Assembly: GCA_016744335.1 (NCBI GenBank)
Contig: JADGEO010000002.1
Coordinates: forward strand, 62,001-126,000
Source of the DNA: Anaerolineales bacterium
GTDB lineage: Bacteria; Chloroflexota; Anaerolineae; Anaerolineales; Villigracilaceae
Direction of reading: 5' to 3'
Length of the DNA: 64,000 bases
A program made the translations under genes and the position numbers. Below, in pieces: positions 1 through 64,000 of the stretch. The first letter of the stretch is position 1; every line of letters begins with the position of its first letter. Under the pieces are notes generated by a model that saw only the letters and a list, made by a program, of their open reading frames with translations, did no database searches and was not told where the DNA came from.

Positions 1-1278
1 GGCGAGGTTTAGTTTCTGTTGGAGCATGAAGAAACCGTGCCAGTGTGCCCAGTCTGGTGCACCCATCATTGCGCCTTGGCGAGCGCGGCGGCCATCGTGG
101 TGCCAAATATGATAATGCAGGATCATAAAGCCGTCTTCCCAAGGATTATCTTTTAGCAAGCCTGCGTCAGCCAATTCTACGCGCATGGCCTCTACGGGTG
201 TCCAGTACTCTACGTTGTAGAGTTCAACAGCTTTGTCACCACTTGCGAAATAGTTTTTGGTATGGGTGGTTGTATGACATTCGCCACAAACCTGTTCCAT
301 TTCGGCACGTCCGGCAACACCGTCGCCAGCGAACATTTCCATTGGGTCATCTTCAGTGCGGACTTTAGAAGTCTTTGCCCAGAGATTCCAGTAGAGACGT
401 TGGGTTACGTTGTGAGTGGTCTCAAGATCGCCGATACCGCTCATATGACAAGTAGCACAGGTAGGCGCACGATAATCGCCAGGTTCCCATTCGCCAGAGG
501 GGCTATCCCAAGTCCATTCTTCGCCTTCAGCCATAAAGATTTGGCCGTGCTTGGTGTTTTCAAATATCTCAATATCGGGATGATCAGGACCAATATGGCA
601 TCCACCGCAGGCTTCTGGCTTGCGTGATTCAGCAATATCGAAACTATGTCGGCTGTGGCAGACAGTACAATTTCCAATTTCACCAGTGGGGTATATATTA
701 CCAATACCAGCGGAGGGGTAAGTCTCTGCTGTGGGGTGCCCAGTATCATCTACTTCAATTGTGACACCATGGCATTGTTGACAACCAGTTTCATCAGATG
801 CACCACTGAGTTCATCATTTTCGCGTCCTTCGTGAACATGGATCAGAGCCTGCATTGAGTCTTTTTCTTCGTATTGGATAGCCGCACGCTCATGTCCACT
901 TGCGTGGAATTCGGAAACCGCATCTTCATGACATTCACCACAAGTTGCAGGGGCAACTAACATAGAGACAGTAACGGTCAAATCTTCATGACCTTCAACA
1001 CCGCTCAATGCCATGGGGGAGTCTGCGTCAACTTCATGACAGTCGATACAGGAGATACCTTCGTCTGCGTGACGACTTCCATCCCAGTCAGAGACGATGC
1101 CGTGAGTTTCTGTGGCATGGCACTCTACACAAGAGCGCCCCTCGTCAGTCAAGCTAACTGTTTGGTATCCACTAGAACTTTCAGCGGCTTCAGGTGCATC
1201 TGCACCTCCGCAAGAAACAAGAGCCAAACTAGCGAGAAGTATGGCAAAAACGAGCATAAAGATTCTTTCTTTTTTCAT
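1..1278 (-). CDS. Octaheme c-type cytochrome, hydroxylamine oxidoreductase (HAO) family, lipoprotein; 3' end truncated by window edge
   Basis: Manual reverse-strand translation gives an uninterrupted ORF MKKERIFMLVFAILLASLALVSCGGADAPEAAE... with a lipobox (LVSC) and eight CXXCH motifs (CVECH, CIDCH, CGECH, CQQCH, CTVCH, CGGCH, CATCH, CGECH). HAO-like segments include CTVCHSRHSFDIAESRKPEACGGCHIGPDHPDIEIFENTKHG and YRAPTCATCHMSGIGDLETTHN. RBS-like aagaggtga upstream. Not in the supplied ORF track because it runs off the window. Confidence 0.9.
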   Translation of the reverse strand, partial: MKKERIFMLVFAILLASLALVSCGGADAPEAAESSSGYQTVSLTDEGRSCVECHATETHGIVSDWDGSRHADEGISCIDCHEVDADSPMALSGVEGHEDLTVTVSMLVAPATCGECHEDAVSEFHASGHERAAIQYEEKDSMQALIHVHEGRENDELSGASDETGCQQCHGVTIEVDDTGHPTAETYPSAGIGNIYPTGEIGNCTVCHSRHSFDIAESRKPEACGGCHIGPDHPDIEIFENTKHGQIFMAEGEEWTWDSPSGEWEPGDYRAPTCATCHMSGIGDLETTHNVTQRLYWNLWAKTSKVRTEDDPMEMFAGDGVAGRAEMEQVCGECHTTTHTKNYFASGDKAVELYNVEYWTPVEAMRVELADAGLLKDNPWEDGFMILHYHIWHHDGRRARQGAMMGAPDWAHWHGFFMLQQKLNLA

Positions 1279-1316
1279 CATTCACCTCTTTTTATTGATT
1301 ATCAAACATTAAATAA

Positions 1317-1862
1317 TTATTTTTCAAAGCCGTATTTATATTTTGTTTCCAACAGGTATTTGTTCAAATTGTCGTGCCCAACCTCTGCGTGACAATCCAC
1401 ACACTCAGAGCCTGTTTTTCCTTCAAAATAAGTGTCATGGAATTCTTTATCAGCGGTTGCCTCTTCCAAATTGCGATGACAAGTTAGACATCCACTATCG
1501 TAAACATATTCGTTATGGTCAGCTCGTTTTGCTTGCCAATCCAAGTCTGCCTCGTTTTTTGTTAGCGTTACCCACACATCATGTGTGCCAGATTGAGCTT
1601 TGCCAACAAAATGAGTAAAGACATTTTCATGGGAAACATGACAATCGGTGCAAGCCGCCATTACACCGCGAGGATTATTTCCTCCATGTACCGAATCATG
1701 ATAAGACTTAACCATCGGTTCCATGGTGTGACAAGTGCCACAGAAATCAGCGTGAGAAGATACCTCAATGCCTGTTTCAATGGTCATCCACGAAACTACT
1801 GTCAGCAAAAGCAAGATACCGATGATGCCGAGCCAGGAGAACGTTTTTTTGCCTTCTTTCAT
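1317..1862 (-). CDS. NapC/NrfH-family membrane-anchored tetraheme cytochrome c
   Basis: N-terminal TM helix plus CGTCHTMEPMVKSYHDSVHGG and three more CXXCH (CTDCH, CLTCH, CVDCH). ATG at 1862 preceded by gaggtg; the ORF track start at 1868 is a GTG. Confidence 0.9.
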   Translation of the reverse strand: MKEGKKTFSWLGIIGILLLLTVVSWMTIETGIEVSSHADFCGTCHTMEPMVKSYHDSVHGGNNPRGVMAACTDCHVSHENVFTHFVGKAQSGTHDVWVTLTKNEADLDWQAKRADHNEYVYDSGCLTCHRNLEEATADKEFHDTYFEGKTGSECVDCHAEVGHDNLNKYLLETKYKYGFEK

Positions 1863-2008
1863 TTTCACCTCAACTTTATTATATTTTCCGAAAAAACAAT
1901 CGAATCCACTACGTGAATTATTAAAATATTACTGATAAAATTAATCTGGCGTTAATATACTCGAAAAAGAACCTAATATCAACCAGCAAAACAGATGATA
2001 TTAAAAGA

Positions 2009-2045
2009 AAAAGCGAGTTTTGTTATAAAAACTCGCTTTTTCTCA
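2009..2045. terminator. Rho-independent terminator hairpin
   Basis: aaaaagcgagtttt gttat aaaactcgctttttctc inverted repeat with T-tract between two minus-strand genes. Confidence 0.8.
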
Positions 2046-2069
2046 CCCAAACCGCCTAGTCTCTTTGGA

Positions 2070-2795
2070 CTATTTTTCGTTTTTTTCTTTCTGAAACCAC
2101 AACGCCGCCTGCACTCTGTTATTTATATGTAGCTTGTCAAGAATAAAGCGTAAATGCGAGCGCACCGTATTTACTGAAATTATCAACCTATTGGCTATTT
2201 CCTTGTTGGTTAAACCCTCTGCTACAAGCTCAAGAACTTCGTTTTCTCTGGGGGTTAAAAGATTGATTTCAGGTGCTTCTTCCTTGCGGGGAGCTTTAGA
2301 TCTTTCGTTCTTATTTTCAATATTTTTTCTCTCTCCATTTTTCCCCACAGAGAGAATTGCAAACTCATTTAGCAAACGCGGCGCCATAGCGGGCGGAATA
2401 ATCGCCTCCCCTTCGGCGACGCGCCAAATTGCATCTCGCATATATCGTGAATCTGTGACCGTTTTTAAAATATAACCTTGTGCCCCAGCCTTCACAGCTT
2501 CAAAAAGATCTTCGTCTTTCTCCGATGCCGTAATCATAATCACTTTTAAATCTGGGTAGGTAGCCAATAATTTTCGGGTCGCTTCTATGCCGTTCATGCC
2601 AGGCATTTTTACGTCCATCAAGATAATATCGGGCAAGGCGTTTTTCACTGTTTCTAGGGCAGAGATACCATTATCAGCTTCGCTAAGGATTTCAAAACGC
2701 GCATCTCTTTGCAAAAGGCTTGCCATCCCTTCTCGAAAGAGAAGGTGGTCGTCTACGAGCATGATTTTGATTGGATTTGTCATTACTTTCTCCAA
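2070..2795 (-). CDS. NarL/FixJ-family response regulator (receiver + LuxR HTH)
   Basis: IKIMLVDDHLLFREGM receiver start; LLTPRENEVLELVAEGLTNKEIANRLIISVNTVRSHL HTH. Confidence 0.95.
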   Translation of the reverse strand: MEKVMTNPIKIMLVDDHLLFREGMASLLQRDARFEILSEADNGISALETVKNALPDIILMDVKMPGMNGIEATRKLLATYPDLKVIMITASEKDEDLFEAVKAGAQGYILKTVTDSRYMRDAIWRVAEGEAIIPPAMAPRLLNEFAILSVGKNGERKNIENKNERSKAPRKEEAPEINLLTPRENEVLELVAEGLTNKEIANRLIISVNTVRSHLRFILDKLHINNRVQAALWFQKEKNEK

Positions 2796-2937
2796 ATGAG
2801 GATGTCAACACATCTATAATATACGGCAAGGTGGGATGGGATTTAACGGGGATGCGCCCATTGCCGCACGGCTGTTCTTTTAACGGTATCTAGCCCAAAT
2901 TCGCGTGCGATTCGCCCTTGTCCCAAACTTGTTTTTT

Positions 2938-4947
2938 TCAGGTCAACATCGAGGGGGAGATGGGCAAGGTTGCTGTTACCCGCGTCCCTTTATTCCTTTC
3001 ACTTTTTAGATCAAAGGAGCCGCCCAAATTCTCGGCACGTTCACGCATAATGCTTAATCCAAAATGTCTTCCATCTTCTTGGCTGTCAAAATTGAAACCG
3101 CGCCCATCATCTTCAATGATGAGTTTTACATATTTTTCTTTTTTCTGCAAATAGATATTAACGCTTTTGGCATTGGCATGTTTACGAACATTGGTGAGAG
3201 CTTCTTGTAGGATGCGCAAAAGCTCGGTTTCAATGCGAGGTGAAAGGGTGAGTTTTTCTTCGCCGGTATGAAACTCGGTTTTGAGCTTACTGCGCTGACG
3301 AAACTCTGCAATCCATGCCGCGATCGTAAGATTAATATCGCCAGTGGGGCGAGTGCGAAGACCATCTATAGATTCTCGCACATCGTAACAGGCATCTTTG
3401 ACCACATTGCGTATGGTGGTCATTTCAGTGGTGCTTTCTTCGAGCTTGCCTAGTTTTATATCTTCTTCTAATAATTCTGTTTTAATGCTCAGCCAGCCAA
3501 GCGTTTGGGCAAGGCTATCGTGTAACTCACGCGAGATACGGGCACGCTCTTCAAGAACGGCAATCTCTTCTATATGTTGGTGATATTTGGCGTTTTCTAT
3601 GGCTACGCCAAGCTGATTGCCAATGCTTTCAAGCAGTTGCATAATTTCTGCTGAAAAGCTATTTTCTTTTTTACTCAATAAAACCATTGTGCCCAATGGG
3701 CGGCTATGAGATTTTAGCAAAATAGAGGCTGCACGAGCATACCCTGCCTCGATAAGAGTATATTCTTTTTCGGCACATAGGGAGTTGGGGAAGAGTATCT
3801 GAAAAGTATCTTTGTTTATGTTTTCAACTTGAATAGCATTTTTAAGAGAAGGGATAATATATTTCCCCGAATTATTAGCAAAACAGGCAATAATATCGGT
3901 AGATAAATTTTTATGAACGACTACGCTAGAATTTCCTTTTTCTAATAAATGGATAAAACCGCCCTCTGCACCAGAGGCGTTAATTACTTTTCCTAGGGCT
4001 TCGTTAAGTACTTCTTCGAGTGCGCCCGATTGGCTAATGATTAAAGCAACTTCTGAGATGGTGTCTAATTCTTGGGTGCGCTGTGCAACTCTTTCTTTTA
4101 GAGAGTCTTGTGACTTTTGTAAGCTATAAACCATCTCATTGAGGGTTTTTCCGAGAACTTCTAGTTCGTCATCTGTGTTGAGGTTACAACGCGCTTCATA
4201 ATCTCCGTTGCTAACGGCAATTGCCACTTCTTCTAGTTGCGCCACAGGTGAGATAACCATTTTATTAACCATGATATATAGAGTGATCATCACCAAACTA
4301 ATAATGCCGAAGGCAGAAAATGTGAGAATACGCCGACTTTTGGCAAGCGAAGCATCCATTTCGCTGATGGGAACGATAACACTTAAGCCGCCGCGCAGGT
4401 CTCCTACTTGGTAGCCTTCTGTGTTATGACATTTGAGGCAACTGGCTTTCACTTCGAGGGGAAACATGAGGCGGTACACTGGCTCATCGCCATTTCTATC
4501 AACTTCTGCTACGGGGTCAAAATGATCTTCAAATTGGATAAGAGCATTATGCTCGAACTCGTCCGACATATTTTCAGGGTTGGTTAATATTAAACTGGTG
4601 ATATGAAATCTATAATCTCGTTTATCTCTCGATAAGTCTGATAATTCTTTTGTAACCATTGCGGGCGACTTTTGGTAATAACCATCTTCCATTTTTAGAT
4701 AATAATCGCCTGGTGTTTTTGTCCACACACCATTATAGGATGATATCCACTCTCGGATAAGAGTCATTTCTGAGAGCAGAGCTTCTGCCTGACTATGAAT
4801 TTGTTGCAAATGCTGTTTTTTTGTGTTGAGATAAATGCTATAAAAAAGAATAAAAATTACAACACTAATAATTAGCCCAATGCTAAGTGTTAACCGCATC
4901 CCTATGCTGGAGCGAAAAGCATAGCTTTTTTTGTTTTTTTCTTTCAT
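2938..4947 (-). CDS. Sensor histidine kinase (HisKA_3/NarX type) with Tll0287/DUF3365-like heme c-binding sensor domain, HAMP and GAF
   Basis: VKASCLKCHNTEGYQVGDLRGGLSVIVPI sensor segment with CXXCH; HAMP; GAF; ERARISRELHDSLAQTLGWL HisKA_3; HATPase motif DDGRGF. Confidence 0.9.
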   Translation of the reverse strand: MKEKNKKSYAFRSSIGMRLTLSIGLIISVVIFILFYSIYLNTKKQHLQQIHSQAEALLSEMTLIREWISSYNGVWTKTPGDYYLKMEDGYYQKSPAMVTKELSDLSRDKRDYRFHITSLILTNPENMSDEFEHNALIQFEDHFDPVAEVDRNGDEPVYRLMFPLEVKASCLKCHNTEGYQVGDLRGGLSVIVPISEMDASLAKSRRILTFSAFGIISLVMITLYIMVNKMVISPVAQLEEVAIAVSNGDYEARCNLNTDDELEVLGKTLNEMVYSLQKSQDSLKERVAQRTQELDTISEVALIISQSGALEEVLNEALGKVINASGAEGGFIHLLEKGNSSVVVHKNLSTDIIACFANNSGKYIIPSLKNAIQVENINKDTFQILFPNSLCAEKEYTLIEAGYARAASILLKSHSRPLGTMVLLSKKENSFSAEIMQLLESIGNQLGVAIENAKYHQHIEEIAVLEERARISRELHDSLAQTLGWLSIKTELLEEDIKLGKLEESTTEMTTIRNVVKDACYDVRESIDGLRTRPTGDINLTIAAWIAEFRQRSKLKTEFHTGEEKLTLSPRIETELLRILQEALTNVRKHANAKSVNIYLQKKEKYVKLIIEDDGRGFNFDSQEDGRHFGLSIMRERAENLGGSFDLKSERNKGTRVTATLPISPSMLT

Positions 4948-5140
4948 AAAGTGTATTCCTAAAAAAATGTTTTTTAGAGCTTAGCTATCATACTATTTTT
5001 ATGTCTTAATGGGGGGAGAATTTCTAGCGCAAATTTATAAAAAACGTTCACTAGGGCAAGCGGCTAAAAACGCGCGCGTATCGGTATCACATCCAATTGG
5101 GGGTATAATTTACATCTCACCGAAAAAAGGAGTATCACAA

Positions 5141-5887
5141 ATGACTCAGTTTCTAATGTACCAGCTCTTCAATTTACTAAATCGTCCAGGACCCTTATGG
5201 TTGGTTGAAGCCAATTTGAGTGGGCTAAACCTGAATGGTGCCAATCTCGAAAAAGCCAACCTAAGCGATGCCCAAATAAGCGGTTCAAATCTTTCAAATG
5301 CTAATTTGAAAGGGGCAAAGCTAAAACGCGCCATGCTACGGGAATCTACATTGAAAAAGACAAATTTTGAAGGCGCAAATTTAAGTGGGGCAATGCTAAA
5401 CAGATCAAATTCTTTTAGAGCCAATTATAAAAACAGTGATTTGCGAGAAATAAGCTTTAAAGATGCTCTGTTGGTAGAAGCAGACCTTTCAGGGGCAAAT
5501 TTAGAAAAAGCGTTTGGAAAAAAAACCGTTTTTGAGAAAGCTAATTTTGAAGAGGCAAACCTAAAGAATATTAACTTTGACAGGGTAAATATGCAAGAAG
5601 CCAATTTGAGAAAAGCCAATTTGACCGAAGCAAAATTATTAAATGTTGATTTGAAAAAAGCTAACTTACGAGAAGCTTGCTTAGAAAATGCCGATTTGCA
5701 AGATTCAGATTTACGAGGGGCAGATTTACGCAACTGCAATATGAAAGGGGCTAGTTTGCAAGGTGTGGTCTTAAAGGATGCCAATTTAGAAGGGGCAAAT
5801 TTAAAAGATGCCGACTTGCGCAATGCCATTCTTTTTGATGCAATTATGACAGGCGTAATTATGCCAAACGGCGAAATTAGGGAGTAG
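5141..5887 (+). CDS. Pentapeptide repeat protein
   Basis: Repeated A(N/D)LxxA pentapeptides. Start moved from 5009 to 5141 because of aaaaggag RBS before ATGACTCAG. Confidence 0.9.
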   Translation: MTQFLMYQLFNLLNRPGPLWLVEANLSGLNLNGANLEKANLSDAQISGSNLSNANLKGAKLKRAMLRESTLKKTNFEGANLSGAMLNRSNSFRANYKNSDLREISFKDALLVEADLSGANLEKAFGKKTVFEKANFEEANLKNINFDRVNMQEANLRKANLTEAKLLNVDLKKANLREACLENADLQDSDLRGADLRNCNMKGASLQGVVLKDANLEGANLKDADLRNAILFDAIMTGVIMPNGEIRE

Positions 5888-5888
5888 T

Positions 5889-6326
5889 ATGAGTACTTTG
5901 GGATTGGTTGTTTTTTTCGGGTTATTGGGTGGTATGGCAGTTGGATTACAAGGTCCGCTTGCTAGTTTAATGAGCCAAAAAATAGGCACATTAGAGAGCG
6001 TTTTTTATATTCATCTTGGGGGCACTATAGCGGCATTAATCCCCTTGATTTTTTACGGCGGCAGAAACTTATCTCGTTGGCGAGAAGTGCCGTGGTATGC
6101 CTTAGTTGCTGGCGCACTGGGGTTAGGCGTTATCGCCGCCATGAGTTATATGGTGCCGCTCGTGGGCGTTGCTCCTTCGGTTGTTTTGATTGTGGCTGGG
6201 CAGTTGCTCGTTAGTGTTATCTTAGACCACTACGGTCTATTTGGTGCCCATCTTCGACCGCTCGACTTCACGCGTGTTTTGGGCTTGGGTCTGGTATTCC
6301 TCGGCGTGTGGGTGACAGTGAAGTAA
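5889..6326 (+). CDS. DMT/YdcZ (DUF606)-like small membrane transporter
   Basis: 145 aa, about 5 TM; VVFFGLLGGMAVGLQGPLASLMSQKIG pattern. Confidence 0.75.
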   Translation: MSTLGLVVFFGLLGGMAVGLQGPLASLMSQKIGTLESVFYIHLGGTIAALIPLIFYGGRNLSRWREVPWYALVAGALGLGVIAAMSYMVPLVGVAPSVVLIVAGQLLVSVILDHYGLFGAHLRPLDFTRVLGLGLVFLGVWVTVK

Positions 6327-6460
6327 TACCCTCTACACTTCCCTTTAATTTTTCCTGCTTTTTGTCAGGCTGAATAATGATAAAAAAAATCTACCGCCTG
6401 CTATAATAAAAACATGGACACCTTCTTTTATTTTATCTGTTTTAGACAACCATAAACCCC

Positions 6461-6502
6461 AAAAGACCTGATGCGTTTCTATAAACCTATCAGGTCTTTT
6501 TA
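6461..6502 (+). terminator. Hairpin terminator (aaaagacctgat...atcaggtctttttatt)
   Basis: Inverted repeat followed by T-rich tract. Confidence 0.65.
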
Positions 6503-6528
6503 TTTCTATTTTCAATTAAGGAGATTCT

Positions 6529-7755
6529 ATGCAAACACTCTGGGAATATAGGTACGCCCACCGTACAAAATCAATGCAAGGTTCATTTATCCGTGAAATA
6601 CTAAAATTAACCCAGAAGCCAGATGTTATTTCTTTTGCAGGAGGGTTGCCTGCCCCTAAAGTTTTTCCTGTAGAGAAATTTCAAGAGGCGGCAAATCGTA
6701 CGCTCGCTGAACGCGCTGAAAGCGCTTTGCAATATGGCACAACCGAAGGCTATTTGCCTTTGCGTGAAATGATTGTCGAACGTTCTGCACGTTACGGGTT
6801 GAAAGTGAATGCAAATAATGTTTCTATCACTTCAGGCTCTCAACAAGCACTAGATTTAATTGGGCGGCTATTCATTAACCGCGGCGATAAAATCATCGTT
6901 GAAAACCCCACCTATCTCGGCGCGCTTCAAGCATGGAATGCTTATGGTGCAGATTATGTCCCCGTCCCGATGGATGAAGAAGGCATGATTACCACAGAGC
7001 TTGAAAAAGCACTCCGCACAGGGGCTAAATTCATCTATGTTTTACCAAACTTTCAAAACCCCAGCGGTGTAACCTTAAGCCTTAAACGGCGACAAGAGTT
7101 AGTACGGCTAGCCGACCACTATGGCACGCCAATTATTGAAGATGACCCCTACGGACAAATCCGTTTTGAGGGCGAGCATCTTCCCCCGGTAACGGTTGTA
7201 GATAGTGAATATCGCGGGCAAAACGGGGGTACTTATGATGGCAATGTCATCTATCTAAGCACTTTCTCTAAACTCCTTGCGCCTGGCATCCGTATTGCAT
7301 GGGCAATTGCCGCAGAGAGCGTTATTTATAAATTGGTGCAAGCAAAACAAGGTGCCGATTTACACACATCCAGCTTTAACCAAATAGCCGTTTACGAGGT
7401 TAGTAAAAATGATTTTATAGATGAGCATGTCAAGGTTATTCGTGCCACCTACAAAGAGCGGCGTGATGCAATGCTAGAGGCAATGGAAGAGTTTTTCCCT
7501 ACCGAAGTCAAGTGGACGCACCCTAAAGGAGGGATGTTCCTCTTCGCCACCTTGCCCAATGACTTAGACGCAATGGCGTTATTTGATAAAGCTGTAGCAC
7601 AAAAAGTTGCTTATGTTCCTGGCACAGTTTTTCACCCCAATGGCGATGGAAAAAACACCATGCGCCTTAATTTTTCCTTCCCTGAACCAGATATAATTAG
7701 AGAAGGGATTGCACGCTTAGGGAAGATGTTGAAAGAAGAGATGTATACGAAGTAA
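6529..7755 (+). CDS. PLP-dependent aminotransferase, class I/II (LysN/2-aminoadipate-type)
   Basis: VISFAGGLPAPKVFP, SITSGSQQALDL, YLSTFSKLLAPGIRIAW (PLP Lys). Confidence 0.9.
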   Translation: MQTLWEYRYAHRTKSMQGSFIREILKLTQKPDVISFAGGLPAPKVFPVEKFQEAANRTLAERAESALQYGTTEGYLPLREMIVERSARYGLKVNANNVSITSGSQQALDLIGRLFINRGDKIIVENPTYLGALQAWNAYGADYVPVPMDEEGMITTELEKALRTGAKFIYVLPNFQNPSGVTLSLKRRQELVRLADHYGTPIIEDDPYGQIRFEGEHLPPVTVVDSEYRGQNGGTYDGNVIYLSTFSKLLAPGIRIAWAIAAESVIYKLVQAKQGADLHTSSFNQIAVYEVSKNDFIDEHVKVIRATYKERRDAMLEAMEEFFPTEVKWTHPKGGMFLFATLPNDLDAMALFDKAVAQKVAYVPGTVFHPNGDGKNTMRLNFSFPEPDIIREGIARLGKMLKEEMYTK

Positions 7756-7808
7756 AAAAAATACCAGAAATATAATTTTGGTGATTAAAAAACCCCCATT
7801 CTTTTGAT

Positions 7809-7900
7809 TAGACCTCTTGAAAAAGTCTATTTTCTCGGCGCAGGATTCTCTAAAACACGCCGCCGAGGGCGGCGGCTAGAGCACTTATGCAAGAGGTCTA
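7809..7900. mobile_element. MITE-like element, copy 1
   Basis: Terminal inverted repeats tagacctcttg.../...caagaggtcta; reverse complement is homologous to 56522..56634. Confidence 0.75.
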
Positions 7901-7930
7901 TTAAGGAATAGGGGTTTTTCTTGTGTGAGT

Positions 7931-9166
7931 CTAAAACTCGCTTTCTTCGTTTGAAATAATGGTTGTTGCCATTTTTTGCAACGCGTCTAACTCTGTGTTT
8001 TCTGTTTTATTATCAGCAGAACGCCAATATAATGCTAATAACTCCAGCGGTGTGAGACTACTTACCACTTGGTCGGCGGGGAGGCGGATACGCGCTTCCA
8101 TTTGAGGGCGCTTGACAAGATGAAACTCAAATGCTTCAGCGGTATATTTTCGTAAAGCGGGTTCATCTATCAGCGAATCCCAAGCACGGGGATATTCGAT
8201 AACCAAGCGCACAATGGCATCTTTTAGTTTTTCTTGGGTAGATAATTTTGCTTTGAGTTTTGCTGTGATGTCTTCTTCACTATCTAATTTAATAAAACTA
8301 TCTATAAATGGGCGGATTTCAGTTAGCTCTCGCCAATCTACTTTTGTTTTTCCTTTGGCAATATCGGCGATGACAAAGAATTTCTTATCTTTCACTTCGC
8401 CAAAATCAACGCGCTCAATGGAGCCAGGATAAATAACTGGGGGATGTGTATCTTCATTAAGATTTTGTGGCTTATGGATATGACCGAGCGCGACATAATC
8501 GAGCCTTTTATCTCTCACAAGCGAGCCTGATAACACCAAATCGTTGCCTAGCATCACCATTCGCTCTGCGCCATATTTTGCGCCTTGTACGGAGGCATGC
8601 GCGGTTAAAATTGTGGGAAGGCTTTCATCTACGTTCTCAAATGAATCTTCTACAAATTCGGTAAGCAATGTTTCAAGTTTTTCGTAGACTTTGCCCCCAT
8701 CTTCTGCGCTCATTTGTGAATATGCCATCATCCCCGATTTTGAGACCCAGGGGAGGGCGATAATTTGGACGGGCAAGCCTAATTCTTTGGATGAGATAAA
8801 CTCTGGCTTATCGAGCACACGAATATACGGGATTTCGAGGGTCTTAAATTCTTGCAAGGCGTGGGCACGCCCCGTGGCAGGTGAAAGGTCGTGGTTGCCT
8901 ACGAGTAAAAGTGTAGGGATATTTGCTTGTGATAGGCGCAAGATTCTGCGCTCCCATTCTCGTTGGTAGGTGGGGGCAGGGGAACGGTCTTTATAAGTAT
9001 CGCCCGCGAAGATGACTAAATCTACTTTTTCGGCTATGGCTGTGTCTACGATGGTGTCGAGGGATTTGAGGAAATCGAGGACGCGGAGGGGCAATCCTGT
9101 TTTGGGGTCGTGGCGACCATAGTTTGCCATATCTATATGTGCGTCTGCGAAGTGGAGTATTTTCAT
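7931..9166 (-). CDS. sbcD: DNA repair exonuclease, SbcD/Mre11 family
   Basis: MKILHFADAHIDMANYG, VIFAGDTYKDRSP, LLLVGNHD, GHIHKPQ phosphoesterase motifs. Start at internal ATG 9166. Confidence 0.88.
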   Translation of the reverse strand: MKILHFADAHIDMANYGRHDPKTGLPLRVLDFLKSLDTIVDTAIAEKVDLVIFAGDTYKDRSPAPTYQREWERRILRLSQANIPTLLLVGNHDLSPATGRAHALQEFKTLEIPYIRVLDKPEFISSKELGLPVQIIALPWVSKSGMMAYSQMSAEDGGKVYEKLETLLTEFVEDSFENVDESLPTILTAHASVQGAKYGAERMVMLGNDLVLSGSLVRDKRLDYVALGHIHKPQNLNEDTHPPVIYPGSIERVDFGEVKDKKFFVIADIAKGKTKVDWRELTEIRPFIDSFIKLDSEEDITAKLKAKLSTQEKLKDAIVRLVIEYPRAWDSLIDEPALRKYTAEAFEFHLVKRPQMEARIRLPADQVVSSLTPLELLALYWRSADNKTENTELDALQKMATTIISNEESEF

Positions 9167-9289
9167 ATTTAGGTTGAAAAGTTGAAAGTTAAAGGTTGGG
9201 GGCAGAGGAATATTTACGGTGGGAAAATGTTGATGGGCGGCACTCAAGTTAGAAACACGCGCCGCGGCGGGTCTTCCTGATCAATCCGA

Positions 9290-10606
9290 TTACTCAGCAT
9301 TCCATAATTCCAAATAAAAAATACCGGGGGAGAAGTTGGGATTGAGGCGCACTGTTTCGTACATGTCGGCGAAGGCGGCATCGTAATTGCCAAGCGCATA
9401 TTCTGCCCGCGCTCGCCAAAAAAGACTTTCTTCGAGGGTTGGCTCAGAAATAGTTTCGTTGAGGGTGTTGTTGGCAAGATTGATAACATCTTGATAACGC
9501 CCGCTGTGATAGTAGGCGAAATAGGGTCCAGTTTGATACCACATGATACGGTAGGGACGCTGGGTTTCATCTTGTCCTAGTTCGGCATAGAGGCCAAAAG
9601 CTTTGTCGTAAGCGGTGCCTGCTTCACCATAACGCTGAAGAGTGACAAGGCTTGTGCCTTGATTGAATATCGCAAAAAACTGGTCATTGCCTTCGAGCTG
9701 GCTCTCTTCTTTTTCGGCGATTTCAAGGGCGTGTTGTCTTGCCCAAACTTCGTCTTGCCAAAGTCCGAGAGTTCTTTTTAGTTCTTCTTCACGCTCGGGG
9801 GGATATGCGACCATAAAGATATTGTTAAAAGAACGCCAGCCTTCTTTAAAATGATCGTAGTCGATGTGAAAATCAGGCCCATCGTTATAAGTATCTTGAA
9901 CGATAAAGGCGGATTCGGCATCATCGTAGCCAGTTACGAATTGATAATGTCCTAGCCACGCGACTTTGCCTGTGTAGTCGGCTTCGTAATATCCTTTTTC
10001 AACCAATACGGGAAAGCCCTCAGCGATAAGGGCTTTGAGCAAATCTATATCTCCACCCAAACGAGATAAGGCTTGGAATTGAGTTTGCTCGTTAACAAAA
10101 TCGACCATTTCGTAGGGCATTACATTTTTGTCAGGTTTGCTACGTTGAATAAAATCATTAATCTCAGCAACACCCGGCTTTATGACCTTGGCAATGTCGT
10201 CTCTATCCCCTTCCCAGCCCCAGAAGTTGAGTGCCATAGTGAGGTTGGCAGGACCACAATAGTTCCAACGGTTATGTTGGTCAACATAGACTACGCCTTC
10301 TAAATCTACCTTTTCGGGTAGCGCAGTAGGGGCGATCGTGGGCGTGATACTTGGAGCAGGTGTATTATTTTTTTCTTGCGTAGGCGCAATTGTAGGGGAA
10401 GGGGTGATTTCAACCAAGCGAGTTGGCGCAGGCGCGGCGGGTTGGAAAATTGCTTCGTCTGGCGGGTTAAAATAGTATTTTATTCTTGTCTTCATATCAT
10501 CCACACGCCAAGATAGACGTGAGTGAACGGGAGGAAGGTTGTAGATTATGATTAACGCTACAATGCCAACCAGAATCCAGAGGGGGCGGGGTATTTTTTT
10601 CAGCAT
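9290..10606 (-). CDS. C39-like papain-fold peptidase with C-terminal TPR repeats, membrane anchored
   Basis: N-terminal TM; YVDQHNRWNYCGPANLTMALNFWGW (Cys), HYQFVTGYDDA (His); TPR-like C-terminus. Confidence 0.8.
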   Translation of the reverse strand: MLKKIPRPLWILVGIVALIIIYNLPPVHSRLSWRVDDMKTRIKYYFNPPDEAIFQPAAPAPTRLVEITPSPTIAPTQEKNNTPAPSITPTIAPTALPEKVDLEGVVYVDQHNRWNYCGPANLTMALNFWGWEGDRDDIAKVIKPGVAEINDFIQRSKPDKNVMPYEMVDFVNEQTQFQALSRLGGDIDLLKALIAEGFPVLVEKGYYEADYTGKVAWLGHYQFVTGYDDAESAFIVQDTYNDGPDFHIDYDHFKEGWRSFNNIFMVAYPPEREEELKRTLGLWQDEVWARQHALEIAEKEESQLEGNDQFFAIFNQGTSLVTLQRYGEAGTAYDKAFGLYAELGQDETQRPYRIMWYQTGPYFAYYHSGRYQDVINLANNTLNETISEPTLEESLFWRARAEYALGNYDAAFADMYETVRLNPNFSPGIFYLELWNAE

Positions 10607-10643
10607 GAGGGGATTATACACTAGGGAAACTGAAAACTGAAAC

Positions 10644-11090
10644 TTAGGGTATTTTTTGCTCTAAACGCAAACAAGAGCAAGGATAGCCCGCATTATTACT
10701 TTCAAATCGGCGTGCTTCGATAAGGCCTTCGCTTTCGTAGAGTGTAATCGCTTTTTTATTGCCATCAAGCACGATAGTCCAGGCATCAGAACCAATGACT
10801 TCAAGCCCTTTTCTTAACAAAAGCCGCCCTATCCCCCGATGATAATGAGCTGGGTCAACATAAAGCCACGCGAGGTATTTATCGTCTACGCCTACAAATC
10901 CGACTATGTGATCTGCCTCTGTGGCAACAAATTTTTGGCTCTTTTTGAGGTCTTCTACTTCGGAATCTTCTTCAATGGGTACAAAGGCTCTAGGATCACA
11001 GGAGCCGTGTAACTCATCTGGGCGTGCCGCGTCGTGAATGGCGCAGATTCTTTTCCAATCTTTTTCTTCGTAAGGGCGAATTTTTATCAT
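10644..11090 (-). CDS. GNAT family N-acetyltransferase
   Basis: IRPYEEKDWKRICAIHDA; LYVDPAHYHRGIGRLLLRKGLE. Confidence 0.88.
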   Translation of the reverse strand: MIKIRPYEEKDWKRICAIHDAARPDELHGSCDPRAFVPIEEDSEVEDLKKSQKFVATEADHIVGFVGVDDKYLAWLYVDPAHYHRGIGRLLLRKGLEVIGSDAWTIVLDGNKKAITLYESEGLIEARRFESNNAGYPCSCLRLEQKIP

Positions 11091-11190
11091 AGCTTAGCTC
11101 CAGTGTTTTTCAATTATTGATTCCTGCAAGCTATTTTACAGTATAGAGAGATTTTCTGTCTAATCTACGAAATCTATGGAGAAAATTAGC

Positions 11191-12435
11191 CTAGTCTTCA
11201 CCCTCTTCACACGGGGCATTGATTGGCAATTGTAAATAAAAAGTACTGCCAGGGCAATTACCTTCATCATAGCCATTGCTCTCCACCCAAACTTTTCCGC
11301 TATGCGCCTGTGCTACACCTTGTACGATGGCTAACCCCAAGCCTGCCCCTCCCCCTTTAAAAGCTGTTTTTCCTGAGGAGTGAAGTGCAACACTCCCAAC
11401 CTGATAAAATTTTTCAAAAATCAATTGATGATGCTCTTCATCAAGTCCAATCCCTGTGTCTCGAATAGAAATTTCAATGCCAGGAATCTCATTCTTCAGC
11501 ATAACTTTTCGCGTTGAGATTCTTATCTCTCCTCCATCGGGTGTGTACTTGATAGCATTAACAATCAAATGATATAACGCCTTTTCTATCATGCTTGGGT
11601 CAGCATAGATGTTTGGCATATCGTCAATATGGTTAATAATCACTTCGACATTGCGTTCTTTAAGGTTTTTCTCAAGGCTAACCACAATATCAAAAATAAC
11701 CAACTTAACCAATACTGGCGCAGCGGCAAGATTTAATATATTTTTATCAATACGTGTTACGTCCAACATTGTATTAACCACTTCGTGCATACGATCTGCG
11801 CCTTTAGAAATTCCCGCTAACATACTGCGCAATGCTTCGTTTTCTTCAATATCAGGAAAGGCATGAAGCATATCCACGTAACCCTTCAAAACTGTCAGCG
11901 GGGTACGAAGTTCATGCGCGGCAACCTGAATAAATTCGAGTTTGTTTCGGTCTAATTGACGCAATACTTTATTCGTTTTTTGTAAATCTTTAATCGCTAT
12001 TTTATCATTGGCACGAAGTCTATCTAACGTAATGCGGGTAATATCCATCGCCATGCGAGGGTTTCGCTTTAGAATAACTTCAAAATCTTTTTTCCCTATT
12101 TCCAACATAACACATTCAGATGTCGTGCGCACCGATGCCGAACGCGGCACACTCTGTATCAATGCTATCTCGCCAATCATATCGCCCTGCCCACCCAGAC
12201 GTAAAATCCGTTCACCGCCACTGTCGTTTGTTTTCTGTGTAATAACCACTTTTCCATCCGCTACGATATAGAATGTATTTTCATACTCCCCTTCATGACA
12301 TACAGTATAGTCAGCAGAATAAGAGCAGAACCGAGATAACTCTGCCATTTCGTGCAGTTCATCTCCATCTAAACCTGTAAATGCCATCTTTAGTAGCGCT
12401 ACTTTATCATGGGCGGATGATTTTTTCATGCTCAC
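11191..12435 (-). CDS. Cyclic nucleotide-binding domain fused to sensor histidine kinase
   Basis: N-terminal cNMP fold (VADGKVVITQ...GDMIGEIALIQSVPRSASVRTTSE), then QVAAHELRTPLTVLKGYV and HATPase (DTGIGLDEEHH, GLGLAIVQGV). Confidence 0.92.
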   Translation of the reverse strand: MSMKKSSAHDKVALLKMAFTGLDGDELHEMAELSRFCSYSADYTVCHEGEYENTFYIVADGKVVITQKTNDSGGERILRLGGQGDMIGEIALIQSVPRSASVRTTSECVMLEIGKKDFEVILKRNPRMAMDITRITLDRLRANDKIAIKDLQKTNKVLRQLDRNKLEFIQVAAHELRTPLTVLKGYVDMLHAFPDIEENEALRSMLAGISKGADRMHEVVNTMLDVTRIDKNILNLAAAPVLVKLVIFDIVVSLEKNLKERNVEVIINHIDDMPNIYADPSMIEKALYHLIVNAIKYTPDGGEIRISTRKVMLKNEIPGIEISIRDTGIGLDEEHHQLIFEKFYQVGSVALHSSGKTAFKGGGAGLGLAIVQGVAQAHSGKVWVESNGYDEGNCPGSTFYLQLPINAPCEEGED

Positions 12436-12535
12436 AGTATAATAGTAAACTCTTTTGAAGATAATGCAATTTCGTTACAAATTCTTATATTTTGGATTCA
12501 AGTCGTAAGTGCTACTGACTGATACCCAAGGTGCT

Positions 12536-12746
12536 GTGCTGATGCGATGGTGCGTTTTTTCTTCCTAGAAGCTAAAGTTTTTTATGAGCTTCTTTTGGGA
12601 TATAGCCACGTTCCCCTGTGCTACGACTTAGTCCATTGTGAAAGCCTATTCTTTTTGCAATTTTATTTCGCTGTACGCCTGTATCCAAAAGCCCTTTTAT
12701 CTGGTATCTTTGTTCTCGGGCAAGCTGTACAAAGAATTTCGGAGAA
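12536..12746 (-). pseudogene. IS30-family transposase N-terminal fragment, degraded
   Basis: Reverse-strand translation PKFFVQLAREQRYQIKGLLDTGVQRNKIAKRIGFHNGLSRSTGERGYIPKEAHKKL*, then a frame-shifted ASRKKKRTIASA; resembles the IS30 HTH and TGxRGYxPKxAH motif. Confidence 0.75.
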
Positions 12747-12785
12747 AAACAAAAAAACTATGTTATTAGCATTAGAAAAATCATC

Positions 12786-14399
12786 ATGTTGAAACACAAA
12801 AGTATTCATTGGCGAAAGCTTTTAAAAACACTGCGTGATGAACTTGTGCATTTGTTTCTCCCCGCTAAAGATTCTGCGTATATCTATGCCTTTCTTGGGC
12901 TTATTAGCTTTTTGGCTATCATTTTACGCTTATATTATATAGATAATGCTATTGGCTATGACGAAGCCTATACTTTTATCCGCTTTTCATCTAAGCCATT
13001 TAAGTTTGCTTTAGCAGATTACCATGCGCCTAATAACCATATTCTAAATTCGTTGCTTATTGGCGTGGCATATAGGCTTTTAGGCAATCATTTGTGGGTT
13101 GTTCGTGTGCCGGCGTTTATTGCGAGTGTGCTTAGTGTGCCGATGGCATTTGTTACGGCACGGCGTTTTTTCAAAGTGCATCAGGCGTTGGCTGTGGCTG
13201 TTGTTCTTGCGGTTTCACAAACGTTTATTCTCAATGCCGTTAATGGGCGAGGTTATCCTTTAATTATTTTTTTCTCATTGCTCTTGGCAAATTTAGCAGG
13301 AATTTTAGTGAAAGAAGAAAGCGGCTCTAAAGTGCAGAGCGGCTCTAAAGTGCAGAGCGGCTCTAAAGTGCAGAGCCGCTCCGCGCTTATTGCTTATGCT
13401 ATTACGGGGGCACTTGGATTTTATACAATTCCGATTTTTCTTTACCCAATGGCAGGAATCTCTCTATGGATTGTGGTTACTTACCTAACAGAACCAGAGC
13501 CTTGGAAGATAAGATGGCATAAGGTAGGGGTATTTCTCGTTACTTGCCTTGCTTCTGGCGTGATGACCGTAATCCTTTACTCCCCTGTAATCATTTTCGG
13601 GACAGGGTTTAAATCACTGGTTGCAAATGATATTGTAAAATCACAAAATTGGCAGGGTTTTTCCGAGAACTTTATAGTGCGCAGTAAAAATACCTGGGAA
13701 AATTGGATGCTTTATACCAGTCCCATAACAAATTGGGTTTTGGCAACAGGATTTTTAATTTCTTTGTTCTTTTATCGCAAAGTTTCAAACCAAAGATTGC
13801 CCATGCAGGTTTTTCTTCTTGTTGGTGCAGGCTTTATGATTTTGCTACAAAAAGTAGCCGCGCTTCCTAGAATCTGGGGCTATCTTGAAATGTTTTATTT
13901 ATTTTTCTCTGCGGCAGGACTAGCATGGGCTACTTCTAAGATTTTTACGCTCATTTGGCGGCGAAAGATAAGTGAAAAAATACTTAATAGCTTAGTTTTG
14001 GCAGTTGCCCTTATCGCTTTTACAAATATAACCATCAAAACACAAAATACAGAGATGCGAGCAAACCGTGCCCATTCATCTGCGTTTTATATGGCAGAGT
14101 ATATTGCCACGCATATATCAGAAAAAGATACTGTCGTTGCTGTAGCCCCAATCGATATTCAAATTGCCTACTATTTGCTGATTGAGGGCGTCCCTTATGA
14201 AGTTTTCTATCAAAGAGATCATCCCAAAGAAATAGAAAATGCCTTTGTTTTAGTTCGCACAAGAGGCGAATATAATATAAATACCCTAGAAAAGGTGCTC
14301 AATTTTTATGAACTCACCGATAGCCTCGATGTAGATGCGGGGAACCTTATATTCGATTATGGTCCTCTCTTTGTCTACTCAATTCCATCCAGCGAATGA
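12786..14399 (+). CDS. ArnT/PMT-like glycosyltransferase family 39 membrane protein
   Basis: Multi-TM; YYIDNAIGYDEAYTFIRFSSKPFKFALADYHAPNNHILNSLLIG. Confidence 0.82.
   Translation: MLKHKSIHWRKLLKTLRDELVHLFLPAKDSAYIYAFLGLISFLAIILRLYYIDNAIGYDEAYTFIRFSSKPFKFALADYHAPNNHILNSLLIGVAYRLLGNHLWVVRVPAFIASVLSVPMAFVTARRFFKVHQALAVAVVLAVSQTFILNAVNGRGYPLIIFFSLLLANLAGILVKEESGSKVQSGSKVQSGSKVQSRSALIAYAITGALGFYTIPIFLYPMAGISLWIVVTYLTEPEPWKIRWHKVGVFLVTCLASGVMTVILYSPVIIFGTGFKSLVANDIVKSQNWQGFSENFIVRSKNTWENWMLYTSPITNWVLATGFLISLFFYRKVSNQRLPMQVFLLVGAGFMILLQKVAALPRIWGYLEMFYLFFSAAGLAWATSKIFTLIWRRKISEKILNSLVLAVALIAFTNITIKTQNTEMRANRAHSSAFYMAEYIATHISEKDTVVAVAPIDIQIAYYLLIEGVPYEVFYQRDHPKEIENAFVLVRTRGEYNINTLEKVLNFYELTDSLDVDAGNLIFDYGPLFVYSIPSSE
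13320..13380 (+). repeat. In-frame 18-bp tandem repeat (gcggctctaaagtgcaga x3)
   Basis: Direct reading; encodes SGSKVQSGSKVQSGSKVQSRS. Confidence 0.95.
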
Positions 14400-14648
14400 C
14401 ACCAGCTTTCAGTACGATTTTATGGGACACATCCCCCATCTCTTATATTTAAAAGGAAGCCTCGACACGCGTGATTTCAACTTGAGTGCCACTCATCAAC
14501 ATTCTACGATTGTCAACAAACTCCACGCTCGGATTTCAGCATCCAAGCCAAAAATACGCGCGTCTCAGTTCATCTGCCTGTCACCAGGTATGCTTGGTCT
14601 TTTAGGCTAAAAATATTATTTTTGATATTCTAGATCAGAGGAGAATAT

Positions 14649-15017
14649 ATGCCCGTCTTATCCATTGAAGGTGTAGGAAAATTTGATGTACAAAAAGGGA
14701 CCAAACTGCTTAACGCGCTTGTTGAGCACGGCGGCAATCCGCGCTACTCGTGCGATGGAAAATCGAAATGCCGAGAGTGCCGCGTAGAATTTATTGAAGG
14801 TGAACCAAAAGAGATGACCAAAGCAGAGCGGTCAAAACTCAAAGATAAGGGCGTTTTAGGAAAATATCGCCTTTCTTGTCAATGCCTTATCAAAGAAGAT
14901 ATGCACGTCAAAGTGCTAAATCCTTATACCAAGCGCAAGAAAAAAAACAAGAACCCAGACCTATCAAAAAAGATTAAGCCAAAGGCTGTTTGGGTAAAGA
15001 GGAAAAAGGCGAAATGA
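14649..15017 (+). CDS. 2Fe-2S ferredoxin
   Basis: NPRYSCDGKSKCRECRVEFIEG...YRLSCQCLI cysteine pattern. Confidence 0.9.
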   Translation: MPVLSIEGVGKFDVQKGTKLLNALVEHGGNPRYSCDGKSKCRECRVEFIEGEPKEMTKAERSKLKDKGVLGKYRLSCQCLIKEDMHVKVLNPYTKRKKKNKNPDLSKKIKPKAVWVKRKKAK

Positions 15018-15059
15018 TTTTTTTGCAACTAAAATAACCCTTATATTATTTTAGCAATG

Positions 15060-15089
15060 CCCCGTTCTTTTTAAGAACGGGTTTTTCTT
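15060..15089 (+). terminator. Rho-independent terminator
   Basis: cccgttctt ttt aagaacggg tttttctttt. Confidence 0.85.
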
Positions 15090-15114
15090 TTATAAAAGTT
15101 GAAAGGTGTTTTTT

Positions 15115-16029
15115 ATGAAGATGATGAGTATTTTAGAAGAAATCTATGCTGAAATTCAACCTTTACTTAAAAAAGGTCATGTCGCAGACTATATCCCTGA
15201 ATTAGCACATATTTCACCCCAGAAATTTGGGATGGCAGTCCTTAGCAATGATGGTGAAATTTTTCAAATCGGTGATGCGACAGAGAAGTTTTCTATTCAA
15301 AGTATTTCTAAAGTTTTTGCGCTCACTCTTGCAATGCAACTTGAGGGAGATGCTATCTGGGAACGCGTTGGCAGAGAACCATCGGGGACGGCTTTTAACT
15401 CACTCGTACAATTAGAGTATGAACAGGGAATTCCACGCAATCCTTTTATTAATGCCGGCGCGTTGGTCATTACTGATATGATTCTTTCTCATCTTGATAA
15501 TGCGCAAGAGACAGTCTTAGCATTTATACAAAAATTAGCCAATAATAAAAATATAGCCTTTGATTTAAATGTGGCACGTTCTGAAAAAGAAACGGGCTAT
15601 CTCAATGTGGCTTTGGCAAATTTTATTAAAAGTTTTAGAAATTTAAAAAATGAACCAGCAGATGTGCTCGATGCCTATTTTCACCATTGTTCTATTGCTA
15701 TGTCTTGTACAGAGTTAGCACACGCAGGCATATTTTTAGCCAATAAAGGCAAATTGCCATGGAATGACGAGAAAATTGTAGCCCCAAATCAGGCAAAATA
15801 TATCAAATCTCTCATGCTTACTTGTGGCACTTATGATTCCGTTGGCGATTTTGCCTACAGGGTTGGGTTGCCAGGGAAAAGTGGCGTTGGCGGTGGGATT
15901 TTAGCCGTTATGCCAGGGAAGTTTAGCGTATGCGTTTGGTCACCAGGATTAAATGAAACAGGGAACTCTTTGGCAGGTACAAAAGCCTTAGAATTATTTA
16001 CGACATTAACGGGCATTTCGATTTTTTGA
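15115..16029 (+). CDS. glsA: Glutaminase
   Basis: KFSIQSISKVFALTLAMQ, NPFINAGALVITDM, GLPGKSGVGGGILAVMPGKF. Confidence 0.95.
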   Translation: MKMMSILEEIYAEIQPLLKKGHVADYIPELAHISPQKFGMAVLSNDGEIFQIGDATEKFSIQSISKVFALTLAMQLEGDAIWERVGREPSGTAFNSLVQLEYEQGIPRNPFINAGALVITDMILSHLDNAQETVLAFIQKLANNKNIAFDLNVARSEKETGYLNVALANFIKSFRNLKNEPADVLDAYFHHCSIAMSCTELAHAGIFLANKGKLPWNDEKIVAPNQAKYIKSLMLTCGTYDSVGDFAYRVGLPGKSGVGGGILAVMPGKFSVCVWSPGLNETGNSLAGTKALELFTTLTGISIF

Positions 16030-16043
16030 AAATCGCCACAACT

Positions 16044-17660
16044 TTAGCCATCTTTTCTCATAAATACAATATCTCCATCAAATATCGTCATCTTCACCTG
16101 CGTTTTCCCAATCTCTAACGGGGGAATTTCAAAAATATCATCTTCTAGCACCACCAAATCAGCCACCTTGCCGGGGGTGAGACTGCCTTGTGCGTTTTCT
16201 GTTCCTGCCACGATTGCCGCGCCCATAGTGTAGCCGTAAACGGCTTCTGCTACAGTTAATCGTTGCGATGGATACCACCCCTCTGCGGGGGTGCCATCAT
16301 CACGTTGACGCGTCACTGCCGCTTGAATGCCCAAATATGGATTTGGCGAAACTACGGGGCAATCTGAGCCGAGAGCGAGTATCGTTCCCGCGTCTAAGAG
16401 ATCACGGAAAGCGTAGGTGTAACGCGCCCTTTTACCAAGGGCGATATTGACCATATCCATATCTTCAGTTAAGTGCAAAGGTTGAACGGAGGCAACCAAG
16501 TTGAAACGCGAGAGACGCGTCAAATCTTCGGGGGTGCTATGCTGTACATGCTCAATCCGATGTTTGGGGCGGGCATCCCGCTCACCGTCATCTTCATCCA
16601 AAACTTCTTCATAAACATCAAGTAATTCACGCACTGCACGCGTGCCAATAGCGTGAATTGCTGTTGTAATCCCCACTTTTTCAGCGATGGCAATTTTCTC
16701 TGCTATTTCGGGCATGGGGGTGAGGGGCATTCCAGCATGGTCTGTATCTTCAAAATTTTTGAGCATCCACGCTGTGCGTGGACCAAGCGCGCCATCGGCA
16801 AAAAGTTTGATGCCGCCAATGCGCAGAAAATCATCGCCAAAGCCGCTCATAATGCCCGTTTGTGCCGCCTGCTCTACAAATTCGCCAGGGAGCATGACCA
16901 GTGAGCGCAATTTGAGCAGATTTTTTGCCCGAAGTCGCTGAAATGCGCGCAAAGCCAGCGTACCGCCCTCGCCACCCATAATACGAAAATCGTGCACGCC
17001 CGTAATACCGAGTTTATGAAGATCTTTCATGGATTTTTGCATTGCTAAATCAGTTTCAGTCTCGGTGGTTGTGGGCATGACGGCACGCACTAAATTGATG
17101 GCTAATTCATTCATCAAACCATTTGGTTCTCCATTTTTATCTCGCTGAATAACACCCATTTGGGGGTCAGGAGTCTTTTCATCTATGCCCGCCTGTACCA
17201 ATGCCGCCGAATTTACCAACGCCAAATGTAAATCTTTGCGCCATAAAATAACGGGGTTTTCTGGTGAAATCTCATCTAAATCGATTTTTGTGGGCGTAAT
17301 TGGCTCATCCCAACTATCTTGATTCCAGCCCTGACCAATAATCCATGCACCCGTTTTTGCATTTTCTGCGGCATCTTCTACGCGTGCCTGTAACTGTGCC
17401 AAAGATTTCGTATCGTCAAGCATGACCACTTTCGAAAGCAACGCCCACTCGTAAAAATGGATGTGTGAGTCGGTCAGTCCCGGCAATACGCGCCGCCCAC
17501 CTAAATCTTTTTTTTCTGTTTTCGCTTGGGCGAGTGCCAGCATTTCGGCATCACTGCCCACCGCTAAAATTCGCCCATCTCGCAAGGCGATTGCGGTGGC
17601 ATTTGGATATTTCTCATCTTGCGTATGCAATTTTCCGTTATATAAAATCAAACTAGGCAC
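16044..17660 (-). CDS. Amidohydrolase family protein (YtcJ-like)
   Basis: RRVLPGLTDSHIHFYEW, GQGWNQDSWDEP, KHRIEHVQHSTPED, ALGSDCPVVSPNPYLGIQAAVTRQ. Confidence 0.92.
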   Translation of the reverse strand: MPSLILYNGKLHTQDEKYPNATAIALRDGRILAVGSDAEMLALAQAKTEKKDLGGRRVLPGLTDSHIHFYEWALLSKVVMLDDTKSLAQLQARVEDAAENAKTGAWIIGQGWNQDSWDEPITPTKIDLDEISPENPVILWRKDLHLALVNSAALVQAGIDEKTPDPQMGVIQRDKNGEPNGLMNELAINLVRAVMPTTTETETDLAMQKSMKDLHKLGITGVHDFRIMGGEGGTLALRAFQRLRAKNLLKLRSLVMLPGEFVEQAAQTGIMSGFGDDFLRIGGIKLFADGALGPRTAWMLKNFEDTDHAGMPLTPMPEIAEKIAIAEKVGITTAIHAIGTRAVRELLDVYEEVLDEDDGERDARPKHRIEHVQHSTPEDLTRLSRFNLVASVQPLHLTEDMDMVNIALGKRARYTYAFRDLLDAGTILALGSDCPVVSPNPYLGIQAAVTRQRDDGTPAEGWYPSQRLTVAEAVYGYTMGAAIVAGTENAQGSLTPGKVADLVVLEDDIFEIPPLEIGKTQVKMTIFDGDIVFMRKDG

Positions 17661-17673
17661 AGTATCTCCTTTG

Positions 17674-17733
17674 AACCGCCAAGACGCGAAGAAAAGCTTT
17701 TTGAATTTCCGCGTTCTTCGCGGCTTAGCGGTT
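17674..17733. repeat. Inverted-repeat element aaccgccaagacgcgaagaa...ttcttcgcggcttagcggtt
   Basis: 20-bp arms with two mismatches; overlaps the 3' end of mutY. Confidence 0.85.
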
Positions 17734-18765
17734 TATTTTTTTGGCTATTTCACGGTCAACTTTTCCCATTGGGTAGTCGTTTAAATCTTTTAAATTCACC
17801 CAACGCATATTTTCTTGGATGACTGATTTTAGCATCGTGCAGGCGTACGCGTGTTCCGTTATTTTGAAGTGGGTATAAGCGTGATCAATAATGCAAAGTG
17901 CTTCACCCGCGTGAATTTGAACTTGATACCCCGCTCGAATCACATCTACCAGTCCCAAAACGGGATTGCCCCCATCTACGCGCCCATTGGGGAACTCCCA
18001 CATCCCGCCCAATAAACCATCTACAGGGCGTTGGGCAAGCAAAACTTTTCCGTCTTCAACTATCACCGCCGCTGAATGGACGTGATGCGGCACTTTTTTC
18101 TTTCTCTTACGTACTGGGCGCATTGCTTGATTGCCAAGTTTATAAGATTTACAAAATTCAATAACGGGGCATTCTTCACATTTTGGCGAGCGTGGTGTGC
18201 AAATGGTCGCACCCAAATCCATTAGGGCTTGGTTATAATCGCCCGCTTTTCCCTTAGGGAGATTTTCATCGGCAATAGCCCAGAATATCTTTTCAGCTTG
18301 GCTTGTTCCTAAAACCGCGTCAATATCAAAAAGCCGTGCATAAACTCGGCGGATATTGCCATCTAACGCGGCGGCATCATGCCCAAATGCCATTGATGAA
18401 ATCGCCGCTGAGGTATAGCGTCCGATGCCAGGTAACTTGATTAATTCTTGGGCCTTTTCAGGCAATTTCCCCCCATATTCTTGCGTCACTATTCTTGCTG
18501 TTTTATGTAAATTTCGGGCGCGGCTGTAATAGCCAAGTCCCTCCCACAGATTAAGTACATCTTGCTCATCGGCAGAGGCTAATTTTTCAATTGTGGGGAA
18601 TTTTGCCATCCAGCATTCAAAATAAGCGATAACCGTATCCACACGAGTTTGTTGGAGCATAATTTCAGAAATCCACACCGCGTAAGGGTCAGGATGATCG
18701 CGCCATGGGAGGTCGCGTTTCTTTTGATGATACCAGTGGAGGATGTTTTGATGGAATTGGGGCAT
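17725..18765 (-). CDS. mutY: A/G-specific adenine glycosylase
   Basis: HhH/Gx fold PWRDHPDPYAVWISEIMLQQTRVDTVI, 4Fe-4S CTPRSPKCEECPVIEFC, NUDIX-like C-terminus. Confidence 0.95.
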   Translation of the reverse strand: MPQFHQNILHWYHQKKRDLPWRDHPDPYAVWISEIMLQQTRVDTVIAYFECWMAKFPTIEKLASADEQDVLNLWEGLGYYSRARNLHKTARIVTQEYGGKLPEKAQELIKLPGIGRYTSAAISSMAFGHDAAALDGNIRRVYARLFDIDAVLGTSQAEKIFWAIADENLPKGKAGDYNQALMDLGATICTPRSPKCEECPVIEFCKSYKLGNQAMRPVRKRKKKVPHHVHSAAVIVEDGKVLLAQRPVDGLLGGMWEFPNGRVDGGNPVLGLVDVIRAGYQVQIHAGEALCIIDHAYTHFKITEHAYACTMLKSVIQENMRWVNLKDLNDYPMGKVDREIAKKINR

Positions 18766-19067
18766 TTTTATTTCACAGAGTAGGTGGATAACAGTTTAAT
18801 AACAACAGCCGCCCTCGGCGGCAGGATCCTTCTATTTCTCAAAATAAAGAAATTTCAAGGGTAATGGTAAATTTTGCCTGATATGAAAACATGTGTTTCG
18901 CACTTTTCCCCCTTCTCTTCAACAGGTTCAGGACACCGCCTAGCCTTCCCCGAAGGGGGAAGGGACATGTCTCTCACAGAGACACATTCTCCCCCTTCGG
19001 GGGAGATGTCCGAAGGACAGAGGGGGCAAGCGTCAGTCAATTTTAGCCACTACCAAATAATCCCAAA

Positions 19068-20477
19068 CTACATGTGAATCGCCATTCCCTCCGCGGCATG
19101 AGCAACTTCCATCAGGGTTTCACTCAAAGTTGGGTGTGCGTGGACGTTTTGTGAAATCTCGGCAGGCGTGAGTTGTGCCATTTGCGCCAACGTCAATTCG
19201 GGCAAAAGCTCGGTCACTTCAGGACCAATTAAATGCGCCCCTAAAATCTCATCTGTTTCTTCATTCAAAACCAATTTTACCCAGCCGGCATATTCGCCCA
19301 ATCCAAGCGCCTTCCCATTTGCCTGAAAAGGAAATTTAACCACCTTTACCGCTCCATTATTTTTTGCCCTTTGGCGCGCCTGCGCTTCTGTCGCACCAAA
19401 AGATGCCACCTGCGGCTGGCAATAAGTCGCCCGCGGCATCATCTCATAATTCAACACCTGCGTCTCTTTTCCCACAATCGCTTCTACTGCCACAATCCCC
19501 ATCGCCGAGCCAACGTGCGCCAGCATCAACTTACCAGTCACATCGCCAATTGCCGAAATGCCAGCGATATTTGTTTCCATTTTTTCGTTGACTTGGATAA
19601 ACCCCTGCGAATTTGTATCAATGCCAACTTCTTCTAAACCGATATTTTGGGAATTGGGACGGAAGCCGATCGCGACCAAAGCTTGCTCGGCTTCGATAAT
19701 CTTTTCCTCATCGTCAACAGAGACGCGTACTCTCACCCCCCCATCTTCAACATCTTCTATTTCTTCAACTTTATGCCCTATGAGCATCTTAATTTTGCGT
19801 TTCTTGAAAGCTTTAGCCAATTCTGCCGAAACTTCCTCATCTTCCATCGGGACAATGCGCGGGAGCATCTCAACGATGGTTACATCCACACCGTAAGAAT
19901 TCCAAATGGTGGCAAATTCTACACCAATCGCACCAGAGCCAATAATCACAACCGATTTTGGCAACTTCTCCTGTGTTATTGCCTCGCGATAACTGAGCAC
20001 TTTCTGCTCATCAACCGCCCACACGCTGGGGAGCATCGCGCTCGCGCCGGTCGCGATTAAGATGTTGGGGGCAGATAAAGAGCTAAGAGAGCCATCCGCC
20101 GCTCGAAGCTGAACGGTATTTTTGTCCAATAATTTTGCTTCAGCCTCGTGTACATCAATCCCATTTTTCTTCATCAAAAAACCGATGCCCTTCACCAATC
20201 GATTTGAAACTTTTCGAGAGCGTTTAACGGCTACGCCGTAATCTAAATTGAGATTGTCGAAAGAAAAGCCCAATTCTCTGCCACGTTTCAAAAGAGTGTG
20301 TGCCACATCTGCGTTTTTGAGCAAAGATTTGGAGGGGATACAGCCCACATTCAAACAGACCCCGCCTAACCATTCTTTATCAATAATGGCAGTTTTTAGC
20401 CCCAACTGCGAGGCACGAATTGCGGCAACATAGCCACCAGGACCTGCGCCGATAATAATCAAATCATAGTTGTTCAT
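19068..20477 (-). CDS. lpdA: Dihydrolipoyl dehydrogenase
   Basis: MNNYDLIIIGAGPGGYVAAIRASQLG, GGVCLNVGCIPSK. Start at internal ATG 20477 with aaggag-like RBS. Confidence 0.95.
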   Translation of the reverse strand: MNNYDLIIIGAGPGGYVAAIRASQLGLKTAIIDKEWLGGVCLNVGCIPSKSLLKNADVAHTLLKRGRELGFSFDNLNLDYGVAVKRSRKVSNRLVKGIGFLMKKNGIDVHEAEAKLLDKNTVQLRAADGSLSSLSAPNILIATGASAMLPSVWAVDEQKVLSYREAITQEKLPKSVVIIGSGAIGVEFATIWNSYGVDVTIVEMLPRIVPMEDEEVSAELAKAFKKRKIKMLIGHKVEEIEDVEDGGVRVRVSVDDEEKIIEAEQALVAIGFRPNSQNIGLEEVGIDTNSQGFIQVNEKMETNIAGISAIGDVTGKLMLAHVGSAMGIVAVEAIVGKETQVLNYEMMPRATYCQPQVASFGATEAQARQRAKNNGAVKVVKFPFQANGKALGLGEYAGWVKLVLNEETDEILGAHLIGPEVTELLPELTLAQMAQLTPAEISQNVHAHPTLSETLMEVAHAAEGMAIHM

Positions 20478-20610
20478 AAAAACTCCTTTTTTACAAATTC
20501 TGCCGAAGAAGAGCCCATTCCATAGGTTCGTCTTCGCGTCTGAGATTGTTCTATTATAAAGCAACATTGCCTTTCATACGAAAGTACCATACCAATTTTC
20601 AGATTACCTC

Positions 20611-20639
20611 TTGACTTTTTAGAACAACTGTTCTATATT
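20611..20639 (+). promoter_or_regulatory. Putative sigma70-type promoter TTGACT-17-TATATT with GAAC-N4-GTTC palindrome in the spacer
   Basis: TTGACT ttttagaacaactgttc TATATT; palindrome tagaacaactgttcta 20620..20635. Confidence 0.55.
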
Positions 20640-20836
20640 CTCTTTACCGAACATTCCTACTTTTATAACCGCTCACTCCCATCAACACCGAGCCTACAAA
20701 AACGACCTATATATGATGAGTTAGAACGCAAGCTCAACTCTTCTCGAAATCAACGTACAAGGCTTTTGTAGATCGATGGGGCTGAACAGTTACCCTTTTT
20801 CTACATGGTGTTTCAAACCAACTTAAGGAGGTTGCC

Positions 20837-21562
20837 ATGAATAAAGCTTCTGTCCGTCCCTTTTCATCTTTTTCAAAAACCAGTCTACAACGAGGGCAAA
20901 TTTTTGGTTTTATTTTGCTTGGTGCCTTGCTTGCCTTTGAGGTTTTCAATTTTGGTTCAACAAGTTTTGCCCTGCAAGACTTATTAGGCGACCTACGCTT
21001 TCTCGGTGTACGCTGGGCAACTATTTTAGCCCTAGCTTTTTGTGGCATCGATTTTGCCGGTATCGCCCGTCTCTTTACGCCCGAACAGGGACGTGAAGAA
21101 CCTGCCGAAGTTTGGTATCTCTTCGGGGCATGGCTCCTTGCCGCCGCCATGAATGCAATGCTAACCTGGTGGGGGGTCTCGGTTGCGATGGTAAATAACC
21201 CCACTGTTCACAGTTCTATTTTATCTCAAGAGACATTGACCAAAGCCGTGCCCATTTTTGTTGCATTCATGGTTTGGATAACACGTGTCTTGATTATTGG
21301 CGCATTCTCTATTGCTGGCGATCGTATTTTCAGCATGGCAGACCAACCTAGTATGAGAAAAAGCTATACCAAAAGCAAACCACGCCCAAAAGCCTATAAG
21401 AAGCCCACCCCTACGCCGCAAACTTTTAGACCTGCGCCCAAACAACAAAGTGCGTATTCTGCATCTCAAACAAAGCGTTCAGAATCGAGTAATGAGCCAA
21501 CGTATCACCCTGTTGGAGCAACTGCTCAAACCCAAAACAGCAATCAGCCCCCGTGGAGGTAA
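20837..21562 (+). CDS. Uncharacterised membrane protein with Pro/Ser/Gln-rich C-terminal tail
   Basis: About 4 hydrophobic segments; strong aaggagg RBS before ATG. Confidence 0.7.
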   Translation: MNKASVRPFSSFSKTSLQRGQIFGFILLGALLAFEVFNFGSTSFALQDLLGDLRFLGVRWATILALAFCGIDFAGIARLFTPEQGREEPAEVWYLFGAWLLAAAMNAMLTWWGVSVAMVNNPTVHSSILSQETLTKAVPIFVAFMVWITRVLIIGAFSIAGDRIFSMADQPSMRKSYTKSKPRPKAYKKPTPTPQTFRPAPKQQSAYSASQTKRSESSNEPTYHPVGATAQTQNSNQPPWR

Positions 21563-21599
21563 AGATAAGAAAAAAATCTTTTCGTCTAAATAATTTCAT

Positions 21600-21649
21600 C
21601 CAAATAAAAAACAGGATTCTCATTGATGAGAATCCTGTTTTTTATTTGG
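21600..21649. terminator. Perfect 24-bp-arm palindromic terminator
   Basis: ccaaataaaaaacaggattctcat tg atgagaatcctgttttttatttgg. Confidence 0.85.
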
Positions 21650-21762
21650 TCACAGCCCTCGAAAAACGGAAGTCGGGAGACTTCAGACTCCGCTTTAAGC
21701 TCGGGCTCAACGTCTCCAGACGTTGGATTTTTGACTAATTACCTACTTTTTATTTGGAAATA

Positions 21763-21803
21763 AGAGAAGAACCCGTTCCCTTCAAGGGAACGGGTTCTTC
21801 TCT
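21763..21803. terminator. Palindromic terminator/repeat family member (agaacccgttccctt type)
   Basis: agagaagaacccgttccctt c aagggaacgggttcttctct. Confidence 0.85.
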
Positions 21804-21826
21804 CATTTTACGGGGTGATGAGAAAA

Positions 21827-22702
21827 TCACCCAATTGTACTTTCGCCATCTGTTAAAACATAAAAGCTACGTGGTGTTTTTTCACTGCGGTCGTAGATGA
21901 AGTCGGTGACGATATAGCCTGCTTTGAAGCTCTCTTCAAAGACTTCGCGCGTGAAGAATCTCCAATCTTGGGCTAACGAAAGGTTTTCGTTGCGTAATAT
22001 TTGATAATCGGAGGGGATTTGGAGGAGGAGTATCTTTTTTTCGGGGCGGGAGAATGCTCGAGGTGGAAGAAGTAAGCCTGAATTCACGTCTGTTTCGGGG
22101 GTGTAGAGGGCTTGCGCATCTGCTTTTTGGTAATTGTCCAACCCTAAGGCGACCCGATTCTCTACATCCAATAAATGCTGGGTTGTGCGGCGGGTGTTGA
22201 GCCACCAATCCACCTGAAAGCGGTCGGAGGCGATGCCTGCGTTGAGTCCATCTACCATATCACCGTACTCTTCGCGTTTATAAGTATTGCAAACCGCACC
22301 AAGACGGGCGATGTTGAGATAGGCGTTGCGGCTGAGGAGAGGGTCGAATGTCCAGGTGATGTGATCTAGACCTTGTTGGCGCACCATTTGCCATTGTGCT
22401 TTTTTGAGGGCAAAACCAATGTCTTTGCCACGGTGTGTGGGGAGAACGCCCATTTGATGCGAACAATGTTTTGCTTCTAGTCCCTGCGATGTTTTACTAA
22501 GCCCAGGAAAACCATAAGCAAATCCGATCATTTTTTCATCTTCGTAGGCACCAAGGGCGATACCTCCATTATGAATAATGGTGACCAAAATATGATAGGG
22601 AACAATATCTCCTGCACCACCACCCCAAATTTCAGCAATGAGATCTTCGATGGTGTACATTTCTTCAACTTTTTCGAGGAGACGGATTTGGTAAGGAGGC
22701 AT
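21827..22702 (-). CDS. GNAT-like acetyltransferase family protein
   Basis: MIGFAYGFPGL, MGVLPTHRGKDIGFALKKAQ, ITWTFDPLLSRNAYLNIARLGAV. Confidence 0.8.
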   Translation of the reverse strand: MPPYQIRLLEKVEEMYTIEDLIAEIWGGGAGDIVPYHILVTIIHNGGIALGAYEDEKMIGFAYGFPGLSKTSQGLEAKHCSHQMGVLPTHRGKDIGFALKKAQWQMVRQQGLDHITWTFDPLLSRNAYLNIARLGAVCNTYKREEYGDMVDGLNAGIASDRFQVDWWLNTRRTTQHLLDVENRVALGLDNYQKADAQALYTPETDVNSGLLLPPRAFSRPEKKILLLQIPSDYQILRNENLSLAQDWRFFTREVFEESFKAGYIVTDFIYDRSEKTPRSFYVLTDGESTIG

Positions 22703-22751
22703 TTTTTACCTGTTTTTCAAATAAATATTATTTCCAATAAAATCTTATCCA

Positions 22752-22791
22752 TCAGAAGAACCCGTTCCCTTGAAAGGAACGGGTTCTTTTG
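22752..22791. terminator. Palindromic repeat/terminator (agaacccgttcccttgaaaggaacgggttctttt)
   Basis: Inverted repeat of the same family as 21763..21803. Confidence 0.75.
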
Positions 22792-22814
22792 ACTAATTCT
22801 CAAATATATGAGCT

Positions 22815-22858
22815 ATAGCGAAAAACGGACTTCACAAGGAAGTCCGTTTTTTGTTTTT
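22815..22858. terminator. Rho-independent terminator (aaaaacggacttc acaag gaagtccgttttttg)
   Basis: Perfect stem with T-tract on both strands. Confidence 0.85.
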
Positions 22859-22868
22859 AGCGGGTTTT

Positions 22869-23951
22869 TTATTCTTCGCCTGCGATATAGGCTTCTGTCA
22901 TTTCTTTACAAACGCTGTCTCTAAATTGTTTAGGGGGCGTTTTGAAGAAATAAGAGGATGGCGCAATAATAGGACCAGACAAACCGCGGTCTAGTGCGAT
23001 TTTTGCACAGCGAACTGCATCTATCATCACACCTGCAGAGTTGGGGCTATCCCATACTTCGAGTTTCGCTTCTACGTTGAGGGGGACTTCTCCGAAGGTT
23101 GTGCCTTCCATACGAATATGGCACCATTTTCTATCACTCAACCACGGGACATGGTCACTAGGACCAACATGGACATTGCCTTCGCCAAGATCGTAAGGGA
23201 GCATGGAGGTAACCGCGCCTGTTTTCGATATTTTCTTCGACATAAGTCTCTCGCGCTCAAGCATGTTGAGGAAATCGGTGTTTCCGCCAAAATTAAGTTG
23301 ATAGGTGCGATCAAGCCGAACGCCACGATCGACAAATAATGTTGTTAACACGCGGTGTAAGATGGTTGCTCCCACCTGCGATTTGATATCGTCGCCCAAG
23401 ATTGGTAATCCTTTCTCACGGAAACGATTTGCCCAGTATTCTTCGGAGGCGATGAAAACGGGGATACCGTTTACGAAGGCGCATCCCGCTTCGAGGGCTT
23501 GCTCAACATACCATTTTGTTGCCATTTCTGAACCAACAGGAAGGAAGTTTAGCACAACATCAGTTTTTGTATCTTTGAGCATTTTCGCGATATCGGCGGT
23601 AGGACCGGGGGCAGGCTCAATGACTTCTTTTAGGTATTTGCCCAAGCCATCGTGCGTCATACCACGAATAACTGGCACGTCCATGTGGGGAACGTCTGCA
23701 AACTTATAGGTATTATTGGGGTCAGCGTAGATTGCTTCTGAGAGATCTTTGCCAACTTTAGTGACGTTGATATCTATACCAAAAGTAAACTCAATATCAC
23801 TAACGTGATATCCTGCCAGATTAACGTGCATCAAGCCCGGAACTGTTTCGTTTTCAGGGGTGTCTTTATAATGATGAACACCCTGCACCAACGATGAGGC
23901 GCAGTTACCTACACCAATAATTGCCACTCGTACTTTGTTCTTCTTACTCAT
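22869..23951 (-). CDS. ino1: Inositol-3-phosphate synthase
   Basis: [70 protein letters not shown]. Confidence 0.93.
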
Positions 23952-24071
23952 TCTTACTCCTTCTTACTTTGAATTGAATTATTTTTAGCCATACTCTTGT
24001 GTTTTGCCATATATTTGTGTAAAAGCTGTGTTCTAATAAAGGGAGTATAATTTATCAATAGGAAATTCTAA

Positions 24072-25334
24072 ATGACAGATAGTAAAAACTCCAGAAATCA
24101 CGAACGTTTGCTTGAAACACTTCGCGCCTTAAGTGCTGAATCGGACTCCCAGGCTATACTCCAATCGACAGTTTCTGTTGCGCGCGAGCTAACAAATAGC
24201 GAAATTGCTTCGATATTAAAATATGACGAAGCAGACGAGCATCTTCATTTTGTTGCTACGCCCTTCTTTCATCGCGAGACCATTCAAAATGTTCGCGTTC
24301 CTTTAGAGGAAAGCATTGCAGGCTGGGTTTATCAAAATGCTCGCAAATTGGTCATCCAAGACGTACAAAAAGATCAGCGTTTTTATTCTGCGGTTGATCA
24401 GAAAGCAAACTTTCAAACGCATTCGATCTTGGCTATTCCATTACTTGTTAAAGGAAAACCGGTTGGGGTGCTTGAGGCAATCAACAAGACAAGCCGCGCC
24501 CATTATAACGGAGAAGATGTCTTTATCCTAGAGACTCTAGCATCTCATATTGCTTTGATTGTCGAAAATATGACCTTAGCACAAAACGTATCGCAAATGC
24601 AAGCCGCTACAGACCATTTAGACCAAATGAAAAAAGATTTCATAGCTATCGCTTCACATGAATTGAGAACACCTTTGGGGCTAATTCTTGGTCATGCCAC
24701 TTTTTTACGAGAAGTTGTCCCTGAAAACCATTATGAACAACTAGATATAATTATTAAAAATGGTGGCAAATTAAAAACAATTATTGAAAACTTATCAAAT
24801 ATAGAGAATTTTCAAAGTGGTGCGGCGCGTATTCGTATGGCGAGATTTTCTCTCCCGGAGCTAGTCGCCAAAACAACCCAATCATTTCAACCTAAAGCAA
24901 AAGAAAAAAAAATCGACTTAAGTCTAGATACTGAAGGTGCCGATTTCTTCATAGAAGGTGATGAGGAAAAAATTGAAATTGCCATTCGCAATTTGCTAAA
25001 AAATGCGCTTAGCTTTACAGCCGAGGATGGACATATTTTAGTTACAGTAGAAAAGGGACAAAACTATGTGAAATTCACGATAATTGATAATGGTATTGGC
25101 ATCCCCAATGAAGACTTATCGCAAGTTTTTGAACGTTTTTACCAAGTAGAATCTCACCTAACACGCCAGCATGGCGGCATGGGGTTGGGGCTTTCTGTTG
25201 CAAAAGTAATGATTGAGTTACACGGCGGAAAAATTTGGGCAGAAAATATGCCCGAAAAAGGAAGCCTATTTGCCTTTTTATTGCCTCTTGATAGAGATAA
25301 AACAAATGATGTACACACTTTTTTTCAACCCTAA
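24072..25334 (+). CDS. GAF-domain sensor histidine kinase
   Basis: GAF domain, DFIAIASHELRTPLGLILGH, DNGIGIPNEDLSQVFERFYQ, GMGLGLSVAK. Confidence 0.93.
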   Translation: MTDSKNSRNHERLLETLRALSAESDSQAILQSTVSVARELTNSEIASILKYDEADEHLHFVATPFFHRETIQNVRVPLEESIAGWVYQNARKLVIQDVQKDQRFYSAVDQKANFQTHSILAIPLLVKGKPVGVLEAINKTSRAHYNGEDVFILETLASHIALIVENMTLAQNVSQMQAATDHLDQMKKDFIAIASHELRTPLGLILGHATFLREVVPENHYEQLDIIIKNGGKLKTIIENLSNIENFQSGAARIRMARFSLPELVAKTTQSFQPKAKEKKIDLSLDTEGADFFIEGDEEKIEIAIRNLLKNALSFTAEDGHILVTVEKGQNYVKFTIIDNGIGIPNEDLSQVFERFYQVESHLTRQHGGMGLGLSVAKVMIELHGGKIWAENMPEKGSLFAFLLPLDRDKTNDVHTFFQP

Positions 25335-25346
25335 ATTTTCAAAAAT

Positions 25347-26351
25347 ATGATTCCTACGCTCCTTTTTGCAGGTCGGCTTAACCGAGAATATATCTTACCC
25401 GTTGACGGCGCACCTGTTCTTGACCGTGCGGGTGGCAATCCCCTTTATGCGGCGGGAGCGGCAACCCTTTGGGATGAAAAAATCGCGCTCTTAGCACGAG
25501 TTGGCGAAGATTACCCTAACCAATGGTTAAGCAACTTCCAAAAAAAAGGCATAGACACCGAAGGCGTTCAAATTATTCCTGGCTCTTTAGATTTGCGTTC
25601 TTTTCGCGCCTATAGTGAAAAGCGTGAACTCTTCATCTCGAACCCTGTTAAACATTTCGCAGAAAAGGATTTGAATTTTCCCAAAGCCCTCTTAGGATAC
25701 AGACCGCCCGAAAAGAGAGAGAAATTCAAAACCGAGCGTCATCCCGCAACACCTTTAGCCACAGAAATCCCCGCTAATTATCTACAAAGCAAAGCGCTCC
25801 ATATTGCCCCTCTCGATTTTAATAGTCAGGGGCTATTGCTTACAACTTTTAGAGCCGCCGACACAAAAATTATCACCCTTGACCCCTCGCCACGCTATAT
25901 GGCACCCAATAGACGGCAAGATTTACGCTTATTTTTAGATGGTTTAACCGCCTTTATGCCCTCAGAAGAAGAACTAAGACAATTATTTTGGGGAGAAACA
26001 CACGATCTTTGGGAAATGGCAGAAGAACTAGGAAGATTGGGTTGTCAATTCATTATCGTTAAACGCGGAAACAAAGGGCAATTGCTTTACGATGTGAACG
26101 CAAAAAAACGCTGGAAACTCCCCGCGTATGCCTCCCGCGTGGCAGACCCAACGGGTGCAGGTGACGCATTTTGCGGTGGCTTTTTAGCGGGTTTGGCGCA
26201 AGGCAATGCCCCTCTACACGCCGCGGCGATGGGCAATGTTTCTGCATCTCTCAGTATGGAAGGAAGCGGTCCTTTTTACCCTACAGAAATTTTGCCCGGG
26301 CTAGCTCAAGCCCGCCTTGATGTCCTAATCGGGATGGTGCGAGAAGTGTAG
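25347..26351 (+). CDS. PfkB-family carbohydrate kinase
   Basis: GGNPLYAAGAATLW...; ADPTGAGDAFCGGFLAGLA. Confidence 0.92.
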   Translation: MIPTLLFAGRLNREYILPVDGAPVLDRAGGNPLYAAGAATLWDEKIALLARVGEDYPNQWLSNFQKKGIDTEGVQIIPGSLDLRSFRAYSEKRELFISNPVKHFAEKDLNFPKALLGYRPPEKREKFKTERHPATPLATEIPANYLQSKALHIAPLDFNSQGLLLTTFRAADTKIITLDPSPRYMAPNRRQDLRLFLDGLTAFMPSEEELRQLFWGETHDLWEMAEELGRLGCQFIIVKRGNKGQLLYDVNAKKRWKLPAYASRVADPTGAGDAFCGGFLAGLAQGNAPLHAAAMGNVSASLSMEGSGPFYPTEILPGLAQARLDVLIGMVREV

Positions 26352-26362
26352 TAGAATAAAGG

Positions 26363-26410
26363 AGCGTGCGCATTTTTAGCAAGCGTGCGCGTTTTTAGCA
26401 AGCGCGCTCG
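26363..26410 (+). repeat. 19-bp direct tandem repeat agcgtgcgc(a/g)tttttagca x2 plus a partial copy
   Basis: Direct reading. Confidence 0.9.
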
Positions 26411-26603
26411 CCTTCAACATCTTCACAACGTGAGCACGAGGCGCGTACCACACACACCCAGTTCAAGTTTCAGCACACCAACCCAAAACACGCGCGTCAC
26501 GGGGCGTTATCCTAAAATCATGTCATATTCCAATAGATAATCATTTTCTAAACACTAAAGAACCACATCCATTATTCATGCACCATTAAATAAGGAGACG
26601 GAA

Positions 26604-27941
26604 ATGTCAAGTGCAAAAAGTGAACCAAAGAAAAAGACACTCAATATCTGGATGGCTACCGCACTCGTCATGGGCACCATGATTGGGTCTGGCGTTTTCC
26701 TGCTTCCAGCTACGCTGGCACCTTATGGCGGAATCGCGTTGGTGGGATGGGTGGTCACATCTGTAGGGGCGATTTTATTGGCATTGGTTTTCGGCAAACT
26801 TGCCCAAATCTCCCCTGTTTCTGGCGGACCCTACGCCTATACCCGCATGGGATTTGAAGATTTCACAGCCTATCTGGTCGGTTGGGGATATTGGATTGCA
26901 CTATGGGTAGGAAACGCGGGAATAGCAGTTGCCATGATTGGCTATTTAGCCGTTTTTATCCCTGCCCTTAATGAAACGCCTGCGCTGGGGGCAGGTGTAG
27001 CCATTGGCACGGTCTGGCTACTTACTTGGGTTAATATGAGCGGCGTACGCAATGCCGGTATTGTTCAATTGGTGACTACAGTGCTAAAGCTCATCCCCTT
27101 AATTGCAGTCGCCTTTTTCGGGCTATTTTATTTAAATGTAGAAAATTTTAAACCCTTCAATGCCAGCGAAGAGTCGCCTATGATGGCTGTTGCCGCCACT
27201 GCCGCCCTAACCTTATGGGCATATTTAGGGCTAGAATCTGCTACCGTGCCCGCAGATGATGTGGAAGACGCACAAAAAACCATCCCACGAGCGACTATAT
27301 TGGGCGTTTCTTTGACCGCCGTTATCTATATTCTCGGCACTATTTCTGTTATGGGCGTAGTGCCACCCGATGCCTTAACTTTGTCTGTCGCTCCCTACGC
27401 GGACGCGGCAGAAGCCATGTGGGGGAAAGGCGCAGGACTATTCGTTGCCTTTGGTGCGGTAGCTTCTACTTTTGGTGCAATGAACGGTTGGTTGCTCCTT
27501 CAGGGACAAGTGCCCATGGCGGCGGCTAAAGACGGTCTCTTTCCTAAAATTTTTGCTAACGAATCAAAACAAGGCACCCCCACAACAGGCATGGTTATTT
27601 CTAGCATTTTGGTTTCTATTTTAATCGCTATGAATTTCACCAAAGGATTGGTAGACGCTTTTGCCTTCATCATCCTATTAGCAACGTTAACGGCTTTATT
27701 CCCCTATGTGCTTAGCACTATGGCAGAGCTAATGATATTTATCAAGTATCGTGAGCGTTTTGAGGGGAAGCGCTTGCTAAGCTCAAGTATAATCGCCAGT
27801 CTTGCCTTTATTTACTCTATATTCTGTATTTGGGGTTCTGGTGCCGAAACAGTGCTTTGGGGCTTCATTCTCTTACTGCTCGGCATCCCCGTTTATGTGT
27901 GGCTTCGCTGGCAACAGGCACAGGAGGTAGATGCAAAGTAA
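26604..27941 (+). CDS. APC-superfamily amino acid permease/antiporter (AdiC/ArcD-like)
   Basis: MATALVMGTMIGSGVFLLPATLAPYGG; 12-TM-like hydrophobicity. Confidence 0.88.
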   Translation: MSSAKSEPKKKTLNIWMATALVMGTMIGSGVFLLPATLAPYGGIALVGWVVTSVGAILLALVFGKLAQISPVSGGPYAYTRMGFEDFTAYLVGWGYWIALWVGNAGIAVAMIGYLAVFIPALNETPALGAGVAIGTVWLLTWVNMSGVRNAGIVQLVTTVLKLIPLIAVAFFGLFYLNVENFKPFNASEESPMMAVAATAALTLWAYLGLESATVPADDVEDAQKTIPRATILGVSLTAVIYILGTISVMGVVPPDALTLSVAPYADAAEAMWGKGAGLFVAFGAVASTFGAMNGWLLLQGQVPMAAAKDGLFPKIFANESKQGTPTTGMVISSILVSILIAMNFTKGLVDAFAFIILLATLTALFPYVLSTMAELMIFIKYRERFEGKRLLSSSIIASLAFIYSIFCIWGSGAETVLWGFILLLLGIPVYVWLRWQQAQEVDAK

Positions 27942-28006
27942 AAATGCTCATAAAAAGATAGCAATTTACCATACTACCTCGATAATTCAGAAAACAGGAG
28001 ATTAAT

Positions 28007-29350
28007 ATGCTAAAAAACATCAATCAACATTTAAAAGATCAAGAAGCACCTTATATAGAAGCACTCAGTAAATTATTGAGTATCCCTAGTGTATTTGATG
28101 GAAATGCCAAAGATACACCTTTTGGCAAAGATATTGACGACGCACTAAAAGAAACACTTCAACTTGCCGAGAGCTTGGGCTTTGAAACCCACTACGGCGA
28201 AGGTGGCTACTACGGATATGCCGATATTGGAGAAGGGGAAGAGCTAATCGGCGTTCTGGGACATTTAGATGTCGTCCCCGCTGGCAACCTAGAAGATTGG
28301 AATACAGCACCTTTTGACCCGATCGTAAAGGATGGCAATATCTACGGACGCGGCACTCAAGATGATAAAGGTCCAACCGTTGCGGCATTATTCGCTGTCA
28401 AAGCCTTGCAAGACGCGGGAGTCACTTTCAACAAACGCTTGCGCTTTATCTTCGGCATCGATGAAGAAAGCCTGTGGGGTAGTATCACCAAATATCTTGA
28501 AAACGAAGAAATTCCCTCAATGGGATTCTCTCCAGATGCAAATTTTCCGCTGATTTATGCCGAAAAAGGCTTATTGCAACTCAAGCTAACGACTAAAAAC
28601 GAAAGCGGATTAAAATTCACTGGCGGCAACGCCTTTAACGCAGTCCCCGATTCTGCTTTTTACGATGGCGATGAGCAAGAGGCACTAAGTGCAAAATTAG
28701 ATGAACTGGGCTTTGAATATAAAAAAGAAGATGGGGGCATAAAACTCGTTGGCAAGGCGGCACATGCTATGGTGCCAGAAAAAGGCATTAACGCCATCGC
28801 CCGCCTATGTATAGCACTTAAAGCAATTGGCATAGAATCTAAAGCCATTAATTTTGTAGCCCAAGAAGTTCAAGAAGACCCAAATGCGACCATCATCTTT
28901 GGCGATATAAATGATGAGCCTACAGGAAAACTAAAATTCAATGTGGGTAAAATAGAGTTAGGTGAAGAAGAAATCCTTTCTATTGATACCCGAATTCCCG
29001 TCACAATCCCTAAAGAAGAGATTGTCGAAAAGCTACTTGAAGTTGCAAAAAGACATGATTTAACCTATAGCGAATATGATTGGCTGGCACCAATTTACTT
29101 GCCTCTTGACCACCCACTTATTGAAACCTTGCTAGCCGTTTACCAGAAAGTCACTGGCGATACCGAGACAAAGCCGCGCACATCTGGTGGGGCTACCTAT
29201 GCACGGGCAATTCCTAATTGTGTTGCCTACGGACCCAACTTCCCGCATACTACTCTCACAGAACATCAACCAAACGAACATATACCCATCCAAGATTTAT
29301 ATACAGCTATGGAAGTGTACGCTCACGCTATTTATGAAATAACCCGCTAG
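28007..29350 (+). CDS. M20 family Sapep-type dipeptidase
   Basis: GVLGHLDVVPAGNLEDWNTAPFDP, GRGTQDDKGPTVAALFA, FIFGIDEESLWGS, TSGGATYARAIPNCVAYGP. Confidence 0.93.
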   Translation: MLKNINQHLKDQEAPYIEALSKLLSIPSVFDGNAKDTPFGKDIDDALKETLQLAESLGFETHYGEGGYYGYADIGEGEELIGVLGHLDVVPAGNLEDWNTAPFDPIVKDGNIYGRGTQDDKGPTVAALFAVKALQDAGVTFNKRLRFIFGIDEESLWGSITKYLENEEIPSMGFSPDANFPLIYAEKGLLQLKLTTKNESGLKFTGGNAFNAVPDSAFYDGDEQEALSAKLDELGFEYKKEDGGIKLVGKAAHAMVPEKGINAIARLCIALKAIGIESKAINFVAQEVQEDPNATIIFGDINDEPTGKLKFNVGKIELGEEEILSIDTRIPVTIPKEEIVEKLLEVAKRHDLTYSEYDWLAPIYLPLDHPLIETLLAVYQKVTGDTETKPRTSGGATYARAIPNCVAYGPNFPHTTLTEHQPNEHIPIQDLYTAMEVYAHAIYEITR

Positions 29351-29380
29351 AATAAATATCGCCTATCAAAAACAGTCTAA

Positions 29381-29413
29381 AAGAACCCGTTCCCTTGAAG
29401 GAAACGGGTTCTT
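29381..29413. terminator. Palindromic repeat/terminator (agaacccgttccctt family)
   Basis: aaaagaacccgttcccttgaaggaaacgggttctt. Confidence 0.75.
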
Positions 29414-29500
29414 CTAGCCGCTGAAGTTTTGTTTCTGAGAAAGCCTAATATAATTACCCAACTATCTTTCGCAAGACACAAGCAAAAACAAGGAGAAATA

Positions 29501-30970
29501 ATGTCTAAAGAAAAGAAAGGCTTCAAGTTTCCCACTGCCTATACCATTTTATTCTTTCTGATTATCATCGTTGCCGTAGGTACCTGGATTATCCCCGCTG
29601 GCTCTTATGATTATACCGAAGAGGGCGAACCTGTCCCCGGCTCATACCATGAAGTAGAACAAAACCCACAAAGCTTCATTCATAGTGCTTTTATAGCACC
29701 CCTGCACGGCATGTACGGCATTCAGGATGATACTGGCAATGTCAATATCTACAACAGCGGTGGCCTTTACGGTGCAATTGATGTCGCCATGTTCGTCCTT
29801 GTTATAGGCGGATTCTTGGGCATTACCATGAAAACAGGCGCCATAGACGCAGGCATCGCTAATATCACACAAGCATTAAAGGGCAAAGAAAAATGGATGA
29901 TTGTCGTTCTAATGATTGTTTTTGCGCTAGGAGGTACCTCCTTCGGGATGGCAGAAGAAACGCTTGCCTTTTATGTTTTAATCATCGCGGTAATGATAGC
30001 CGCGGGATATGACACAATCACTGGTGTTGCTATTGTTATGGTGGGCGCAGGCATTGGTGTATTGGCATCCACTGTAAACCCCTTTGCAACGGGAATCGCT
30101 TCTGGGTTTGCAGGTCTCTCCGTTGCCGATGGGATGCTAGGACGCGCTATCATTCTAATCGTTGGTACCGCCATCGGCATTGTCTATGTTTCTCGCTACG
30201 CCGAAAAAGTACGCCAAGACCCCAGCAAATCATTGGTTTACGATCAAAAAGCTGAAAACGAAGCCCACTTTGGCAACTCTTCTGAAGATGGCTCTTTCCC
30301 CGAATTCACGGGACAACGAAAACTCATTTTATCTTTATTTGGGATGGCTTTTTTCGTAATGATTTTCAGCGTAATCCCCTGGCAAGACTTGGGAATTCCG
30401 TTCCCACAATGGAATTGGTGGTTCGGAGAAATGACCGCCCTATTTCTATTCTTTGCCATTCTCATTGGCTTAGTTGGAAAACTAGGCGAAGAAAACATCG
30501 TCTATACCTTTGTAGATGGTGCCCGTGATATGCTCGGCGTAGCCCTCATTGTAGGCTTAGCTCGTGGCGTTAGCGTTGTGATGAACAACGGCTTAATTAC
30601 CGACACCGTCCTCTTCTGGGCAGAAAGTGCCCTCTCTGGCTTAGGTGGCGTAGCCTTTATCAATATCACCCATCTGCTCTACTTGCCACTCAGCTTCCTT
30701 ATCCCTTCCACCTCTGGCTTAGCAACCGTATCAATGCCCATTATGGCACCCTTAGGTGATTTAGCAGGCGTTAACCGAGCCTTAATCGTGACCGCTTACC
30801 AATCGGCAAGTGGCTTAATTAATCTAATAACCCCCACATCTGCTGTAGTGATGGGCGGGCTTGCATTAGGACGAATAAGTTACAGTAAATGGCTCAAATT
30901 TGTTGCCCCACTTATAGCCATTCTTTTCTTATTATATGTGCTAGTACTGAGCATTAGCGTATTGCTCTAA
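29501..30970 (+). CDS. YfcC/ArcD-like basic amino acid or dicarboxylate transporter
   Basis: FPTAYTILFFLIIIVAVGTWIIPAGSYDY, multi-TM. Start at ATG 29501 after aaggag. Confidence 0.85.
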   Translation: MSKEKKGFKFPTAYTILFFLIIIVAVGTWIIPAGSYDYTEEGEPVPGSYHEVEQNPQSFIHSAFIAPLHGMYGIQDDTGNVNIYNSGGLYGAIDVAMFVLVIGGFLGITMKTGAIDAGIANITQALKGKEKWMIVVLMIVFALGGTSFGMAEETLAFYVLIIAVMIAAGYDTITGVAIVMVGAGIGVLASTVNPFATGIASGFAGLSVADGMLGRAIILIVGTAIGIVYVSRYAEKVRQDPSKSLVYDQKAENEAHFGNSSEDGSFPEFTGQRKLILSLFGMAFFVMIFSVIPWQDLGIPFPQWNWWFGEMTALFLFFAILIGLVGKLGEENIVYTFVDGARDMLGVALIVGLARGVSVVMNNGLITDTVLFWAESALSGLGGVAFINITHLLYLPLSFLIPSTSGLATVSMPIMAPLGDLAGVNRALIVTAYQSASGLINLITPTSAVVMGGLALGRISYSKWLKFVAPLIAILFLLYVLVLSISVLL

Positions 30971-30980
30971 AAGGAAATTT

Positions 30981-31016
30981 GAAACCCGACAAGTCATAAA
31001 GACTTGTCGGGTTTTT
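30981..31016 (+). terminator. Rho-independent terminator
   Basis: aaacccgacaagtc ataaa gacttgtcgggttttta. Confidence 0.9.
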
Positions 31017-31266
31017 ATTTAGATTAGATTGAAGAACGCGCGTTCTTCAACAAGCGGCAACATACGTGACCTCAACTTGCGTGCACTCAACGAACATTTT
31101 TCTGAAGTAAACAAAACAACACGCCGCAGAGATGTTCACTGGGCAAGCAAGCCCAAAACGCGCAAGTCGCGGGCAATCCGTCCCCTTGAAGGGAACGGAT
31201 TCCTCTAACCGTCAAACCAGATACTTACAAAGGATTAGGAAATCCATTTAGTTAAGGAGAAAGAAA

Positions 31267-32268
31267 ATGGCATTCAACTTACGCAACCGAAGTTTCGTAA
31301 AACTTTTAGATTTTAGCCCTAAAGAAATCAAATTCCTACTCAAGCTCTCAGCAGATTTAAAAGCCGCCAAATATGGTGGCTACGAAGAACCAAAATTGAA
31401 CGGGAAAAACATCGCCCTGATTTTTGAAAAAGGCTCAACTCGCACCCGCACATCTTTTGAAGTTGCCGCTTTCGACCAAGGTGCTCACGTTAGCTATTTA
31501 GGACCTACTGGCTCGCATATTGGCAAAAAAGAGACCATGAAAGATACCGCCCGTGTGCTGGGGCGCACCTACGACGGCATCGAATATCGCGGATTTGGTC
31601 AAGAGTTGGTCGAAACTTTGGCAGAATACGCGGGCGTACCTGTTTGGAATGGCTTAACAAATGAATATCACCCCACCCAAGTTTTGGCAGATGTATTAAC
31701 AATGACAGAGCATAGCTATAAAAACCTGCCCGATATTTCTTTTTGCTATATGGGCGATGCTCGTAATAACGTGGGGCACTCGCTAATGATTGGCGGGGTA
31801 AAACTAGGTATGGATGTGCGCTTATGCGCCCCTAAAGACAATTTCCCCGATGAGGAGCTAGTAAAAATCTGCCGCAAAATTGCCGCGGAAACGGGTGCTC
31901 GTCTCACCATCACCGATGAGGTAGAAGAGGGTGTAAAGGGCGCAGATTTCCTTTATACCGATGTATGGGTTTCTATGGGCGAGCCTGCCGAAGTGTGGGA
32001 AGAGCGCATCAAATTATTATTGCCTTACCAGGTAAATGCCAAAGCTATGGAAATGACTGGCAACCCCAACGTAAAATTCATGCACTGTTTACCTGCCTTC
32101 CACAATACCGATACACAAGTTGGGCAAGAAATTTACGAAAAATTTGGTATCGAAGCCATGGAAGTAACGGACGAAGTCTTTGAATCAGATGCCTCTATTG
32201 TCTTTGACGAAGCAGAGAACCGTATGCACACCATTAAGGCTGTTATGGTGGCTACTTTAGGGAATTAA
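31267..32268 (+). CDS. argF/arcB: Ornithine carbamoyltransferase
   Basis: [42 protein letters not shown]. Confidence 0.96.
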
Positions 32269-32279
32269 ATTTATTCAAT

Positions 32280-32320
32280 TAAAAGCCCTAAAGGTTTCTA
32301 GAGACCTTTAGGGCTTTTTT
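32280..32320 (+). terminator. Hairpin terminator/processing site between OTC and arginine deiminase genes
   Basis: aaaagccctaaaggt ttctag agacctttagggcttttttt. Confidence 0.85.
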
Positions 32321-32335
32321 TCTTTGGAGGTAATA

Positions 32336-33565
32336 ATGTCAGAATTTGGCGTATATTCAGAGGTTGGGAAATTGCACAAAGTCATCGTTCATCGTCCTGG
32401 ATTAGAAATGCGGCGGCTGACTCCCAGCAATTGCCAGGAATTACTTTTTGACGATGTGATATGGGCACGTAAAGCCCGCCAACACCATGATGCCTTTGTC
32501 GATTTAATGCGAGCAGAATATGGTATCACTGTTTGGCGCGTTCACGAATTACTCGAAGATGTCGTAAAAACCCCCGAAGGGCGCGCCTATATTTTAGACC
32601 GAAAATTAGTCCCAAACGAAGTCGGTGCAGGCAGGCTCATTGAGCTACGCAATTGGATGAACGAAATGGATCCAGAAAAATTAGTCGCTCATTTAATTGG
32701 CGGCGTTGCAGTTGCTGAACTCCCCAAAGATTTGCGCACCCATATAGAGCAAGCCTATGCGGGTACAGATTTTATGATCCCGCCCTTGCCCAACCAGCTT
32801 TTTACCCGCGATAGCTCTAGCTGGATTTATAAGGGCCTAACCATCAACCCTATGTATTTCCCTGCACGCCACAAAGAAAACCTGCACATGTCTGCTATTT
32901 ATAAATTCCATCCCGAATTCAAAGATGGCGATTTTAATATCTGGTGGGGCGACCCCGACAAAAACTGGGGCAACGCAAACCTAGAAGGCGGCGATGTGAT
33001 GCCCGTTGGAAAAGGAATTGTGCTTATTGGCATGGGCGAGCGCACAACCTACCAAGCTGTTAGCCAAGTTGCCGCAGAACTCTTTAAGCATGGAGCCGCA
33101 AAGCGCGTTATCGCCGCAAAGATGCCTCCCGATAGAGCAAGTATGCACTTAGATACCATTTTCACCTTTTGCGACCGAGATTTAGTTACCATTTACGAAC
33201 CGGCGGTAAAAAACATCCAACCCATTAGTTATTACCCCGGCGACAAAGAAGACAAATTGCACACAGTCATAGAAAAAAAAGGCTGGATAGAAACCGTGAA
33301 AGATGCGCTAGACCTAAAAGAATTACGCGTTATTCCCACTGGCGGCGATATCTTTCAGCAAGAGCGCGAGCAATGGGACGATGGCAATAACGTAGTAGCC
33401 CTCGAACCTGGCGTGGTCGTAGCTTATGACCGCAATGAGTGGAGCAACGCCCGTTTACGCAAAGCGGGTGTCACCGTTCTTGAAATTAACGGCTCAGAAC
33501 TAGGGCGCGGACGTGGCGGCGGTCACTGCATGACATGCCCCATCTTACGCGATCCCGTGTATTAG
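32336..33565 (+). CDS. arcA: Arginine deiminase
   Basis: [75 protein letters not shown] (catalytic Cys). Confidence 0.96.
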
Positions 33566-33902
33566 TGCGGGCAATGCCATCATTGCACCCTTCCCATACT
33601 GATATACTAATATGCTGATTATTGGATAAAGGAATCCGCTACGCGCGTGTCCTCAACTTGAGTACCGCCGAGCAACCTTTTTCGTGGTTCAAACAAGGCA
33701 ACGCTCACGCCTCATCCAAAGCTCAGGAAAGAGCACCCCAGTTCAATGTACGCATGGAGCGGTTCAAAAACATCCACTTACGCACCGCGCGCTATGTCAA
33801 TCCAATAAATTAGAAAAGAGCAAACCAACTTCCTCTTCCCTGATTTCCTAATCTACTAATTTACTAACCTACTCATTCTTCCCCAATGGAGGTACAAGAA
33901 AA

Positions 33903-35687
33903 ATGGTCAAATCGTTTGGAAAGATATTTTCAATTGTAAAACTGCATAAATGGCGGTTTTTCCTTTCGCAAGTGATGATGTTTGTTGCGGCATTTGCAAC
34001 CGTTAGCTATTCCACATTGATTACCCCCTTAGTCAACCAAGGCATGGTTGCAGGCGATGTTGAAGCCGCCTTAGATATTGGTCTTAATATGATGGGGTTG
34101 GCAGTAATTATGGGCGTTTCAATGGCTATTGCCGCTTCTCAAGCTGTCTTTTTTGCACAGGGAGCTTCGTATATGGTTCGCAAATTATTATACGAAAAAA
34201 CTCAGGCTTATTCCTTTGAAAACTTCGACCATCTCTCTACTGGCAAGCTCATGGTGCGCCTAAACGCAGACACAATTAATGTGCAAAATGCTATGCAACA
34301 AAGCATCATGCTAGGTGCTTATGCCCCTTTTATGCTTTTAATAACCATCCTATTGGCGATCAAAAATACGCCCGATTTGGTTTGGGTACTAATAATTGTT
34401 GTTTTTGTTGTTCTATCTTTGATGTGGTGGCTAATCCCACCCATTGCTAGGGCATATAGAAAACGACAGGAACGTTTAGACGACCTAAACAATACCTTAC
34501 AAGAAAATCTAACAGGAATTTCTGTTGTTAAGGCTTTTGTGCGCGAAGAATATGAAGTAGAAAAGTTTACTAGAAATGCCACTAATTTACGTGTGCCGGC
34601 ATTGCAAGCCGCTTGGCGAGTGGCTTTTTTTTCCCCCTTGCTAACGGGTGTAAGCCAACTCTCTATCATTTTTTCTATGTGGGCTGGTGGCAGTAATGTA
34701 TTAAGCGGCTCTGGCATGAGCGTAGGGCAAGTTAGCACTTTCAACTCTTATATGGCAATGATTGTTGCACCTTTGGCGATGATGGCTATAGTTATTCCTT
34801 TGGTATTGCGTGGCGATGTTTCTGCCAAACGTATTCTTGAAGCCTACGATGCTGAACCTACTGTGCAGGATAAAGAAGAAGCCAAAGAGATGAACATGGA
34901 AAAGGTCAAAGGTGAAATACGTTTTGAAAATGTTTCCTTTGCCTTCCGCCGACCAGACGGTAAATTTGACCCACCCGCATTAAAGAACATCAACCTAACC
35001 ATCAAAGCCGGTCAACAAGTTGGCATTCTGGGCGCAACTGGCTCAGGAAAAAGTGCGCTGGTTAACTTAATTCCACGCTTCTATGATGCCACTGAAGGGC
35101 GCATCACCTTAGACGGCGTAGATGTGCGCGATATACCCCAAGAAAACTTAAGAAAAATTATCGGCATTGCTTTACAAGAGGCAGTACTTTTTCAAGGTGA
35201 TGTACGCGTCAATCTTAAATTTGGCAGCCCAAAAGTGGATGATGATGTAATGATCGATGCCGCCAAAGCCGCCGACTCTTATGGTTTTGTTAGCAATATC
35301 CCAGAAGAATGGAGTGCTCCAGTTGCCAGACGTGGCTATAACTTCTCTGGCGGACAACGACAACGGTTATCTATCACCCGCGCGCTTACGGCGCAACCCA
35401 AAGTGATTATTCTCGATGACAGCACAAGCGCACTAGATGCCTCTACCGAAGGGCGCGTGCAATCGGCTATTCCTAAATTTATGAATAACGCGACAACAAT
35501 CTATGTTGCTCAACGTATCAGTGCCGTTATTGACCTCGATCATATTTACCTATTAGAAAACGGTGAAATTGTTGCCGAAGGCAATCACGAAGAACTGCTT
35601 GAAAGCAACCCGCTTTATCAAGAAATTTACGAATCACAGCTCGGCGGCGGGGTCACCAAAGGACTTGACCTAGAGGAGGCAGTATGA
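33903..35687 (+). CDS. ABC transporter, TM + ATPase (exporter type, subunit 1)
   Basis: GILGATGSGKSALVNLIPRFYD, FSGGQRQRLSITRAL, VIILDDSTSALD. Confidence 0.93.
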   Translation: MVKSFGKIFSIVKLHKWRFFLSQVMMFVAAFATVSYSTLITPLVNQGMVAGDVEAALDIGLNMMGLAVIMGVSMAIAASQAVFFAQGASYMVRKLLYEKTQAYSFENFDHLSTGKLMVRLNADTINVQNAMQQSIMLGAYAPFMLLITILLAIKNTPDLVWVLIIVVFVVLSLMWWLIPPIARAYRKRQERLDDLNNTLQENLTGISVVKAFVREEYEVEKFTRNATNLRVPALQAAWRVAFFSPLLTGVSQLSIIFSMWAGGSNVLSGSGMSVGQVSTFNSYMAMIVAPLAMMAIVIPLVLRGDVSAKRILEAYDAEPTVQDKEEAKEMNMEKVKGEIRFENVSFAFRRPDGKFDPPALKNINLTIKAGQQVGILGATGSGKSALVNLIPRFYDATEGRITLDGVDVRDIPQENLRKIIGIALQEAVLFQGDVRVNLKFGSPKVDDDVMIDAAKAADSYGFVSNIPEEWSAPVARRGYNFSGGQRQRLSITRALTAQPKVIILDDSTSALDASTEGRVQSAIPKFMNNATTIYVAQRISAVIDLDHIYLLENGEIVAEGNHEELLESNPLYQEIYESQLGGGVTKGLDLEEAV

Positions 35688-37528
35688 GCACTGCAACCAA
35701 AACAATGGATAAACAAGAAGTAACCAGTTCAGAGCAAACCGATCTTTCTATGGGTACACTATCACGTCTCTTAGCTTATATGATTGGCGCAGAACAACGC
35801 CCCAAATTTATACTTGGCACAATTACCCGCGTTATCGCATTGCTAGGGCTGATAGCCTTACCCTACATCACAGGCGAGGGCATGAACGAAATCAGCGATC
35901 CTAACGGCAGTGCAGATGTACTCACCCGCTGGGCCGTCTACGGCGTTATTGCTGGTGCCTTCTACCTGATATTCAGCTTTATTTCCGACCGTACCTTTGC
36001 GAGTATGGCAACCAAAGCCCTTCATAAACTGCAAACAAATCTCTTCTCAAATATCCAAACCCTTTCAATGGATTTCTTCTACAAGAATCCCCCTGGGGAA
36101 CTTTCTAGCAATGTCACCAATGATGCTGAGGTTGTCTCCTTATTCTATACCAACGCAGTCAACCAAATCATTCGCGCCACATTCCAAGTTGTTCTGATTT
36201 TCGGTGTAATGTTACTGATTAATTGGAAATTAGCACTTGTAGCCTTAACCACTATCCCATTTCTGCTAATTGGCATTTATGTCATCACCCAAATAGCCTC
36301 GCCTGCCTTTATTAGCCTTCAAAAAGAGTTGGGGGATATAAGCGGATTCCAAGAAGAAACCCTTGCTGGGCATAAAGTAGTCATCAGCAAACGCCGTAAA
36401 GAATGGACAGAGAAAAAACACGAAGAATATGCCGCTAATGTTTATAAAATAGGAAAAAGAGCTTTCTTAGCCGCACTAATGCAACTCCCGATGACCCAAA
36501 CACTCACTCTCTTCCAAAATGTATTGGTGATGGTTGCGGGTACTTTTATGGTCATCAATGGAAAAACGACCTTAGGTGTAGTACTTGCCTTCTCTGGATA
36601 TGCGGCATTATTAGCTTCACCCCTAAACCAGATTGCCAACCTCATCACAAATGCCCTCAATGCCTCTGCGGGTGGAGAGCGAGTCTTCAAGATTATTGAT
36701 GAAAAACCAACCGTTAAAGATGCCCCCGATGCAACAGAATATGAATTCAAAGGCGGACACCTAGAATGTATTGACGTGGACTTTAGCTATATTCCTGGAC
36801 GCAAGATTTTACGCAAAAACACCTTTGAGGTGCAACCGGGTGAAAGCATCGGCATTTGCGGTCCCACTGGCGCAGGAAAAAGTACGCTGATTAACATCCT
36901 CACACGTTATTACGATATTGACAGCGGCACCATCCTCATTGACGGACAAGACCTCAGTAATCTGACCCAAGCAAGTCTCCGCAAGCAGGTTGGCGTAGTG
37001 CTACAAGAGGCATTCCTCTTTACCGACACCGTAATGAACAACTTACTATACGCTCGTGAGGGCGCCACTGAAGAAGAGGCTATCGCCGCCGCAAAAGACG
37101 CAAATGCTCATGGCTTTATCATAAATCTGCCACAAGGCTACGACACCATGCTCACCGAGCGCGGTGCCAACCTCAGCCAAGGACAACGCCAGATGATTAC
37201 CATCGCCCGTGCTATGGTGGCAGAACCCAAGCTAATGATTTTAGATGAAGCAACCAGCAACGTAGATACCCGCACAGAAAAACTCATTCAAGATGGTATG
37301 CACAAACTCATGGAAGGCAAAACCAGCTTCTCTATTGCCCACCGTCTAGCGACTATTCGTGATTCATCAAAAATCATGGTCGTCAACGGTGGCGATATTG
37401 TCGAATACGCCCCCCACGATGAACTGATGGAAAATAAAGATTTCTACTATGCTCTTTATATGAGCCAATTCAAAAGCAAAGCACCTGGTGGCGCAGAAGC
37501 CACTGATGTAGAGTTTATTAGCACGTAG
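35684..37528 (+). CDS. ABC transporter, TM + ATPase (exporter type, subunit 2)
   Basis: GICGPTGAGKSTLINILTRYYD, LSQGQRQMITIARAM, LMILDEATSNVD; ATGA overlap with previous gene. Confidence 0.94.
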   Translation: MSTATKTMDKQEVTSSEQTDLSMGTLSRLLAYMIGAEQRPKFILGTITRVIALLGLIALPYITGEGMNEISDPNGSADVLTRWAVYGVIAGAFYLIFSFISDRTFASMATKALHKLQTNLFSNIQTLSMDFFYKNPPGELSSNVTNDAEVVSLFYTNAVNQIIRATFQVVLIFGVMLLINWKLALVALTTIPFLLIGIYVITQIASPAFISLQKELGDISGFQEETLAGHKVVISKRRKEWTEKKHEEYAANVYKIGKRAFLAALMQLPMTQTLTLFQNVLVMVAGTFMVINGKTTLGVVLAFSGYAALLASPLNQIANLITNALNASAGGERVFKIIDEKPTVKDAPDATEYEFKGGHLECIDVDFSYIPGRKILRKNTFEVQPGESIGICGPTGAGKSTLINILTRYYDIDSGTILIDGQDLSNLTQASLRKQVGVVLQEAFLFTDTVMNNLLYAREGATEEEAIAAAKDANAHGFIINLPQGYDTMLTERGANLSQGQRQMITIARAMVAEPKLMILDEATSNVDTRTEKLIQDGMHKLMEGKTSFSIAHRLATIRDSSKIMVVNGGDIVEYAPHDELMENKDFYYALYMSQFKSKAPGGAEATDVEFIST

Positions 37529-37544
37529 AACTTCAGTGGCTAGA

Positions 37545-37576
37545 AGCCCCCGTTCCCTTGAAGGGAACGGGGGCTT
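37545..37576. terminator. Palindromic repeat/terminator (agcccccgttcccttgaagggaacgggggct)
   Basis: Perfect inverted repeat. Confidence 0.8.
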
Positions 37577-37602
37577 TTAGCCAATCACCGATATTTTCTC
37601 AT

Positions 37603-37638
37603 AAAAAAAGAGTTTCTCTTCCGAGAAACTCTTTTTTA
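37603..37638. terminator. Bidirectional terminator
   Basis: aaaaaagagtttctc ttcc gagaaactctttttta. Confidence 0.85.
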
Positions 37639-37653
37639 TTGCCTACACACAAA

Positions 37654-38919
37654 TTACCGCGGAATAATCGCCTCGCGCTCAGGACCATTCGTCACCCAGC
37701 CAACTTTCACGCCGACCAACTCTTCCACCCGCTCCACATAGGCTTGGGCTTCGGGGGGCAAATCAGCATACTCACGAATATCACGAATATCAACTCGCCA
37801 ACCGGGGAGAGTCTCGTAAATCGGCGTAACGCGCCCAAGCTGGTAAGAATCCAAATCATAATAATGCACAGATTTTCCATCTAACTCATAACCTGTGCAA
37901 ATTTTTATCTCATCAAATGCGCTCAAAATATCAAGTTTGGTCAAGAAAATTTGATTGATGCCGCTAATCATGCTCGCAAAACGGACAACCTCCACATCGA
38001 ACCAGCCCCCACGCCGAATGCGACCTGTGGTTGCCGCAACTTCGCTCAAGGTTTCGATGGCAAATTCATCGTCAAAAATCTCTGTGGGTAAAGGACCGCC
38101 ACCAACGCGAGTCGTATAGGCTTTGGCAATCCCGACCACTTCATCAATCGCTTGCGGGGGAATTCCCAAGCCTGTCGTCGCGGCAGAAGCGATCGTAGTC
38201 GAGCCAGTCACAAAAGGATATGTTCCCCAATCTGTATCTAAACAAGTGCCCATCGCTTGCTCTAGCAAGAAATTTTTCCCATTTTTTAAGCCATCATGCA
38301 CAATGGGGAATAATTCGCGAATATAAGGCTTCAACTCTTCATAATAGCCCATATATTCGTCGTAAATGGCATCAAATGCTAAAGCACTACCACCCAAGGC
38401 AATAATAATTTTATTTTTGAGCGTTAATTGCATCTTTAATCTTGAAGCAAAAATCTCACTGTCTGCAAAATCGCCCCAACGGATGCCGTTATAGCTGACT
38501 TTATCGGCAAAAGTCGGTCCTATACCACGCCGAGTTGTGCCGGTTGCGCCCTTGCCTTTGGCATCTTCATAAAGCCCGTCTAAAACTTTATGGTAGGGCA
38601 TAATCACGTGTGAACGCGGCGAAATCAGCAATCTGTCTTTCAAGACAATTCCCGCGTCCACCAACGATTTCATTTCATCCAGCATCACAGCTGGGTCCAT
38701 CACCACGCCACCCCCGACCAAACAAGTCACATTGGGATAAAAAACGCCTGAAGGCGTGAGATGAATTTTGAAAATACCATACTCATTCACAATTGTATGA
38801 CCGGCATTATTTCCGCCGTTATAGCGCGCCACATAATCGTAATCACCGGCAAAAGTATCAATCGCTTTGCCCTTCCCCTCATCGCCCCATTGCGTGCCTA
38901 AAACAATTCTAACGCTCAT
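37654..38919 (-). CDS. purA: Adenylosuccinate synthetase
   Basis: VLGTQWGDEGKGKAIDTFAGDYDYVARYNGGNNAGHTIV. Confidence 0.97.
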   Translation of the reverse strand: MSVRIVLGTQWGDEGKGKAIDTFAGDYDYVARYNGGNNAGHTIVNEYGIFKIHLTPSGVFYPNVTCLVGGGVVMDPAVMLDEMKSLVDAGIVLKDRLLISPRSHVIMPYHKVLDGLYEDAKGKGATGTTRRGIGPTFADKVSYNGIRWGDFADSEIFASRLKMQLTLKNKIIIALGGSALAFDAIYDEYMGYYEELKPYIRELFPIVHDGLKNGKNFLLEQAMGTCLDTDWGTYPFVTGSTTIASAATTGLGIPPQAIDEVVGIAKAYTTRVGGGPLPTEIFDDEFAIETLSEVAATTGRIRRGGWFDVEVVRFASMISGINQIFLTKLDILSAFDEIKICTGYELDGKSVHYYDLDSYQLGRVTPIYETLPGWRVDIRDIREYADLPPEAQAYVERVEELVGVKVGWVTNGPEREAIIPR

Positions 38920-40289
38920 TTTTCCTCACTTTTTAATACCCGCTCGGCAATCTCTTCTGCCAGCCCCACATAGGTCTGCGGAGAAAGTGCCAACAAACAA
39001 GTTTTAATAGATTCGTCTACCTCAAGTTCATTTGCCCAATTTTGATAAGATTTTTCTGTGATCTTTTTGCCACGCGTTAGAGATTTTAATTGCTGATATG
39101 CAGAGGGGATATTTGCCGAGCGGAGGATAGTCTGCGCACCCTCGGCAACAACTTCCCAATGCGATTCTAACGTGGCGTTGAGGCTTGGTGCGTGCCCTTC
39201 AACCCTATCTAGCCCCTTAACAACGCTCAGCCAAGCCACCAGCGTATGCCCGAATGCCTCCCCAAAAGAACGCCGTACGGTAGAATCAGAGAGATCACGC
39301 TGTAAACGCGATACGGGCAATTTACGGATATACTGCTCAAAAAACGCGTTTGCCAACCCTAAATTCCCTTCTGCATTCTCAAAATCAATAGGATTAACTT
39401 TTTGCGGCATGGTCGAAGAGCCAACTTCACCTTCTACTACACGCAATTTCAGAATATCATCGCTAATATATCGCCACATATCTTGAGTTAAATCGAGCAA
39501 TATACCGTTAACCAATTGCAATATCTGAAAGTATGCCAACCAATTATCGTAGGGGATAATTTGCGAGCTAATTGCTGTTGGCTCTAAACCTAAATCGCGC
39601 AAAAACTTTTCACTAAATGCTAACCAATCTACTTTTGGTGCGCCAACGACTTGGGCGTTGTAATTGCCAACCGCCCCGCTCCACTTTGCTTCAAAACGAT
39701 GATTAATAAACTTTTCACGTTGCCTTTCTAAACGCGCCACAAAAATGGCGATTTCTTTGCCAAAAGTGGTCGGCACCGCGGCTTGCCCATGAGTCCGTGC
39801 CAACATGGGCGTGGATTTATAGATTTGAGCAAAATCCCGTAACTCGGCAATAATCTCATCCAGCACAGGGATCAAGACGCGGTCACGCGCATCCCGCAAA
39901 TCTAAGGCTACGGCGGTCAGGTTAACGTCGTCACTTGTCAGCCCAAAATGAAGATAGGAGCGGCAATCAAGCAATGAGCCACGCGCGAAGCGTTCCCGTA
40001 GAAAGTTTTCGATGGCTTTAAGGTCGTGGCGGGTATCCTGCTCCAGTTTTTTGACCCGCTTGGCATCGTCCAAAGAAAAATCAGTAGCGAGTTTTTGAAG
40101 AAAATCCAACTCTTTTTGCGAAAGGGTGCGCACTAAATCTGTCTCTTGCGAGAGTGCAATTAAATAGGCGATTTCAAGACGGGCACGGCTACGGATATAG
40201 GCGAATTCAGAAAAATACTCACGTAAAACTTCTGTTTTGCGAGTATAACGCCCATCGAGTGGGCTTAAAGAAAGCAAGGGGTTTTTCAT
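38916..40289 (-). CDS. purB: Adenylosuccinate lyase
   Basis: LSPLDGRYTRKTEVLREYFSE, GEVGSSTMPQKVNPIDFENAEGN. Confidence 0.97.
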   Translation of the reverse strand: MKNPLLSLSPLDGRYTRKTEVLREYFSEFAYIRSRARLEIAYLIALSQETDLVRTLSQKELDFLQKLATDFSLDDAKRVKKLEQDTRHDLKAIENFLRERFARGSLLDCRSYLHFGLTSDDVNLTAVALDLRDARDRVLIPVLDEIIAELRDFAQIYKSTPMLARTHGQAAVPTTFGKEIAIFVARLERQREKFINHRFEAKWSGAVGNYNAQVVGAPKVDWLAFSEKFLRDLGLEPTAISSQIIPYDNWLAYFQILQLVNGILLDLTQDMWRYISDDILKLRVVEGEVGSSTMPQKVNPIDFENAEGNLGLANAFFEQYIRKLPVSRLQRDLSDSTVRRSFGEAFGHTLVAWLSVVKGLDRVEGHAPSLNATLESHWEVVAEGAQTILRSANIPSAYQQLKSLTRGKKITEKSYQNWANELEVDESIKTCLLALSPQTYVGLAEEIAERVLKSEEK

Positions 40290-40381
40290 ATTTTGATTAT
40301 ATCATTGTGGTTTATAATGGCGGTGTTGATAATTGGCGTCCGAAGTCTCCAGACTTTTGGCTCCAGAAAAAAAAGGAGAAA

Positions 40382-41824
40382 ATGATGAAAATTTTACCAA
40401 ACACCGCCCTAACCTATGATGATGTATTGCTTACGCCCCAATACTCCGACGTGAAATCACGCCGAAAACTCTCTACGCGCACACAACTGACCACAAAAAT
40501 TTCGATGCAAACGCCTATTGTTTCTGCCAATATGGATACAGTGACCGAGCATAAAATGGGGATTGTAATGGCGCGCGAGGGTGGGATTGGTTTTATTCAT
40601 CGTTTTATGACCATTGATGAGCAAGTGAGGCAAATTCAGCGCGTTAAAAAAGCAGAATCTTTTGTGGTAGAAAATCCAATTACGCTTGGAACGACAAATA
40701 CTATTGGCGATGCAAGAAAACTGGTGAACGAAACAGAAACAGGCGGCATCGTGATTGTAGATGAAAGCCACCGCGTGGTAGGCATTGTAACCACGCGCGA
40801 TATGCTTTTTGAGTATCATAACGATAAGCCAATTACTGAAATTATGACATCAAAAGTAATTACGGCACCATTAGGGACTCAATTAGAAGAAGCTGAAAAG
40901 TTTTTGCATAAATACCGTATAGAAAAACTACCGCTGGTAGATGAAGAGGGGCGATTGAAAGGGTTAATTACACTTAAAGATATTATGAAAAACGCCAAAT
41001 TTCCGATAGCTACAAAAGATACACGGGGGCGTTTAGCTGTTGGTGCGGCAGTGGGCGTAAAAGGCAGTGAATTAATACGCGTAGAGCGACTCTTAGAAGC
41101 AGGCGCGGACGCGATTGTAGTTGATATCGCACACGGTGATTCTGAATTAGAAGTCAACATCGTCAAAGAAATCCGCAAGAATTTTCCCCAAGCACAGATT
41201 ATCGGCGGGAATGTGGCGACAGGTGGCGGAACACAACGTCTCATTGATGCGGGCGTGGATGCGGTAAAAGTTGGCGTTGGACCTGGCTCAATTTGCATCA
41301 CGCGCATTGTGGCAGGCGCAGGGGTGCCACAACTGACAGCTGTGACGCAATCTGCCGAAGTAGCTCGCCCACAGGGAATTCCCATTATTGCTGATGGCGG
41401 TATCCGCACTTCGGGCGATATTGTCAAAGCACTCGCGGCTGGCGCATCTTCGGTGATGGTGGGCAGTTTATTGGCAGGTGCAGATGAAAGCCCCGGCATG
41501 GTGATGACGCGTAAAGGACATCGCTATAAAGTTTCACGCGGCATGGCCTCTTTAAAGGCAAATTTAGCCCGCAAAGCGCGTGAAGGTGAAAGCGATATCA
41601 GCAAAGAAGAGATTGAAGAATATGTTTCTGAGGGAGTCGAAGCCGCTGTCCCTTATCGTGGCTCAACGCGCGAGATTATTAAGCAACTGGTCGGCGGTTT
41701 ACAATCGGGGATGAGTTATACAAATGCACATAATATAGAAGAGTTATACGAAAAAGCACAGTTTGTGCGCATTACGCCCGTTGGATTAAGAGAGTCGCAT
41801 CCGCATGATGTAGAGGTGATGTGA
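40382..41824 (+). CDS. guaB: IMP dehydrogenase with CBS domains
   Basis: NTALTYDDVLLTPQYSDV, VGVGPGSICITRIVAGAGVPQ, CBS pair. Start revised from 40154 (ggag RBS before ATGATG). Confidence 0.96.
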   Translation: MMKILPNTALTYDDVLLTPQYSDVKSRRKLSTRTQLTTKISMQTPIVSANMDTVTEHKMGIVMAREGGIGFIHRFMTIDEQVRQIQRVKKAESFVVENPITLGTTNTIGDARKLVNETETGGIVIVDESHRVVGIVTTRDMLFEYHNDKPITEIMTSKVITAPLGTQLEEAEKFLHKYRIEKLPLVDEEGRLKGLITLKDIMKNAKFPIATKDTRGRLAVGAAVGVKGSELIRVERLLEAGADAIVVDIAHGDSELEVNIVKEIRKNFPQAQIIGGNVATGGGTQRLIDAGVDAVKVGVGPGSICITRIVAGAGVPQLTAVTQSAEVARPQGIPIIADGGIRTSGDIVKALAAGASSVMVGSLLAGADESPGMVMTRKGHRYKVSRGMASLKANLARKAREGESDISKEEIEEYVSEGVEAAVPYRGSTREIIKQLVGGLQSGMSYTNAHNIEELYEKAQFVRITPVGLRESHPHDVEVM

Positions 41825-41883
41825 AAAGTAAAACGTGAAAACGTGAAAAAAATGAAAAAGTAAAACGCTCCATCAAGTGACAA

Positions 41884-41967
41884 AAGCCGACTAAAGTCGG
41901 CTCAAATGAGTCCGCTTTTAGCGGGCTTCAGCTTTGAGCATGGACGTTTACGTCCATGCGGTGGAGT
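41884..41967. repeat. Three consecutive short hairpins 3' of guaB
   Basis: aagccgactaaagtcggct; agtccgcttttagcgggct; gcatggacgtttacgtccatgc. Confidence 0.8.
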
Positions 41968-42060
41968 TTTTCGCGACACGCCTATTATCAATTTAATTAT
42001 TTGATCTCCATGAAGGGAGCGAGTTCTTCTAGCCTTTTTCAAAAACCTAACCATCAAAGA

Positions 42061-42091
42061 AAAACACCATCATTTCTGATGGTGTTTTTTT
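42061..42091. terminator. Rho-independent terminator
   Basis: aaaacaccatcatttctgatggtgttttttt. Confidence 0.85.
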
Positions 42092-42125
42092 GCTAATTTT
42101 GGGGTAATCAGCGGTAAAAAAATGG

Positions 42126-42199
42126 TCGGGGCGGGCGGATTTGAACCGCCGACCCCCGCGTCCCAAACGCGGTGCGCTGCCGGACTGCGCTACGCCCCG
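42126..42199 (-). tRNA. tRNA-Pro (anticodon TGG)
   Basis: Reverse strand cggggcg...acceptor pairing with cgccccg; anticodon arm ccgcg-tttggga-cgcgg; T arm ggcggttcaaatccgcc. Confidence 0.95.
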
Positions 42200-42225
42200 A
42201 ACGAGAAGAGAGTATAATCCCAAGT

Positions 42226-43149
42226 ATGGATAAACGTCAAGTATCTTTTAGTAAATCTAAACCTGACAGGTCTATGTGTAACCCCCCAGATGATTCTAAG
42301 GGGCGGCGACCTATCAGGTTTTTCATTATAGCAATGCTCGCGTGGCTTTCGGCTTGCAAGCCTTTGACACCTATGCCACCTGCTTCACCAACGCCTACGT
42401 TAACACGTTCTGCACCTGCTATGGCGCCCACACCTATGCAAACTTTAGAAGCACCTAGCCCAATACCAGAAGAATGTTCAGAGACGCGCGGGCAAGTGCA
42501 AAGTCACGCGTACGATTCGGTGCTTCTGCCCAATTATCATATTTATCTTCCACCCTGCTATGATTTTGATGCCGAAATACGCTATCCCCTCCTCTATCTT
42601 TTGCATGGCGCAAATTTTGAAGATGACCAATGGGTGCGGCTAGGCGTAGCGGATGAAAACCCCGCATATATTATCGTGATGCCTTATGAAAAGTACTCCT
42701 TACGCCCCATTTACGAAGCCGAATTTGGAGATATTTTTATTGACGAATTTCTCCCGTATATTGATAAAAATTACCGCACGCTAAAAGATGAAAAATATCG
42801 TGCCATTGGCGGGCTTTCGCGAGGCGGGGGCTGGGCAATTCATTATGGATTAACCCGCTGGGGCATTTTTGGTGCTTTTGGGGCACATTCTCCGGCGATT
42901 TTTTATCAAGATTATGCCGAGTTAGACGATTGGCTTAATAAAATCCCCACTGATTCTATACCCAGAATATATATAGATTCTGGTGACAAAGACCAAGACT
43001 ATCTAAAAGTTGCCAATTTTGCCAATTTATTGGCAGAAAATAAAATCGCCCATAAATGGCGTTTATACGTAGGCTTGCACGATGAAAACTACTGGCGAGC
43101 GCATGTAGCTGAGTATTTACATTGGTACGGAGAGGCATGGGGCGAGTAG
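42226..43149 (+). CDS. Esterase (enterochelin esterase/esterase D-like alpha/beta hydrolase), probable lipoprotein
   Basis: [38 protein letters not shown] nucleophile elbow. Start uncertain; ORF track start overlaps the tRNA, and 42334 is also possible. Confidence 0.8.
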
Positions 43150-43150
43150 C

Positions 43151-43222
43151 AAGTGTGCAAGTTGCAAGTGTGCAAGTTGCAAGTGTGCAAGTTGCAAGTG
43201 TGCAAGTTGCAAGTGTGCAAGT
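43151..43222. repeat. 15-bp tandem repeat aagtgtgcaagttgc, about 4.8 copies
   Basis: Direct reading; perfect period 15. Confidence 0.97.
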
Positions 43223-43416
43223 CCTGAAAGCAACGCTCTGCGTTGCAAAGTTTAGGTTTCATACCTTCACTTTGCATCATCCTTCATTTCCTCTTATAAT
43301 CCGCCTGTTCAAAAGCTAAAGAAAAAAATCTTGGCTTCAAATTCGTTTTTCTCTGTAATTATAAAATCCTTCTCCGTGAAATCGGCGAAACTCCGTATTC
43401 AAAAAAAGAGTCCCCT

Positions 43417-43713
43417 ATGCCATTAAAATTAGAAGAAGTAGACCACATAGCCAAACTCGCTCGTCTCGATTTGAGCGCAGAAGAGAAAGCCCGCTATCGC
43501 GTGCAACTCTCCGATATTCTTGACCACATCGCAAAACTGAACGAACTCGATACCACTGGCATTTCCCCCACCGCTAATGCGTTTCAGGGCACAAGTGCCA
43601 CTCGAGCAGATAAAGTGCATAAATCTCTATCTACCGCCGATTTGCTCAAAAACGCGCCTGATGCAGATAAAAATCAGTTCAAAGTGCCCGCAGTTTTTGG
43701 AGAGAAGAAATAA
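43417..43713 (+). CDS. gatC: Asp-tRNA(Asn)/Glu-tRNA(Gln) amidotransferase subunit C
   Basis: LEEVDHIAKLARLDLSAEEKARYRVQLSDILDHIAKLNELDT. Confidence 0.95.
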   Translation: MPLKLEEVDHIAKLARLDLSAEEKARYRVQLSDILDHIAKLNELDTTGISPTANAFQGTSATRADKVHKSLSTADLLKNAPDADKNQFKVPAVFGEKK

Positions 43714-45158
43714 TGAAAATTAAAGATTTATCACTTGCAGGATTAAAAGAATCGCTCTCTTCTGGGGAGATGAAAAGCACGGAACTAACGCGTTTTTATC
43801 TTGATTGCATCGGTGAACGTGAAACAGATGTAAACGCCTTTTTGCATATAGACGAAAAATACGCGTTAGCCAAAGCAAATTCAGCTAACTGCCCCAACTC
43901 ACCGCTGTGCGGCATCCCCATCGCCATCAAAGATGTACTCATGGTAGACGGAATGCCCGCCACCGCAGGCTCAAAAATTCTCGAAGGCTATATGCCACCC
44001 TTCACGGCAACCGCTGTCAAAAAGCTCGAAGACGCGGGCATGGTCATCGTTGGGAAAACGAATACAGACGAATTCGCAATGGGGTCATCTACAGAAAACT
44101 CTGCTTATGGCGTAACACATAACCCCTGGAATTTAGACCGCGTACCTGGCGGCTCATCTGGCGGAAGTGCGGCGGCTGTCGCCGCGGGAATGGTGCCCGT
44201 TGCCCTTGGCAGTGACACAGGCGGGTCTGTGCGCCAGCCCGCATCCTATTGCGGGATTAGCGGAATCAAGCCAACCTATGGTCGTATTTCACGTTATGGA
44301 TTATCAGCCTATGGCTCATCTTTAGATTCTATCGGTGTTTTAGCGCGTTCGGTGGCAGATATTATCCCCGTTTTCAAGACGATGGTGGGCAAAGACCCCC
44401 TTGATGCCACAAGCGTAGAATCCCCCACTACACCGCGCAGGTTGCCAGATGCTGAGTCGCTCAAAGGCACGCGGATTGGTGTTCCCAAAGAGTATTTTGT
44501 CGAAGGCACTCAAGTTGAGGTCGCGGGCGCAGTGCGGGAGGCTATCCAAGAATTCAAAAAAATGGGCGCAGAGATTATCCCCATCAGCTTGCCGCATACA
44601 GAATACGCCATCCCAGCCTATTATATTTTGGCTTCTGCAGAGGCTTCGGCAAATTTGGCACGCTTTGACGGAATCCGATATACGCAAAGAGAGGGCGCAG
44701 ATACCTTGGCAGAGGTTTATAACCAAACCCGCGGCAAACTTTTTGGCGAAGAAGTGAAGCGTAGAATTATGCTCGGCACTTACGCACTTTCGGCGGGGTA
44801 TTATGATGCTTTTTATGGACAGGCGCAGAAAGTGCGCACGCTAATTCGGCGAGATTTTGAAGACGCTTTCACAAAAGTAGATGCCATCGCCACACCTGTT
44901 GCGCCGACTACAGCCTTTAAGATTGGTGCGCATGGTGACGACCCGCTTTCTATGTATCTTGAAGATATTTTTACGCTTCCGGCAAATTTGGCGGGGGTGC
45001 CTGGCTTGGCTCTGCCTGTCGGGTTTGATGATGCCAATATGCCAATTGGGATGCAATTGATGGGCACACGTTTTAGCGAAGAATTGCTCTTTGATATAGG
45101 GAAAATCTACCAGCGAGAGACAAGTTGGCACGAGATGAAGCCAAAGATGGCAAGATAA
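43713..45158 (+). CDS. gatA: Asp-tRNA(Asn)/Glu-tRNA(Gln) amidotransferase subunit A
   Basis: Amidase signature [33 protein letters not shown]. Confidence 0.97.
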
Positions 45159-45197
45159 AGCTTTTTGAGTACGGAGAAAATAAGCCCCGAAATTCCC

Positions 45198-46178
45198 TCA
45201 CCGCACCCAACTCAAAAAAACACTCAAAATTCGCAAATTGGCACCAAAATCGGTATCAGTATGATTAGACAATTCAATATCTACAGAGGGGATTCCCTCC
45301 ACCGAAGAAGCCCAATCGGTTAGGTTGCCACTATAATCACATCCTGTATTAACGGGCGGATAAGCATAAGGGCTTTTGTTGGCAATGGACTGCGCCAAAT
45401 CGTCTGAGGGGGCAAAGGGCGGCATGCCGCCCGCAAAAATGCCCAAAGCCGCGCTATGGTAACTAATAAGCGCGTCAAAATTATGCAAAGAAATAAAATT
45501 AATTAAAGCCGTTGTCTCTGGTTCCGATGCAGGACCCACCCCGCCCGTTGTGGCTAAATAATTCCAGCATCCTTCTCTATCCCACTCTTCTTTCCAATGA
45601 TAGGGGAAATTATGGTTCAAATCTACACCGTTTTCGTTCACGCGCCCAGTGCGGTCATGTGCGCGTGCCTCACCATCTGGGTTGAGAGCGCGCAAAATAT
45701 ACAGCGTCACATCAGCAGGTACCAATTCGGGGTGCACGTACAACTCTTCTATCAACTCATCAGCAAGCGCAATGGTATTCCACTCGTAGCCGCCGTGAAT
45801 GCCCGCTACAATCAACCGCTCGCTGGCTCCATGCCCAAATTTATACACTTCTAGCGGTCTGCCCATCACCGAGTAGCCAATGACCATTGGGGGTGGGGCT
45901 TGCAAGGTGCTAGGTACATACTCAAATGCGGTAGGCGTGGTCACTACAATATGTGTGCCGCGCGGGTTCGGTGTCACGGTGGGGAGCAGGTAGGTTGTTG
46001 GGGCTAGGGAGGGCGCAGATACTAAAGTTGGGGAATCTGTTGCTTGCAAGCTATCTTGTTCAGGTTGCGAGCGAGTCGGTATTTTATCCCACAAAAAAAA
46101 TCCCAGCCCTACCAATCCGATGATATTTATCCCCCAAACAATCATCAAAAATTTGGGCATTTTTCTTTTTTTTGCCAT
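45198..46178 (-). CDS. M14-family zinc carboxypeptidase, membrane anchored
   Basis: N-terminal TM; IVAGIHGGYEWNT, NPDGEARAHDRTGRVNENGVDLNHNFP. Confidence 0.88.
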   Translation of the reverse strand: MAKKRKMPKFLMIVWGINIIGLVGLGFFLWDKIPTRSQPEQDSLQATDSPTLVSAPSLAPTTYLLPTVTPNPRGTHIVVTTPTAFEYVPSTLQAPPPMVIGYSVMGRPLEVYKFGHGASERLIVAGIHGGYEWNTIALADELIEELYVHPELVPADVTLYILRALNPDGEARAHDRTGRVNENGVDLNHNFPYHWKEEWDREGCWNYLATTGGVGPASEPETTALINFISLHNFDALISYHSAALGIFAGGMPPFAPSDDLAQSIANKSPYAYPPVNTGCDYSGNLTDWASSVEGIPSVDIELSNHTDTDFGANLRILSVFLSWVR

Positions 46179-47359
46179 TAGTCTACTGCCCGCCGCAAGA
46201 TATTGATAGCGATATTTGGTGCCCAGCGCAAGGCATTTTTAGGATGCCCGCCATAGCGCAAGGTGCGTGTTTTTTCGCCATCAGGCGTACGCAAAACCAA
46301 CTCAGCAATTTGCTCATTTTCTCCTGCAAAAAAGGCAATGCCTAATGCCACTTCTGCCCCTTTTTCTGTTTGGATTTGGCGCAAGGCGGGGAGCAGTTCG
46401 TTGGGTTTGAGTTCACGATTTTTACTGTAGACGAAAGAGGGATTGGCGGCTTTCTTGAGCTGGGTAGATAGGTGGTTGTCCAACCCAGACTCTAGTGTGA
46501 CCAACCGCCAGCCACGTTTTTCCACCGCCGCCAGCGTGACATCCGCGAGTTGGGCTTGGTTAGTGCCAAAAACAATTTTTCCTAATCGTGATCGGATTTC
46601 ATTTTCAACTTCGAGAAGCATTGTGCTTACTTCATCTTCTGTTTTCCCCTTTGCCGCGAGCCGAATATCGACCATACCCGCGTGCGCCGATAAGCCCACG
46701 GTGGGATTCTCGAGTGCTTCAAGGTCAGCAATTTTTGTATCGAGCCTGCCTTCGCCAATACCCGCTGTACGCAAAATATGCACCTTGATAATTTCATCTA
46801 GGGCATAGCGTTTTTGAAGGTAAGGAATAACAGAATCATGAAGAACAGTCTCCATCTCGCGAGGCACGCCGGGGAGGGAAATAATTGTGCCTGCCCCCTT
46901 CCCTAACCCTTCCCCCTCAGGGGGAAGCGAACTATATTTAACAATAAAACAAGGCGCAGTGCCTACGGGGTTTTCAAGGGCAATTGCACCTTGCGGCACA
47001 TAAGCCTGCCTTTTTTGATTTTCGGTTGGCTTTCGTCCATAAAGAGAAACTCGTTTTTCTATATCTTTCCAAAGTTCTGGGCGAAACTCGGTTTCTACGC
47101 CAACTGCCAGCGCAATGGCATCACGCGTAGGGTCATCAATGGTGGGTCCTAACCCGCCAGTGGTAATGATGATGTCTGTGCGCTTCATCGCTTCGCGAAT
47201 CGTTTCAGCAATCCGCTCGGCGTTATCACCGATGGTGACAGTGCGATATAAATCTATGCCAAGGTCGCGTAAATTACGCGCAAGATAGCGTGTATTTGTA
47301 TCTACAATTTCGCCAAGTAAAATTTCTGTTCCAATAGTTATTATTTCTGCTGAGGGCAT
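46178..47359 (-). CDS. cinA: CinA-family protein (competence/damage-inducible), with degenerate C-terminal amidase-like domain
   Basis: AEIITIGTEILLGEIVDTNTRYLARNLRDLGIDLYRTVTIGD, ITTGGLGPTIDDPTRDAIA, SLPGVPREM. Confidence 0.93.
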   Translation of the reverse strand: MPSAEIITIGTEILLGEIVDTNTRYLARNLRDLGIDLYRTVTIGDNAERIAETIREAMKRTDIIITTGGLGPTIDDPTRDAIALAVGVETEFRPELWKDIEKRVSLYGRKPTENQKRQAYVPQGAIALENPVGTAPCFIVKYSSLPPEGEGLGKGAGTIISLPGVPREMETVLHDSVIPYLQKRYALDEIIKVHILRTAGIGEGRLDTKIADLEALENPTVGLSAHAGMVDIRLAAKGKTEDEVSTMLLEVENEIRSRLGKIVFGTNQAQLADVTLAAVEKRGWRLVTLESGLDNHLSTQLKKAANPSFVYSKNRELKPNELLPALRQIQTEKGAEVALGIAFFAGENEQIAELVLRTPDGEKTRTLRYGGHPKNALRWAPNIAINILRRAVD

Positions 47360-47397
47360 GAGGTTAGTCTACTGTGTCTAGTAATCGGGTGGTTTGC

Positions 47398-48174
47398 TTA
47401 AAATTTTAGGTGTTTGACAGTTAAGCCGTTATTAATTAATTCGTTGAGTGCATCGATGCCTAAGCGCAAATGTTCTTCAACATATTCTTCGGTCACTTTT
47501 TCATCGCTTTCAGCAGTCTTAATCCCCGCCGACATCATCGGGCGGTCAGAGACAAGAAGTAGCGCACCTGTGGGAATTTCGTTAGAGAAGCCTGTAATGA
47601 AAAGTGTGGCTGTTTCCATATCTATTGCCATTGCTCGAATTGTGGCTAGATAATCTTTAAAATCATCATCATGCTCCCAAACGCGCCGATTGGTGGAGTA
47701 GACCGTGCCTGTCCAATAATCATGATTATGGTTGCGGATAGTGGTTGAAACCGCTTTCTGCAAATTAAAAGCTGGCAAGGCAGGCACTTCGGGCGGATAA
47801 TAATCATTTGATGTCCCTTCTCCTCGAATGGCGGCGATGGGGAGAATAAAATCACCGAGCGCGGTCTTTCTCTTTAATCCGCCACATTTACCAAGAAAGA
47901 GAACCGCTTTCGGCTTGGTAGCGCTAAGCAAGTCTATTACAAGGGCGGCGTTAGGACTGCCAATCCCGAAGTTGATGAGCGTAATTCCATTGGCGGTGAC
48001 ATTGGGCATGGGTTTGTCATCCCCGCGAATAGGCGCGTCATACCAACCTGAGAAAAGATGGAGATAATGTTCAAAATTGGTCAATAAAATATAATCGGCA
48101 AAATCTTCTAAGGCTGTGCCAGTATAACGAGGAAGCCAATCTCGAACGATTTCTTTTTTATTTTTGAGAGTCAT
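47398..48174 (-). CDS. amn: AMP nucleosidase
   Basis: LINFGIGSPNAALVIDLLSATKPKAVLFLGKCGGLK; AIDMETATLFITGFSNEIPTGALLLVSDRPM. Confidence 0.88.
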   Translation of the reverse strand: MTLKNKKEIVRDWLPRYTGTALEDFADYILLTNFEHYLHLFSGWYDAPIRGDDKPMPNVTANGITLINFGIGSPNAALVIDLLSATKPKAVLFLGKCGGLKRKTALGDFILPIAAIRGEGTSNDYYPPEVPALPAFNLQKAVSTTIRNHNHDYWTGTVYSTNRRVWEHDDDFKDYLATIRAMAIDMETATLFITGFSNEIPTGALLLVSDRPMMSAGIKTAESDEKVTEEYVEEHLRLGIDALNELINNGLTVKHLKF

Positions 48175-48217
48175 AATTAGTTAGTTGGGTAGTTGGTTGA
48201 TTAGATTGTTTGGTAAT

Positions 48218-48310
48218 AAGGACTTAAGAAGAAAACTTATATATTTGAAGTATGTCTTACTCAAATTCGGCGACTTAAATGTATAAGTTATAGAATTCTC
48301 ATTCCTAAGG
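48218..48310. repeat. Inverted-repeat-bounded element, copy A (core oriented toward amn)
   Basis: acttatatattt (48235..48246), 30-bp core, aaatgtataagt (48277..48288); on minus strand TTGAGT(48264..48259)-17-TATAAG(48241..48236). Confidence 0.75.
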
Positions 48311-48365
48311 AGCTCTATATGCAACACATTTCACATTTTCACTCCCCATTTTACCCGAAAAAGAA

Positions 48366-48400
48366 AAATGCCCGACACAATATGTGTCGGGCATTTTTAT
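48366..48400. terminator. Rho-independent terminator of liv operon
   Basis: aaatgcccgacaca atatg tgtcgggcattttt. Confidence 0.85.
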
Positions 48401-48420
48401 ATCTAAATTTATTTTGCAAT

Positions 48421-49134
48421 TTAGTCTACGCCAAGATAGGCTTTTTGCACCATCTCATTGTTCTTAAGTTTCTCAGCATCATCGTGGAGGACGATTTGTC
48501 CCGTTTGTAGCACATAGCCACGGTTAGCAATAGAAAGTGCCATCAACGCGTTCTGCTCAACAAGAAGAATAGTGGTGCCTTCTTTATTAATCTCAACAAT
48601 CGCATCAAATACGGCATCAACAAGAACGGGCGCAAGCCCCATAGAAGGCTCATCTAACATCAACAAACGGGGAGCGGACATCATAGCGCGCCCAGTAGCC
48701 AACATCTGTTGCTCGCCACCAGAGAGTGTCCCTGCAACCTGTTTGCGTCTCTCCTTCATACGAGGGAAGAGAGTGAAAACGCGCTCAAGGTCTCTGGCTA
48801 TGCCATCTTTGTCTTCTCGGCTAAAATGGCCCATTTCTAAATTCTCTTGCACGGTTAATTTTGCAAAAACACCACGTCCCTCAGGAACCATCGCCATTCT
48901 TTCGTAAACAAGTTTATGGGCAGGTGTGCCCACGATATCTTTCCCTAAATAAGAGATACTTCCCTCACGCGGGGTCAAGAGACCGCTAATTGTGCGTAAT
49001 GTTGTTGTTTTTCCAGCACCATTAGCACCGATGAGTGTAACGATTTCACCTTCTTCAACGGTGATAGAGATGCCTTTGAGGGCATGGATATTTCCATAAT
49101 AAGTATGGATGTCATTAACTTCTAGCATTGCCAT
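48421..49134 (-). CDS. livF: Branched-chain amino acid ABC transporter ATPase
   Basis: LIGANGAGKTTTLRTISGL, LSGGEQQMLATGRAMM, LMLDEPSMGLAPVLVD. Confidence 0.95.
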   Translation of the reverse strand: MAMLEVNDIHTYYGNIHALKGISITVEEGEIVTLIGANGAGKTTTLRTISGLLTPREGSISYLGKDIVGTPAHKLVYERMAMVPEGRGVFAKLTVQENLEMGHFSREDKDGIARDLERVFTLFPRMKERRKQVAGTLSGGEQQMLATGRAMMSAPRLLMLDEPSMGLAPVLVDAVFDAIVEINKEGTTILLVEQNALMALSIANRGYVLQTGQIVLHDDAEKLKNNEMVQKAYLGVD

Positions 49135-49135
49135 T

Positions 49136-49936
49136 TTATTCTCCCTTCCCCAAATTCAAACCGGATGCGGCACCACTTCCCAAATAGGCTTCGATTACCT
49201 TAGGGTTTGTTTGAATATCATGCGGTGTTCCTTCAGCAATTTTTTGTCCAAAGTCCATCACCCAGATTTCTTCACTAATACCCATAACTACTTTCATATC
49301 GTGCTCAATAAGCAAAACGGTGATTCCTACTTCATCGCGCAATCGGCGAATGAAGTGCATCAACTCGATGGATTCATTCGGGTTCATCCCCGCAGTAGGC
49401 TCATCTAATAAGAGGAGCTTGGGTTTGCTGGCTAAGGCACGCGCAATTTCAAGTCTGCGTTGTGCGCCGTAGGGCAAATTATGTGCAACCTGATCGCCAA
49501 GCCCGCTTAAGCCAACAAAGTTGAGCAAACGAATGGCTTCTTCTAGTGCTTCTTCTTCTTCTTTGATAAAACCTTTGGTTTTGAAGATTGCTTCAAGCCA
49601 ATGGGTTTTAAAGTGTTTGTGTTGCCCCACCAAGATATTTTCAATCGCCGTCATTTTTGAAAAAAGACGGATATTTTGATAGGTTCGAGAAAGCCCTTTT
49701 AGGGTAACTTGATCGGGGCGAAGCCCTTCGATATGATGGTCTCCATCAAAGATAATTTCGCCTTCTGTAGGGGTATAAAATCCTGTGATGCAGTTAAAGA
49801 AGGTTGTCTTCCCTGCACCATTAGGACCAATAACGCTGGAGATGGAATTTTCCTTAACTTCGATTTCAAAGGAATTAACCGCCACGAGACCACCAAAGCG
49901 TTTTATTACATTACGTGTGCTAAGTATTATGCTCAT
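49136..49936 (-). CDS. livG: Branched-chain amino acid ABC transporter ATPase
   Basis: VIGPNGAGKTTFFNCITGFY, LPYGAQRRLEIARAL, LLLDEPTAGMNPNE. Confidence 0.95.
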   Translation of the reverse strand: MSIILSTRNVIKRFGGLVAVNSFEIEVKENSISSVIGPNGAGKTTFFNCITGFYTPTEGEIIFDGDHHIEGLRPDQVTLKGLSRTYQNIRLFSKMTAIENILVGQHKHFKTHWLEAIFKTKGFIKEEEEALEEAIRLLNFVGLSGLGDQVAHNLPYGAQRRLEIARALASKPKLLLLDEPTAGMNPNESIELMHFIRRLRDEVGITVLLIEHDMKVVMGISEEIWVMDFGQKIAEGTPHDIQTNPKVIEAYLGSGAASGLNLGKGE

Positions 49937-49945
49937 GATTGTCTC

Positions 49946-51616
49946 CTAGTTCTCCGCCAAGCTAAGTTCTTCATCTGTGCTCGACTCTCTTTTTCTTCTT
50001 TCGTCAGGCAAGAAACCTTCTGGTTTATAGAGCATCATAACGATGAGCAAAACACCATAAATCAACATGCGGAATTCTGCAAACTCTCTAAGTAATTCTG
50101 GTAAGCCAACCAAAATTAGCGCACCAGCAAAAACACCAGGGATGCTACCAACGCCGCCTACAATAATTAGGGCTAAAACGTTGATAGAAATAATTAGGTT
50201 GAAACTGTGAGGAAAAATAGATGTTAGCTTTGAGGCAAAAATTGCTCCTGCTAATCCTGAGAAAGCGGCACCTGTAGCAAAAGCCATCAGTTTTGTTGCA
50301 ACCAAATTCATGCCCATGGCTTCAGCAACATCTTCATCTTCGCGCATCGCCATCCATTGCCTACCGAGACGTGAATCTCGCAAACGAGTGGCAATAAAAA
50401 CTGCTAACAACACCCCTCCCAAGACAACATAATAAAGTTGTTCTGGCTGTACCAGCCTTATGCCAAAAAATTCAGGCTTAGGAATTTGCAGAATACCTTG
50501 TGCACCTCCTAAAGTCCCTTTGAAAACATCGGACACAGCGAGAACACGGATGATCTCACCAAATCCAAGCGTCACAATGGCTAAATAGTCGCCTCTCATG
50601 CCCAAGACAGGAACGCCCAAGATTATACCGAAGAGTATAGCCGTGAGAACGGCAACGGGTAATGCTGTCCAAAAAGTGAATCCTATATCCAATCCTAGCG
50701 CACCTTCAGAGGTTAACACGCCCATCACATAAGCCCCAATTGCGAAAAAGGCAACGTATCCCAAATCTAGCAGACCAGCAAAACCGACTACAATGTTAAG
50801 CCCTAAGCCCATTAGGATATATATGCCCACATTGTTGGTAACTTCTGTGAGGTAAGAACCAAGAAGAAGTGGCAAAAAGAGAATAACAACCATCAGGATA
50901 AGAGATCTACCTTTACTCAGTTGTTTTTTCTTTTGGGGCGAAAAACCAGCAAACGTGACTTTTATACCATCACCTTTCTGATCCCACCAAAGTGTAATTC
51001 CTGCTGCGACAAGAAATATAAATAACGCAATAATAGGATTAAGTGTTTCGCCTTCAAAGATGAATTTTGCCACCCCTCTGCCAAATGTATCTCGGATGCG
51101 GATCAAGAGAACTTCTGAGAATGTAGCGATACCTAATACCCACGCAACGCCTGTTACAAGAGGGTGCTGGATTTTTTTGTCTAATAGTCCAACAAAAGAA
51201 GCCAATGCGCTCATAACTGCAAAGAAAAGGAGAAGTATAAAGCTTCCAGCTACAACTCCCTGTCCAAATGTGAGAAATTCTGTCAGTGCAGGAGAAACGT
51301 TTGCTAAAAACTGACGAAGATCGGTATTTGTTTCCAAGAACACGAGAATTATTGAAGGGATGGCTGAAACTGCACCAATAACAAAGCCAACGCCAATAGG
51401 TTTTGCTTTGCTTTCATAATCCATATTCTTTGTGGTGAAATAAGCAACAGCCATAGGGGTTGCGACCAAGAAAACATGTCCCAATGAAAACCACCCAGTA
51501 ATCAGTTCTCTTTCGCCCAACAAGGTGATAAAGCCAATGACATTTAAGCTGAGAATAACAACGCCCGCTATAAGACCTTTGCTAATAATATCTTTAATTG
51601 TTATAGATTTATTCAT
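49946..51616 (-). CDS. livM: Branched-chain amino acid ABC transporter permease (long form with extra N-terminal TM region)
   Basis: GDYLAIVTLGFGEIIRV, AFATGAAFSGLAGAIFASKLTSIFPHSF, IIVGGVGSIPGVFAGA. Confidence 0.93.
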   Translation of the reverse strand: MNKSITIKDIISKGLIAGVVILSLNVIGFITLLGERELITGWFSLGHVFLVATPMAVAYFTTKNMDYESKAKPIGVGFVIGAVSAIPSIILVFLETNTDLRQFLANVSPALTEFLTFGQGVVAGSFILLLFFAVMSALASFVGLLDKKIQHPLVTGVAWVLGIATFSEVLLIRIRDTFGRGVAKFIFEGETLNPIIALFIFLVAAGITLWWDQKGDGIKVTFAGFSPQKKKQLSKGRSLILMVVILFLPLLLGSYLTEVTNNVGIYILMGLGLNIVVGFAGLLDLGYVAFFAIGAYVMGVLTSEGALGLDIGFTFWTALPVAVLTAILFGIILGVPVLGMRGDYLAIVTLGFGEIIRVLAVSDVFKGTLGGAQGILQIPKPEFFGIRLVQPEQLYYVVLGGVLLAVFIATRLRDSRLGRQWMAMREDEDVAEAMGMNLVATKLMAFATGAAFSGLAGAIFASKLTSIFPHSFNLIISINVLALIIVGGVGSIPGVFAGALILVGLPELLREFAEFRMLIYGVLLIVMMLYKPEGFLPDERRKRESSTDEELSLAEN

Positions 51617-51626
51617 AAGAAGTCTC

Positions 51627-52688
51627 CTATGCCTTTTCTTCAGCTAAGCGTTCGCCAAGAATACCCTGCGGACGGAAAATTAGCACCAAGACTAGCATCG
51701 TAAAAGCAATTACGTCTTTTAACTGATGCGGAGATGGAACGCCCAAACCTTCAAGGAAAAGTGCGGGTCCAACTGATTCGAATACGCCTAAGAGTAACCC
51801 ACCAAGTGCCGCACCAGGAATACTACCAATACCACCTAAAACTGCCGCAGTAAAGGCTTTGATTCCGGGGAAAAATCCCATAAAGTAATGAACTTGTCTA
51901 AATACCAAAGCATAGAGTACGCCTGCGATACCCGCCATTGCCGCACCCATTGTAAAGGTGATAGTGATGGCTCTGTCAACATCAATGCCCATCAAGCGCG
52001 CAACATCTTTGTTTTCTGCGGCGGCTCGAATAGATTTGCCTACTTTTGTTTTTATCACAAAAAGATTTAAGCCAATCAGCATAATAATGGCAACCACAAT
52101 TACAAGAGCCTGCGATTTTAGAATTTCAATCCCAAAAATCGTCATCTTCCCGGCGATACTATCAATAAGCGGAAATGGCTTTACTTCTGAACCATATAAG
52201 CCTCTAAAGTAATACTGCCAGAAAAAAGATGCACCAATTGCTGTAATCAAAGGAACTAAACGAGGAGCACCACGCAAAGGCTTATATGCTACACGTTCAG
52301 TTAATATAGCAACGCCTATAGAAACAAGCATTGTTACAAGGGCGATAATGATTAGCCCAAGAACAGGATTTGCATCTAAGTATCCAGATTCACTCATAGG
52401 GATAGCAATGAAAATGGTAGATGTCATAATGCCTGACATAAAAAATTCGCCATGGGCGAAGTTAATCATGAAAAGTACCCCGTAAACAAGAGTATAACCA
52501 ATGGCAATAAGTGCGTAAAGACTACCTTGAGCAATCCCAGCTACTATTGTATCTGTCCAGGCTTTCGCTGAATAAGGATTGTCCATTAACGTGGCAATTG
52601 TCCCCCAAAGCATGGCAACGATAATTGCCGCACGGAAAAACCACATGACCACACCGAGAATGTCAATTTGTTTAATTCTTTCTGACAT
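51627..52688 (-). CDS. livH: Branched-chain amino acid ABC transporter permease
   Basis: GSLYALIAIGYTLVYGVLFMINFAHGEFFM; internal ATG 52688 used. Confidence 0.94.
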   Translation of the reverse strand: MSERIKQIDILGVVMWFFRAAIIVAMLWGTIATLMDNPYSAKAWTDTIVAGIAQGSLYALIAIGYTLVYGVLFMINFAHGEFFMSGIMTSTIFIAIPMSESGYLDANPVLGLIIIALVTMLVSIGVAILTERVAYKPLRGAPRLVPLITAIGASFFWQYYFRGLYGSEVKPFPLIDSIAGKMTIFGIEILKSQALVIVVAIIMLIGLNLFVIKTKVGKSIRAAAENKDVARLMGIDVDRAITITFTMGAAMAGIAGVLYALVFRQVHYFMGFFPGIKAFTAAVLGGIGSIPGAALGGLLLGVFESVGPALFLEGLGVPSPHQLKDVIAFTMLVLVLIFRPQGILGERLAEEKA

Positions 52689-52780
52689 AAGAGTTTTCCT
52701 ATTTTTATAACTTTGTGCAAAAAAGATGGGGTCACTAATAGCGACCTCATCCTTAGGGATAAATATCAAACCTATCAGGA

Positions 52781-52813
52781 AAATCTGGCAGGTCTCAAAG
52801 ACCTGCCAGATTT
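52781..52813 (-). terminator. Intercistronic hairpin between livK and livH
   Basis: aaatctggcaggtct caa agacctgccagattt; perfect 15-bp arms, no long T-tract. Confidence 0.8.
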
Positions 52814-52869
52814 GAACTTCACAAGTTATTTGATATTCGTTCCCTAATTAAGACTAACTGATATAAAGC

Positions 52870-54123
52870 TTAGGGCCAGACAACTTCGTATTCGCCAGCG
52901 GTGAGCTGTGAAACGGTGATTTGTGGGTCAGCACAGTCACCATATTCGTCACAAGTCAAAGTGCCAGTAATGCCATCATAACCAGATGTGGCACCTAAAC
53001 AATCGCGCATATCTTGACGGCCGACGTGAAGGTCATCACCATCAACAACGCCAACAGATTCAACACAGTTCAAAATCAGATTGGTTGCATCAAAAGCGTG
53101 AGCATGAAAAACAGAAATAGGCTTGGTGCCATAATCTTCTTCGTATTTTGCCAAGAATTCACTGTAGAGTTCATTTTCAAATCCGAGATCAGGACCAGAG
53201 AAGTACATGCCTTCACCAGCTTCGCCAACTGCTTCAATGGCAGCGGGGGAAATCATGCCATCAGCGGCGGCTAAGATTGTGTCTTCGAGACCAGCAACCT
53301 CTCTAGCCTGCTTGGTCAAGAATCCACCTTCGGCGGTGAAAACGGGGTAATAAATGAATTCAGGTTCGCCAGCGGCAACAGATGTGAGCACAGGGCGCAT
53401 ATCGGTATCACCTTTGTTTACAGCGGTGAATTCAGTAATCTCGCCACCGAGTTCTTTGAAGCTATCAGCAAATACTGCGGCAAGACCTTCGGTATAAGGA
53501 TCGCCATCGTGGATTGCGGCGGCTTTTGTTATGCCCAATTCACTAAAGGCGAAATCAGCCATTGCTTTACCTTGAACTTTGTCATTATGCGCTGTGCGGT
53601 AATAACCAGGGTTCCAAGCTTCATCAGGGCTGGTCAATGAAGGGGAAGTGTTGGAAGGGGAAACCATCACGTAACCAGCTTCAGACATTACTGTGGACAA
53701 AGGGACACCAGCGCCAGAGCAAGAGGTACCAACGATACCGATAATAGTTTGGTCAGAAACAATCTTCTGTCCAGCAGCTTGTCCGCCTTCGGCGGAACAA
53801 CCATCATCTTCAGCTTGAAGTTCAACAGCGTGACCAGCAACATCACCTTTGAAGGCAATAGCAATTTCAACACCATATTGGGAGTCCATGCCAAGATCGG
53901 TATTAGGACCAGAAATAACCAATGCAGAAGCAATGCGAACAGGCTCATCAGCATAATAAGTTACACAGCCAATTTCATCGGTACATTCGAATTCGCCAGC
54001 GGCGGCTTCTTCACCAGCGGCGGCTTCTTCTGCAGGGGCTTCAGGTTCGGGGGAACCACAGGCAGTTAATACCATGCTGGCAATAAGCAACAAGGCTAGT
54101 ACAGCAAATAAACGTTTAGACAT
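52870..54123 (-). CDS. livK: Branched-chain amino acid ABC transporter substrate-binding lipoprotein
   Basis: LLLIASMVLTACGSPEPE lipobox; periplasmic-binding fold; DQTIIGIVGTSCSGAGVPLSTVMSEAGYVMVSPSNTSPSLT. Confidence 0.94.
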   Translation of the reverse strand: MSKRLFAVLALLLIASMVLTACGSPEPEAPAEEAAAGEEAAAGEFECTDEIGCVTYYADEPVRIASALVISGPNTDLGMDSQYGVEIAIAFKGDVAGHAVELQAEDDGCSAEGGQAAGQKIVSDQTIIGIVGTSCSGAGVPLSTVMSEAGYVMVSPSNTSPSLTSPDEAWNPGYYRTAHNDKVQGKAMADFAFSELGITKAAAIHDGDPYTEGLAAVFADSFKELGGEITEFTAVNKGDTDMRPVLTSVAAGEPEFIYYPVFTAEGGFLTKQAREVAGLEDTILAAADGMISPAAIEAVGEAGEGMYFSGPDLGFENELYSEFLAKYEEDYGTKPISVFHAHAFDATNLILNCVESVGVVDGDDLHVGRQDMRDCLGATSGYDGITGTLTCDEYGDCADPQITVSQLTAGEYEVVWP

Positions 54124-54343
54124 TTTTTCTCCTTCTTTCTATATGTTGTATTATAAAATACCCGAGTAATCGGGGGTGAAAATACTAGGCAGACAACGCC
54201 AACAAAGCTGTCCTAACCACCTCCTTTATATATAGCTTTTTGGGTAACACTAAATAAAACTAACACAAAAGACACTCATAAGTTATATAGAGCATCAATA
54301 ATAGTTATAAAATTTAATAGGGGAAAACAGGTTTTATAGAAAG

Positions 54344-54820
54344 TTACTTCTCTAACGGCGTATATAAAACCTGGTCACGAATACGCAAATCTGTATTTCT
54401 AATTTTCATTGCCAAATCAGCAGAAAGGTTATACATTAATCTATAGCCCAACTGTGGATAAGTCTCACATAACATCAATAGACGGTCGCGAGGAATAACA
54501 ACCAAGCGGGTGTCTTTTTCTCCGGCACTTGCTGATGCAGAACGTAAACCTTCATCGACCAAGGCTACTTCGCCAAAAGACTGACCGCGGCGCAAAACAG
54601 CTACGACTGTCCCCTTTTTACCTGCAGATGAATTAATTAAGATATTTACTTCACCACTTGCAATTATATATAGCTCTTTACTGTCACTATTTTCTTCAAA
54701 AACCATATCCCCCTTAGACAAAACTTCATCACGACATAAATTTGCCACCAACTCCAGCTGAGTTGGGGTAAACTGATAAAAAATATCGCTTTGTTTAAGC
54801 GTACTAACAAATGAACTCAT
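54344..54820 (-). CDS. Stand-alone cyclic nucleotide-binding domain protein
   Basis: ELYIIASGEVNILIN...GQSFGEVALVDEGLRSASASAGEKDTRLVVI; no HTH. Confidence 0.88.
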   Translation of the reverse strand: MSSFVSTLKQSDIFYQFTPTQLELVANLCRDEVLSKGDMVFEENSDSKELYIIASGEVNILINSSAGKKGTVVAVLRRGQSFGEVALVDEGLRSASASAGEKDTRLVVIPRDRLLMLCETYPQLGYRLMYNLSADLAMKIRNTDLRIRDQVLYTPLEK

Positions 54821-55129
54821 TTTGCCTCTGGGATTTTAATTAACCCGCAGTGTAGCATATTTATAGAATGTGTGCAACTAAAAAATAAGATTTAGCAGGA
54901 CAAACGCACTTTGAAAGAGCTTGCTACCGTAAAAAAACGCCTGTCGTTTGTAAACAGAAGTGCGTTATTTTCTGCACAAAAGCCAAAGGAAAGGCACTCA
55001 AGTTAAGGTCATGCTGGGTGCATTTCTTATCACAATATTTCACTTTTGTAATTTGAAAATCAAATCCTTTTTTGCAGAAGGATGATACAATCCAGCGTCA
55101 AAAAAACATCTGCTATATAGGAGTATCTT

Positions 55130-56467
55130 ATGAAGAAATCAATCCCCTTTTTATTCGTTTTTATAACACTGGCGTTGTTAGTACAAGCCTGTGGAAGTCC
55201 AAACACACCAACGCCCAAGCTAACAGACATACCTGAAGCTAGTTCTGCACAAGAAGATACGGATATGGCTGAGGGAAACAATGACACAGAACTGCCAAAT
55301 ACAATTGACGAGTATTTAGCCATGCTCGAAACAGACCCAGACAATGCTAATACTCATCTTCTTTTAGGAAAAGCCTACCAAAAAAAAGAGATGATAGATG
55401 AGGCAGTGGCAGAGTATAAAGAAGTAAAACGCCTCGCTGAACTTGATCCTTCTATTGATATCACTATCCCCTCTATTGCTCAACTTTATTACGATAGCGG
55501 AGACTATGAAAAAGCAATTCCTGAATATATAGAAGTAATTAAAGAAAACCCCGATACTCTTGAAGAGTATATTCCTTTGGGATTCTGCTATTACCAACTA
55601 GGAAAGTATGAAGAAGCCGCCGAACAATACGAGAAACTTTTAGAACAAGACCCCGATTATCCAATTGCTTTATTTGGTTTGGGGAGTATTTATTATTATA
55701 AATTGGGCGAATTCGAAAAAGCATTGCCTTTACTTCAACATTTTTTAGAAGTTGAACCTAAAACAAAATATAGGGAAGAAGCAGAGACTATGATCGCTGA
55801 TATTACAGGCGTAAAAGTCTTCGAATTTGAGGGAGAGACTAACGCAGGTATTCTTCTTAAAGCCGATACATTAAACAGTATCCTCGCTTCACTTAATTGT
55901 GATTCTGCATCCGAAGTGAAAAGTAAAATAACCTTCTCAGAACCTGAAGATGGTACCGAAGGACAAATTTGGGGAGAAGAAGAATGGCTAATTAAAGCCT
56001 GTGATGAAACAAAACTTTTTGCTATCACCTTTACCGCTGATGGTGAAGGAGGCACTTTCTTTGATACAAAAGAAATAGATATTGCCACAGACACCACTGG
56101 CTTGACTGTAGAAGAGCATCTTGATTTAGCGCAAGAGTATTACACTGAAGGAGAAACGGATAAAGAAATAGAAGAATATCTTGCCGTTCTTGAAATGGAG
56201 CCTGATAATGTACAAGCTCTTGCCTTTTTAGGATTAACCTATCACCTTGAAAAAAACAGAACAGAAGATGGCATAGCCAACCTCAGAAGAGCCTTAGCCC
56301 TAAGCCCAAATAACGCCTCTGCATTGATGTATTTAGGCTTTATTTATTATGATATTGAAAAGTATACAATGGCAATTCCGTTGTTTGAAAAGTTCTTAGA
56401 CCTTCACCCAGACCATGAATTTAAAAACATGGTTGCAGAAATGCTAAACGAAGCAAAAACGCCTTAA
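55130..56467 (+). CDS. TPR-repeat lipoprotein
   Basis: LALLVQACGSPNTP lipobox; multiple TPR units. Confidence 0.9.
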   Translation: MKKSIPFLFVFITLALLVQACGSPNTPTPKLTDIPEASSAQEDTDMAEGNNDTELPNTIDEYLAMLETDPDNANTHLLLGKAYQKKEMIDEAVAEYKEVKRLAELDPSIDITIPSIAQLYYDSGDYEKAIPEYIEVIKENPDTLEEYIPLGFCYYQLGKYEEAAEQYEKLLEQDPDYPIALFGLGSIYYYKLGEFEKALPLLQHFLEVEPKTKYREEAETMIADITGVKVFEFEGETNAGILLKADTLNSILASLNCDSASEVKSKITFSEPEDGTEGQIWGEEEWLIKACDETKLFAITFTADGEGGTFFDTKEIDIATDTTGLTVEEHLDLAQEYYTEGETDKEIEEYLAVLEMEPDNVQALAFLGLTYHLEKNRTEDGIANLRRALALSPNNASALMYLGFIYYDIEKYTMAIPLFEKFLDLHPDHEFKNMVAEMLNEAKTP

Positions 56468-56521
56468 GAAAGTGCCTTAAGGGAGCGCCTTTAAAAAATG
56501 CACAGACCATTTGTGCTATAC

Positions 56522-56634
56522 TAGACATCTTGCATAAGTGCTCTAGCCGCCGTCCTCGGCGGCGTGTTTTAGAGAAGCCTGCGCCGAGGACGGCGCAGGG
56601 AGCGTAGAGAAAACAGGCTTTTGCAAGAGGTCTA
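56522..56634. mobile_element. MITE-like element, copy 2
   Basis: tagacatcttgcataag...cttttgcaagaggtcta terminal inverted repeats; homologous to the reverse complement of 7809..7900. Confidence 0.75.
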
Positions 56635-56754
56635 CTCTAAACTGTACAATTTCTTTGAGATAAAGTTAAAAACTTTATGCTTTCTTCGTGGCACTCGCAT
56701 TTAAACCTGCTTATTTTTCACTTCAAGAATTAAAGGGCTAAAGAAGAATAAATC

Positions 56755-58965
56755 ATGGCAAAGAAAAAAACGCCTAAGAAAAAAAAAGAAGAACCTAAGC
56801 AAGAAAATATCTGGCAACGTATTTCGGTTAACCGCCGCCTAGATTTTCTTGGAACAATACTGGCGTTCTTAGGCATCCTCACCTTCCTTAGTCTCGCAAC
56901 AGGCACAAATGGCTCCGTCACCGATAGATGGGTCACATTCCTAACGAGCGCATTTGGTTGGGGAAAATGGGCTTTTCCTATCGGGCTTATTCTTATTGGC
57001 GTTTGGTTAGCCGCTCGCAATCAAGAGAGCATTCCCCACATTTCAATTGAGCGCATAACGGGCATTATCTTACTCTTTTTGGGGCTTTTAGTCATACTGC
57101 AACTTGCCTTAGTAGACCCTTTATATAATGTACAATTTGACGAAGCGCGGATAGGCGGCGGTTATCTCGGGGCACTCTTTATACGTACACTAAGCAATAA
57201 TTTAGGGGGACTAGGCGCAACGGTCGTGTTTTTGGCTTGGTTGCTGATTGCCCTAACTTTAGTGCTAGACATGAGCATCAGCGAGTTCTTCCACACCATC
57301 AGCCCTCCCTTTATAATTATTTATCAAATTTGGCGAGAGCGCATTGAAGAAATACGCGCCAGAAGAATCCCAGAAAAAGAAATGCCACCCGTAAAAATGG
57401 ATGGCTATACCCCAGCCAACGAAAACCCCGCATCAACACCACAAGTTCAGATAGGCGTTTCTGCAAAAGAAGAAATCGAATGGTTTCTACCACCTATTAC
57501 CGAGATTCTTGACCCCGGCTTTGCCCCTTCGATTAATGACGAATACGTTGAAGGACGCGCCATTCTCATAGAAGAAACCCTCGAATCATTTGGTGCCCCC
57601 GTAGAAGTCGTAGAAATCAATCGAGGACCCACCATCACACAATTTGGCGTAGAGCCAGGGTTTATTCCATCTCGTAAAGGCAAAAAAACACGTGTTCGGG
57701 TTAATAAAATCACTTCATTATCAGATGATTTGGCATTAGCACTAGCCGCTTCACAGATTCGTATTCAAGCCCCTGTACCGGGGAAGGGATATATAGGCAT
57801 CGAAGTCCCCAATGCAGAAATGGCCTTAGTTGCTTTGCGCGATATTCTCGAAAGTGACCTCTTCAAAGACAAGAAAACGCCTTTAGGCTTTGCCCTCGGG
57901 CGTGACGTAGCTGGCCATCCGAAAATCGCAGATTTGACAGCAATGCCACACTTACTCATAGCGGGAACAACGGGTTCAGGTAAATCTGTTTGTGTTAATG
58001 CCATTTTGACCTCTATGCTCCTCTATAATACCCCCGATGATTTACGCTTGGTTCTCGTCGACCCCAAACGTGTTGAATTAACGGGTTATAACGGTATTCC
58101 ACATCTTCTTGCACCTGTAGTGGTTGAAACCGAGCTGGTTGTCGGCGCACTACAATGGATGACAAGAGAAATGGACAAACGCTATCATGCCTTTTCTCAA
58201 ACAGGTAAGCGCAATATCACCGACTATAACAAATATATAGAAGAGCGGGGCGGCAAAAAACTCCCCTTCATTGTCATCGTGATTGACGAGTTAGCCGACC
58301 TGATGATGATTGCCCCCGATGAAACCGAAAAAACGATTACACGGCTGGCGCAATTAGCGCGTGCTACGGGCATCCACATGATTCTTGCCACTCAGCGTCC
58401 CAGCACCGATGTAGTTACGGGGCTAATCAAAGCCAACTTCCCTGCACGCATTGCCTTTGCTGTTGCATCGGGCATAGATAGCCGTGTAATTCTCGACCAA
58501 ACTGGCGCAGAGCGGCTACTTGGTAGTGGTGATATGCTCTACCAAGCCCCCGATGCGCCCGCCGCGTCCCGCTTGCAAGGCGTCTTTATTTCAGATACAG
58601 AAACAGACCGTTTGGTTGAATTTTGGCGAATGCAAGTGGGGTATTCTACAGATACGCAAAGTGCTTCTGGCGCACCAACAGAAGGCCTACCCAACGGCGT
58701 ACCGCTTAAACAAGTAGAAATGTTTGACGATGAGATGGCAGAGAAAATTGACCCGCTCTACGATGAATCTATCGATCTCGTTCGCCGACAAGGGCGCGCT
58801 TCTGTTTCTATGCTTCAAAGAAAACTGCGCATTGGTTATACACGCGCCTCCCGTCTCGTTGACGAAATGGAGAGGCAGGGTATTGTTTCTGAACCAATGG
58901 GCGGAACGGGCGTGCGAGATGTGCTAGATTACGGAAAAGCGGGTCCACCCGCGGATGGAAGATAG
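56755..58965 (+). CDS. ftsK: DNA translocase FtsK/SpoIIIE
   Basis: 4-TM N-terminus; PHLLIAGTTGSGKSVCVNAILTSML; gamma domain RRQGRASVSMLQRKLRIGYTRASRLVDEME. Confidence 0.96.
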   Translation: MAKKKTPKKKKEEPKQENIWQRISVNRRLDFLGTILAFLGILTFLSLATGTNGSVTDRWVTFLTSAFGWGKWAFPIGLILIGVWLAARNQESIPHISIERITGIILLFLGLLVILQLALVDPLYNVQFDEARIGGGYLGALFIRTLSNNLGGLGATVVFLAWLLIALTLVLDMSISEFFHTISPPFIIIYQIWRERIEEIRARRIPEKEMPPVKMDGYTPANENPASTPQVQIGVSAKEEIEWFLPPITEILDPGFAPSINDEYVEGRAILIEETLESFGAPVEVVEINRGPTITQFGVEPGFIPSRKGKKTRVRVNKITSLSDDLALALAASQIRIQAPVPGKGYIGIEVPNAEMALVALRDILESDLFKDKKTPLGFALGRDVAGHPKIADLTAMPHLLIAGTTGSGKSVCVNAILTSMLLYNTPDDLRLVLVDPKRVELTGYNGIPHLLAPVVVETELVVGALQWMTREMDKRYHAFSQTGKRNITDYNKYIEERGGKKLPFIVIVIDELADLMMIAPDETEKTITRLAQLARATGIHMILATQRPSTDVVTGLIKANFPARIAFAVASGIDSRVILDQTGAERLLGSGDMLYQAPDAPAASRLQGVFISDTETDRLVEFWRMQVGYSTDTQSASGAPTEGLPNGVPLKQVEMFDDEMAEKIDPLYDESIDLVRRQGRASVSMLQRKLRIGYTRASRLVDEMERQGIVSEPMGGTGVRDVLDYGKAGPPADGR

Positions 58966-59059
58966 TTCACGCCACGCACCCAGCCTTTTTACCTGCACCC
59001 AAGCCCAAAACACGCGCGTCGCGGGGTGTCATCCAACTATCCCAAAACTCTCACGAAAT

Positions 59060-60112
59060 ATGAAACGCTGGCTTATTTTATTCATCTTCACACTCACAGC
59101 CTGTACGCCCGCGCAAACCCCCATCCCAGAAATTGCAGAAATCCCCACTATTACCCGCACTCCTTTTCAACCTGCGCCTGCAACAGAGACATTTACGCCG
59201 CACCCACTTCCCACCGCAACCGCTTCGCCGAGCAATACGCCAGACCCATATTTGCCATATACAATTGAAAATATGCGTGCCCGAAATTATGGCGGTGGCG
59301 TTATTCAAATTCTTGAAAAACTAGAAGAATCGGGGTCTTTTACTCGCTATAAAGTTCTCTACTTAAGCGATGGTTTGAAGATTTATGGCTTTATGAATGT
59401 GCCCAAAGGAGAGGGCGTTTTCCCTGTTATTATCGCCATTCATGGATATTCTGACCCCAATAATTATCAACTTACCCCTTACTCGACCTCTGCCGCCGAT
59501 GATTTAAGCAACGCCGGCTATCTTGTTATTCACCCTAATCTGCGCGGTTACGGCGAATCAGATAATGGGGATTTTCTCTATAGAGCCGGCTTGGCTGTAG
59601 ATATTCTCAACTTAATTGCCATTCTAAAAGAAGAGGGAATCAAAGTTGGGGGCATAGAAAAAAGCAAAACCGACCGCATAGGCATTTGGAGCCATAGCAT
59701 GGGCGGAGAAATTGCTTTACGCGTTATCGCCGTTAGCGATGACATCAAAGCCACCATGCTTTACGCCCCCATGACGGGAGATATTATCAAAAATGCTCAA
59801 ACTTATCAAAAAATAGTCGCTCACCCCATATTTCAAAAAGAACTCGAAACCCCCGCTCATCTCATTGCCGCAATCTCCCCCCTTTACCATTATTATCATG
59901 TCACTTCTGCCATTCATCTTTATCATGGCACAGCCGATGCGCTTATTCCCGTTCAATATAGTCAAGAAACCTGCCTAGCACTCACCAGTCTTGGCAAAGA
60001 AATCGACTGCACCTTTTACGAGGGTGCCGCACATACTTTCAATAACAACTACACCGCCCAATTTGAATATAGCTTTTATAATTTCTTTGAAACGCACCTC
60101 AAAAACCCCTAA
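59060..60112 (+). CDS. Alpha/beta hydrolase (prolyl-oligopeptidase-like), probable lipoprotein
   Basis: MKRWLILFIFTLTACTPAQ lipobox; VIIAIHGYSDPN; GIWSHSMGGEIAL. Confidence 0.88.
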   Translation: MKRWLILFIFTLTACTPAQTPIPEIAEIPTITRTPFQPAPATETFTPHPLPTATASPSNTPDPYLPYTIENMRARNYGGGVIQILEKLEESGSFTRYKVLYLSDGLKIYGFMNVPKGEGVFPVIIAIHGYSDPNNYQLTPYSTSAADDLSNAGYLVIHPNLRGYGESDNGDFLYRAGLAVDILNLIAILKEEGIKVGGIEKSKTDRIGIWSHSMGGEIALRVIAVSDDIKATMLYAPMTGDIIKNAQTYQKIVAHPIFQKELETPAHLIAAISPLYHYYHVTSAIHLYHGTADALIPVQYSQETCLALTSLGKEIDCTFYEGAAHTFNNNYTAQFEYSFYNFFETHLKNP

Positions 60113-60127
60113 GGTATAATCTGCCCC

Positions 60128-60763
60128 ATGACTTACACAACCATCTTCTTCGACCTAGACGACACCCTCTACCCTCACGAAAGCGGACTTTGGCAAGGCA
60201 TAAAAGACCGCATTAGTCTCTATATGCACGATGAACTGGGATTATCTTGGGATGAGATCCCCACCCACCGCGAAAAATACTTCCTCAATTACGGGACAAC
60301 ACTCCGCGGGATTCAAGCAAACTTTTCGGTGGATGAAAACGCGTATCACGCCTACGTGCATCAACTGCCATTGGATGAATATATCGCCCCTGACCCAAAC
60401 TTGATAGCCCTCCTTGAGCATCTTCCTCAAAAGAAGTACATCTTCACCAGCGCAGATGCAAAGCACGCGCAGCGCGTGCTGGCACATTTAGAAATTAGCC
60501 AATACTTCGAGAAAATTCTCGATATTTACGCCATTGCCCCCTACGCAAAACCCCAACCCGAAGCCTTTGCGCGTGCGCTAGAAATTGTCGGTGAAAGCGA
60601 TTTCTCTTCCTGCGTGATGATAGACGACCTCCCTCGCACTACTCACGCCGCAAAAGATTTTGGTCTCTTTAGCATCCTAAAAGGCAATAAAGGCAACGCC
60701 GATGATGCCGATGCGAGATTAGAAAACTGGGATGACCTCCCAAATTTACTTGGTATTACTTAA
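60128..60763 (+). CDS. HAD hydrolase, pyrimidine 5'-nucleotidase type
   Basis: TIFFDLDDTLYPHESGLW; KYIFTSADAKHAQRVL; MIDDLPRTTHAAKDFG. Confidence 0.9.
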   Translation: MTYTTIFFDLDDTLYPHESGLWQGIKDRISLYMHDELGLSWDEIPTHREKYFLNYGTTLRGIQANFSVDENAYHAYVHQLPLDEYIAPDPNLIALLEHLPQKKYIFTSADAKHAQRVLAHLEISQYFEKILDIYAIAPYAKPQPEAFARALEIVGESDFSSCVMIDDLPRTTHAAKDFGLFSILKGNKGNADDADARLENWDDLPNLLGIT

Positions 60764-60885
60764 ACCTAAATTCAACAATTATGAAACTCGGCTTTTCCTT
60801 TTCTGCCAAGAATTTTTTCGTTAGTTCTCACAGAAGCACTTTATTCTAACGATAAAAAACCAAATTTCTATTTCAGAGATCTCTT

Positions 60886-61107
60886 ATGAACCCCTATCTT
60901 GTTATCCTGCTTATTATTGCTATTATTGTCTTTTCAAACCTCATCATGTTTGCCGCGGTGCGTGGCTCAAGCGGTGTAAAATTTGAATGGTTTAAAACCA
61001 CCAAAACAACCCTTAGCCAACCCTATCAAAAAGAGGGAGAACAACTCAACGAATTGCGCCAACGTATTGATGATTTAGACGGACAGTCTGAAAAAACTGA
61101 TATTTAA
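60886..61107 (+). CDS. Small single-TM protein, unknown function
   Basis: Hydrophobic N-terminus then charged tail; RBS uncertain. Confidence 0.55.
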   Translation: MNPYLVILLIIAIIVFSNLIMFAAVRGSSGVKFEWFKTTKTTLSQPYQKEGEQLNELRQRIDDLDGQSEKTDI

Positions 61108-61204
61108 GCGCATATATTCCTCATATACTTATTTCACAAATTTCTAATTATCGCGTGATAAGCTAAAAAGAAAAAAGACCCAAAATAAAATACGGAGTTA
61201 ATTT

Positions 61205-62464
61205 ATGAACAAAACCCTTCGCTACCTTCTCACCGGCATATTTTCTGGTGTGTTACTCATCATCATTTTCTCAGGCGGATTCGCGGCAGGCTATTTAGTC
61301 AAAGACGCTGTTCCTGCAGGGATTTTTGCCGCACCAACCCTACCACAGCCACCAACACCCGCCCCTGAAACAGCAGATGCCACCCCCGATGAACTAGAGA
61401 TTCTTTTTGAACCCTTCTGGGAATCCTGGCAAATTGTCCACGATAGCTATGTAGACCAACCCGTAGATGACCTTAAGCTTATGCAAGGTGCTATAGACGG
61501 GATGCTCTACTCTCTTGGCGACCAGCATACAACTTATATGGATCCCGATGAGTTCAAACAAGCAAACAGTAGTATGGAGGGAGAGTACGATGGAATTGGT
61601 GCTTGGGTTGATTCTACAGGCAATTACCTTACCATTGTTAGCCCCATGCCTGGCTCACCCGCCGAAGAAGCTGGGCTAAAAGCCGGTGATATTGTTATTG
61701 CCATTGACGGCGAAGATATGACGGGAATAGACGGTTCTCTGGTCATCCGCAAGGTGTTAGGGGTAGCGGGCACAACGGTAGAGCTAACTATCGTTAGAGA
61801 AGGAGAATCGGAGCCTCTCAAGTTTGAGGTTACGCGCGCCCACATCGTCATTCCCAGTGCCGAAGGCGAAATGCTTGAGGATAATATCGGGCATATTGAA
61901 ATAAATACCTTTGGCGACAATACAACCCCAGAATTGCGCACAGCCATTACAGAACTTCTTGACCAAGGTGCAGAGGGGTTGGTGATTGACTTCCGCAATA
62001 ATGGTGGTGGATATCTAACAACGGCGATTGAAGTTGCCTCAGAGTTTTTACCTGAAGGTGAAGTGGTTCTTTACGAAGAATACGGTGATGACACACGCGA
62101 TACACATATAACTTTAGACAATGGCTTAGCAACCGATGTGCCGATTATTGTGCTCATCAACGAGGGTTCTGCTTCTGCTTCTGAGGTAGTTGCTGGCGCA
62201 ATTCAAGATCATGAACGCGGGCAATTGGTTGGTGTAACTTCTTTTGGCAAAGGCTCTGTACAAAACTGGATTGCGCTCAGTGACAATCAGGGTGCTGTAC
62301 GCGTTACTGTTGCAAAGTGGCTTACACCCAATGGTAGAACAATTCACGATATTGGCTTAGACCCCGATGTTATTGTTGAAATGCTCGAAGAAGATTATGA
62401 AGCTGACTTAGACCCACAATTGGATACCGCAATTGAGCTTTTATTAGACGAAATCTCTAAATAA
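61205..62464 (+). CDS. ctpA: S41-family C-terminal processing peptidase
   Basis: PDZ GSPAEEAGLKAGDIVIAIDGEDMTG; LINEGSASASEVVAGAIQDHERGQLVGVTSFGKGSVQ. Confidence 0.95.
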   Translation: MNKTLRYLLTGIFSGVLLIIIFSGGFAAGYLVKDAVPAGIFAAPTLPQPPTPAPETADATPDELEILFEPFWESWQIVHDSYVDQPVDDLKLMQGAIDGMLYSLGDQHTTYMDPDEFKQANSSMEGEYDGIGAWVDSTGNYLTIVSPMPGSPAEEAGLKAGDIVIAIDGEDMTGIDGSLVIRKVLGVAGTTVELTIVREGESEPLKFEVTRAHIVIPSAEGEMLEDNIGHIEINTFGDNTTPELRTAITELLDQGAEGLVIDFRNNGGGYLTTAIEVASEFLPEGEVVLYEEYGDDTRDTHITLDNGLATDVPIIVLINEGSASASEVVAGAIQDHERGQLVGVTSFGKGSVQNWIALSDNQGAVRVTVAKWLTPNGRTIHDIGLDPDVIVEMLEEDYEADLDPQLDTAIELLLDEISK

Positions 62465-62473
62465 TAAAAAGCT

Positions 62474-62569
62474 AAGGGCTTGGGAAGAAATAACTTATAC
62501 ATTTAAATCGCCGAACTTGAGTAAGATATACTCCAAATGTATAAGTTGTATAATTCTCCTCCCTAAGCG
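62474..62569. repeat. Inverted-repeat-bounded element, copy B (core oriented toward 62625 gene)
   Basis: acttatacattt (62493..62504), 30-bp core, aaatgtataagt (62535..62546); TTGAGT(62517..62522)-17-TATAAG(62540..62545). Confidence 0.75.
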
Positions 62570-62624
62570 CTCAGACTTAGGATTGATATCTTATGTCTGA
62601 ACGCTTATAAAAAAGAAGGTAAAT

Positions 62625-63311
62625 ATGTTTTTCAACTCATCTTATATTCTCTATATGCTACCCGGCATTTTGCTTGTGGCATTCACCTCTTGGTATGTGA
62701 AATCTTCCTATAAAAAATGGAGTAAAGTGCCTGCTCGCAGTCGCATTAGCGGATATGAAGCCGCACAGCGTCTTATTAAGCGCGCGGGGCTTTATGGCGT
62801 GCAAATTGAAGCCATTAGCGGTGAAATGACAGACCATTATGACCCACGTTCTAAAACCCTTCGTCTTTCTCAAGGTGTGGGGCAAGGGACTTCGGTTGCT
62901 TCTTTAGCAATTGCCGCACATGAACTTGGCCATGCTATGCAAGATGCTGAAGACTATTTCCCTTTAAAGGCGCGTAGTGCGATGGTGCCGATGGTTAATA
63001 TCGGCTCAAATCTTGGTTGGGTGTTGATTATGGCAGGGCTTCTACTCAATTGGCTCAATATCGCATGGCTAGGTCTCGCCTTTTTTGCTGGCGGAGCACT
63101 TTTTGCACTAATGACCCTCCCTGTAGAATTTGATGCCTCTGCTCGTGCAAAACGCCTTCTCGCCGAAACAGGAATCATTCAAGGCGCAGAAGAACAACGC
63201 GGCGTAAATAATGTCCTTAACGCCGCGGCACTAACCTACGTTGCCGCACTTGTCACCGCTCTTTTACAGGTGCTTTATTATGCCAGTATGCTCACAGGAC
63301 GTAAGCGATAA
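62625..63311 (+). CDS. YugP-like (zinc metallopeptidase, HEXXH) membrane protein
   Basis: AAHELGHAMQDAEDYFPLKARSAMVPMVNIGSNLGW. Confidence 0.92.
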   Translation: MFFNSSYILYMLPGILLVAFTSWYVKSSYKKWSKVPARSRISGYEAAQRLIKRAGLYGVQIEAISGEMTDHYDPRSKTLRLSQGVGQGTSVASLAIAAHELGHAMQDAEDYFPLKARSAMVPMVNIGSNLGWVLIMAGLLLNWLNIAWLGLAFFAGGALFALMTLPVEFDASARAKRLLAETGIIQGAEEQRGVNNVLNAAALTYVAALVTALLQVLYYASMLTGRKR

Positions 63312-63326
63312 AGTTCTTGAAGTATC

Positions 63327-63366
63327 CCCAAAAGGTCTCTCATAAATTTATGAGAGACCTTTTTTA
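63327..63366 (+). terminator. Rho-independent terminator
   Basis: aaaaggtctctcataaatttatgagagaccttttttattt. Confidence 0.88.
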
Positions 63367-63411
63367 TTTAGCATTCTTCACAATTCCCAAATCTCAACTT
63401 ATAATTCCGAC

Positions 63412-63765
63412 ATGAAATCACAAGATATTCTTTCTGTCGTCATTTCCGTTATCATTATTATCGCAGTCGCTATTTTGCAAAAACAGAGCAAAGTCGTTGC
63501 CGCATTAATTTCAACCATGCCCGTTCGCGCCGGGCTTGCCATCTGGATTGTCTACGCCGCAACCAACGGAAACAAAGAAGACGTAACCCAATTTAGCCTC
63601 AGCGTTGCCTATTCCCTCATCCCCACCTTTCTTTTTGCAGTCGCCGCCTGGCTTGCCGCCCGCGCAGGCATGAAATTAGGGGGGATATTAATCTCAGGCT
63701 ACACAACTTGGGCACTTATAGCCGGGACAATTTTCCTCGCCCGCAAATTTTTAGGGTTAGGATGA
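63412..63765 (+). CDS. Small uncharacterised membrane protein
   Basis: Four hydrophobic segments; unknown family. Confidence 0.6.
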   Translation: MKSQDILSVVISVIIIIAVAILQKQSKVVAALISTMPVRAGLAIWIVYAATNGNKEDVTQFSLSVAYSLIPTFLFAVAAWLAARAGMKLGGILISGYTTWALIAGTIFLARKFLGLG

Positions 63766-63876
63766 TAGACTTGCACTGCATCTTCTTTTGGATGCGTTAC
63801 AAGTCGGGATTATTGAGCTAACCCGATGTGCAACGCATTTTGCAAATGCAATGCACATCTACAGGATGAATAAAAA

Positions 63877-64000
63877 ATGCCTTTATCTGGATTATTAAAC
63901 CACTGGCGAACGCGCTCCGAACTTGCCTCCGCCATATCAACATGGCGCGTAGAAAAAGCGCGTCCCGCCAAAACGGCACCCATCCCCAACGACCTACCGC
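63877..64000 (+). CDS. N-terminus of a probable DEAD/DEAH-box helicase (partial, truncated by window)
   Basis: Open frame MPLSGLLNHWRTRSELASAISTWRVEKARPAKTAPIPNDLP to the window end; family assignment rests on weak N-terminal similarity. Confidence 0.4.
   Translation, partial: MPLSGLLNHWRTRSELASAISTWRVEKARPAKTAPIPNDLP

Follow-up and report, generated by a model that had tools for sequence, protein, structure and literature searches.

What reaction does an octaheme cytochrome of the HAO family, paired with a tetraheme quinol dehydrogenase, carry out in an anaerobic Anaerolineales bacterium? HAO-family proteins are known from 65 phyla, and most of the clade I and clade II proteins outside Campylobacterota are without a known function (PMC9213671). 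The Campylobacterota lineage forms part of clade II (PMC9213671), and its epsilonHao is reported to reduce nitrite to ammonia (PMC9938260 and PMC9213671). Similar HAO–NapC pairs have been reported from Parcubacteria (PMC5220378), and Hao-based ammonification from Deferribacteres (PMC6896113). In the literature searched, we found no description of a haoCA-type pair in Chloroflexota. Here we report a computational analysis of a 64,000-nucleotide stretch of an Anaerolineales genome (G000:C57:62001-126000, hereafter referred to as the window; genome of 3.62 Mb in 134 contigs, 95.8% complete), at the left edge of which an earlier note, made from the DNA letters, had placed such a pair. We consider it likely that this two-gene, twelve-heme haoCA unit is a quinol-fed, lipid-anchored reductase of nitrite, NO or hydroxylamine.

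The octaheme cytochrome and its family

The locus comprises the following features, in window positions:

1 to 1278, minus strand: haoA-like gene, epsilonHao-type octaheme cytochrome c and predicted lipoprotein, assigned by its open frame, PF13447 and the tree; the complete gene is G000:C57:61929-63278(-)
1317 to 1862, minus strand: haoC-like gene, NapC/NrfH-family tetraheme quinol dehydrogenase of 181 aa, assigned by PF03264 and an NrfH match
1863 to 2069, minus strand: intergenic region, in which a hairpin and T-run after the end of the response regulator gene are followed by the presumed haoCA promoter
2070 to 2795, minus strand: NarL/LuxR-type response regulator (PF00072, E=5e-28; PF00196, E=8e-19)
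2938 to 4947, minus strand: histidine kinase with an extracytoplasmic sCache_heme (Tll0287-like) c-haem domain, HAMP, GAF, HisKA_3 and HATPase

The octaheme gene starts at position 1278 (or 1281), and its frame is open down to base 1, as the earlier note had read it. The frame runs on to C57:61929, and the protein is therefore complete at 449 aa; the leftward extension for which the note had called thus ends 71 bp past the window edge. The gene is followed by a strong terminator, a GC-rich hairpin with a 15-bp stem and then a T-run. Both the lipobox (LVSC/G, with the Cys at residue 23) and the eight CXXCH motifs (at residues 50, 77, 113, 166, 204, 224, 274 and 331) claimed for the truncated frame are found in the complete protein; when its residues were shuffled 20,000 times, CXXCH occurred 0.03 times on average and at most twice. 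The tetraheme gene lies 38 bp upstream, at the spacing previously given, and the ribosome sites of the octaheme and tetraheme genes (AGAGGTGA and TGAGGTGA) are of the AGGTG type.

The assignment to the HAO family, proposed in the note without database searches, is borne out by a PF13447 match (E=2e-26, Pfam) and by an HMMER search in which the solved-structure relatives all belong to the HAO family, with IhOCC (4qo5) first, and Kuenenia 6h5l, Nitrosomonas europaea HAO and others besides. The NCBIfam matches (hydrazine dehydrogenase and NrfH) fall far below their cut-offs, and no existing equivalog therefore fits. An AlphaFold model (mean pLDDT of 85.1, 47-sequence input) returned nine Foldseek matches at E<=0.001, every one of them HAO-family, so that the C-terminus has the HAO fold, the lack of which would have told against the reading in the note. 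NrfA appeared only at E>=5, which is not significant, and OTR is absent among the fold matches. The TM-scores are low (0.3–0.4), which may reflect the absence of haems from the model.

In one scan of named genomes we obtained 80 relatives, with identities of 51–88% to other Anaerolineae, 51–59% to Gammaproteobacteria and, by this search, 46–50% to Campylobacterota (Arcobacter, Sulfurimonas, Sulfurovum, Campylobacter concisus and Helicobacter), followed by Desulfobacterota and others. In a quick tree of 95 rows with SH-aLRT support only, the query falls within a 21-row Chloroflexota clade (support 98) that is sister to Gammaproteobacteria (support 98), and both lie inside a 49-row clade holding the Campylobacterota epsilonHao (support 90). 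N. europaea HAO (1fgj) and Kuenenia 6h5l split off outside (support 99); these two served as outgroup as HMMER-aligned pieces, in place of full-length AOB or anammox sequences, and they and 4qo5 have long branches. The query thus groups with epsilonHao and away from the nitrifier and Kuenenia proteins in the tree for which the earlier note had asked. By sequence, tree, fold and partner gene, the octaheme protein belongs, within the HAO family, to the branch of epsilonHao (haoCA, 'clade II'), and the epsilonHao/haoCA core is of an already known kind. The gene is rare in its phylum (2/400 genomes) and patchy in its genus (6/9 genomes). Other Chloroflexota carry a second octaheme HAO subfamily (L013-L017, L113-L115), ~33% identical to the query, in which an N-terminal membrane helix replaces the lipobox and the Met/Trp signature described below is retained; the ~1.5-kb flanks of L013-L017 hold no multihaem partner gene.

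Instead of the soluble periplasmic form with a Sec signal, which is typical of epsilonHao without being essential to it, the query has the lipobox. A lipobox occurs in all 21 rows of the Chloroflexota clade (20 by scan, with the Cys at about residue 22–28, and L051, with an unsure start codon, by eye) and is nearly absent elsewhere, a distribution that we regard as new and that points to lipidation of the octaheme protein. N-termini outside the clade look like Sec signals, and L054, labelled Chloroflexota yet placed outside the clade, has no lipobox. The scan also gave weak hits in L085, L092 and L109, which we discounted because the Cys, at residue 12–15, is too near the start. Anaerolineae are not known to have an outer membrane, and a quinol-fed enzyme would therefore be kept at the cell by its lipid anchor, which would make the anchor a testable adaptation to such an envelope.

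Active-site residues and the direction of electron flow

Oxidative HAOs carry a Tyr cross-linked to haem 4, and reductive HAOs are without it (PMC12758564). In PMC8940962, which cites Haase 2017, the epsilonHao signature is given as a Trp in the Tyr position and a Met eight residues before it. The query counterparts are M405 and W413, kept in 46/47 and 47/47 sequences, respectively, and none of the 47 has a Tyr at positions 411–415. Thus, the cross-linking Tyr appears to be absent and the epsilonHao Met/Trp signature present, with the equivalence of Tyr467 and W413 taken from the published description (PMC8940962), as the HMMER alignment to N. europaea HAO stops near residue 407. The earlier note had seen a Trp in MMGAPDWAHWHGFFML where a Tyr would be needed if this were the cross-linking position, with the alignment left unverified; the absence of the Tyr stands, but the segment contains two Trp residues, of which W413 (in HWHG) fits the position and W410 (in PDW) does not. 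The W410 column is Tyr in nearly all other members and Trp in 20/21 Chloroflexota-clade rows, as well as in L050 and L054. W410 was rejected as the P460 position because the Campylobacterota enzymes, which have Tyr in this column, are reported to be without the critical Tyr.

The pairs D232-H233 and H393-H394 are invariant in the 47 sequences. From the alignment to solved structures and from what is known of HAO, we take D232-H233 to be the equivalent of the HAO active-site pair Asp267-His268. All eight haem motifs are CXXCH, with no CXXCK active-site haem of the NrfA/ONR kind. The missing CXXCK, the lack of a PF02335 match and the insignificant fold match place the protein outside NrfA and ONR, and the lack of a Tyr at 411–415 in all 47 sequences argues that it does not belong to the nitrifier-type (P460) HAOs.

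These residues bear on two other readings of the locus. An oxidative hydroxylamine dehydrogenase feeding electrons into the quinone pool would be in line with HAO family membership and with the ability of NapC-type cytochromes to carry electrons either way, and has been put forward for a Parcubacterium that has a comparable HAO–NapC pair (PMC5220378). However, the query lacks the cross-linking Tyr that characterises the known oxidative HAOs (PMC12758564), its position in the tree is away from AOB HAO, and no COX1-family oxidase was found in the genome; we regard this direction as very improbable. Nearly as improbable, in our view, is a non-catalytic haem wire that would carry quinol electrons to an acceptor outside the cell. 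Monoderm cells can wire electrons outward through multihaem proteins that are lipid-anchored at their outer face, and the lipobox of the octaheme protein would suit such a role, but D232-H233 and W413 are invariant across the 47 sequences, and a catalytic role is favoured because such invariance is expected of an enzyme.

Partner gene, haem-sensor system and genome content

The tetraheme protein has four CXXCH motifs and matches PF03264 (E=8e-28, Pfam) and the NrfH structure 2j7a (E=7e-8). Where the flank is long enough, a NapC-type gene is almost always found directly 5′ of the octaheme gene, across phyla. The trees of the two genes broadly match each other, as they should if the pair is passed on as a unit. 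Within the genus this pattern is clearly broken once: the partners of L005, L006 and L008 fall in another clade than those of the query, L004 and L007, while the octaheme proteins of all six remain close. A tree forcing the partners of the genus together was rejected (AU p=1e-4), a value that is indicative, as the group was picked after the identities were known. An apparent partner replacement has thus taken place inside the genus, suggesting that NapC-type partner genes can be exchanged.

The region upstream of haoCA contains a candidate promoter (TTGATA-17-TATATT at L002:11982-11954, 10 of 12). In an alignment of six genomes of the genus, a AAGATTAATTT-type block at about 1938-1948 is conserved ahead of the operon, including in genomes that have a different partner gene or lack the regulator, and is a possible promoter or operator element. 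Directly upstream of haoCA lie the NarL-type regulator and the sCache_heme kinase, an arrangement that has not, as far as we found, been described before; a search of the whole genome found no second PF11845 protein. The kinase sensor domain (PF11845, E=3e-20) has a single CXXCH (CLKCH at residue 170), and the kinase combines PF11845 and CXXCH with HAMP in a signalling protein, as sCache_heme sensors do. A divergent gene for a 292-aa pentapeptide-repeat protein (5009-5887, plus strand) adjoins the kinase.

The PF11845 domain was renamed sCache_heme in a 2026 preprint, in which a signalling-type member from P. azotoformans binds NO stably and does not bind O2, and in which the domain is described as rare or absent in Chloroflexota (PMC12889525). 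By analogy, the haoCA-adjacent kinase is probably an NO sensor. The regulator is retained upstream of haoCA in 4/5 relatives in the genus that carry haoCA, and is not upstream of it in G004 or in other Anaerolineales families; the regulatory link is not universal, because the sCache_heme kinase is likewise not beside haoCA in these. Nine more named loci (a raw count), from Thermodesulfobacteriota (Desulfobacterota), Myxococcota-labelled MAGs and one unassigned bacterium, have a PF11845-type kinase no more than a few kb from haoCA; three (L071, L088 and L107) are Pfam-confirmed and six (L076, L077, L089, L093, L094 and L096) were found by a small home-made profile. The Pfam-confirmed kinases are of the HisKA type, versus HisKA_3 in the query.

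Family searches at E<=0.001 in the 95.8% complete genome found no NrfA (PF02335), no Hcp or prismane protein, no nitrate reductase and no haem-copper oxidase of the COX1/NorB family. This combination of absences beside haoCA is also new, and it and the haem-sensor system both go beyond the earlier note. The molybdopterin-family proteins are formate dehydrogenase and NuoG only: two nitrate reductase candidates were rejected, L130 as NuoG and L129 as a formate dehydrogenase alpha subunit (G000:C42:44040-45374) with an in-frame TGA, probably encoding selenocysteine. For cytochrome c assembly, the genome encodes two proteins with the sizes of CcmF and CcmC. Elsewhere in the window (26604-30970, plus strand), a basic amino acid/polyamine-type antiporter, an M20 dipeptidase and a DcuC-type carrier are encoded one after another; this cluster for the use of amino acids or peptides fits a fermentative host.

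Among 60 relatives, full-length NrfA is found in 22 and NapC-paired haoCA in 10 (the query genome included), and no genome has both (P=0.006 by genome, P=0.053 by genus). As the by-genus value is borderline, this exclusion, newly seen among these relatives, is suggestive only; the same exclusion has been noted in Campylobacterota (PMC9938260).

The lack of a detected nitrate reductase counts against the favoured reading, as the host shows none to supply nitrite, and it speaks for two alternatives. In the first, the same quinol-fed octaheme reductase would act on a sulfur compound (sulfite or tetrathionate) or another acceptor, as proposed for the clade I HAO of Desulfobacterota from vents that are poor in oxidised nitrogen (PMC9213671), and many relatives of the query are indeed sulfur-cycling bacteria. 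We think such a substrate unlikely: nitrite is reduced to ammonia by the epsilonHao of Campylobacterota, the closest relatives to have been characterised (PMC9938260), the adjacent sensor kinase comes from a family that has the properties of an NO sensor (PMC12889525), none of the relatives has both haoCA and NrfA, and the fold matches do not include OTR. In the second, the pair would detoxify NO, nitrite or hydroxylamine once the NO sensor is triggered, with no support of growth; this differs from the favoured reading in role, and the chemistry is the same. The sensor is of the NO type (PMC12889525), a cell in which no nitrate reductase was found would make no nitrite of its own, and the gene is patchy in phylum and genus. 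Quinol coupling through a NapC-type partner is nevertheless the usual respiratory layout, and NrfA, seemingly replaced here, can do both jobs (PMC12285233). A purely protective role is a serious possibility, on which we put somewhat less than even weight.

Proposed mechanism and comparison with known systems

We infer a quinol-fed, membrane-tethered, reductase-type HAO, as the earlier note had proposed, because the tree, the C-terminal fold, the conserved partner and the absence of the Tyr together with the Met/Trp signature agree. In this putative nitrite/NO/hydroxylamine reductase, the NapC/NrfH-type tetraheme protein would take electrons from (mena)quinol and pass them on to the epsilonHao-type octaheme cytochrome, presumably tied by an N-terminal lipid to the outer side of the membrane. 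There, an open active-site haem with no Tyr cross-link would favour reductive work on nitrite and/or NO and hydroxylamine. The Nap–Hao–Hcp route proposed for Nautilia (PMC3701875) cannot run as described in this genome, because neither a nitrate reductase nor Hcp was found. Nitrite would have to come from outside the cell, as no nitrate reductase was detected, and the product would most likely be ammonium directly, as no Hcp was found to finish the reaction. Expression of the operon is probably induced by NO, through the sCache_heme kinase and the NarL-type regulator.

We put forward a wider proposal with some reserve, and think it may well not hold as a whole: that the locus is an anchored, NO-regulated NO/nitrite ammonification module of monoderm-type Chloroflexota, in which haoCA from another phylum, without Nap or Hcp, replaces NrfA, and in which the kinase pairing marks clade I/II relatives. 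The NO-type kinase beside haoCA, here and in Desulfobacterota and Myxococcota MAGs, is an independent hint of nitrogen-oxide handling in part of the HAO group, and, if the proposal is true, its recurrence in several phyla would identify a large part of the clade I/II HAO proteins that have no assigned function as NO/nitrite reductases. Anaerolineales without NrfA would then still retain nitrogen as ammonium, and surveys based on nrfA only would miss them.

A comparison with known systems places this locus among reductive HAO-family enzymes. NrfHA has the same layout, from quinol through a NapC/NrfH-type protein to a multihaem reductase, and the same proposed reaction, whereas NrfA is pentaheme and the query octaheme, with no PF02335 match in the genome and an insignificant fold match. 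Kuenenia Kustc0458 (6h5l) is a HAO-family octaheme protein described as reducing, with no Tyr in the matching C-terminal segment, and lies on a separate branch from the query; to our knowledge, Kustc0457, with which it forms a complex, is not a quinol dehydrogenase of the NapC type. IhOCC of Ignicoccus hospitalis (4qo5) is the best solved-structure match by sequence and fold, is membrane-associated and has no Tyr in the matching segment. It differs in its very long branch, its ~21% identity in the structural alignment and its active-site pair, which is Asp-Val, whereas the query has Asp-His. The octaheme cytochromes of Gammaproteobacteria (Oceanospirillum, Marinobacterium and Pseudohalioglobus) form the sister group at 51–59% identity and also have a NapC partner, but have a Sec signal, Tyr at 410 (Trp in Lamprobacter) and no sCache_heme kinase nearby.

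The Campylobacterota epsilonHao (haoCA, of the reverse-HURM module in Nautilia profundicola) is likewise an octaheme HAO-family reductase without the Tyr and with Met-x7-Trp, and has its tetraheme NapC/NrfH partner directly upstream, as in the query; the copies from Campylobacter, Arcobacter, Sulfurimonas and Helicobacter are 46–52% identical to the query. In contrast to these enzymes, the query has a lipobox in place of a Sec signal, W410 where nearly all others have Tyr, and an NO-type haem-sensor kinase next door, and neither Nap nor Hcp, which complete the reverse-HURM pathway (Nap, HaoCA and Hcp), was found in its genome. Collectively, the predicted lipid anchor, the link to a haem-sensor system and the lack of detected enzymes for the steps before and after it set this haoCA apart as a variant.
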